NCBI GenBank assembly: GCA_003565135.1
Contig: PXDC01000476.1
Location: 1-32,522, forward strand
From: Verrucomicrobiota bacterium
GTDB lineage: Bacteria > Verrucomicrobiota > Verrucomicrobiia > Opitutales > T3Sed10-336
Length of the DNA: 32,522 nt
Direction: 5' to 3'
Under the pieces are notes generated by a model. That model saw only the letters and a program-made list of their open reading frames with translations, made no database searches and had not been told where the DNA came from. Shown here one piece after another: positions 1 through 32,522 of the stretch. The position numbers and the translations under genes are program-made. Within the stretch, counting starts at the first letter, position 1; the number at the start of each line of letters is the position of its first letter.

Positions 1-395
1 ACCTGGAAGAGGGATTTGCCTTTGACCGGTGTCACCGGGAACGTGCCCTTGGGCCCGTCGTACCCGAGCCGGGTCCCCTGCCCTCCGGCCACTGTGAAAG
101 CGGCCACTTTGCCTGCCTGCAGCAATGCCTCACCCCGTTCGCGCGCCGCTGTCCACTTCGGATCCCGTGTGGGGTCCGCCGGCAATGGAATGTAAGGAGC
201 CGGCTCCACATTTTCGAGGTCCCCCAGGCCCGAGTCATCGCGTCCGGCAATCAGGCCACCCAACTCTTCCAGGTCGATCTCCGCCGCCTGGGCCGCCAGA
301 CGATCCCGCTCGGCGGGCTGCAATTCACTCCAGAAACGAAAAACCTGCCCCTGGCCGGCTTCCTCGAAACGTCCCACGATCCGATCTTGTTTCAT
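1..395 (-). CDS. UDP-sugar pyrophosphorylase (UDPGP family), N-terminal part, cut by window edge
   Basis: The reverse strand encodes about 131 residues starting MKQDRIVGRFEEAG and running off the window start. The stretch VAGGQGTRLGYDGPKG near residues 103-118, followed by GTFPVTPVKGKSLFQ, is the nucleotide-binding signature of UTP-dependent sugar-1-phosphate uridylyltransferases (UDP-GlcNAc or UDP-glucose pyrophosphorylase, eukaryote-like UDPGP family). These cytoplasmic enzymes make UDP-sugars for cell wall and glycan synthesis. The N-terminal helix-rich segment with its FWSELQPAERDRL-type region also fits the family. Family members are usually around 450 residues, so only the first third is present and the substrate cannot be decided. 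The ATG at 393-395 is chosen because homology begins soon after it; no strong Shine-Dalgarno sequence is visible, and an in-frame TTG lies just upstream. Confidence 0.88.
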   Translation of the reverse strand, partial: MKQDRIVGRFEEAGQGQVFRFWSELQPAERDRLAAQAAEIDLEELGGLIAGRDDSGLGDLENVEPAPYIPLPADPTRDPKWTAARERGEALLQAGKVAAFTVAGGQGTRLGYDGPKGTFPVTPVKGKSLFQ

Positions 396-642
396 GGCAA
401 AAATCAATGGCAGAGCCGAGAGTGAGTCCACACAAAACCACAGTGTCACACCATCAAGGGAACCTGCTCCGGAGTCAGGCCGGATTGGCGACAGTCAACC
501 GCGATAGATCCCGCCCCACTTGACTCCATGATTTACACGGCCACATTATCCATCCGAAACGGTCAATCGCGGACGAACCGGCTGGACAGGAAACTCAAAC
601 ACCACCCCTTTTCGCTCGAATCGATCATCAGTATAAACCACC

Positions 643-905
643 CACATGGTGACCCTGGAAGACGCCCGGGGACTGCTCGAGGAAGGGACGGGGCTGCTCG
701 CGCACAGCATTCGTGACGCATCGGTCGACGACGAATTGATCGCCCTGATGCTGGCGCGCAACGTATGCCTTACCCCCACCCTCACCCGGGAAGTTTCCAT
801 GTTTGTCCACGCCGAACGACCCGACTTCTTCGACGACCCCTTTTTCCTGGATTTGGACCCGGGAACGATTCGCTCTTGTCAATCGCGAAAAACTCTCCAA
901 AAGTT
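643..905 (+). pseudogene. Amidohydrolase remnant (imidazolonepropionase/prolidase-like), truncated at both ends
   Basis: From about 643 the plus strand reads HMVTLEDARGLLEEGTG, then LLAHSIRDASVDDELIALM, CLTPTLTREVSMFV and FFDDPFFLDLDPG. This resembles the C-terminal third of the catalytic barrel of metal-dependent amidohydrolases, where a conserved His precedes the 'AHS.RD..VDDE' segment. An in-frame TAA at 634-636 closes the frame immediately upstream, so the N-terminal ~250 residues with the HxH metal site are missing. Similarity fades just before the tRNA-Ser gene and the frame then runs through the tRNA. I read it as a decayed gene end, not a working protein. Whether the loss came from recombination at the tRNA is inference. 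Confidence 0.7.
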
Positions 906-915
906 TCCCCTTTCA

Positions 916-1000
916 GGAGAGGTGGCAGAGTGGCCGAATGTGCCTGACTCGAAATCAGGTGTACCGCAAGGTACCGGGGGTTCGAATCCCTCCCTCTCCG
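916..1000 (+). tRNA. tRNA-Ser (anticodon CGA)
   Basis: A full class II tRNA cloverleaf is visible. The acceptor stem GGAGAGG (916-922) pairs with CCTCTCC (993-999) and is followed by discriminator G1000. The anticodon stem CCTGA/TCAGG encloses loop CTCGAAA, giving anticodon CGA for UCG codons. A long variable arm (GTACCGCAAGGTAC) is typical of tRNA-Ser, and the T-loop is TTCGAAT. CC follows the discriminator but the third base is T, so CCA is not encoded in full. Confidence 0.96.
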
Positions 1001-1153
1001 CCTTTGACAAGGCGCAGGCGCAGGCAAAGCGGGAAGAGGGTGGCGATGAGAACCCGCGGAGTGGGTTTGACGGAGCGCAGCGGAGAAGGGCGCCGCAGGC
1101 GGGGCGAAGCCCCGAGCGCCAGCGAGTCAATCCCTCCCTCTCCGCCTTTGACA
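985..1153 (+). repeat. Direct duplication of the tRNA-Ser 3' end flanking a 119-bp hairpin-rich spacer
   Basis: The 25 bases from 985 to 1009, covering the 3' half of the tRNA T-stem, the acceptor strand and 9 bases beyond, recur exactly at 1129-1153. The spacer contains short stem-loops, for example GGGGC-GAA-GCCCC near 1100-1113 and AACCC...GGGTT near 1054-1071. The layout resembles the attL/attR core of an element integrated at a tRNA 3' end, or a tRNA-derived REP-like unit. The spacer is too short to hold an integrase gene. Confidence 0.7.
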
Positions 1154-1204
1154 GGGTGAAAACGGCGTTGCTTTTTCGACCCCGATTTCCGATGATGACG
1201 TAAA

Positions 1205-2581
1205 ATGCCGGCTTCGATATTGATTGTAGATGACGAGAAGCACACCCGGGAGGGATTGCAGCAGGCGTTGGAGGAGGATTACGACGTATATGTCGCCCGC
1301 AACGCCGACGAAGCCTTCAATTTGATGGAGGAAGAGCCTTTCGAGGTGGTTTTGACGGACCTGAGGATGGCGGGGAAGTCGGGAATGAAGGTTATTGACC
1401 GCGCGCTTTCGCTGCGGAATCGTCCGGTCTGTATCATGATGACCGCTTACGGGAGCGTGGAATCGGCAGTGGAGGCGATGAAGCGCGGCGCGTTTGATTT
1501 TTTGACGAAACCGGTCAACCTGGAGCAACTCGAACTTCTCATCCAGCGCGCATTGAAGTCGCGGCACATGGAGGAAGAGAACCGGCAGCTTCACCAGCGT
1601 CTCGATGAAAAATTCAGTTTTGAATCGTTCGTGGGCGAGTCCGGTGCACTGCGGGCCGTGATCGAGAAGGTAAAGCTGGTGGCACCGTCGAAGGCCACGA
1701 TCCTGATCGGTGGAGAGACGGGAACGGGTAAGGAGCTCGTGGCCCAGTCGATCCACCAGAACAGCGATCGGGCGAAGGGTCCTTTTGTTGTCGTGCATTG
1801 CGCGGCGCTGCCACCCACACTTCTGGAAAGCGAACTATTCGGGCATGAAAAGGGGGCGTTCACCGGTGCCACGGAACGCCGGATCGGACGGTTTGAGGCG
1901 GCGGACGGCGGAACGTTGTTTCTCGATGAAATCGCCGAAATCGACCAGACGACCCAGGTGAAACTCCTGCGCTTTCTCGAGCAGCGGACATTCGAGCGGG
2001 TCGGGGGGATGAAGCCGATGCACGTGGATGTCCGACTGGTGGCGGCCACCAACCGGAGCCTGGAGGAAATGGTGGCGGAAGGGGATTTCCGGGAGGACCT
2101 GTTTTATCGTCTCAACGTGGTGCGAATCGACATTCCGTCGCTAAAGGAACGCAAAGAGGACATTCCCGCTTTACTCACCCACTTTATCCATCATTACAGC
2201 CGGGAGAACCGGGTGCCGCCCGTGGTACTCGAACCGGGCGCCATGCAATTGCTGATCAATTACGAATGGCCGGGCAATGTGCGGGAATTGCGGAATTTCG
2301 CCGAGAACATCGTTATCCTGCACCGTGGAAAACGGGTGACCGAGCACGACCTGGACCCGAAGTTCCGCGGCGAGACGCTTCCGGCCCGTTCCGGGGCGGG
2401 AGACGTCCCGGTCACCAACCCGCACTCGGTGGAGGAGAATGAGAAGAAGATCCTGCGAAACGCGCTCCGGGAGGCTCATGGCAACCGGAGCAAAGCGGCC
2501 CGGTTGATGGGGATCAGCCGCCGCACGCTGCACCGCAAACTGGCGCAGTGGCCGGAGCTCGACGTTGTGGACCGGAAATGA
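1205..2581 (+). CDS. Sigma-54-dependent response regulator, NtrC family
   Basis: This 458-residue transcriptional activator has the standard three-part NtrC architecture. An N-terminal receiver domain (residues 1-120) carries the acidic pair DD at 9-10, a phosphoacceptor D52 in VLTDLRM and K102 in FLTKPVN. The central AAA+ domain (about 143-375) has Walker A GGETGTGKE (169-177), the sigma-54 contact loop GAFTGA (217-222) and Walker B GGTLFLDEI. The C-terminal Fis-type helix-turn-helix lies around NRSKAARLMGISRRTLHRKL. It should activate RNA polymerase-sigma54 promoters when phosphorylated. No histidine kinase gene is adjacent, so its partner and regulon are unknown. The following PstS-like gene begins within about 65-85 bases and may be co-transcribed. 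The ATG at 1205 fits the start of the receiver domain. Confidence 0.95.
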   Translation: MPASILIVDDEKHTREGLQQALEEDYDVYVARNADEAFNLMEEEPFEVVLTDLRMAGKSGMKVIDRALSLRNRPVCIMMTAYGSVESAVEAMKRGAFDFLTKPVNLEQLELLIQRALKSRHMEEENRQLHQRLDEKFSFESFVGESGALRAVIEKVKLVAPSKATILIGGETGTGKELVAQSIHQNSDRAKGPFVVVHCAALPPTLLESELFGHEKGAFTGATERRIGRFEAADGGTLFLDEIAEIDQTTQVKLLRFLEQRTFERVGGMKPMHVDVRLVAATNRSLEEMVAEGDFREDLFYRLNVVRIDIPSLKERKEDIPALLTHFIHHYSRENRVPPVVLEPGAMQLLINYEWPGNVRELRNFAENIVILHRGKRVTEHDLDPKFRGETLPARSGAGDVPVTNPHSVEENEKKILRNALREAHGNRSKAARLMGISRRTLHRKLAQWPELDVVDRK

Positions 2582-2662
2582 ATGCCGCAATTTTGGCGGT
2601 TCCGGGATTGTTTCCTTGATTCCGCAAGGTGCCTCCGATTAGCTATGAGACCTTTTACCCGT

Positions 2663-3544
2663 ATGAAGTACCACTTTGTTTTTTCTCTAACCGTCCTGGC
2701 ATTCGCGACTTCGCTGGTCGCGGAAGAGCAGCCCGCGCTGCGCATCGGGGGCAGCGATTTGTTTGACGAAGCCTTCCGGGAAGCCATCGAGCGTTTCGCC
2801 GAAACCGAGGATTTGGCGGTGGACGTCCGGCTGGAGGGGAGTTACGCGGCTCGCACCGCGCTTGCCGAAGGGGGACTGGACCTGGCGATCCTGGCGGTTC
2901 CGGCCGGCGGCGAGGAGCACCTGGAAGGGTACGAATCGTATGGTTTTGCCTACCAGACGGTCGTTTTTGCGATTCATCCGGAAAACACCGCCAACGAACT
3001 CACACTCGGTCAGGTGTCGGGGATTTTCGGCGCCGAGGAGCTGGTGTCGTACGGCCGCTGGGGTGAACTGGGGGCGGGCGGCGAATTGCGTCCCCGGGCG
3101 ATCGCGACGTACTCGATCGCACAGGGACAGAGCATCGCGGTCGATTTGTTCACCCATGAAGTACTCAGGAATCCCCGGCTTCGGGGCGGGGTCGCCTACC
3201 TGAATTCGGTCGACGAATTGTTGGCCATGGTGGATGAAAGCACGGCGGCAATCGCCCTCCTTCCGCGCACCCCGCCGCCGGGCAGCCCGGTTCAGACGGT
3301 GGCATTGGCCCGCGACGACGGGGATATCGCTTTTGGGCCGAGCGCGGAGAACGTTCACAACGGGGACTACCCGATCCGGTTGCCGGTTTACCTCGTTTTC
3401 CCCGCGGATGCCGGCGATCGCGTCCGGGAGCTGTTGCTTTTCCTGACCGGGGATGAGGTGGCTGAAATCGTCCGGGAAAGCGGCCTCATGCCCTTGCCCG
3501 GCAGTGCGCGGAACCGGCTCAGGTTCGATTTCGAACAGCTTTAA
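2663..3544 (+). CDS. PstS-like periplasmic substrate-binding protein
   Basis: From the ATG at 2663 this is a 293-residue protein with a clear signal peptide (MKYHFVFSLTVLAFATSLVAEE). The mature part begins LRIGGSDLFDEAFREAIERF and resembles the type 2 periplasmic-binding fold of the PstS/PBP-like family, with the segments EGGLDLAILAVPAG and AYQTVVFAIHPENT at expected places. Such proteins bind phosphate or other small oxyanions, but some have sensory roles. No pstCAB transport genes follow. The position directly behind an NtrC-type regulator leaves open a sensory or accessory role; this is inference. An alternative in-frame start at 2645 would add six residues before the signal peptide. Confidence 0.75.
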   Translation: MKYHFVFSLTVLAFATSLVAEEQPALRIGGSDLFDEAFREAIERFAETEDLAVDVRLEGSYAARTALAEGGLDLAILAVPAGGEEHLEGYESYGFAYQTVVFAIHPENTANELTLGQVSGIFGAEELVSYGRWGELGAGGELRPRAIATYSIAQGQSIAVDLFTHEVLRNPRLRGGVAYLNSVDELLAMVDESTAAIALLPRTPPPGSPVQTVALARDDGDIAFGPSAENVHNGDYPIRLPVYLVFPADAGDRVRELLLFLTGDEVAEIVRESGLMPLPGSARNRLRFDFEQL

Positions 3545-3605
3545 CGATTGCCCGGACGGTTGTCGCCGGCTACGGCGGAGCGCGCCGGTAGAGGGGCGGT
3601 GGGTT

Positions 3606-4535
3606 TCACAGCGCCCCGCCGGTTTTTTGCGGATAATCCAGGCCGAGCCGCACGGCGTCGGCCATCGTTATGAAGGGACGTATTTGGGCCACGTCGTGGA
3701 CCCGCACCATGTGGCATCCCCGGGCGATGCCCCACACCGCCGTGGCGGCGGTCCCTTCAAGGCGGCGATCGACCGGGCGATCCAGGATGAGACCGAGAGT
3801 GGATTTGCGCGAGGTTCCGAGCAGGACGGGATAGCCGAGGGAACAGAAACGCTCGAGCCGTTTGAGCACCTCCAGGTTGTGCCGCGGTTCCTTGCCGAAA
3901 CCGAACCCGGGATCGAGCCAGATCTGGTGGGAGGGGACGCCCGCTTCTTTTGCCAGGGCCACGCCGACTTGAATATCGCTGAACAGCTCCGGCCAAAAAT
4001 CGTCGTATTCGGGCTTGGCACGGTTGTGCATAATGATCGCGGGGCAGCGCCATTCGGCTGCCACGCGGGCCATGGGCGAACCTTCCAGCCGGCTGCAGTC
4101 CCCGTTGTCCGCGACGGTTTTTCGCCAGGTTTCCAGGAGGCGGGGAGCCATATCGGCGGTCAGGCCCCAGACATCGTTGATGATATCGGCGCCGGCCTCG
4201 AGCGCGGCGCGGGCGACCCCGGCTTTGTAGGTGTCCGCGGAAACGGGGGCGTCGGGATACCGTTTGCGAACCGATGTGATGACGGGAAGGAGGCGTTCGA
4301 TTTCTTCTTCAGCGGAGATGGGACGGGCTCCCGGCCGGGTCGATTCGGCGCCGATATCCAGAATGTCGGCGCCCTCGCGGAGCAGGCTCCCCGCGTGCTC
4401 CGCCGCCCGTTCCGGGCTCAGGTGAAGGCCGCCGTCGGAGAAGGAATCCGGCGTCACATTGATCACCCCCATGATCAGCGTTCGATCCCCGATCGCGGGA
4501 AGGGGACGGCCGTGTGGACTTTGCCAGGTGGTCAT
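3606..4535 (-). CDS. folP: Dihydropteroate synthase
   Basis: The 309-residue protein carries all signatures of dihydropteroate synthase, the TIM-barrel enzyme that joins p-aminobenzoate to 6-hydroxymethyl-dihydropterin diphosphate in folate synthesis. Visible motifs are IMGVINVTPDSFSDGG (residues 21-36, loop 1), DIGAESTRPGA (loop 2), a pterin-site DIINDVWG, LDPGFGFGKEPRHN and GTSRKS near residues 241-246. Length is slightly above the usual 270-290 because of a stretch around ETWRKTVADNGDCSRLEG. It is the target of sulfonamides in other bacteria. The gene stands alone, convergent with the PstS-like gene and divergent from the GHL10 gene, with no other folate genes beside it. Confidence 0.96.
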   Translation of the reverse strand: MTTWQSPHGRPLPAIGDRTLIMGVINVTPDSFSDGGLHLSPERAAEHAGSLLREGADILDIGAESTRPGARPISAEEEIERLLPVITSVRKRYPDAPVSADTYKAGVARAALEAGADIINDVWGLTADMAPRLLETWRKTVADNGDCSRLEGSPMARVAAEWRCPAIIMHNRAKPEYDDFWPELFSDIQVGVALAKEAGVPSHQIWLDPGFGFGKEPRHNLEVLKRLERFCSLGYPVLLGTSRKSTLGLILDRPVDRRLEGTAATAVWGIARGCHMVRVHDVAQIRPFITMADAVRLGLDYPQKTGGAL

Positions 4536-4768
4536 TTCGAGATTACCCTAGTGCGGGAATGGAGAAAGGGGGAAGGGAAAAACGCCGTGTGAACCGACGA
4601 TCGATCGAACGGACCTGCCCGCAAGAAAAGGGAAAAGAACGACCGGTACGAAACCGGGGCCGGTGGCGACGGGGAGCAGAATTCGTCCGCACCCGGCCGG
4701 GGGGTGTTCGAAGGGTGCGGGGAAGAACCGCTTGCCTACGGCTTGCGGTACCGCTATCAAGCTTCCAC

Positions 4769-6283
4769 ATGAAAGCGTTTTATTCCATACGGTCACTCCT
4801 GTGGGGAGGTTTGCTGCCGGCGTTTCTGATTTCACCGGTCGGGTATCCGGGCTCGCTGGAAGCGGGTACCGGGGCGGAGTACCGGGGGCTTTGGGTCGAT
4901 GCCTGGAGAGAGGGGATCAAATCGGAAGACGAAGTCGAACAGTTGATCGCCGATGCCCGCGCCGGCAATTTCAACCTGATCCTGCCGAACGTGCGGAGGT
5001 ACGGAGACGTTTTTTACCAGAGTGATGTCGAACCGAAAGCGGCCGAACTGGAGTCGGGATTCGATCCGCTCGAAGCGATGATCCGTCATGCCCGCAAAGA
5101 GGATCCGCCCATCCAGGTGCATCCCTGGGTTGTCACGTATCCCCTGTGGCACCGTCAGCACAACGCCCCCCGCCAAATGGGCCATGTCTTCAACCAGCGT
5201 CCGGATTGGATGACGCGGAACCGGGAGGACGAGCTTTGGGACGGGCGGACGTACGTACTCGATCCCGGGCATCCCGAAGTGCAGGACCACCTGTTTGCGA
5301 TCGCGATGGAGTTGGTGGAGAACTACGACGTGGACGGAATCCATTTCGACTATATCCGCTACCGGACGCCGGAGTGGGGGTATAACGAGGTTGCGGTGGA
5401 GCGATTTAACCGCCTGCGCGGCCGCGAGGGGCTGCCGGAGGAGCGGGACCCGGCCTGGATGCAGTTTCGGCGCGACGAGGTCACCGCGCTGTTGCGGCGG
5501 GTTTTCCTGGCCGTTAAGGAAAAGAATCCGGGCGTGACGGTGTCGGCCGCGACCATAACCTGGGCGCCGGGACCGGCGACCGATGATGACTGGCCCGCAA
5601 CCGCGGCCCACCGCCGGGTCCTTCAGAATTGGGCGGCGTGGATGGAGGAGGGTATTCTCGACATCAACATGCCCATGGCCTATTTCGAGGACGACCGGTA
5701 CCGGGGGGCCTGGGAACGATGGAACCGGTTCATCAAGGACAATCGACACGGCCGGCACGCGGCGATAGGGGTCGGTTTTTTCGAAAACCCGGTAGAGGCC
5801 ACGTTGCGGCAGATCCGCGACGCACGGATGCCAACCGATGTGGGAGACGGGCTGGAGGGAGTGATCGGTTTTTCCTACCGCAACACCAACAGCGAAGGGG
5901 TTCCCCGCATAAATTTCCTGGGGGCTTTGACCGCAACCGGGCATTCCGGGGGGGACACTCCCGCGGTTTTCGCCGAACCGGTTCCGGTGCCGGAGGCGCC
6001 CCCGCTGAGCGCGGAGGGGCAGGGGCACCTCCGGGGGACGGTTTACCGGTCGGCCGGCGGCGAGCCTGCCGGGGACGCCCGATTGAGGATTTCCGGGGCC
6101 GAGGACCGGGATTTCCACGCCGACGGGTCCGGCACGTACGGGCTTCTGGGGCTCCCGGCCGGAGAATACCGGCTGACGGCGTCCGTCCCGGGCTCCGGAA
6201 CGGACGGGGCGGAGCTTTCCGGCAGCGCGGCGGTGACCGTGCAGGCGGGAAAAGTGGTCAGCCGGGATATTGTCGTTGAGTGA
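4769..6283 (+). CDS. Secreted GHL10-type glycosidase-like protein with C-terminal CarboxypepD_reg-like domain
   Basis: The ATG at 4769 gives a 504-residue protein with an N-terminal hydrophobic signal segment (LLWGGLLPAFLISPVG). The frame is open farther upstream, but that part has no recognisable content. The catalytic-like domain begins EYRGLWVDAWREG and has FNLILPNVRRYGDVFYQS, IQVHPWVVTYPLW, VLDPGHPEVQDHL and YDVDGIHFDYIRYR (about residues 186-199). This series is typical of the glycosyl hydrolase-like 10 family (DUF187), a TIM barrel acting on cell-wall or extracellular glycans. Residues about 420-504 form a carboxypeptidase-regulatory-like beta-sandwich (LRGTVYRSAGGEPAG, GLPAGEYRLTASVPG). 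The substrate is not known. The family assignment is firm; enzymatic activity is inferred. Confidence 0.85.
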   Translation: MKAFYSIRSLLWGGLLPAFLISPVGYPGSLEAGTGAEYRGLWVDAWREGIKSEDEVEQLIADARAGNFNLILPNVRRYGDVFYQSDVEPKAAELESGFDPLEAMIRHARKEDPPIQVHPWVVTYPLWHRQHNAPRQMGHVFNQRPDWMTRNREDELWDGRTYVLDPGHPEVQDHLFAIAMELVENYDVDGIHFDYIRYRTPEWGYNEVAVERFNRLRGREGLPEERDPAWMQFRRDEVTALLRRVFLAVKEKNPGVTVSAATITWAPGPATDDDWPATAAHRRVLQNWAAWMEEGILDINMPMAYFEDDRYRGAWERWNRFIKDNRHGRHAAIGVGFFENPVEATLRQIRDARMPTDVGDGLEGVIGFSYRNTNSEGVPRINFLGALTATGHSGGDTPAVFAEPVPVPEAPPLSAEGQGHLRGTVYRSAGGEPAGDARLRISGAEDRDFHADGSGTYGLLGLPAGEYRLTASVPGSGTDGAELSGSAAVTVQAGKVVSRDIVVE

Positions 6284-6385
6284 TACGGTTCCGGGTCCGG
6301 TTCGGATCGTGTTTAACGGTTGAGGATATTTCGGAATTCCGTTTGTCTTATTCCCGTCCGGGTGTGATTTTTCGCCCCGAGGCCT

Positions 6386-7525
6386 ATGCTCGATTACCTG
6401 CGCAGTCTATTCAACCGGCATTTTTCCGATCCCCAGGTCATTATCCTGATCCTGCTCCTGGTCGGGGCCGCTTCGGTAATCCTCCTTTTCGGCAAGCTCC
6501 TCGCCCCGGTAATTGCCAGCGTAATCATCGCCTATCTCCTGGACGGCCTGGTGGGAGCCCTGAAACGGAAGCGCGTTCCCCGGTGGCTGGCGGTTTTGTT
6601 TGTGTTCGTCGTCTTTCTGGCGGGGCTGTTTTTCGTCATCTTTGCCCTGGTGCCCCTGCTGTACCGGGAGATGACCCGGCTTCTCCAGGAGATGCCGCGC
6701 ATGATCGCAACCATGGAGGCGTACCTGCTGGACCTTCCGGAGCGTTATCCCGAGCTGTTTAACGAAGAACAGATGATGCGGTTGATTCAGAACCTCAGGC
6801 CGGAGGTGGAGCGCCTGGGGGAAACGGTTCTCTCGGCGTCATTGACCCTGCTGCCGACCTTGATGGCGGCGGTGGTTTATCTCGTGCTCATGCCCCTCAT
6901 GGTGTTTTTCTTCCTCAAAGACAAGATCAAGATCCTCAACTGGTTCAAGAGCTACCTGCCCCGGGACCATTCCCTGGCCGGGCAGGTTTGGCATGAAACC
7001 AACCGACAGGTGGCCAATTACATTCGCGGTAAGTTCTGGGAGATCCTGATCGTCGGGCTGGTTACGTACGTGACCTTTTTCCTGCTGAATCTGAATTATG
7101 CCGTGCTCCTGGCGGTGCTGGTCGGACTTTCCGTCCTCATTCCGTACATCGGCGCCGCGGTGGTTACGTTTCCAATCCTGACCATCGCCTATTTTCAATG
7201 GGGTTGGAGTCCCGAGCTGGTCTATGTCATGATCGCCTACGCAATCATTCAAACGCTCGACGCCAACGTGCTGTTTCCCCTGCTTTTTTCCAAAGTGGTC
7301 GACCTGCACCCGGTGGCCATCATCGTGGCCTTGCTCTTTTTTGGAGGAATCTGGGGATTCTGGGGCATTTTCTTCGCGATCCCGCTCGCCACCCTGGTCA
7401 AGGCCGTCCTGAGCGCGTGGCCGCGGACCGGCGGCAGCGACCCGGAGAGCGAAACGGAAGGGGTCGCCTTGGCGGGGCCCCGGCCGTCGACAAAATCGCT
7501 CAGGTCGGAGCCCTCGCAGTCCTGA
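6386..7525 (+). CDS. AI-2E family transporter (PerM/TqsA-like membrane protein)
   Basis: This 379-residue integral membrane protein has the AI-2E exporter superfamily layout. There are paired N-terminal membrane helices (VIILILLLVGAASVILLFG and IASVIIAYLLDGLV), then a helix around WLAVLFVFVVFLAGLFF. A soluble middle stretch of about 70 residues follows, and then further helices including LMPLMVFFFLKDK, IPYIGAAVVTFPILTI and the conserved C-terminal WGFWGIFFAIPLATLVKAVL. Members export the quorum signal AI-2 or act as permeases or Na+/H+ antiporters, so the substrate is open. The gene starts about 100 bases after the GHL10 gene on the same strand and converges on the M28 peptidase gene with a 7-base gap. 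Confidence 0.9.
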   Translation: MLDYLRSLFNRHFSDPQVIILILLLVGAASVILLFGKLLAPVIASVIIAYLLDGLVGALKRKRVPRWLAVLFVFVVFLAGLFFVIFALVPLLYREMTRLLQEMPRMIATMEAYLLDLPERYPELFNEEQMMRLIQNLRPEVERLGETVLSASLTLLPTLMAAVVYLVLMPLMVFFFLKDKIKILNWFKSYLPRDHSLAGQVWHETNRQVANYIRGKFWEILIVGLVTYVTFFLLNLNYAVLLAVLVGLSVLIPYIGAAVVTFPILTIAYFQWGWSPELVYVMIAYAIIQTLDANVLFPLLFSKVVDLHPVAIIVALLFFGGIWGFWGIFFAIPLATLVKAVLSAWPRTGGSDPESETEGVALAGPRPSTKSLRSEPSQS

Positions 7526-7532
7526 GGGACCC

Positions 7533-8552
7533 TTACGGATCCCTCTTCCCGGCCAGCTCGCGGGTCATGGCGATCAATCCGGTCACCACCCGGCTCATCC
7601 TCTCGTAATCGAGCTTGTCGGGGGTGTCGTCGACGGTGTGGTAGTAGGGGTAGCGGAAGGGCGCGGTATCGGTGACCATAAATCCGCGGTAGCCGGCCTG
7701 CCAGAAAGCCCAGTGATCGGACCAGCCGACACCGGGAATAAAGCCGGGAACGGCCGCGCCCTCCGAGGGAAAGGCGGTGTTTTCGCGGAATGCGCGAATG
7801 CCGTCCCGCAGAAGCCCGCGTGACCCGGTGTCGGCCACGAAGGCGATAAAGTTTCCGGTGTTGGGGTAGAGGAGTTGAAATGGAAACGGGTACTGCTGGC
7901 TGCCGGGTGCGTCGGAGTAATAACCGATGGTTTCCAGGCTGACCATGCCCACGATGTTTTCCCCCCGTTCCCGGCTCCGCTGTGCGTACACCAGGCTTCC
8001 CATGTTCCCGGTCTGGAAAAAGGGAGGTTCTTCGTTGGCAAAAGCGACGAACCGGAGCGTCACGGCCGTTTCAACACCGGCGAAAGCGCGGGCTATGGCC
8101 AGGAGCGCGGCGACCCCGCTGGCATTGTCGTTGGCCGCCGGAGTACCCGCCACCGAATCGTAGTGGGCGCCGAGCACGAGGATGTTTTCCGGACGCTTCG
8201 AGCCCGTGATTTCGGCTTCCAGGTTGTAGCAGGTCCTGCCTTCGGTGGAGAAGGTCTGCCGGTCGACGTCGTAGCCGGCCGCCCGCAGCGACGCCTCGAT
8301 GAAATCGGCGGCGGCCAGGTAGTTGTCATAGGCGAAAACGTTGCGGTCACCGATTTCAGACGCCAGTGATTTTACGTCCGAAGCCAGGTGCTCCTTCAGA
8401 AGGGACTCCGCTTCCGTCAGCGGTTTCCAGGGGCCGTCGTAACTGCTGGAGGGCATTCGGATCATGGCGAACCAGGCGATACCGGCGGTCGCCGCGACCA
8501 GGATGAAGACCGCGCTCAGGCGGACGCGCAGGGTCGCGAACGGTGCATTCAT
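7533..8552 (-). CDS. M28 family zinc aminopeptidase, membrane-anchored or secreted
   Basis: The ATG at 8550-8552 gives 339 residues with an N-terminal hydrophobic anchor (LSAVFILVAATAGIAWFAMI). The frame stays open upstream but without recognisable sequence. The M28 peptidase fold shows the metal-binding set in order: H130 in GAHYDS, D142 in NDNASG, the EE pair 174-175 in FANEEPPFF, E207 in SLETIGYY and H305 in YYHTVDDT. M28 enzymes are co-catalytic zinc exopeptidases that release N-terminal residues, or glutaminyl cyclase-like relatives. Here it would act outside the cytoplasmic membrane. It is divergent from msrB, sharing about 150 bases of promoter region. Confidence 0.9.
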   Translation of the reverse strand: MNAPFATLRVRLSAVFILVAATAGIAWFAMIRMPSSSYDGPWKPLTEAESLLKEHLASDVKSLASEIGDRNVFAYDNYLAAADFIEASLRAAGYDVDRQTFSTEGRTCYNLEAEITGSKRPENILVLGAHYDSVAGTPAANDNASGVAALLAIARAFAGVETAVTLRFVAFANEEPPFFQTGNMGSLVYAQRSRERGENIVGMVSLETIGYYSDAPGSQQYPFPFQLLYPNTGNFIAFVADTGSRGLLRDGIRAFRENTAFPSEGAAVPGFIPGVGWSDHWAFWQAGYRGFMVTDTAPFRYPYYHTVDDTPDKLDYERMSRVVTGLIAMTRELAGKRDP

Positions 8553-8705
8553 GTGGGGGGTTCTATCATTTTTCCTGACAAACGGAAAGGGTGTTGTAGG
8601 GTGTGGGGGCGAATCGATCGAAACGGTGTCGGTTCGCCACTGCCTGGCGTGGAGCCGGGCCGTGCGGGGAAATCGCAACGGGGAAACCTTGGGGAACGAT
8701 GTGAT

Positions 8706-9116
8706 ATGGGTGAAAAGATGATGAAAAGCGAGGACGAATGGCGCGACAGCCTGACGCCGGAACAATTTGAAGTGCTGCGGAAGCAGGGTACGGAACGGCC
8801 GTTTTCCAGTGATTACAGCCAGCATAAGGAGGCCGGGATCTATTGCTGCGCCGGGTGCGGTCAACCGCTGTTTTCCTCCGCGTCCAAGTTTGATTCCGGC
8901 AGCGGGTGGCCGAGTTTTTACGCGCCCTTTGATGACGCCGGCATTGCCACCAGAATGGATCGCAGTTTGTCCATGACGCGCACGGAAGTCCTCTGCAAGC
9001 GGTGCGACGGCCACCTCGGACACGTCTTCGACGACGGTCCCGAACCGACCGGTTTACGCTACTGCATCAACGGGACTGCCCTGGAGTTTAAGCCGGGGGC
9101 ACAGAGAGAGACGTAA
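8706..9116 (+). CDS. msrB: Peptide-methionine (R)-S-oxide reductase
   Basis: From the ATG at 8706 this is a 136-residue MsrB; ATGs at 8718 and 8721 are alternative starts with a GGTGA just upstream. It reduces the R epimer of methionine sulfoxide in proteins. The zinc-binding cysteines CAGC (48/51) and CKRC (97/100) are present, as are the substrate-pocket GSGWPSF and the catalytic cysteine C120 in LRYCINGTALEF. No signal peptide is seen, so it is probably cytoplasmic. The frame is open far upstream of the start, but that section is the divergent promoter region and the antisense of the M28 gene. Confidence 0.95.
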   Translation: MGEKMMKSEDEWRDSLTPEQFEVLRKQGTERPFSSDYSQHKEAGIYCCAGCGQPLFSSASKFDSGSGWPSFYAPFDDAGIATRMDRSLSMTRTEVLCKRCDGHLGHVFDDGPEPTGLRYCINGTALEFKPGAQRET

Positions 9117-9129
9117 GGTCATCATTCGG

Positions 9130-9187
9130 CCCGTTCCTCCGGCGATTTCGCCACCCGGCAAAGCCGCCGGCGCGGACCGGGAACGGG
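9130..9187. terminator. Possible bidirectional terminator between msrB and the cupredoxin gene
   Basis: An 8-base inverted repeat, CCCGTTCC (9130-9137) and GGAACGGG (9180-9187), encloses further GC-rich hairpins such as GGCGA-TT-TCGCC. It sits between two convergent genes. There is no clear T-run, so the call rests on the symmetry and position only. Confidence 0.3.
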
Positions 9188-9218
9188 TGATTGCCGTCCC
9201 CGGCGCGCCGGCGCGCGG

Positions 9219-9743
9219 TCACTCGACCGTCATGATGCCGACCATTCCCGCCGGAGTGTGGCCGGGGAAGCTGCAGATGTAGTCGTAGTCTCCCGTTTCG
9301 TCCGGAGCGATGAACGTGATCGTGTCACTTTCACCCGGCCCGAGCAACCGGGTTGCCGCGATTACCTCGTCTTCCCGTTCCGGCGGGATGTACTCGTTGC
9401 GCACATGCCGCTGCGCCGCGTTGGCGAAGTCCATCTTGTCCACACCCATTTGCAGCACCACCAGGTTGTGCCCCATGGATTCCTTGGGCATTGTGCCCAC
9501 GTTGTTGAAGACGATCGTGACGTGCTGACCGGCCTCGACGGTGAATTCCGTAACGTCGAAACGCATATTGTCGTCACCGCCGATCTCGATGGTGAAGCCG
9601 TTCTCCGGAGGCGGCGTTTCGGTGACGGTGTCGGGAGCGGGCGAGGGCGCCGTCTCGGTCACTTCCCCGTTCGGCGCGCACGCGGCGATCATTGCCGCCA
9701 CAGCGATGGTGGCCAGGCATTTCGTGTAGGTCGATATATTCAT
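9219..9743 (-). CDS. Azurin/plastocyanin-like cupredoxin lipoprotein
   Basis: This 174-residue protein begins with a lipoprotein signal (IAVAAMIAAC, lipid-modified C22), a Pro/Thr-rich linker, then a cupredoxin domain from about residue 48. The type 1 copper ligands fit azurin: H92 in MGHNLVVL, C157 in YICSFPGH, H162 and M167 in AGMVGIM. Azurins shuttle electrons in the periplasm. Its position in the same apparent operon as a copper-handling SCO protein, and divergent from nosZ, suggests it supplies electrons to NosZ or to another respiratory copper enzyme; that link is inference. The SCO gene lies 34 bases upstream on the same strand. Confidence 0.88.
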   Translation of the reverse strand: MNISTYTKCLATIAVAAMIAACAPNGEVTETAPSPAPDTVTETPPPENGFTIEIGGDDNMRFDVTEFTVEAGQHVTIVFNNVGTMPKESMGHNLVVLQMGVDKMDFANAAQRHVRNEYIPPEREDEVIAATRLLGPGESDTITFIAPDETGDYDYICSFPGHTPAGMVGIMTVE

Positions 9744-9777
9744 GGTTTTTCTTCTTTTCGGGGTAGAGAGACGGTAC

Positions 9778-10695
9778 TCAGGGATTCAAGGCTGCTTTCA
9801 GGTCGGCGACAACCTCATCGGGGGACCACGCGTTGCCCCGCCAGATGTTTTTCAACTGCCGGTCCGGTCCGATGAGAACGGTGGCCAGGGCGTGATCGAT
9901 ATTGTCGGACTCGGGGTCGTCTTCAATGTAAACCGAAAACCGGGTGGTCATCTCGTCGATACGATCCCGGCCCCCCGTGGCGAACGTCCAGGATTCGGTG
10001 TCGTCGGTGTATCGGGTCGCGTATTCGGCGAGAACTTCGGGTGTATCGAACTCGGGGTCGATCGTTACACTGATCAGGTGCGTTTTTTCCTGGAGATCCG
10101 TGTCCTCCGCCACCCGGTCCTGGATGGCCTGGAAGTTTCCTGACATGAGCGGACAAAAGTCCGGGACCGGGCACCGGGTGAAAATAAAGGTCAGGACAAG
10201 TGCTTTATCCTCGAATTCGTGGAGGTAAAACGGTTCGTTATCCTGGTTGATGAGCCGGAAATCGGGGACGAGATCGCCCACCTCAAGGCGCGGGACCCTG
10301 GGATCCGCCGGACGTCGGGCGCCGCCTCCGGCCGGTGAGGACGGGACGGCGTCGTCGGCCAGTTTTTCGATGCGGTCAATATACGATTCCCGCGCGCGCA
10401 CCACGTACCGGAACCGGACGGCGTCTCCGGCTTCCAGCCCTTCGGCCAGAGTCGGATCGGCGAGGTGGAAGGGCATGGTCATGGCCGCCATGAAACCCGG
10501 AATTTCCTCGTGTTCGATATTGAGGGTCTCCCGGTCGCTCGCAATGCCCCGTATGCGGCCGTTAACCTCAAAGACGCGGGCGTCTTCGGCGATCGACTCC
10601 TCAGCCGGGTCGCCGGGCCCGTCGCCGCAGCCGGGAGCGACGATGAGCATGATTCCAACTATAAGTGGGAGGATCGATGGGCCGTGTCTTTTCAT
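9778..10695 (-). CDS. CusF-like plus SCO1/SenC fusion, copper chaperone lipoprotein
   Basis: This 305-residue protein starts with a hydrophobic segment ending APGC (C23), a probable lipoprotein site. Residues about 40-112 match the CusF-like copper-binding domain (IEHEEIPGFMAAMTMPF, Met-rich). After a Gly/Pro linker, residues about 135-305 form an SCO1/SenC thioredoxin-like domain with TRCPVPDFCP (C175, C181) and a downstream conserved His (H268 in IDHALATVLIG). The two cysteines are separated by five residues, not the three of classic SCO proteins; I recall this wider spacing from CusF-SCO fusions. SCO proteins insert copper into CuA centres, and NosZ has a CuA centre encoded directly opposite, so a role in NosZ metallation is plausible. 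It heads the operon with the azurin-like gene. Confidence 0.88.
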   Translation of the reverse strand: MKRHGPSILPLIVGIMLIVAPGCGDGPGDPAEESIAEDARVFEVNGRIRGIASDRETLNIEHEEIPGFMAAMTMPFHLADPTLAEGLEAGDAVRFRYVVRARESYIDRIEKLADDAVPSSPAGGGARRPADPRVPRLEVGDLVPDFRLINQDNEPFYLHEFEDKALVLTFIFTRCPVPDFCPLMSGNFQAIQDRVAEDTDLQEKTHLISVTIDPEFDTPEVLAEYATRYTDDTESWTFATGGRDRIDEMTTRFSVYIEDDPESDNIDHALATVLIGPDRQLKNIWRGNAWSPDEVVADLKAALNP

Positions 10696-11032
10696 AACGA
10701 AGCGCTTAAAACCATACCCGGGAGTTGGAAATTCCTTGAGCCGTGCCGATTTTTTGTCAATATCGCCCCTACCTGTCGAAATTCAAAACCCTGAGCCGCA
10801 TTTCGTATCTTTCTCGAAAGCGCAGGCATCCGGCGAATTACGGATGGCCTTATTCCGGTTTTCGGTTTTGCTGCGACAACAAAAAACTCCTTCCATTCTC
10901 GATGATCGTCAAGCTAAACAACGCCATTCGTGAATAAGAAGTCAGGGCGCGTGGCTCGTCGACCCGGCTGTGCCGGCGATGTTTCCCGCTTCCTGTAACA
11001 AAAGCTGATCAACCCTCCATAGGACTACTGAT
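10696..11032. other. Divergent promoter region between the SCO/azurin operon and nosZ (337 bp)
   Basis: No coding sequence is supported here. The stretch is AT-richer than the genes around it and separates two divergent units of the denitrification locus, so it should contain both promoters. A partial FNR/Dnr-like palindrome is found at 10899-10912. A Shine-Dalgarno AGGA lies at 11021-11024, eight bases before the nosZ ATG. No convincing sigma-70 boxes or stem-loops were identified. Confidence 0.6.
10899..10912. promoter_or_regulatory. Possible FNR/Dnr-type operator upstream of nosZ
   Basis: The bases TCGATGATCGTCAA (reverse strand TTGACGATCATCGA) match 8 of the 10 defined positions of the FNR/Dnr consensus TTGAT-N4-ATCAA and are nearly palindromic. 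The site is about 120 bases before nosZ and about 205 bases before the SCO gene start. CRP/FNR-type regulators commonly control nos genes. One degenerate site can occur by chance. Confidence 0.3.
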
Positions 11033-12919
11033 ATGAGATTCGTACCCAAATCCCGATTCCCACGATGGATACCGCTGCTGGCAACCCTTCCGATTCTCGG
11101 GGCCTGTGCGCCGGATGATGTCACCCGGGATAACGACCGTCGCTCGCCGGCGGAACTTTCCTACGTCGCCCCGGGCGATTTTGACGACTATTACCTGTTC
11201 TATTCCGGCGGCCATTCCGGCAATGTTTTTGTGGCCGGGATTCCGTCCATGCGGCACATCGTGACGATACCGGTATTCACCAAATACCCGGGCAAGGGTT
11301 ACGGTTACGATGACGTTACGAAGGAGTTGCTGGGAGACTACACCTGGGGCGATATCCACCACCCGGCGCTTTCCAAGACCGACGGCCTTTACGACGGGCG
11401 CTGGCTTTTTGTAAACGACAATGCCCATAACCGGGTCGCGCGCATCGACCTGCGCGATTTCAAGGTCAAGGAGATCCTCGGGCCGATTCCGAATACGAGC
11501 GGGAATCACGGTTCCTCCTTCGTCACCGAAAACACCGAGTACATCATGGGGGGAACCCGGTTCTCGGCACCGATACCAAAAGGGACGTACGCCCATCCGG
11601 AAGAATACGAGGATGCGTTCAACGGCGTCATCACGGGTATCCGGGTCGATCCGGACACGGGCGACATGAGCGTGGGGTGGCAGGTTCTGACTCCCCCGTT
11701 TAACTGGGATCTTTCGTCCACGGGGAAGGGCCCGAGCAGCGGATGGGCCTTCTTTACCTCGTACAACACCGAGATGGCTCACACGGTACTCGAAGCCAAC
11801 GCCAGTCAGCTCGATCGCGACCTCGGCGCGGCGGTCAATTGGCGCGCGGCGGAACAGGCGGTCGCCGACGGGAACTATACGGAGATCGACGGCGTCCCGG
11901 TGATCGATCCGGCCGAGGTGCCGGGCGTGATGTACTTTCTGCCCATCGCCAAGTCTCCCCACGGAATGGACACCGATCCGTCCGGGCAATGGATCGTGGC
12001 GGGCGGCAAGCTCGACCCGACCGCGGGGGTTTACAGCTTCGAGAAAATTCAGGCCGCGATCGAGGCCGAGGACTTTGAGGATGAAAAGCGGGGGGTTCCG
12101 GTCCTCAATTTCGACAGCGTCCTGGAGGGGCAGGTGCCGGTCGGGCTGGGCCCGCTTCACACGCAGTTCGACGGGCGAGGCAATGCTTACACCTCCATGT
12201 TCATCGACTCCCAGGTCGCCAAATGGCGGTTGCCGCCCTGGAGCGACGAAGAGAAAGCCGACCTCGAAAGTGTGGTGGTCGATAAAATCGATGTCCATTA
12301 TAACATCGGGCACCTTGTGGTCGGGGGCAGCGATACGCGGGAACCCTACGGGAACTGGCTCGTGGCCATGAACAAGCATGCCGTCGGACGTCACATCAAA
12401 GTTGGCCCGGGCATTCCCGAAACCAGTCAGCTTATCGATATCACGGGCGACGAAATGCGCATGGTCAAGGAGGCCTTCACCGATAAGGAACCTCATTTCG
12501 CCCAGATCCTGAGAGCCGACAAGATCGATCCCATCGAAGTCTACCCCCGGGCCGAAAACGAGCACCCGCACGCGATCTGGAGTTTCGACGACGCCGAGAT
12601 TGTACGCAACGGAGATTCGGTGGAGGTGAAGATGATCTCCATTCGCAGCCGGTTTGTTCCGGACATCGTCGATGTGCGGCAGGGGGACACGGTCACCTTT
12701 CACATCACGAACACCGAGCAAACGCCCGGTCTGACCCACGGCTTCGGTATTGGGGAAATGGATATCAGCGGCAATATCGATCCGGGAGAAACCAAAAGTT
12801 TTACGGTGGAAATGGATAAACCCGGCGTTTTCCCGTTTTACTGCACCGTTTTCTGCTCAGCGCTCCACCAGGAAATGCAGGGTTACATTTCCGTCCGGCC
12901 GGCGGAAGAAACCGAATAG
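11033..12919 (+). CDS. nosZ: Nitrous-oxide reductase, clade-II-like, lipoprotein form
   Basis: This 628-residue enzyme reduces N2O to N2 outside the cytoplasmic membrane. The N-terminal beta-propeller carries histidines for the tetranuclear CuZ centre, for example H109-H110 in WGDIHHP, later SGNHG, SPHGMD, and EPHFAQ near residue 490. The C-terminal cupredoxin domain has the full CuA motif C604-x3-C608-x3-H612-x2-M615 (CTVFCSALHQEM). There is no twin-arginine signal. Instead a Sec-type leader ends LGAC (residues 22-25), a lipobox, so the protein should be a membrane-anchored lipoprotein. The Sec-type leader and the genes that follow fit clade II NosZ. It is first in a plus-strand run with a membrane protein, nosD, nosF and nosY, and has a good Shine-Dalgarno site. 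Confidence 0.97.
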   Translation: MRFVPKSRFPRWIPLLATLPILGACAPDDVTRDNDRRSPAELSYVAPGDFDDYYLFYSGGHSGNVFVAGIPSMRHIVTIPVFTKYPGKGYGYDDVTKELLGDYTWGDIHHPALSKTDGLYDGRWLFVNDNAHNRVARIDLRDFKVKEILGPIPNTSGNHGSSFVTENTEYIMGGTRFSAPIPKGTYAHPEEYEDAFNGVITGIRVDPDTGDMSVGWQVLTPPFNWDLSSTGKGPSSGWAFFTSYNTEMAHTVLEANASQLDRDLGAAVNWRAAEQAVADGNYTEIDGVPVIDPAEVPGVMYFLPIAKSPHGMDTDPSGQWIVAGGKLDPTAGVYSFEKIQAAIEAEDFEDEKRGVPVLNFDSVLEGQVPVGLGPLHTQFDGRGNAYTSMFIDSQVAKWRLPPWSDEEKADLESVVVDKIDVHYNIGHLVVGGSDTREPYGNWLVAMNKHAVGRHIKVGPGIPETSQLIDITGDEMRMVKEAFTDKEPHFAQILRADKIDPIEVYPRAENEHPHAIWSFDDAEIVRNGDSVEVKMISIRSRFVPDIVDVRQGDTVTFHITNTEQTPGLTHGFGIGEMDISGNIDPGETKSFTVEMDKPGVFPFYCTVFCSALHQEMQGYISVRPAEETE

Positions 12920-12932
12920 TCCGTTCAGAGAT

Positions 12933-12980
12933 GCCACCCGCGCCGGGGATCCCGCCATAAGGGAGCCTCCCGCGGGTGGC
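12933..12980 (+). terminator. Stem-loop after nosZ, possible terminator or attenuator
   Basis: A perfect 10-base inverted repeat, GCCACCCGCG (12933-12942) and CGCGGGTGGC (12971-12980), lies 14 bases after the nosZ stop and is followed by CCCTTTAAAAC. The loop holds a smaller GGGATCCC palindrome. With only a weak T-run it may reduce, not stop, readthrough into the downstream nos genes, or protect the nosZ mRNA 3' end. Confidence 0.5.
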
Positions 12981-13136
12981 CCTTTAAAACGTGATGACCG
13001 GAGATTGGCAAGGGCCCGGAACTGTGATTGCGGGGGGTGCGCCGGCAGACATCGATTGTTGTCGTGATGATTTGCATGGCGGCTCGTTCCGGTTAGATTC
13101 CTAGGCAGCGATTCACATCCGAAACCGACGAACCAT

Positions 13137-13781
13137 TTGAACGTGCAGGGATTTCTCAAAAAACAGGAGCTTTTTTTACGGAAACCGCTCAACGTCTGGT
13201 CGCGACTCTGCCTGGTTCTGGCGGCCGTTTGTCTGGGCGCGTCTTTCTTTTTTCCGCTTTGGGAGATCCGTCTGGTCGCTCCGCAGTATCGCGACGGCCT
13301 GGAGCTCTACATATACTCCTATCAACTGCAGGCCGGCAACGACGGGCAGCACCTCGATGAAATCAACCTGTTGAATCATTACATCGGGATGCAGCCGATT
13401 CGTGAGGCTGATTTCGTGGAAATGACCTGGATTCCGTTCGCCTTCGGAATCTTCATCCTTTTGTCCCTGCGAGGCGTCGTCTTCGGACGCATGGGCAATG
13501 TCGTCGATCTCTTTGTGCTGTTTGCCTATTTCGGGCTTTTTTCGATGGGCAATTTTTATTACCGGCTTTATTCCTACGGGCACAATCTCGACCCCAGGGC
13601 GCCTATGACGATCGAGCCGTTTACCCCGGTGCTGTTCGGGAAAAACCGGATCGCCAATTTCACCCAGTTCAGTTACCCCGACACCGGAAGTTATTTTCTC
13701 ATGGCGTTTGGCCTATTGATCCTGGTGGCGGGTGTGTTGTCCCTCCGGGAAAAGCCGATTGTCCCCGAGGAAGCCGTTTGA
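13137..13781 (+). CDS. Four-helix integral membrane protein of the nos cluster
   Basis: The protein has about 214 residues and four predicted membrane helices: near residues 20-42 (LCLVLAAVCLGASFFFPLW), 99-118 (IPFAFGIFILLSLRGVVFG), 120-140 (VDLFVLFAYFGLFSMGNFYY) and 183-205 (YFLMAFGLLILVAGVLSL). A periplasmic loop carries INLLNHYIGMQPI, which I recall from membrane proteins next to clade II nosZ genes. Its function is not known. Suggestions of a role in electron transfer or maturation rest only on gene position. The start is uncertain: the frame opens with TTG at 13137 and has GTG at 13143, with no ATG early enough to keep the first helix. nosD follows after 52 bases. Confidence 0.75.
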   Translation: MNVQGFLKKQELFLRKPLNVWSRLCLVLAAVCLGASFFFPLWEIRLVAPQYRDGLELYIYSYQLQAGNDGQHLDEINLLNHYIGMQPIREADFVEMTWIPFAFGIFILLSLRGVVFGRMGNVVDLFVLFAYFGLFSMGNFYYRLYSYGHNLDPRAPMTIEPFTPVLFGKNRIANFTQFSYPDTGSYFLMAFGLLILVAGVLSLREKPIVPEEAV

Positions 13782-13833
13782 TGAGACCGGCGCAAACACG
13801 AATGTTTTGCCTGTAGCCATTGATGGAGGAAAA

Positions 13834-15168
13834 ATGAGATTCACCCGGAGCACCTGGCTTATTCTCACGGGGATCGCCCTGGCGGTTTTTCCACCGGTCA
13901 ACCTGGCGGCCGAGACGCTTTCCCTGCAGGAACGCATTGATCGTGCCGCCCCGGGGGATGAGATCAGGGTCGACGGCGGCGTGCATCACGGGGAGCTGGT
14001 TGTCGATCGCCCGGTTATCCTGACCGGTATCAACCGTCCGCACCTGAAGGGTGGCCGCGAAGGTCACACCGTCGCAATCCGGGCCGAAAACGTAACTCTG
14101 CGCGGTTTCCGAATCTCGGGCTCGGGACTCAATCTCTCCCGCGACCACGCCGCGGTTCATATCAGTGCCGCCGGTGCCCGGATTCTCGAAAACGAGATCG
14201 CCGATTCGCTGCACGGTGTTTATGTGCGCGGAGTTGATGGAGTCCGGATCGAGGGGAACCGCATACGCGGGATCGAAGAAACCGAGGCCGAAAACATCGG
14301 CGCCGTGGTTACCGGAACCGTAGGGGCGGGCGATATGTGCTCGGTCTCCCGCGACCGTCGGGGTAACGGGATTCATTTCTGGAAGTCCAGCGGAAATACG
14401 GTACGGGGCAACGAAGTTTCCGGCGTGCGCGACGGCATTTATTTCTCCTTTACACGGCAGAGCCGGGTGGAGAACAACCTTGTGTATGACGCGCGTTACG
14501 GGCTTCACTACATGTATTCGGATAATAATTACCTTTCCGGCAATACCTTTACGAATAATTCGGCCGGGGCCGCGCTTATGTTTTCCAAAGAGGTGGTTTT
14601 GCGGGAAAACAATTTTGTCGAGAACCGCGGTCCGCGGGCGTACGGCCTGCTCCTGCACAACGTCGACCGGTCGACCCTCGAAAACAACCGCATGAAACAC
14701 AACCGGATCGGTTATTACATGCAGAACAGCCACGCCAATACCGCCCGTCGGAATGATTTTGTCCGCAATTACATCGGACTTCGACTCACATCGAGCTCCA
14801 CGGGCAACCTTTTTGCCCACAACCAGGTCGGGCATAACCTGCACAATATCGATTTGGCCGGCCGCGACAATCGCAATGACTGGCAGGAGAATGGAAAGGG
14901 AAACCGCTGGCTCGATTCGCCCACCCTCGACCTCGACCGGGATGGCGTAAGCGAACTTCCGCATCGCGAGGTCGACCTGTTCGGCCCGTCCCGGGACGAT
15001 TTTCCCTTTATTGCATTTCTCTCGGAAAGTCCCGGCATGAAGGTTCTGCGCTTCGCGCTGCAGCGGGCGCCGGTTCCCGGCATTCACTTTATCACGGATA
15101 CCCGTCCCCTCGCGCCGTCGCGGCGCGGCCCCGATCCCTCCGAGATCGAAGCCGGCAGCGCCCGATGA
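13834..15168 (+). CDS. nosD: NosD, periplasmic copper-site maturation protein
   Basis: The ATG at 13834 has a strong GGAGGA Shine-Dalgarno site four bases upstream and opens a signal peptide (LILTGIALAVFPPVNLAAE), giving 444 residues. The mature protein is a right-handed parallel beta-helix of CASH repeats, with recurring N-rich turns such as GNRIRG, GNEVSG, ENNLVYD and SGNTFTNN. YGLHYMYSDNNYLSG and ALMFSKEVVLRENNFVENRGPRAYGLLL are typical of NosD. NosD acts in the periplasm with the NosFY ABC transporter in assembling the CuZ centre of NosZ, probably in sulfur or copper supply. Its stop overlaps the nosF start (ATGA), indicating translational coupling. Confidence 0.95.
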   Translation: MRFTRSTWLILTGIALAVFPPVNLAAETLSLQERIDRAAPGDEIRVDGGVHHGELVVDRPVILTGINRPHLKGGREGHTVAIRAENVTLRGFRISGSGLNLSRDHAAVHISAAGARILENEIADSLHGVYVRGVDGVRIEGNRIRGIEETEAENIGAVVTGTVGAGDMCSVSRDRRGNGIHFWKSSGNTVRGNEVSGVRDGIYFSFTRQSRVENNLVYDARYGLHYMYSDNNYLSGNTFTNNSAGAALMFSKEVVLRENNFVENRGPRAYGLLLHNVDRSTLENNRMKHNRIGYYMQNSHANTARRNDFVRNYIGLRLTSSSTGNLFAHNQVGHNLHNIDLAGRDNRNDWQENGKGNRWLDSPTLDLDRDGVSELPHREVDLFGPSRDDFPFIAFLSESPGMKVLRFALQRAPVPGIHFITDTRPLAPSRRGPDPSEIEAGSAR

Positions 15169-15842
15169 TCGAGATCCGCAAGCTGAACAAGACCTACGGT
15201 GAGACCGTCGTCCTTCGCGGGGCTGACCTCGTGGTGGAGGATGGGAGGATCACCTTCCTGGTGGGGGACAACGGGGCGGGGAAATCGACCACGCTCAAGA
15301 TCCTGGCCGGCCTGGTCCGGCCCACCTCCGTGGAACGCCTGGAGATAAACGGGATAGACGCCCGGCGCAGGCGTAAAGCCCAGGTCTCCACAGCCTATCT
15401 CCCGCAGGGAGCCTCGTTCCACCACGCCATGACCCCCGCGCAGACCCTTGATTTTTACGGCCGCCTCCGCGGCGTTTCCCGTCGCCGGATCCGAGGGCTT
15501 ACGGAGACGTTCGCGCTCGAAGCCTTCGCCGGCCAACCGGTAGGGGAGCTTTCCGGCGGTATGGTCCAGCGGCTCGCGTTGGCCGTAATGTTCCTGCCCG
15601 ACGCTCCCGTTCTCCTGGCCGACGAACCTGTGGCCAGCCTCGATCCCGATTGGCGGGATCGCCTTCAGGAGCTTCTTCGGGAGGAAGCGGCGAGAGGAAA
15701 GACGGTCCTGGTCGCGACGCACTTCCTGGATGAGTGGCGCACGACCGGGGATCGCGTTGTGGTTTGTCGCGACGGTGTTATCCGGCCGCATCCTTTGTCC
15801 CGGGACGAGGGGGACGACCGGGGGAAAGTAGGCTCGTCATGA
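15165..15842 (+). CDS. nosF: NosF, ABC transporter ATPase for NosZ maturation
   Basis: This 225-residue cytoplasmic ATPase has the full ABC set. Walker A is GDNGAGKST (34-42), the Q-loop is AYLPQG near residue 80, the signature is LSGGMVQRL from residue 129, Walker B is VLLADEP (150-155) and the switch His is in ATHFLDEW. It is shorter than many NosF proteins (about 300 residues) because the C-terminal extension is nearly absent. With NosY it drives the transporter that works with NosD on the CuZ centre. It overlaps nosD and nosY by four bases at each end. Confidence 0.93.
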   Translation: MIEIRKLNKTYGETVVLRGADLVVEDGRITFLVGDNGAGKSTTLKILAGLVRPTSVERLEINGIDARRRRKAQVSTAYLPQGASFHHAMTPAQTLDFYGRLRGVSRRRIRGLTETFALEAFAGQPVGELSGGMVQRLALAVMFLPDAPVLLADEPVASLDPDWRDRLQELLREEAARGKTVLVATHFLDEWRTTGDRVVVCRDGVIRPHPLSRDEGDDRGKVGSS

Positions 15843-16624
15843 CATCCCTTCGTTCCACCTTCGTCGCCTTCTTCCGCCGCGAGGTTCGCACCGGCTGCCG
15901 GAACCGTTTTTTGCACGGCTTTACCCTTCTCAGCCTTCTGGGCGGAATCGGTATTGCCGTCTTCGCGCCTTCGGGCGGTTCGATTCCCTTCTTGCAGCTT
16001 CAGGTGATCCTGTACCTGATTCCGCTTTTCGGGGTGCTTATCGGTGTCAGTTCGGCTCATGGTGAGTTGGAGGAAAGGGGAGTGCTCCTGAGCCAGCCGA
16101 TCTCGCGGTTCGCCTGGGTGGGCGGTAAAGCCGCCGCTCTCGTTTTAACCGCCGGAACCATCCTGGCGCTGGTTTTTGTTCCGGCCCTTTTTGCCGGCGC
16201 AAGATTCTGGCCCACGGCCGGGCTTTGGGCACAGGGAGCGTCGCTCGCGGCGGTGTTTCTTCTTCTCGGTCTGGCGGTCGGCTTTTCCACCGGCGACCGG
16301 GTCCGGGGCCTTATTTACGCGGTGCTCTTCTGGTTGTTTTTGCTCGTCGGATTCGACCTCCTCGCCTTCGGTGGGGCGCAGGCCCCTTTTTTCCAGCGGG
16401 CTCCGGTCCTTTGGCTCGCCATCCTCCTGTTCAACCCGGTGGACGCGGTTCGCGTGGCCGCCCTGTTTCAACTCGAGGAGATCCCGTTTCAGGTCCCGGG
16501 GGATGCGCCATTCCTGGCCTTTTGGATCGATCACCTCTTGATTTGGAGCTTTTTCCTGGCGGTTGTTTGGATAGCGGGCCTTCTGGCCTGGAGCCGTTAC
16601 CGCCTCGATCGTTACCCGGTGTAA
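15839..16624 (+). CDS. nosY: NosY, membrane subunit of the Nos ABC transporter
   Basis: Starting at the ATG that overlaps the nosF stop, this is a 261-residue polytopic membrane protein of the ABC-2 permease type. Six helices are visible: residues around FTLLSLLGGIGIAVFA, LQVILYLIPLFGVLIGVSS, ALVLTAGTILALVFVPALF, LAAVFLLLGLAVGFS, GLIYAVLFWLFLLVGFDLLA and HLLIWSFFLAVVWIAGLLAW. The segments SSAHGELEERGVLLSQPISR and LLFNPVDAVRVAALFQLE are typical of NosY. It closes the plus-strand nos run; no nosL gene follows. Confidence 0.92.
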   Translation: MTSLRSTFVAFFRREVRTGCRNRFLHGFTLLSLLGGIGIAVFAPSGGSIPFLQLQVILYLIPLFGVLIGVSSAHGELEERGVLLSQPISRFAWVGGKAAALVLTAGTILALVFVPALFAGARFWPTAGLWAQGASLAAVFLLLGLAVGFSTGDRVRGLIYAVLFWLFLLVGFDLLAFGGAQAPFFQRAPVLWLAILLFNPVDAVRVAALFQLEEIPFQVPGDAPFLAFWIDHLLIWSFFLAVVWIAGLLAWSRYRLDRYPV

Positions 16625-16732
16625 GTATGGCGGGAACCCCTTTTTCGCGGTTTGCCATTGCCGTCGGTGCCGCCGCGGGATTGGGTTGACAGCCACCGGG
16701 AGTCGAATCCCCCGGCATTTCCGCAGGAATTC

Positions 16733-17014
16733 ATGGTCAAGCGAGGCAGACATCGATCCACCGACAAGGAAGGGGCCCGGGCGATCGCCCGTATTGAAAA
16801 GGTGCCCGGGGTGAAGGCGGTAATCATCGGCCAGTCGATCGGGGGCAAATCGATCGGGGCGGGCGCGGAGCGTGTTGGATTCCGTGTTCAGAGGCCGGAA
16901 CCGGGAGGCTGCAAGGCCGTCATCAAAACGTCGCGCGGCGTGCAGGAGGCCTTTATTCGCATCGAACCGGGAGAGGTCGACCGGGTGATTGCCGCGCTGA
17001 GAAGTCTGCGGTAA
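16733..17014 (+). CDS. Small conserved protein, DUF2103-like
   Basis: A 93-residue cytoplasmic protein begins MVKRGRHRSTDKEGARA and continues KVPGVKAVIIGQ. The arrangement of an N-terminal 'HST'-like segment, a short 'I.G......' stretch and the ending GGCKAVIKTSRGVQEAFI resembles DUF2103, described as predicted metal-binding proteins in cyanobacteria and archaea. The match is from memory of the pattern and is moderate. No function is known. The ATG at 16733 is chosen because the upstream frame is featureless. It stands alone between nosY and a tRNA gene. Confidence 0.6.
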   Translation: MVKRGRHRSTDKEGARAIARIEKVPGVKAVIIGQSIGGKSIGAGAERVGFRVQRPEPGGCKAVIKTSRGVQEAFIRIEPGEVDRVIAALRSLR

Positions 17015-17095
17015 ACCCTGGGACCGGTCAAATGACGGCGGGGCGTCCGCACGACCCTACCGCTACGCTTCAGTCTTTTCGGGCACAATGACCGG

Positions 17096-17167
17096 TGCCA
17101 GGGGGGAGATTCGAACTCCCGACCAAAGGCTTATGAGTCCTCTGCTCTGCCACTGAGCTACCCTGGC
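17096..17167 (-). tRNA. tRNA with CAT anticodon, probably elongator tRNA-Met
   Basis: The reverse strand folds as a standard 72-base tRNA: acceptor GCCAGGG/CCCTGGC with discriminator A, D-arm GCTC/GAGC, anticodon loop CTCATAA (anticodon CAT), and T-arm GGGAG-TTCGAAT-CTCCC. The anticodon stem GAGGA/GCCTT contains one A-G mismatch next to the loop. CCA is not encoded. CAT can mean tRNA-Met or lysidine-modified tRNA-Ile; elongator Met is more likely, and it lacks the three GC pairs of an initiator. Confidence 0.9.
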
Positions 17168-17187
17168 GGAAAAAGGGGAAAATAGCG

Positions 17188-17228
17188 GAATTTTCCGGGG
17201 GGATGCCAGAAAAATTTCCGGAAAATTC
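17188..17228. promoter_or_regulatory. Perfect 11-bp inverted repeat between the tRNA and a BNR_4 gene
   Basis: GAATTTTCCGG (17188-17198) is repeated inverted as CCGGAAAATTC (17218-17228) with a 19-base spacer. It lies just upstream of the minus-strand tRNA and about 145 bases before the plus-strand BNR_4 gene. It could be an operator pair or a stem-loop; there is no T-run. Confidence 0.35.
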
Positions 17229-17371
17229 TCATGTCACGTTTGGATGCGGCGAGTCAACGCCTTAATTTTCCCGGGTCGTCTGATTTGACTCGGTGCCGGA
17301 ACAACGTCTGAATGTAATAGCTTTTTTTCTAAATGGCGACCTGCGCCATGATTGACCTCGCACCATTCCGA

Positions 17372-18682
17372 ATGAACACGTTCTCCCCTCTTTTTCTGTT
17401 TTCGTTTGCATTCCTGCTGCCCCCGGTGGCCTTCGCCCTGTCGGGCGATACCCGGACGGTTCCCATCGGCGAGGGATGGGCGCGGAATTCGGTGAACGCG
17501 GTGATCTTCCGCACCCATGCCGTGACATCCTACCGGGATCGGCAATACGCGGCTTATTATGACGCCGAAGGCCAGGTCGTTCTCGCCCGGCGGAAGCTGG
17601 GATCGGACCAATGGGAGATTCACAACACAGGGTACCAGGGAAACGTGCGGGACGCACACAATGCCATTTGTATCGCTGTCGACGGCGAGGGATACCTGCA
17701 TCTCTCCTGGGACCACCACGGGCATCCGTTGACGTACAGGCGGAGTCTGGAACCGGAATCGTTTGAATTTTCCGAACCCCTCTCCATGACCGGGGAGTTC
17801 GAGAACCGGGTGACCTACCCCGAGTTTTTCAATCTGGACGACGGCGGGTTCGTGTTCATGTATCGGGACGGGGGTTCGGGAAACGGGCGGATTCTCCTGA
17901 ACCGGTACGATACCGCGACGCAGGAATGGAGCCCGCGGCAACATCCGCTGATCGACGGCGAGGGTGAGCGAAACGCCTATACCAACCAGATCGCCATCGA
18001 CGGCGAGGGTCGCTGGCACCTGTCGTGGACCTGGCGTGAGACCTCGAATGTCGCCACCAACCACGACATCGGTTACGCCGTCTCGCCGGATGAGGGACGG
18101 ACCTGGTACCGTTCGGACGGCCGGCCGTACGATCTGCCCATAACCCGGGACGAGACCGAAGTGGTGCGGGAGATTCCCCAGAACAGTGAGCTCATAAACC
18201 AGTGTTCCATGGCGGTCGATTCCCGCGGACATCCCATGATCGCGACCTACTGGCGGCCGGAAGGGGAGGAGGTGCCGCAGTTTCACCTTGTCTGGTACGA
18301 CGGAGAGACGTGGCACACCAGCCGAGTGACCGAGCGCACGACCCCTTTTCGCCTGGCGGGCGGCGGAACCCGGCGCATTCCGATCTCCCGTCCGAAACTG
18401 GCGGTGGATGACGATGACCGGGTATTCATGCTTTACCGCGACGATGAACGGGGCGGACGGATTTCGGTGGCGATAAGTGAACGTCCCGGCCGCGATGATT
18501 GGGTGCACCGTGATCTCAGCGCCGAATCGGTGGGGTTGTGGGAGCCCAACTACGACGTTTCAATCTGGGAACGGAAGCGGGAGTTGCACATATTCAAGCA
18601 ATTTGTCGGCCAGGGGCAGCGGGAAACCCTGGAGGACGTGCCACCCCAGACGGTTTCGATCCTGGAGTGGAAACCCGAATAG
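17372..18682 (+). CDS. Secreted BNR_4 family protein (BNR repeat-containing, lyase-like beta-propeller)
   Basis: The ATG at 17372 opens a signal peptide (FLFSFAFLLPPVAFALSG) and gives 436 residues; an in-frame ATG at 17333 lies farther upstream. The mature part is a propeller-like fold of the BNR_4 family, with DAHNAICIAVDGEGYLHLSW and HHGHPLTYRRS, VTYPEFFNLDDGGFVFMYRD, AIDGEGRWHLSWTWR and NQCSMAVDSRGHPMIATYW. Members include polysaccharide lyases of the ulvan lyase (PL24/PL25) type and many uncharacterised secreted proteins. The DHHGHPLTYRRS segment is where catalytic histidines occur in lyase relatives. Activity and substrate are inferred from the neighbouring lyase-like, sulfatase and sugar-transport genes. 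Confidence 0.85.
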   Translation: MNTFSPLFLFSFAFLLPPVAFALSGDTRTVPIGEGWARNSVNAVIFRTHAVTSYRDRQYAAYYDAEGQVVLARRKLGSDQWEIHNTGYQGNVRDAHNAICIAVDGEGYLHLSWDHHGHPLTYRRSLEPESFEFSEPLSMTGEFENRVTYPEFFNLDDGGFVFMYRDGGSGNGRILLNRYDTATQEWSPRQHPLIDGEGERNAYTNQIAIDGEGRWHLSWTWRETSNVATNHDIGYAVSPDEGRTWYRSDGRPYDLPITRDETEVVREIPQNSELINQCSMAVDSRGHPMIATYWRPEGEEVPQFHLVWYDGETWHTSRVTERTTPFRLAGGGTRRIPISRPKLAVDDDDRVFMLYRDDERGGRISVAISERPGRDDWVHRDLSAESVGLWEPNYDVSIWERKRELHIFKQFVGQGQRETLEDVPPQTVSILEWKPE

Positions 18683-18754
18683 GAAAGGCGGACCGGGTTC
18701 GCGGTTGAACCTTCGGCACCGAAAAGTCACCCGTCGGCCTCGGCCCGTGTCCGA

Positions 18755-20629
18755 TCATTTTTCGACCGGTATGACAATGCCGCGCATGATGATGTTCTGG
18801 GCGAAGATAAAGATGATGATCGTCGGAATCGACGCGATTAGGACCGAGGCGAAGATCCCTCCCATGGAGGCGGTTTCCTGGAACTGGTAGAGCCAGACGC
18901 TCAATAACCACATCTCCTGACTGGGCGCCACCAGCAGTGCGTAAAGGAACAGGGTGTAGGCACTGTTAAAAGCCTGGAGAGCCACCACGGCGAGGATCGG
19001 CTTGCTCAAGGCCATGGTGATCTGAAAGAAGATCCGGATTTCCGAAGCGCCATCGATGGTGGCCGCTTCGTAAAGCTCCGTGGGAAGGGAGTCGAAGAAT
19101 CCCTTCAACAGGAATATGAGGTACCCGTTGGCCACGGTCGGAAGAACCAGCGCCGCGAACGTATTCATCATGTTCAGGTTCTGCAGGATGATAAAGGTCG
19201 GAATGAGGGTGACCATGGGTGGAAAAGCCATGGTGGCCATCAACAGCAGAAGGATCTTGTAGGAACCGGGGAGTTTGAAACGGGAGAGGGAATACGCCGC
19301 CAGCGGATTGACCAGCAGGGCGAGGCTGACGGAAAGCGTGCAGAAAATAACCGTGTTGAGGAAGGCCCGTCCGCGCAGAAAAAGGGCGTCCGCCACGTTG
19401 ATGAAATTGCGGACCGAATACGTCCAGCGCAGGGAACCGGTATGGGCCAGGACGTGATCGAGCTCGAGTTCCGCCATGGGCGGAAAGACATCCTGGTAGT
19501 CGGTGTAATCAGTGCCGTACCTCTCGTTCAGGTTCTCGATATTTCCGTACGTGTCCTCCAGCCATTCGCGGAAGGCGAACTCGGGACCGTAGAGGCGGTA
19601 GGCATCCGGGTCGAGCTCGACAAAAAAGTCGTGATAATCGGCCCGCCGGCTTCCGCTGAGCCACTCGCCGGCGGGAAGGGAGATCTCCGCAAAATCGGTT
19701 TTATCCGCGGCCCAGGCGGTATTCAGTTCGTCAATCGTCCCGTAAAGATCCTTCAGGTAGTCACGGTAATCCCCGTCGTCCACGTCGACCAGGAGCACGA
19801 AGCTCGGGTTGATCTCATCCCGGACGAACTCGAGCCATTCGGTTCGGAATTCCGGCTGGCTCCCGGGCGGTGCGCGGGCCGGCAGGCGAAAGTCGGCATA
19901 GGAATCGATGTGGAGGCCTTCGTGGGCTTCGTTGAAAGCGTGGGTGTCGCTCTGGCCGTAAACGGGATAAACCATCGTTTCGAGGAAGAACCCGGTTAGG
20001 GACACGACGGAACGTTCCGCCAGGGGAGCCTCCTCCAGCATCCGGAAATACTCCTGGAACAAGGGGTCGTCCGGAACATCGAACCGGAACGAGAGCCAGT
20101 CGGTCGGCGGAATAACCAGGTTGATCCAGTTGTTGATGACACCCCCCGTGGCCCGGTTATAGGCACTGAGGTCGCCGTCGAAGCGATCCGCGATCCGGTT
20201 TCGCAGCTCCCGCAGGGCTTCGGGGGTGGTTCGGTCGCCGCGGATCCCACCCAGCAGTTGCCAATGACGGGGCAGGGAATTTTCCTCGTAATAGGCGTGG
20301 AAGTCGTCCACGCGTTCCCGGTTGATCCCTTCCGGCACGGCGGCGTTTTCGAACGAGAAATTCTGCTGCAGGTGTGCCTGGTTCAACTCGTTAACCCGCT
20401 GGTTGTACTTGGTCTCGAGGAATTTCCGGTAAAGGACTTCATCCTCGAACAGGAAGCTGGGGATCAGGTCGAGGTCCGTTTCGTCCATTTCGCTCCGAAG
20501 GGATCCGGAAACCATGATGGCGAAAGGATAGATCATGGTTACCGCGCCCAGGGTCAGGATCGCGAATATGGCGGCGATGGTCAGTTTTCCCTGGACGGTT
20601 CGGGCCTGGACTTGGGAGATGATCGGCAT
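18755..20629 (-). CDS. Carbohydrate ABC transporter permease (MalG type) with large repeat-bearing extracytoplasmic insertion
   Basis: The protein has 624 residues, about twice the usual 280 for MalG-type permeases. Helix 1 (residues about 17-42) is followed by a ~370-residue hydrophilic insertion, and the remaining permease helices start near residue 420. The ABC-contacting EAA loop is intact (ELYEAATIDGASEI, residues 518-531). The insertion contains repeated units: 66-99, 287-319 and 352-384 share the pattern aromatic-x2-(F/Y/W)L-x3-Y-x5-LN, with a weaker copy at 140-176. The pattern recalls the 'YGTIDELNTAW' helical motif of GH42 beta-galactosidases. It is probably an extracytoplasmic glycan-facing domain. 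The upstream fused binding protein-permease gene is on the same strand, 77 bases away. No ATPase gene is adjacent. Confidence 0.9.
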   Translation of the reverse strand: MPIISQVQARTVQGKLTIAAIFAILTLGAVTMIYPFAIMVSGSLRSEMDETDLDLIPSFLFEDEVLYRKFLETKYNQRVNELNQAHLQQNFSFENAAVPEGINRERVDDFHAYYEENSLPRHWQLLGGIRGDRTTPEALRELRNRIADRFDGDLSAYNRATGGVINNWINLVIPPTDWLSFRFDVPDDPLFQEYFRMLEEAPLAERSVVSLTGFFLETMVYPVYGQSDTHAFNEAHEGLHIDSYADFRLPARAPPGSQPEFRTEWLEFVRDEINPSFVLLVDVDDGDYRDYLKDLYGTIDELNTAWAADKTDFAEISLPAGEWLSGSRRADYHDFFVELDPDAYRLYGPEFAFREWLEDTYGNIENLNERYGTDYTDYQDVFPPMAELELDHVLAHTGSLRWTYSVRNFINVADALFLRGRAFLNTVIFCTLSVSLALLVNPLAAYSLSRFKLPGSYKILLLLMATMAFPPMVTLIPTFIILQNLNMMNTFAALVLPTVANGYLIFLLKGFFDSLPTELYEAATIDGASEIRIFFQITMALSKPILAVVALQAFNSAYTLFLYALLVAPSQEMWLLSVWLYQFQETASMGGIFASVLIASIPTIIIFIFAQNIIMRGIVIPVEK

Positions 20630-20706
20630 GAGGTGGACGTTGAAGGGAAGAAGTCAAAAGTGAAAAGTGGGAGGATTTCGAGTAATCCATTTCCGGTTTC
20701 AAGACT

Positions 20707-23481
20707 CTAGCCACCGGCGCGGAATTCGGCGTTGGAAAGAAGTTTCAACTGATAGGCGGTAAAGGCGATAAGCAGGGCGCCCATCATCCAGGCCATGGCG
20801 GTGCCTTCGCCGAAGTTCAGCTCGACGAAGGTGCGGAAGAAAATCTCCAGCGAAAGAATGGTGGTGGCTTCGCCCGGTCCGCCCCCGGTCATGATGAGAA
20901 TGAACTCCTCGCCACCGCGGAAAGCGACAATGACCGCCCAGACAAACTGGATTACGATCAGGTATTTCAATCGCGGCAGGATAATGTAAAACACTTTGTG
21001 CCAGTTGCCCGCGCCGTCGATTTCGGCCGCCTCATAAAGGTCGTTGGGAACGCTCTTCAGGGCCGCCAGGTAAAGGATGCAGCCGGGGCCCATGCTTGCC
21101 CAGATCATCGGAACCACCACGCAGAGCATGGCGATATCCGGAGACTGCGTCCACCGGAGCGGCTCCAGGTCGAAAGTGCCGACGACGTTTCCCAGAAGGG
21201 CGAATGCGGCCCCCAGGTTTTCGTTGCGCGCGACGTCGAACAATGGGCTCAGGGTCAGTCCCAGGAAGGCGAGTCCTACCACCCAAAGGGTAATCTTCAA
21301 CCCCCGCGGCATCTCTCCCAGCCGGATAGGCAGGGCGAACAGCAGGTAGATGATCGAGCCCCAGATGCCGAGTGCCCCGAGCTTGAGCAACGTTGCTCCG
21401 CCGGGGCCGAGATTGTTGAGACTGAGCAGCAGTTGGTTGAGCACCCCCTGTTCGCTCGGATCGTAGAGCTGCCGCCACAGGAACATAACCACCACCCCGA
21501 TGAGTACGGCCGGGAGGTAATAGATGGTACGAAAGATATATTTGGCCGTATTGGTGGGAACTTCCTGCAAAAGGATTGCCAGGGCGATCGGGGGCCAGAA
21601 ACCGAGGCAGATGGAAAGGGTGACGAAGTAAAAAGTGCGCAGCAGCGCCCGCCAGAACTGTTCGTCGAAAAGCGTGTTGGCGAAGTTATCCACACCCACC
21701 CATAAACTGTCCTGAACCACGCGGTAATCCATGAACGAAATGCTGGCTCCTCCCATGATAAGGGGGAAGTACTGCCAGGTCAGAACCAGCCCGATTCCGG
21801 GAATCAACAGGAGGTATCCCCAGGCGTACCGGCGCCAGTTCTGCTGTCCGGTCACCGGTGCGCTGACCCTGGAAAAATAGCGCCAGACATGAGCCATTCC
21901 CAGGCTGAAGACGATGGCGATGATCAGGATGACGCCGGCGCCGATCCAGCGACGTTGCTGCATCTGTTCGGGGGGGATCAGGCCGAGAACCTTCAAATTG
22001 AACTCCTCTACCGTCTCCTCCAGGTATCCCTGGATGACGCTGATGGCTTCGTCGTCGGTCATGCCGGCGAAATCGTCTTCCAGCGCACGGTTTATGGGAC
22101 GGGACATCCACCGGTAGATGTTCATGGTTTCGGCCCCGTAGGGTTCCGGAACGCCGTTTTCCATGGCCGTCTGAAAGGCTTCGCGCCATCCCGGCGGAAC
22201 CCGTCGCAAGACGCGTTCATACCCGAACCGCTCCAGGTACTCGGGATTGACGAACATGCCGTAACCGTTCTCCACGAAAATTCGCGTCCGCAGGCGGTGG
22301 GCCTCATCGCTGGTGATGTACCAGAGGTAACGCATCACCGCCAGCTTCTGTTCCGGTTTGGAACCGCTGAAAATGCCCATCATACGGGCGTTAACCTCGC
22401 TGCCCCGTAAACCTTCGGGCGTCACCGGCACCGGGGCGATTCCGACCTGCTGCGGATTGATGGCCGCCAGCATCTGCTCGTCCAGGTAGCTGAACTGCAT
22501 GCCGACGTTCCCGCGCTCCCATTCGAGGTCGCGAGGGCCGGTGGTCAGCCCGGCGGCACCGTTGATGACCCGGCCGTCATCCCGTGTAAAGGGCTCCCGA
22601 ATGAGGCGCCAGAAAAAATAGATCCCTTCCGCCGCCTCCCGGCTGTCGAAAGCCGCCCGCCAGTTGCCGTCTTCGTCCTGTTCCTGAGCGCGGGCGCCTT
22701 TCGAGACCATGAACGAGTAGGCCTGGTAGCTGGTGCCGTGTCCGGCTCCGAAGAGCATCCCGTACTGCCTCCGCTCGGGCACACGGAGGATGCGGGCGAA
22801 CTCGATCATCTCATCCCAGTTTTGGGGCGGCCTCTCGGGATTCAATCCGGCTTCACTGAACACATCCTTGCGGTAAAGCAGGGCTTGCACGAGGTTGCTC
22901 GTGGGGATGGCCCAGACATGCTTCTCATCGCTTCGTCCGCTGAGGTCTTCGCGGTAGACAACCGGCCAACTCGGTTCCGGCACCCGTTCGCGGATCAACT
23001 CCAGGGCTTCTTCGATTTCCCCGGGGGTCGGGTCGGCCAGCCAATTGTCCCGTTCGTCGGTCCGTCGTACTCGTTCGTCGTCGCTGCGGATGCGGGCCAG
23101 CATGACCTCGAGGGGTTCGAGGAAGCCCTGCTCGATGTAGGTGGAGGACTGGCGGAAATTTACGTAGATCGCGTGGGGTGGGATCCCGGCCGAGATAGCC
23201 ATGAGCGGACCGACGTCCATCTCGGAGGTTCCGCCGACAATCGGCATGGTGAACGGTTCGATGTCGTATTGAGGGTACTGATCGTAGAACGAACGCAGGA
23301 CCTCCCTCTGGGTGATGGCGACAATGTCCGTGTTGGTCGGGTTGGGCAGCCCATCCGCCCGAAAAGTAACGGTTCTTCCCTCGTCCCCCCGAAGGGAGGT
23401 CGTCGGGCCGGGAATCGACGTCAGCAGAGCCGAAAGCAGAATGAGAAAGGCAGTCAGTTGTATTCCGGCCCGGGTCGGCAT
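20707..23481 (-). CDS. Fusion of extracellular solute-binding protein and ABC permease (MalE-MalF type)
   Basis: One 924-residue chain holds two normally separate subunits of a sugar importer. A signal anchor (residues 8-22) is followed by a family 1 type solute-binding domain (about 35-505), with ALLYRKDVFSEAGLNPERPP, NWDEMIEFARIL and a C-terminal lobe ending near EFNLKVLGLIPPEQ. A helix at 512-534 then leads into a MalF-type permease (about 550-920) with an EAA loop LYEAAEIDGAGNWHKVFYII (815-834) and EEFILIMTGGGPGEATTIL. Two additional helices appear between 700 and 748. The second permease follows in the same operon. The ATPase must come from elsewhere in the genome. The tether would fix one binding protein to each transporter. 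Confidence 0.93.
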   Translation of the reverse strand: MPTRAGIQLTAFLILLSALLTSIPGPTTSLRGDEGRTVTFRADGLPNPTNTDIVAITQREVLRSFYDQYPQYDIEPFTMPIVGGTSEMDVGPLMAISAGIPPHAIYVNFRQSSTYIEQGFLEPLEVMLARIRSDDERVRRTDERDNWLADPTPGEIEEALELIRERVPEPSWPVVYREDLSGRSDEKHVWAIPTSNLVQALLYRKDVFSEAGLNPERPPQNWDEMIEFARILRVPERRQYGMLFGAGHGTSYQAYSFMVSKGARAQEQDEDGNWRAAFDSREAAEGIYFFWRLIREPFTRDDGRVINGAAGLTTGPRDLEWERGNVGMQFSYLDEQMLAAINPQQVGIAPVPVTPEGLRGSEVNARMMGIFSGSKPEQKLAVMRYLWYITSDEAHRLRTRIFVENGYGMFVNPEYLERFGYERVLRRVPPGWREAFQTAMENGVPEPYGAETMNIYRWMSRPINRALEDDFAGMTDDEAISVIQGYLEETVEEFNLKVLGLIPPEQMQQRRWIGAGVILIIAIVFSLGMAHVWRYFSRVSAPVTGQQNWRRYAWGYLLLIPGIGLVLTWQYFPLIMGGASISFMDYRVVQDSLWVGVDNFANTLFDEQFWRALLRTFYFVTLSICLGFWPPIALAILLQEVPTNTAKYIFRTIYYLPAVLIGVVVMFLWRQLYDPSEQGVLNQLLLSLNNLGPGGATLLKLGALGIWGSIIYLLFALPIRLGEMPRGLKITLWVVGLAFLGLTLSPLFDVARNENLGAAFALLGNVVGTFDLEPLRWTQSPDIAMLCVVVPMIWASMGPGCILYLAALKSVPNDLYEAAEIDGAGNWHKVFYIILPRLKYLIVIQFVWAVIVAFRGGEEFILIMTGGGPGEATTILSLEIFFRTFVELNFGEGTAMAWMMGALLIAFTAYQLKLLSNAEFRAGG

Positions 23482-23614
23482 CGTGTTCTTTTCAGAAAAT
23501 GGTTTCGTAACGCGGTGATGGGTGATTTGAGGCGTCGTTCGAGTCTGCCTCCCGAAAAGTCGATGGATTTTGTGAAGATTCCGGCTTTAGAGGAGGATGG
23601 CAAGAATGATCGGG

Positions 23615-23655
23615 AAAAAACCACCCGGGAGCTTTCCATTTCCCCTCCCGGGTGG
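23615..23655 (-). terminator. Rho-independent terminator of the BNR_4 lipoprotein gene
   Basis: On the reverse strand a perfect 11-base stem CCACCCGGGAG/CTCCCGGGTGG (23645-23655 and 23621-23631) with a 13-base loop is followed by TTTTTT (23615-23620). It lies 20 bases after the stop of the upstream minus-strand gene. It separates that gene from the transporter operon, which then needs its own promoter between about 23482 and 23615. Confidence 0.88.
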
Positions 23656-23675
23656 GGAAATGGGAAGCGGCTCTC

Positions 23676-25127
23676 TCAATCGCCCGGGAGGGATTCGTTG
23701 AAATGACCCGTTTCCGCCGGTTTCCAGGTATCTCCTCCGTCCGGCGACACCAGGACCATCCGGCTGTAAAAGCGGTGCTGATCGGAAATTTCCCGCAATG
23801 TGCGGTCCAGGTGGCTGAAGGACAGGTACAAACTCCCCTGACGGTCCACGGCCAATCGTTGATTGAAGATGCTGTAAATCGCCCGTTCCGGAACGACCAG
23901 GAGCTGCGCTTCGCTCCAGGGTTCGCCCTTCCGTTTTCTCTGGTAGGACAGGCCCGCGAACTGGTCGCGCTCGGCATCCGCCAGGTGCGGGTAGTCGGCA
24001 ATGCCCCGGCGCCAGTGGCGAAAAACGAGGTGCAGGGTGTCGTCCGGGTCGCAAACCAGGGAAACGTACGTCTGACCCCCGCGCTCCTCACCCGATACCG
24101 CGATCCAGCCGTCCGCCAGTACCGGTTCGGGATCCGTCCATCCGTCCTCGATGCTGTTCGGCTCCAGCGATCGGGCGTAATAAAAGCTCTGCCCGTGATG
24201 GGCGCCGGTGACTACGTGGAGGTAACCCTCGCTGTCGAACACAACCCCCGGCATGTTGTGGGAATTGTTGGCGGGCCGGTTCGGCGCGACGAACACCGGC
24301 CGGCTGACTTCGCGGGTCGCGTGGTCGTAGGTGGCTCCAAAGGTGGGCGATTCGACGGCGTTTTCCTCGTCGGTCACCTCCGCCCAGAAAAAATGGGTCC
24401 GGCCGTCCCGTGTGGCGGCGAACGGCGAGCCGCCGGAGTGTTGACCGAGCGCGACCAGCATGTCACTGACTTTGACCGGTTCGGGAACCACGACCTGATC
24501 GTCTTCCCAATAGGGCTGGAAAACGTAGAGGTTGTGCAGGCGTGCCCAGCGATCCGGATGATCGTCGTAGCGTTCGCGGACCATGAAAAACGGGGGCCCG
24601 GGAATGTCGTTGTGGCCCGCACGGTGTTCCACCGGGCGCGAGTTGGCCGGGAGTTCCACCGTGGACACGGTTTCCCAATAGTCCGTTGAATAAAGGAGCA
24701 CGTGCGGCCGCGAGCCGTCCTCCAGGCGGATAACGAGGAAGGTGTAGGACCGGTCTTGTTCGTCAAAGATGACCCGTGGCTCCACCAGTCCGCCGGCGTA
24801 AACGGTTTCCCGGAAATTCGGGTAAGCTTCTTTCAGCGGACCGATGAGGTCTTTTTCCACCCACTCACCGCCCCGCAGCGTGTGAATATAGGCGGTTTCG
24901 TGGATGTGGGTGCTCCGGCTGCGGATATAGGGACGGTTATGCCGGTCGAATCCCGGAATGTTGCGGGTGTACTCCGGTTCGTAGCCGAAGAGTTCGGCCG
25001 GTTTCTTCTCCGGCTCCAGAACAAAGGGTGGGGGGGGCGTCCCGGTGAGCTGGTCCGAGCAGCCGGGAAGGGCCGCCAGGGATGACAGGGATAAGAGGAC
25101 GGGAATCAGGATGGTGCGTCGTTTCAT
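23676..25127 (-). CDS. BNR_4 family lipoprotein (lyase-like beta-propeller)
   Basis: The ATG at 25125-25127 opens a lipoprotein signal (LIPVLLSLSSLAALPGC) and gives 483 residues exposed outside the cytoplasmic membrane. The fold is the same BNR_4 family as the protein at 17372-18682 but is clearly diverged. Visible segments are HNDIPGPPFFMVRERYDDH, GQHSGGSPFAATRDGRTHFF, NSHNMPGVVFDSEGYLHVV and TGAHHGQSFYYARSLEPNS. The HHG-x-(S/P)-(F/L)-x-Y-x-RSLEP segment is shared by both proteins. It is probably involved in binding or cleaving an anionic polysaccharide; this is inference from family and context. A strong terminator follows it. Confidence 0.85.
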   Translation of the reverse strand: MKRRTILIPVLLSLSSLAALPGCSDQLTGTPPPPFVLEPEKKPAELFGYEPEYTRNIPGFDRHNRPYIRSRSTHIHETAYIHTLRGGEWVEKDLIGPLKEAYPNFRETVYAGGLVEPRVIFDEQDRSYTFLVIRLEDGSRPHVLLYSTDYWETVSTVELPANSRPVEHRAGHNDIPGPPFFMVRERYDDHPDRWARLHNLYVFQPYWEDDQVVVPEPVKVSDMLVALGQHSGGSPFAATRDGRTHFFWAEVTDEENAVESPTFGATYDHATREVSRPVFVAPNRPANNSHNMPGVVFDSEGYLHVVTGAHHGQSFYYARSLEPNSIEDGWTDPEPVLADGWIAVSGEERGGQTYVSLVCDPDDTLHLVFRHWRRGIADYPHLADAERDQFAGLSYQRKRKGEPWSEAQLLVVPERAIYSIFNQRLAVDRQGSLYLSFSHLDRTLREISDQHRFYSRMVLVSPDGGDTWKPAETGHFNESLPGD

Positions 25128-25590
25128 AGGTTGATTGGGAAGCGTAAATCCGGCGGGCCGTGTTCCAATAAAAAAATGCCCGTCCCCTACCTGAGAAAAC
25201 AAAGGGAAGGCGAGGTTCCGGTCTTTGGAGCCGCGAAGCACAGGGCGAACGCCGATTACTCCCGTGCCGGCTCCCGGTGCCGTGACGAAGCCGGAAAACG
25301 GTCGGAGATCACCGGATTTTCGAGGCGGGCGACGTATTTCCCGCCACCTGCCTCCATGATGGGAATAATCAGAATGCTACTCGGTTAAGGATCTTTCTAT
25401 TCAATATCGAAATCGAAATCGGGATCGCTATCGAAATAACTGATAGAAATTGTGTTAGCGAATTTTCGATACCGATGTCGATACCGATTTGCTCCGCCAT
25501 CTCCGCTTCGCTCTGTCGATCCCGATGGAGGGGCTTCTTATCCGAGTGCCATTCGGAATAATCACTTTTCGACAGGTTACGGGGTCGGTT
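25128..25590. other. 463-bp intergenic region with hairpins and a hexameric repeat
   Basis: No supported gene is present. A GGCGGG/CCCGCC stem (25324-25345) lies on the promoter side of the BNR_4 lipoprotein gene. From 25402 to 25489 there is a degenerate ATCGAA/ATCGGT repeat, described separately. The remainder up to the beta-helix gene stop shows an imperfect stem around 25538-25561 (TTATCCGA...TCGGAATAA) that could help end transcription of that gene. Confidence 0.5.
25402..25489. repeat. Inverted pair of degenerate hexameric (ATCGAA/ATCGGT) repeats
   Basis: The left arm (25402-25436) reads as consecutive six-base units ATCGAA, ATCGAA, ATCGGG, ATCGCT, ATCGAA. The right arm (25461-25489) carries the same type of units in the opposite orientation (TTCGAT, ACCGAT, GTCGAT, ACCGAT). 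A 24-base spacer separates them, so the region can fold into an imperfect long hairpin. The period of six and low GC contrast sharply with the surrounding DNA. Confidence 0.75.
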
Positions 25591-28548
25591 CTAAAGTCTT
25601 TCCACGCGGAGACGCATGAAGCGCTTCGACGTGCCGGCAACCGGCGTATTATCGCGGACCGTGACACGCTCGGTTTCCCCGAGTGTGGAAACCTCCTCTT
25701 CGGTGTATTCATCTCCTGAATACCAATCCGAAAGGTTTTCGGAGACTTCGACAACAAAACGGATGTCCGGCGTGGGGATGGGGCGTTCGTAAGTCAGCGA
25801 AAGCCGCCCCTCGGAAATTTCCGCAACCGGAAGGTCGCCCGGTTGGGCCGGTTGCCACGGGTCGAGGTCGAGGGCGTACTTGACGAGATTCGGTATCCCG
25901 TCACCGGCCGGGGACGCCAGGTCGGCTCCGGTTTCAGGATCGTTGCGTTCCTCCTCCGAGAAGTTTTCCGCCCACCAGGTGTCGATGGGGCGCGCCGCGA
26001 TCGCCAGGACGGCCGTGCTTTCGCGACCGGCGCTGTAGGCGGTTCCGTGCCTGAGGCGGAGGCTGACTTCGGTGGCCTCCGGGATAAACGCCCCGTCCAC
26101 CAGGCGGACCGGCAGGCTGGCGGATGCGCGGTTTACCGATATGCCGACTGTTTCCGGCATGGCTTCCACGTCGATAAGGTCGGCGCCGGGCCCGGTCACC
26201 TCGTACTCGACCCAAATGCGCCCGTCGCGGATGCCCCGACGCTCGAGAGCCCACGTGAACGAGTCGTCTTCCGACGGGACCAGAACTCCGTTCGTTTCCC
26301 CGAAGCTGACGATCGATATCAGTCCGCCCGAACCGCGATCCGGGTCGAGTCGGTCTTCGAGTTGTTTCAGGTAGAGGCTCTGCGGGTTTACGTGTTCGCC
26401 CTGGGATATCCAATAACCGTCTTCGGCGTAGTCCGGAAACGATCCCGCCCATTTGGTGCCTTTCACCCCTATGGCCCAGTTCTGGGCCGTGGGCGGATTC
26501 TGGTTGGCAATGCGGTTGGCCGAGGAGTTCCAGATGACGTGATTCGCGCCCGCCCATCCGTGCCCGGAGCCGAAATTGAGGCGGTTCTGCACGTTGATAT
26601 CCCGGTGCGGAATCTCAATGTTATCGTACAGGGCGCCCGTTGCCCAACGGTGGTGCGGGCCGGTATCGGAATAGGAGTGCTCGCCGCGACTCTGGAGAAA
26701 TACATTGGGGCCATGGGTGCGGCTGCTGGTGCCGTAATCGTGCCGCGCGTAGCGGGCGTAGCAGCGTTGGACCAGGCAAAGCTGCCCTCCCTGTACGTAG
26801 AAAGGGTAACGCCGGCTTCCGCTGATCGTGGAGATCGGGTCAAGCAGCGCGCTGTCCTCCACGGTGATCCACTTCGATCGTCGCTCCATCAGGACCGTTC
26901 CGAATCCGAAATGGACACCGGTCAACTCCCGTGCCCAGGCGTTCTGTACCCGGTCGAATACGACGAATGTCCAGGCGTGATCCTCGTCGTCCGGGGAACC
27001 GTCGTAAGCCGAAACCGACCGGATGTTTTCGATGCCGACCTGCGAGATCCGTTCCGGAAAGGTGTAGGTGTAGATCCACCCGCCGCCGTACTGATCTTCC
27101 AGGGCGTTCATGACCGGCGCATCGATGGTGATTTCGTTGCCGTCGATGGCCGTGATGACCCGGTCGTACTGGATATCGTACTGCCCGGCCTGCCACTGGG
27201 TGATCGGCAGGCCGTCCGATCGTTCCGGGATCTCGTCCATCCCGATGGCCGAAATCCATTCCTCGGTGCTGGGACGGTAGACGATGATGGTGTCACCGAC
27301 CTCGAGGCCGCTCGCGTCGTCGACGCGGAAGCTGCGTGCCCCGACCGGAACATAGGCGTCGGTGATGATCCGGTTGCCGGAAGTGCGATTCCAGGTTCCG
27401 GCAGTGGCGCCGACCTCGATCAGGGTGCGACGGATGGTTCCGGTGGCGTGGATTACGGTTCCATCCTCCCCGCGTCCTTCGCCCCGCAGAACGATGCCGC
27501 TGGAGGAAATGCGCAGCGATCCCTCGACTTCGTACGCGCCCCGTTTCAGGAGTACCGCTCCGCGAAATCCGTCCTGGTCCTCGGGAATGACGGCCACGGT
27601 GTCGATGGCCGCCTGGATCCGTTCGGTGTCGTCTCCGGCTTCAGGTTCGAGGGTGACCATGACCGGGACGTCCTCCGGGATGGGTACCCCGCCCCCCATG
27701 TACCCGGCGCTGGAGAAGTCCGGAATGCGGTTGCCGGCGTGATCTTTCGTGTACGCGAGACGGCCGTCCTCGCCGGGCACCGCGTTAGGGGGCTCTTCCT
27801 CTTCGTATTCCGGCTCGGTCACGGTTACCTCGTCGATGTCGAAGGTGACCACCGATTCGCTGTCCGGGTTGACATTGAAGGAATGAATGGGACCGACCCC
27901 GGAGGAGGAGCGGGCAAAGACGTAACTGGAGATAACCGATTCGCCGTTTATCCAGACCGAGGCCGTGCCGGGCGACAGAGACCGCTCCGTGCCGTCGGGC
28001 GCCGGGTAAACGATCCGGGTGCCGGCGTTGTTGACAAAAACTTCGAAATGCCGGACTTCGTCGTTGGAGCCGTAGTAAGCCTCCGGGTTGACGCCGCGAA
28101 TGGTGGCGGCGCTGGGCCGGAGGGAGAGAACGTGAGCCCGGTGGTTTCCGTCGCCGGCGTAAAAGTTGATGTTCAGCCAGCGGTGGTCGTTTTCCGTGGA
28201 TCGTCCCACAAAGTCGAAACTGAGCCGAACCACCTCGCTGGGCGAGTCGAGACGGGCGTAAACATTGAAATTTCCCGCGTCGATCCCCCGCAGGAAGCGG
28301 TTCCCGGTGCCGGCACCGAATAATTCGTCCGGATCGTCCGCGATTTTCAGCTCTCCGTGACCGGTCGAAACCGAATGCCATGGTCCGCCCTGGCCCTGTG
28401 TTTGCGGTAATCCGTCCAGCGGCGCGCCGTTGAAGTCGTCGTGGAAAAGAACCGTTTCGGCCGCCAGGACCGGGGACAGAATCAACGAGACGATGGCCGG
28501 CAACCAGTTCCTGTGGAAGCTCTTGGGAACGAATAGGCGAGGATCCAT
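25591..28548 (-). CDS. Large secreted right-handed beta-helix protein (pectate lyase-like)
   Basis: The protein has 985 residues with a signal peptide (WLPAIVSLILSPVLAAE). Residues about 32-245 form a beta-sandwich-like N-terminal domain (FHDDFNGAPLDGLPQT onward). A short acidic Pro linker (EYEEEEPPNAVPGE) leads into the catalytic-like part: DDTERIQAAIDTV, GAVLLKRGAYEV and GIVLRGEGRGEDGT are typical of Pectate_lyase_3-like beta-helices. The later stretch YDNIEIPHRDINVQNRLNFG, GHGWAGANHVIWNSSAN and PPTAQNWAIG resembles DUF4955-type proteins. The C-terminus contains GDGIPNLVKYALDLDP and a beta-rich end (SKRFMRLRVERL), which I associate with secreted verrucomicrobial proteins. It probably acts on an extracellular polysaccharide. 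It is divergent from the sulfatase gene. Confidence 0.85.
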   Translation of the reverse strand: MDPRLFVPKSFHRNWLPAIVSLILSPVLAAETVLFHDDFNGAPLDGLPQTQGQGGPWHSVSTGHGELKIADDPDELFGAGTGNRFLRGIDAGNFNVYARLDSPSEVVRLSFDFVGRSTENDHRWLNINFYAGDGNHRAHVLSLRPSAATIRGVNPEAYYGSNDEVRHFEVFVNNAGTRIVYPAPDGTERSLSPGTASVWINGESVISSYVFARSSSGVGPIHSFNVNPDSESVVTFDIDEVTVTEPEYEEEEPPNAVPGEDGRLAYTKDHAGNRIPDFSSAGYMGGGVPIPEDVPVMVTLEPEAGDDTERIQAAIDTVAVIPEDQDGFRGAVLLKRGAYEVEGSLRISSSGIVLRGEGRGEDGTVIHATGTIRRTLIEVGATAGTWNRTSGNRIITDAYVPVGARSFRVDDASGLEVGDTIIVYRPSTEEWISAIGMDEIPERSDGLPITQWQAGQYDIQYDRVITAIDGNEITIDAPVMNALEDQYGGGWIYTYTFPERISQVGIENIRSVSAYDGSPDDEDHAWTFVVFDRVQNAWARELTGVHFGFGTVLMERRSKWITVEDSALLDPISTISGSRRYPFYVQGGQLCLVQRCYARYARHDYGTSSRTHGPNVFLQSRGEHSYSDTGPHHRWATGALYDNIEIPHRDINVQNRLNFGSGHGWAGANHVIWNSSANRIANQNPPTAQNWAIGVKGTKWAGSFPDYAEDGYWISQGEHVNPQSLYLKQLEDRLDPDRGSGGLISIVSFGETNGVLVPSEDDSFTWALERRGIRDGRIWVEYEVTGPGADLIDVEAMPETVGISVNRASASLPVRLVDGAFIPEATEVSLRLRHGTAYSAGRESTAVLAIAARPIDTWWAENFSEEERNDPETGADLASPAGDGIPNLVKYALDLDPWQPAQPGDLPVAEISEGRLSLTYERPIPTPDIRFVVEVSENLSDWYSGDEYTEEEVSTLGETERVTVRDNTPVAGTSKRFMRLRVERL

Positions 28549-28659
28549 GGGTTTAGCTTATCACAAAACAGAGACGAAATTCCGATAGAATTCGGTTTGG
28601 GGTCACCTTTTTTCTGTTTCGGGATGCTTCGTGCTTGTGAATCCGGTGCGCCCGGACTT

Positions 28660-30132
28660 ATGCAAGCTCCTGTGAAGAACCGCCCGCCGCACGTCATCAT
28701 ACTCATGGCCGATCAACTGCGCGCCGATTTTATCGGCGAACACACTCCGAATATTTGCGCCCTGATGAACGAGGGCACTTCGTTTTCACGGGCGTATTGC
28801 GCGTCACCTCTCTGTGTGCCGGCCCGCGGAGCTTTTTTTACCGGCTGTTATCCGAACCGAAACGGTTCCCTCATCAATCCCTGGCGTGAGGCCGATCGAT
28901 CGCATGGCTACGTCCGCCCCGAGGTGCCGACGCTTTATTCGCTCATGGAGGACAAGTGGGACAGCTGGCACGCGGGAAAGCAGCACCTTTTTCAGGAGGG
29001 GAAACTGGATGAGGATCCGGACAGTAAAACCCGCTGGCTCGGGAGGCGCAGGATGCAGGATTACGGCGATTTCGTGCGTGCCGCGGGGGTGCGCCCACCG
29101 GGGGGAGCGAGGTACCGTGGGCTGGTTCCGGAAATGGTGGGCGGCCGCGCGACCCATCCTCGATGGTACAGTATCCCGGCGACGGGACGTTACGAACACG
29201 ACTATAGGTATTTTTTCGATGGATACATAAATTCCCGCGGAGTGGAGGCCATTGACGGGCGCGACCCGGCTCGGCCGTTTCTGCTCAACCTGATGTATCT
29301 CGCCCCGCACCCGCCGCTGGAAATCCCGGAGCCATGGTACTCCCGCGTAAAGTCCGTCGAACTGGCGGACAACGTGGCTCGGTGGGACACGGGACAGTCG
29401 CCCCTGCAGTTGTACAACCTGCCGGGTTTCATCGGTTCCGGATACAGTCGCGACGACTGGTGGGAAATCTGGCGGGTATACGCCGGGCTGGTCAGCCTCC
29501 TGGACGATGCCATTGGCGAGATCCTGGGGAAACTCAAGGCGGAAGGGCTCTACGACGATGCCCTGATCGTTTTTACGGCCGACCACGGTGAAATGCTGGG
29601 GTCGCACTGTGCCTGGCAGAAAATGTGCATGTACCAGGAGTCAACCCGGGTTCCCCTCAGCATCAAGTTGCCCGCGGGAGCCCGGCAGGTTTCCGCTTCG
29701 GACGAACTCGTCAGCCATGTCGACGTTCTGCCCACGCTTTGCGATTTCCTCGGTATGGAACCGCCGGCAAATCTTTCCGGCGTTTCCCTGCGGTCGGTGG
29801 TGGAGGACGGAACCCCGCTGGAACGGGAGGCGGTTTTTATCCAGGCGGACGGTAACGGGGCCCGGGGGAATTTCCAGCGCTGTGTGGTGCGGGGCGATCA
29901 CAAACTTATTGTCGACCTGTTCAAGGACGAGGTGTTCTTCGAACTGTACAACGTGGTCGACGACCCGGAGGAGCAATTCAACCTCGCGTGGGAGGAAGGC
30001 GATCGGGTGGCCGTTCTGCTCGAGCTTCTGACCGCGGAAATGCGGGCCGGCCATGATTTGATCGAAATTCCGGCGGACGCCTACGCCCGCTTCCGGGATG
30101 ATTACGCCGAGTTGCGGCCTAGCCGAACGTAA
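28660..30132 (+). CDS. Sulfatase (family S1, arylsulfatase/choline-sulfatase type)
   Basis: The protein has about 490 residues from the ATG at 28660; an ATG at 28624 is an alternative. It opens PPHVIILMADQLRADFIG, with the metal-binding Asp in ADQ as in choline-sulfatase-like members. The active-site motif is C52-V-P-A-R56 in SPLCVPARGAFFTG, where C52 would become formylglycine. Other conserved parts are LNLMYLAPHPPLEIP, FTADHGEMLGSH and a C-terminal ELYNVVDDPEEQFNLA. It hydrolyses sulfate esters, here probably on sulfated glycans or their fragments. No signal peptide is visible from either start, so it may work in the cytoplasm on imported oligosaccharides. Its 3' end overlaps the convergent gene by 14 bases. 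Confidence 0.92.
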   Translation: MQAPVKNRPPHVIILMADQLRADFIGEHTPNICALMNEGTSFSRAYCASPLCVPARGAFFTGCYPNRNGSLINPWREADRSHGYVRPEVPTLYSLMEDKWDSWHAGKQHLFQEGKLDEDPDSKTRWLGRRRMQDYGDFVRAAGVRPPGGARYRGLVPEMVGGRATHPRWYSIPATGRYEHDYRYFFDGYINSRGVEAIDGRDPARPFLLNLMYLAPHPPLEIPEPWYSRVKSVELADNVARWDTGQSPLQLYNLPGFIGSGYSRDDWWEIWRVYAGLVSLLDDAIGEILGKLKAEGLYDDALIVFTADHGEMLGSHCAWQKMCMYQESTRVPLSIKLPAGARQVSASDELVSHVDVLPTLCDFLGMEPPANLSGVSLRSVVEDGTPLEREAVFIQADGNGARGNFQRCVVRGDHKLIVDLFKDEVFFELYNVVDDPEEQFNLAWEEGDRVAVLLELLTAEMRAGHDLIEIPADAYARFRDDYAELRPSRT

Positions 30133-31249
30133 ACTCCGTCTGGCCGAGACCGGCCGTCCGGGCATCATTTTGCGTCCGCTTTCGCGGAGTCTTGCGCCGC
30201 TTCGCTTCCGCCGATGCCCGGCCGAGTCCGGCCGGCTTTTTCCATTCGCCGATCAACGATTCCATTTCCTCGCGTTGGCCCCGGGCATGATCGAGCGCCA
30301 GTTCCAGGTCACGGCGGAGGCGGGCTTCGATTTTGCCGCGGTCCCTGACGCGGGAGAACCTCCAGGCGGGGTCGCGACGGGCTTCGCGCAGGCGGCGCCG
30401 GACCTCCTTGAGTGAGTCGCGAAATTTTCTCCCGACTTTTTCCAGCAGCGTTATGCCCGTCGCCTCGGTCACCCGGTCCTCTTCCACTTCACAGAGGGCC
30501 AGGAGCGTGTCGAGGTGCTCGAGATTGCCTTCCTGATAGGCTTCCTGGGCTTCGTGCCAAAGCTCATTCTTCCGGGCGGTGATTTCGCCCTGGACATCCG
30601 GGTGCAGTTTGCGGGCCAGAAGTCGGAAACGGTCCTTGAGACGGGTCAGGCGGCTTCCTTCCTCGAGGGACCGCGCCGATGACGCCGCCTTTCGCGCGGT
30701 GGCATGGTCGTTGGCGGTTCCGCCGGTCCGGCCGGTGAACTCGCGGAACATCTCCTCCGCCTCATCGTCCTCACATCCGAATACATCGCGGAAAAACGCG
30801 TCGAAAGCGTCATCTTCGTCATCGTCTTCGTCAAAGTCGAAATCCTCATCGGCGTCGTCAGCGTCGCCGTCCTCCCGGTCCCGGTGCTCGCGGTCGGCCA
30901 TTACGCGGCGGTAGGCGGCACGGTGGCTGCCGCCGCGGTAATGGTACTCAAATTCAACCTCCTCAATCAGTTCGGCATGTTGCCGAACGATGGATTCTTC
31001 CCGTTCCACTTTCGCAGTCAGCTCGCCCAAGCGGTCCCGGTACCAACGCTCAAAGGCGGGGCGATCCTCGTTTTCGTAGCGGATCCATTCCGAACGGGCC
31101 TCCTCCAGCCGGTTCATCGCCAGACGGCATTTTTCGAGCGCATCCCGTTTTATCGGCTCCTGGTCGAGGGTGACGAGCGCGCGGCAGGGGTTGCGCCGTA
31201 TGTTCCGCGGCTGGCGGTGGGCCGTTTTCTTCGGTCGTTTTTTTGCCAT
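30119..31249 (-). CDS. Acidic coiled-coil protein with J-domain-like HPD segment
   Basis: This 376-residue cytoplasmic protein is highly charged. Residues 1-22 are basic, 34-100 are predicted helical or coiled coil (RLEEARSEWIRYENEDRP), and 123-150 form an Asp/Glu tract. Residues about 200-250 read RLKDRFRLLARKLHPDVQ with HPD at 216-218 and a following helix AQEAYQEGNLEHLDTLLAL, which matches helices II-III of a J domain. The J-like unit is internal, not N-terminal. The C-terminal part is again helical and basic. HPD motifs stimulate Hsp70 ATPase activity, so a DnaK co-chaperone role is possible but unproven. The strongly acidic tract has no assigned function. The gene ends inside the sulfatase 3' end. 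Confidence 0.75.
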   Translation of the reverse strand: MAKKRPKKTAHRQPRNIRRNPCRALVTLDQEPIKRDALEKCRLAMNRLEEARSEWIRYENEDRPAFERWYRDRLGELTAKVEREESIVRQHAELIEEVEFEYHYRGGSHRAAYRRVMADREHRDREDGDADDADEDFDFDEDDDEDDAFDAFFRDVFGCEDDEAEEMFREFTGRTGGTANDHATARKAASSARSLEEGSRLTRLKDRFRLLARKLHPDVQGEITARKNELWHEAQEAYQEGNLEHLDTLLALCEVEEDRVTEATGITLLEKVGRKFRDSLKEVRRRLREARRDPAWRFSRVRDRGKIEARLRRDLELALDHARGQREEMESLIGEWKKPAGLGRASAEAKRRKTPRKRTQNDARTAGLGQTEFTFG

Positions 31250-31367
31250 CAGCGCCTTAAGTGAACGACGATGACCGGCCGGGGCAATGGTAAAAAGGGT
31301 AGGGTAACCCGTTCGTTCGACCGCCGTCGTGCGGGGAGTGGAATCCGATGTCGATTTTCGGATAAGT

Positions 31368-31403
31368 GGGCAGGCCGCCTACCCCTAAGCGGCCTGCCCT
31401 TTT
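31368..31403 (+). terminator. Strong plus-strand rho-independent terminator without an obvious plus-strand gene
   Basis: GGGCAGGCCGC (31368-31378) pairs perfectly with GCGGCCTGCCC (31389-31399) over a 10-base loop and is followed by TTTT. The gene to its left is on the minus strand, so the transcript it would end is unknown: a small RNA from 31250-31403, or readthrough from the sulfatase gene. Confidence 0.7.
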
Positions 31404-31412
31404 AGTTACCCC

Positions 31413-31433
31413 AAAACCTCCGCTATGCGGAGG
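31413..31433 (-). terminator. Minus-strand terminator downstream of thrC
   Basis: On the reverse strand the palindrome CCTCCGC-ATA-GCGGAGG is followed directly by TTTT (31413-31416) and then GGGG. It is the first hairpin met by transcription leaving thrC, 234 bases after the stop. The T-run is short. Confidence 0.6.
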
Positions 31434-31666
31434 AAAGAAGTAATTAAGCACGATTCCCGGGGAATAGCAAAAGGATTTGCGAGCGGAAACCGGCGATCGC
31501 GTTCGATTGTCGACACTATAAGCGCTTCCGTCCGCACGCCCCGATGATCCGTAGCCTGTTCTAATTAACAACGTGCGCGATTCCCGAAAGCGGGTCCGCC
31601 GAATGTCGGATGGGCGCGGCCGGTGGCCGATGCTGGTTTCCGTCCGGATCCTTTTCGTCCGGCGAA

Positions 31667-32522
31667 TCAGAGTCGGTCCCAGGAAATGGGTTGGGCCAGG
31701 TCGAGTCGCGGCAGGTTTTCCCGGACCGCCTCCGGGTATTTTTGACCGGCACCGGTATTGAAAATTACGATACGGTCCGATTTTCGCACCACGCCTTGTT
31801 CCAGCAGTCGCGGCAGGGCCGAGAGGCAGACCGCCGTTTCCGGGCAGAACGATAGTCCCTCCCGGGAAACGGCATGGCGCAGGGATTCCCCGATCTCCGC
31901 TTCCGGCACGGCAATGGCGACACCGCCGCTCTCCCGCACGGCATCGAGAATCATGAAATCACCCACCGCCACCGGCACACGGATGCCGCTCGCCACCGTG
32001 GCCGCGTTATCGAACTTTCGGGCAAACCGCTCGCCGCGATCGAATGCCCGGACGATGGGGGCACACCCCTCGCTCTGGCAGGAGATCATTTTCGGTTTGC
32101 GGGAGGATTTCAGCCAGCCCAGCGCCTCCAGTTCCGCAAACGCCTTCCACATGCCCACCAGTCCCGTTCCGCCCCCGGTGGGGTAGAGGATCGCGTCGGG
32201 CAGTTCCCAGTCGAGCTGCTCGGCCAACTCGAGACCCATGGTCTTTTTTCCCTCGATTCGGTAGGGTTCTTTCAACGTGGACAGATCGAACCAGCCGCGT
32301 TTTGTCTTTCCCTCGCCCACAATTCGGCCGCAATCGTCGATCAGGCCGTTGACCAGGTAGGTCCGTGCTCCCGCCAGCCAGCATTCTTTCCGGTTGATCG
32401 CCGGAGTGTCTTCCGGCATGAAAACAAACGCCTCCATGCCGGCTCGCGCGGCGTAGGCCGCCATGGCTCCGCCCGCGTTTCCCGCAGTGGGAGCGGCGAC
32501 CGAGCGGATGCCGAATTCGTGG
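31667..32522 (-). CDS. thrC: Threonine synthase, C-terminal part, cut by window edge
   Basis: The reverse strand encodes the last ~285 residues of a fold-type II pyridoxal phosphate enzyme. APTAGNAGGAMAAYAARAG at the window edge and MEAFVFMPEDTPAINRKE are the typical threonine synthase segment behind the PLP-binding lysine, which lies beyond the window. LYPTGGGTGLVGMWKAF is the glycine loop holding the PLP phosphate. MISCQSEGCAPIVRAF and SGIRVPVAVGDFMILDAV are also characteristic. The enzyme converts O-phosphohomoserine to threonine in the cytoplasm. The reading frame continues to base 32522 without a start, so the internal ATG at 32464 is not the true start. Related enzymes such as threonine dehydratase are less likely given the QSEGCAP segment. 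Confidence 0.93.
   Translation of the reverse strand, partial: HEFGIRSVAAPTAGNAGGAMAAYAARAGMEAFVFMPEDTPAINRKECWLAGARTYLVNGLIDDCGRIVGEGKTKRGWFDLSTLKEPYRIEGKKTMGLELAEQLDWELPDAILYPTGGGTGLVGMWKAFAELEALGWLKSSRKPKMISCQSEGCAPIVRAFDRGERFARKFDNAATVASGIRVPVAVGDFMILDAVRESGGVAIAVPEAEIGESLRHAVSREGLSFCPETAVCLSALPRLLEQGVVRKSDRIVIFNTGAGQKYPEAVRENLPRLDLAQPISWDRL

Follow-up and report, generated by a model that had tools for sequence, protein, structure and literature searches.

A solute-binding domain fused to a MalF-type permease, and its enlarged MalG-type partner, in Verrucomicrobiota and Planctomycetota

In a 32,522-nucleotide stretch of DNA from a Verrucomicrobiota bacterium (the whole of which is hereafter called the window), we found that a solute-binding domain and an ABC permease are encoded in one 924-residue chain (P0001), and that the adjacent gene, likewise on the minus strand, encodes a MalG-type permease with an enlarged first periplasmic loop (P0002). 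An earlier note on this DNA had described the fusion; that reading was right but incomplete, because the fusion belongs to a two-gene module conserved in two phyla, and the repeat-containing insert of the partner had gone unmentioned. The P0001–P0002 design is genuine and recurs widely as a variant of a well-known type of importer. We consider it probable, with good confidence, that the two proteins form a type I carbohydrate importer resembling MalFGK2, in which the binding protein is built permanently into the MalF-type subunit. The features of the module and of two nearby genes are listed in Table 1.

Table 1. Location of the fused gene, its partner and two neighbouring genes in the window
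Feature	Window position	Strand	Basis
Fused solute-binding protein/MalF-UgpA-type permease, P0001, 924 aa	20707–23481	-	Pfam, model, Foldseek, profiles
N-terminal hydrophobic signal sequence, P0001 residues 5–23	23413–23469	-	Hydropathy; helix 3–21 in model
Solute-binding domain, P0001 residues ~35–497, predicted MalE/UgpB-like two-lobed fold	21991–23379	-	SBP_bac_1, model, Foldseek, profile matches
Membrane anchor helix, P0001 residues 504–539	21865–21972	-	Hydropathy, model, alignment
MalF/UgpA-type permease, P0001 residues 546–917	20731–21846	-	BPD_transp_1; UgpA/GlcT/MalF models; AlgM1/SugA/MalF matches
Extra transmembrane hairpin between core permease helices, P0001 residues 693–753	21223–21405	-	Hydropathy, model, alignment
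EAA loop (ATPase contact), P0001 residues 815–834	20980–21039	-	Translation, family alignment
Partner MalG/UgpE-type permease, enlarged first periplasmic loop, P0002, 624 aa	18755–20629	-	Pfam, NCBIfam, model
Inserted periplasmic domain, P0002 residues ~58–402	19424–20458	-	Model, repeat HMM/profile matches, Glyco_hydro_42 fragment
GH145-like/Rha-alpha-1,4-GlcA-lyase-like beta-propeller enzyme	17333–18682	+	Pfam, NCBIfam, PDB matches; context only
Sulfatase	28597–30132	+	Context only

The P0001 frame is open for 924 codons on the minus strand (positions 23481–20707) and contains no internal stop; on the plus strand, stops are present over the same positions. Pfam searches placed both SBP_bac_1 (residues 181–394, E = 3.6e-16) and BPD_transp_1 (residues 736–908, E = 1.2e-9) in this frame, each above its curated cut-off. 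Hydropathy analysis identified an N-terminal stretch (residues 5–23), an anchor (512–530) and a first permease helix (557–575), and, together with the flanking charges, was consistent with a periplasmic binding domain, an inward anchor and a cytoplasmic start of the permease. The AlphaFold2 model, for which an alignment of 52 rows served as input (mean pLDDT 87.7, pTM 0.81), predicts a helix at residues 3–21, a two-lobed alpha/beta domain at 38–497 (pLDDT >90 in most blocks), and then a single long helix at 504–539 followed by the permease helices; in this model, ~6 residues link the final helix of the binding domain to the anchor. The family 1 type binding domain and the membrane helix, which the earlier note had located at residues ~35–505 and 512–534, were accordingly both recovered, as was its claim of a chain free of frameshifts and internal stops.

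We compared the predicted binding domain with known structures using Foldseek, and the top PDB matches were sugar-binding proteins, namely MalE3 (E = 3.1e-15) and the trehalose/maltose-binding protein TMBP (E = 1.8e-14). A profile of the P0001 family matched known structures of both classes, binding proteins and permeases, including AlgM1 (E = 4e-32), the solute-binding protein 5ci5 (E = 9e-31), SugA and MalF. The UgpA and MalF models of NCBIfam also matched P0001, all below their equivalog cut-offs, and P0001 is hence not an orthologue of these proteins. Weak PDB matches (E = 0.003–0.006) to an ADP-ribosylating toxin domain inside the binding domain were taken as chance.

Among 52 aligned members of the family, SBP_bac_1 was detected in all 52 and BPD_transp_1 in 46, and every member retains the anchor helix. 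The EAA loop, LYEAAEIDGAGNWHKVFYIILP, is conserved throughout these 52 proteins, in agreement with the intact loop that the earlier note had reported at residues 815–834 of a MalF-type permease. The extra hairpin is found in most members and is absent from about one quarter, for example from G018/L035 (838 aa). In the binding domain, the motif VNFRxSxTY (residues 107–116, window about 23163–23134) is kept by most of the 52 fused proteins despite an overall family identity down to 30–40%, and may point to a ligand group common to the family or to a surface used in docking.

To survey the distribution of the fusion, we searched samples of 388 genomes of Verrucomicrobiota and 392 genomes of Planctomycetota with the P0001-family profile, counting a fusion at E ≤ 1e-60. 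The fusion was detected in 108 of the Verrucomicrobiota genomes (75 of 199 genera) and in 19 of the Planctomycetota genomes. Nearly all matches lay within open frames of ~750–1100 aa, and a few were split or at contig ends; named records with related fusions were Opitutia, Phycisphaerae and Planctomycetota MAGs. The scores of ordinary permeases from these genomes were much lower, reaching at most about 156 bits. In a plasmid collection, 2191 records matched, but none covered 80% of the query in one place and no fusion was found; among the annotated matches listed, the hits were ordinary separate genes.

P0002 (20629–18755) begins 77 bases past the stop codon of the fusion. Its permease core matches the structures of MalG, AlgM2 and SugB, and its EAA loop is ELYEAATIDGAS; as for P0001, NCBIfam models (here UgpE/MalG) matched only below the equivalog cut-offs, and P0002 is hence not an orthologue of these proteins. 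An enlarged MalG was present in 104 of the 108 fusion-bearing genomes, as against 131 among all 388 genomes (Fisher p = 7e-63, a value inflated by the non-independence of related genomes). Of 58 placed pairs, 53 were adjacent and on the same strand, with a spacing of 9–509 bases. Because the genes beyond the pair varied among the compared loci, we regard the P0001–P0002 pair as the unit. At the same threshold, 27 genomes (including G105, G113, G127, G130 and G228) contained an enlarged MalG and no fusion match, and the MalF partner in these genomes may be more divergent or unfused.

A MalK-type ATPase gene was not found in the window by Pfam or by a search with a MalK query. The only ABC_tran gene there (15165–15842, plus strand) was rejected as the ATPase; it matches the MalK query poorly (31% over 217 aa) and therefore probably belongs to another system. 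In relatives, a MalK/UgpC-type gene lies directly after the MalG gene (G315, G432 and G154) or immediately upstream of the fused gene and in the same orientation (G760). Eight further genomes were examined, and all eight encoded a UgpC-type ATPase above the NCBI cut-off away from the pair; in the genome of P0001 itself, whose assembly is 82% complete, there was no confident UgpC, and a lower-scoring ATPase was present at 298 bits. Shared ATPases such as MsmX are known (PMC7658222). As for MsmX-served importers, which likewise have no ATPase gene nearby and an ATPase encoded elsewhere, the putative MalK/UgpC-type ATPase of the fused system is in most cases encoded elsewhere and is probably shared with other importers. 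The genome of P0001 contains, in addition, a conventional pair of sugar-type permeases (L037; 317 and 309 aa), so the fused system exists alongside a standard one.

The sequence shows the fusion, its topology, the family assignments, the pairing of the genes and their conservation, and the models predict the folds and the repeats; together, these features suggest the following mechanism. The N-terminus would be exported, placing the binding domain in the periplasm, where ~6 residues would hold it to the anchor helix, and the anchor would take the chain back to the cytoplasm ahead of a standard permease fold. P0001 and P0002 would form a heterodimeric channel, and the EAA loops of both subunits would recruit a MalK/UgpC-type ATPase dimer. 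The tethered domain would then capture a glycan fragment, close and dock on the channel, and ATP-driven movement would open it. Since the binding domain is carried by just one of the two permeases, each complex should have one such domain.

Alternatively, the binding domain could be a sensor or regulatory lid that delivers nothing, with free binding proteins feeding the channel. The strong conservation of the NFR-S motif near residues 108–112, in an otherwise divergent family, could mark a docking or signalling surface in place of a substrate site. However, the domain is predicted to have a complete two-lobed fold close to that of sugar-binding proteins, and a transport role agrees with the EAA loop and with the MalG- and MalK-type genes that accompany the fusion. 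Moreover, no sugar-type solute-binding protein gene was found beside the pair among the Pfam-scanned genes of the window, in which the sole other binding-protein gene is a distant PBP_like_2 gene at 2582–3544. We therefore consider a sensor or lid unlikely, and delivery of substrate by the tethered domain remains our preferred reading.

It is slightly less likely still that processing or internal initiation of the chain additionally yields a free binding protein, a free permease or both. An in-frame TTG at codon 496 of P0001 (window 21996–21994) is preceded at a fitting distance by AGGAG; this codon sits just ahead of the anchor helix, and initiation there would yield a free permease. However, this is one case, the AGGAG derives from two GAG glutamate codons, and the combination is probably due to chance. 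In addition, the anchor occurs in all aligned members, which argues against separation of the two parts.

We next consider the insert of P0002. In the model of this protein (mean pLDDT 85.1, pTM 0.80), the first helix spans residues 12–43 and the second 422–451, and the loop between them (P1) is predicted to consist of helical repeats, mostly with pLDDT >90. The ~350-aa insert is thus modelled as five tandem repeats of ~55–75 aa each (58–128, 132–208, 209–280, 283–346 and 347–402). These segments match one another (unit 4 versus unit 5, E = 3e-12; profile-profile probabilities of 90–99% for all pairs), whereas shuffled controls never fell below E = 0.01. The E. coli binding protein MalE makes contact with two periplasmic loops, P2 of MalF and P1 of MalG (Daus et al. 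2007, as cited in PMC3150292). Because the insert sits in P1, the loop through which MalG contacts MalE, the simplest reading is that it most likely serves as a surface or cradle on which the tethered binding domain docks, taking the role played in E. coli by MalF-P2 and MalG-P1.

A Pfam match to Glyco_hydro_42 (E = 4.7e-12), shared by 31 of 36 members of the P0002 family, raises the possibility that the insert is instead a catalytic GH42-like glycoside hydrolase trimming substrate at the channel. The match, however, is a 36-residue fragment (residues 352–387, profile positions 153–193 of 376) that corresponds to one repeat. The model of the insert shows five copies of a helical unit and not the TIM barrel of a GH42 beta-galactosidase, and no hydrolase was included in the top 50 Foldseek matches. 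We accordingly regard a hydrolase as very improbable.

We also asked whether the fusion reflects a sequence under constraint. Within the same genus, genome G002 contains a full-length copy of P0001 that is 87% identical and of the same length, without any indel over 924 codons; its contig is identical to contig L004 of an Opitutia MAG. Between the two copies, dN was 0.09 and dS 1.28 over the whole chain, and 0.117 and 1.093 over the junction codons 480–570 (dN/dS ~0.1); only the signal sequence was unconstrained. The fusion junction of P0001 is thus under purifying selection. In a quick permease tree, the fused permeases formed one group, separated from ordinary permeases by a branch with an SH-aLRT value of 100, and a single origin of the fused permeases is likely, although the ordinary rows of this tree are few and long-branched. 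Within the fused group, the two rows labelled 'free' (L009 and L120) were split copies of the fusion. That two ordinary genes were merged by an assembly or sequencing error is scarcely credible: although the source is a draft assembly of MAG quality in 538 contigs, and a relative (L009) broken by a deletion around the anchor indicates that such errors or events happen, this explanation is refuted by the independent recurrences of the fusion, in two phyla, and is further contradicted by the indel-free copy in a second genome, the selection on the junction and the branch that sets the fused permeases apart.

Individual relatives are disrupted. In L009, a Planctomycetota MAG, ~60 codons around the anchor and the first permease helix are gone (9554–9560), leaving the binding and permease parts in different frames, through either a deletion or an assembly fault. 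In G004, one of two copies (L034, near 10590) has a TAA stop within the EAA loop, which is a sequencing error or a recent pseudogene.

We further compared the module with known importers. It shares with E. coli MalEFGK2 and other CUT1 systems (UgpBAEC, AlgM1M2 and LpqY-SugABC) the permease folds, a putative heterodimeric channel of distinct MalF-like and MalG-like permeases with an EAA loop each, an SBP_bac_1-type, MalE/UgpB-like binding domain and, probably, a MalK/UgpC-type ATPase, a gene for which lies beside the pair in four relatives. It differs in that the binding protein is fused to the MalF-type subunit, the P1 loop of the MalG-type subunit is bigger by ~350 aa of repeats, and the MalF-type subunit of most members has an extra membrane hairpin. 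With tethered-domain importers it has in common a single chain with an outside binding domain, as indicated by the continuous frame, the signal sequence and the anchor helix. In OpuA, the glycine betaine importer of Lactococcus lactis, the binding domain is joined to the permease through an 11-residue linker and a hydrophobic anchor (PMC11065425), a similar arrangement; however, OpuA is a member of a different importer family, with two binding domains per complex, whereas the present system is of the sugar type and would have one. In GlnPQ, a glutamine importer of Gram-positive bacteria, binding domains and permease also share one chain (PMC8025302), but this amino-acid family protein is a homodimer with two tandem domains per subunit, four per complex, and a flexible 19-residue linker, compared with one domain and ~6 linker residues in the P0001 model. 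Assignment of P0001 to an OpuA- or polar-amino-acid-family homodimer was rejected, as its closest matches are of the sugar type and its partner is a different permease. By this comparison, the system would work like tethered-domain importers and is built from sugar-importer parts. The fixed 1:1 ratio and local capture proposed in the earlier note would follow from this architecture and from the parallel with OpuA and GlnPQ, and are offered as a suggestion; the note's further idea, that tethering might suit large glycan fragments, is speculative.

Importers of amino acids and osmolytes, such as OpuA and GlnPQ, provide well-studied examples of fused binding domains. In the literature searched, mostly outside subscription journals and preprints, we found none described for the MalFGK2-like family or for these phyla. 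It is possible, although on balance doubtful, that the module represents a distinct subclass of sugar importers, in which one tightly tethered domain works against the five-repeat cradle of the opposite subunit, and which arose once and spread over Verrucomicrobiota and Planctomycetota for the uptake of glycan fragments. If this is the case, the surfaces for capture, docking and the channel would all be built permanently into a single complex. Its very short linker and its single binding domain per complex would make the system a natural test of the effect of tethering on transport. Many hard-to-culture bacteria carry the module, and naming it would fix annotations that read merely 'solute-binding protein' or 'permease'.

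At least some of these bacteria have glycan-degrading genes close by. In the window, the module is flanked by the GH145-like gene and the sulfatase. The product of the former, a relative of alpha-L-rhamnosidases, matched 5muk (E = 5e-141) and the Rha-GlcA lyase 7esk (E = 9e-35) in the PDB, and a large open reading frame at 25591–28548 gave a weak lyase match. Judged from these annotations, the GH145-like gene and the sulfatase suggest a glycan-degradation region, which makes a glycan context for the importer plausible and points to rhamnose- and uronic-acid-containing glycans as the putative substrate. Most relatives, by comparison, carry the module without these enzyme neighbours.
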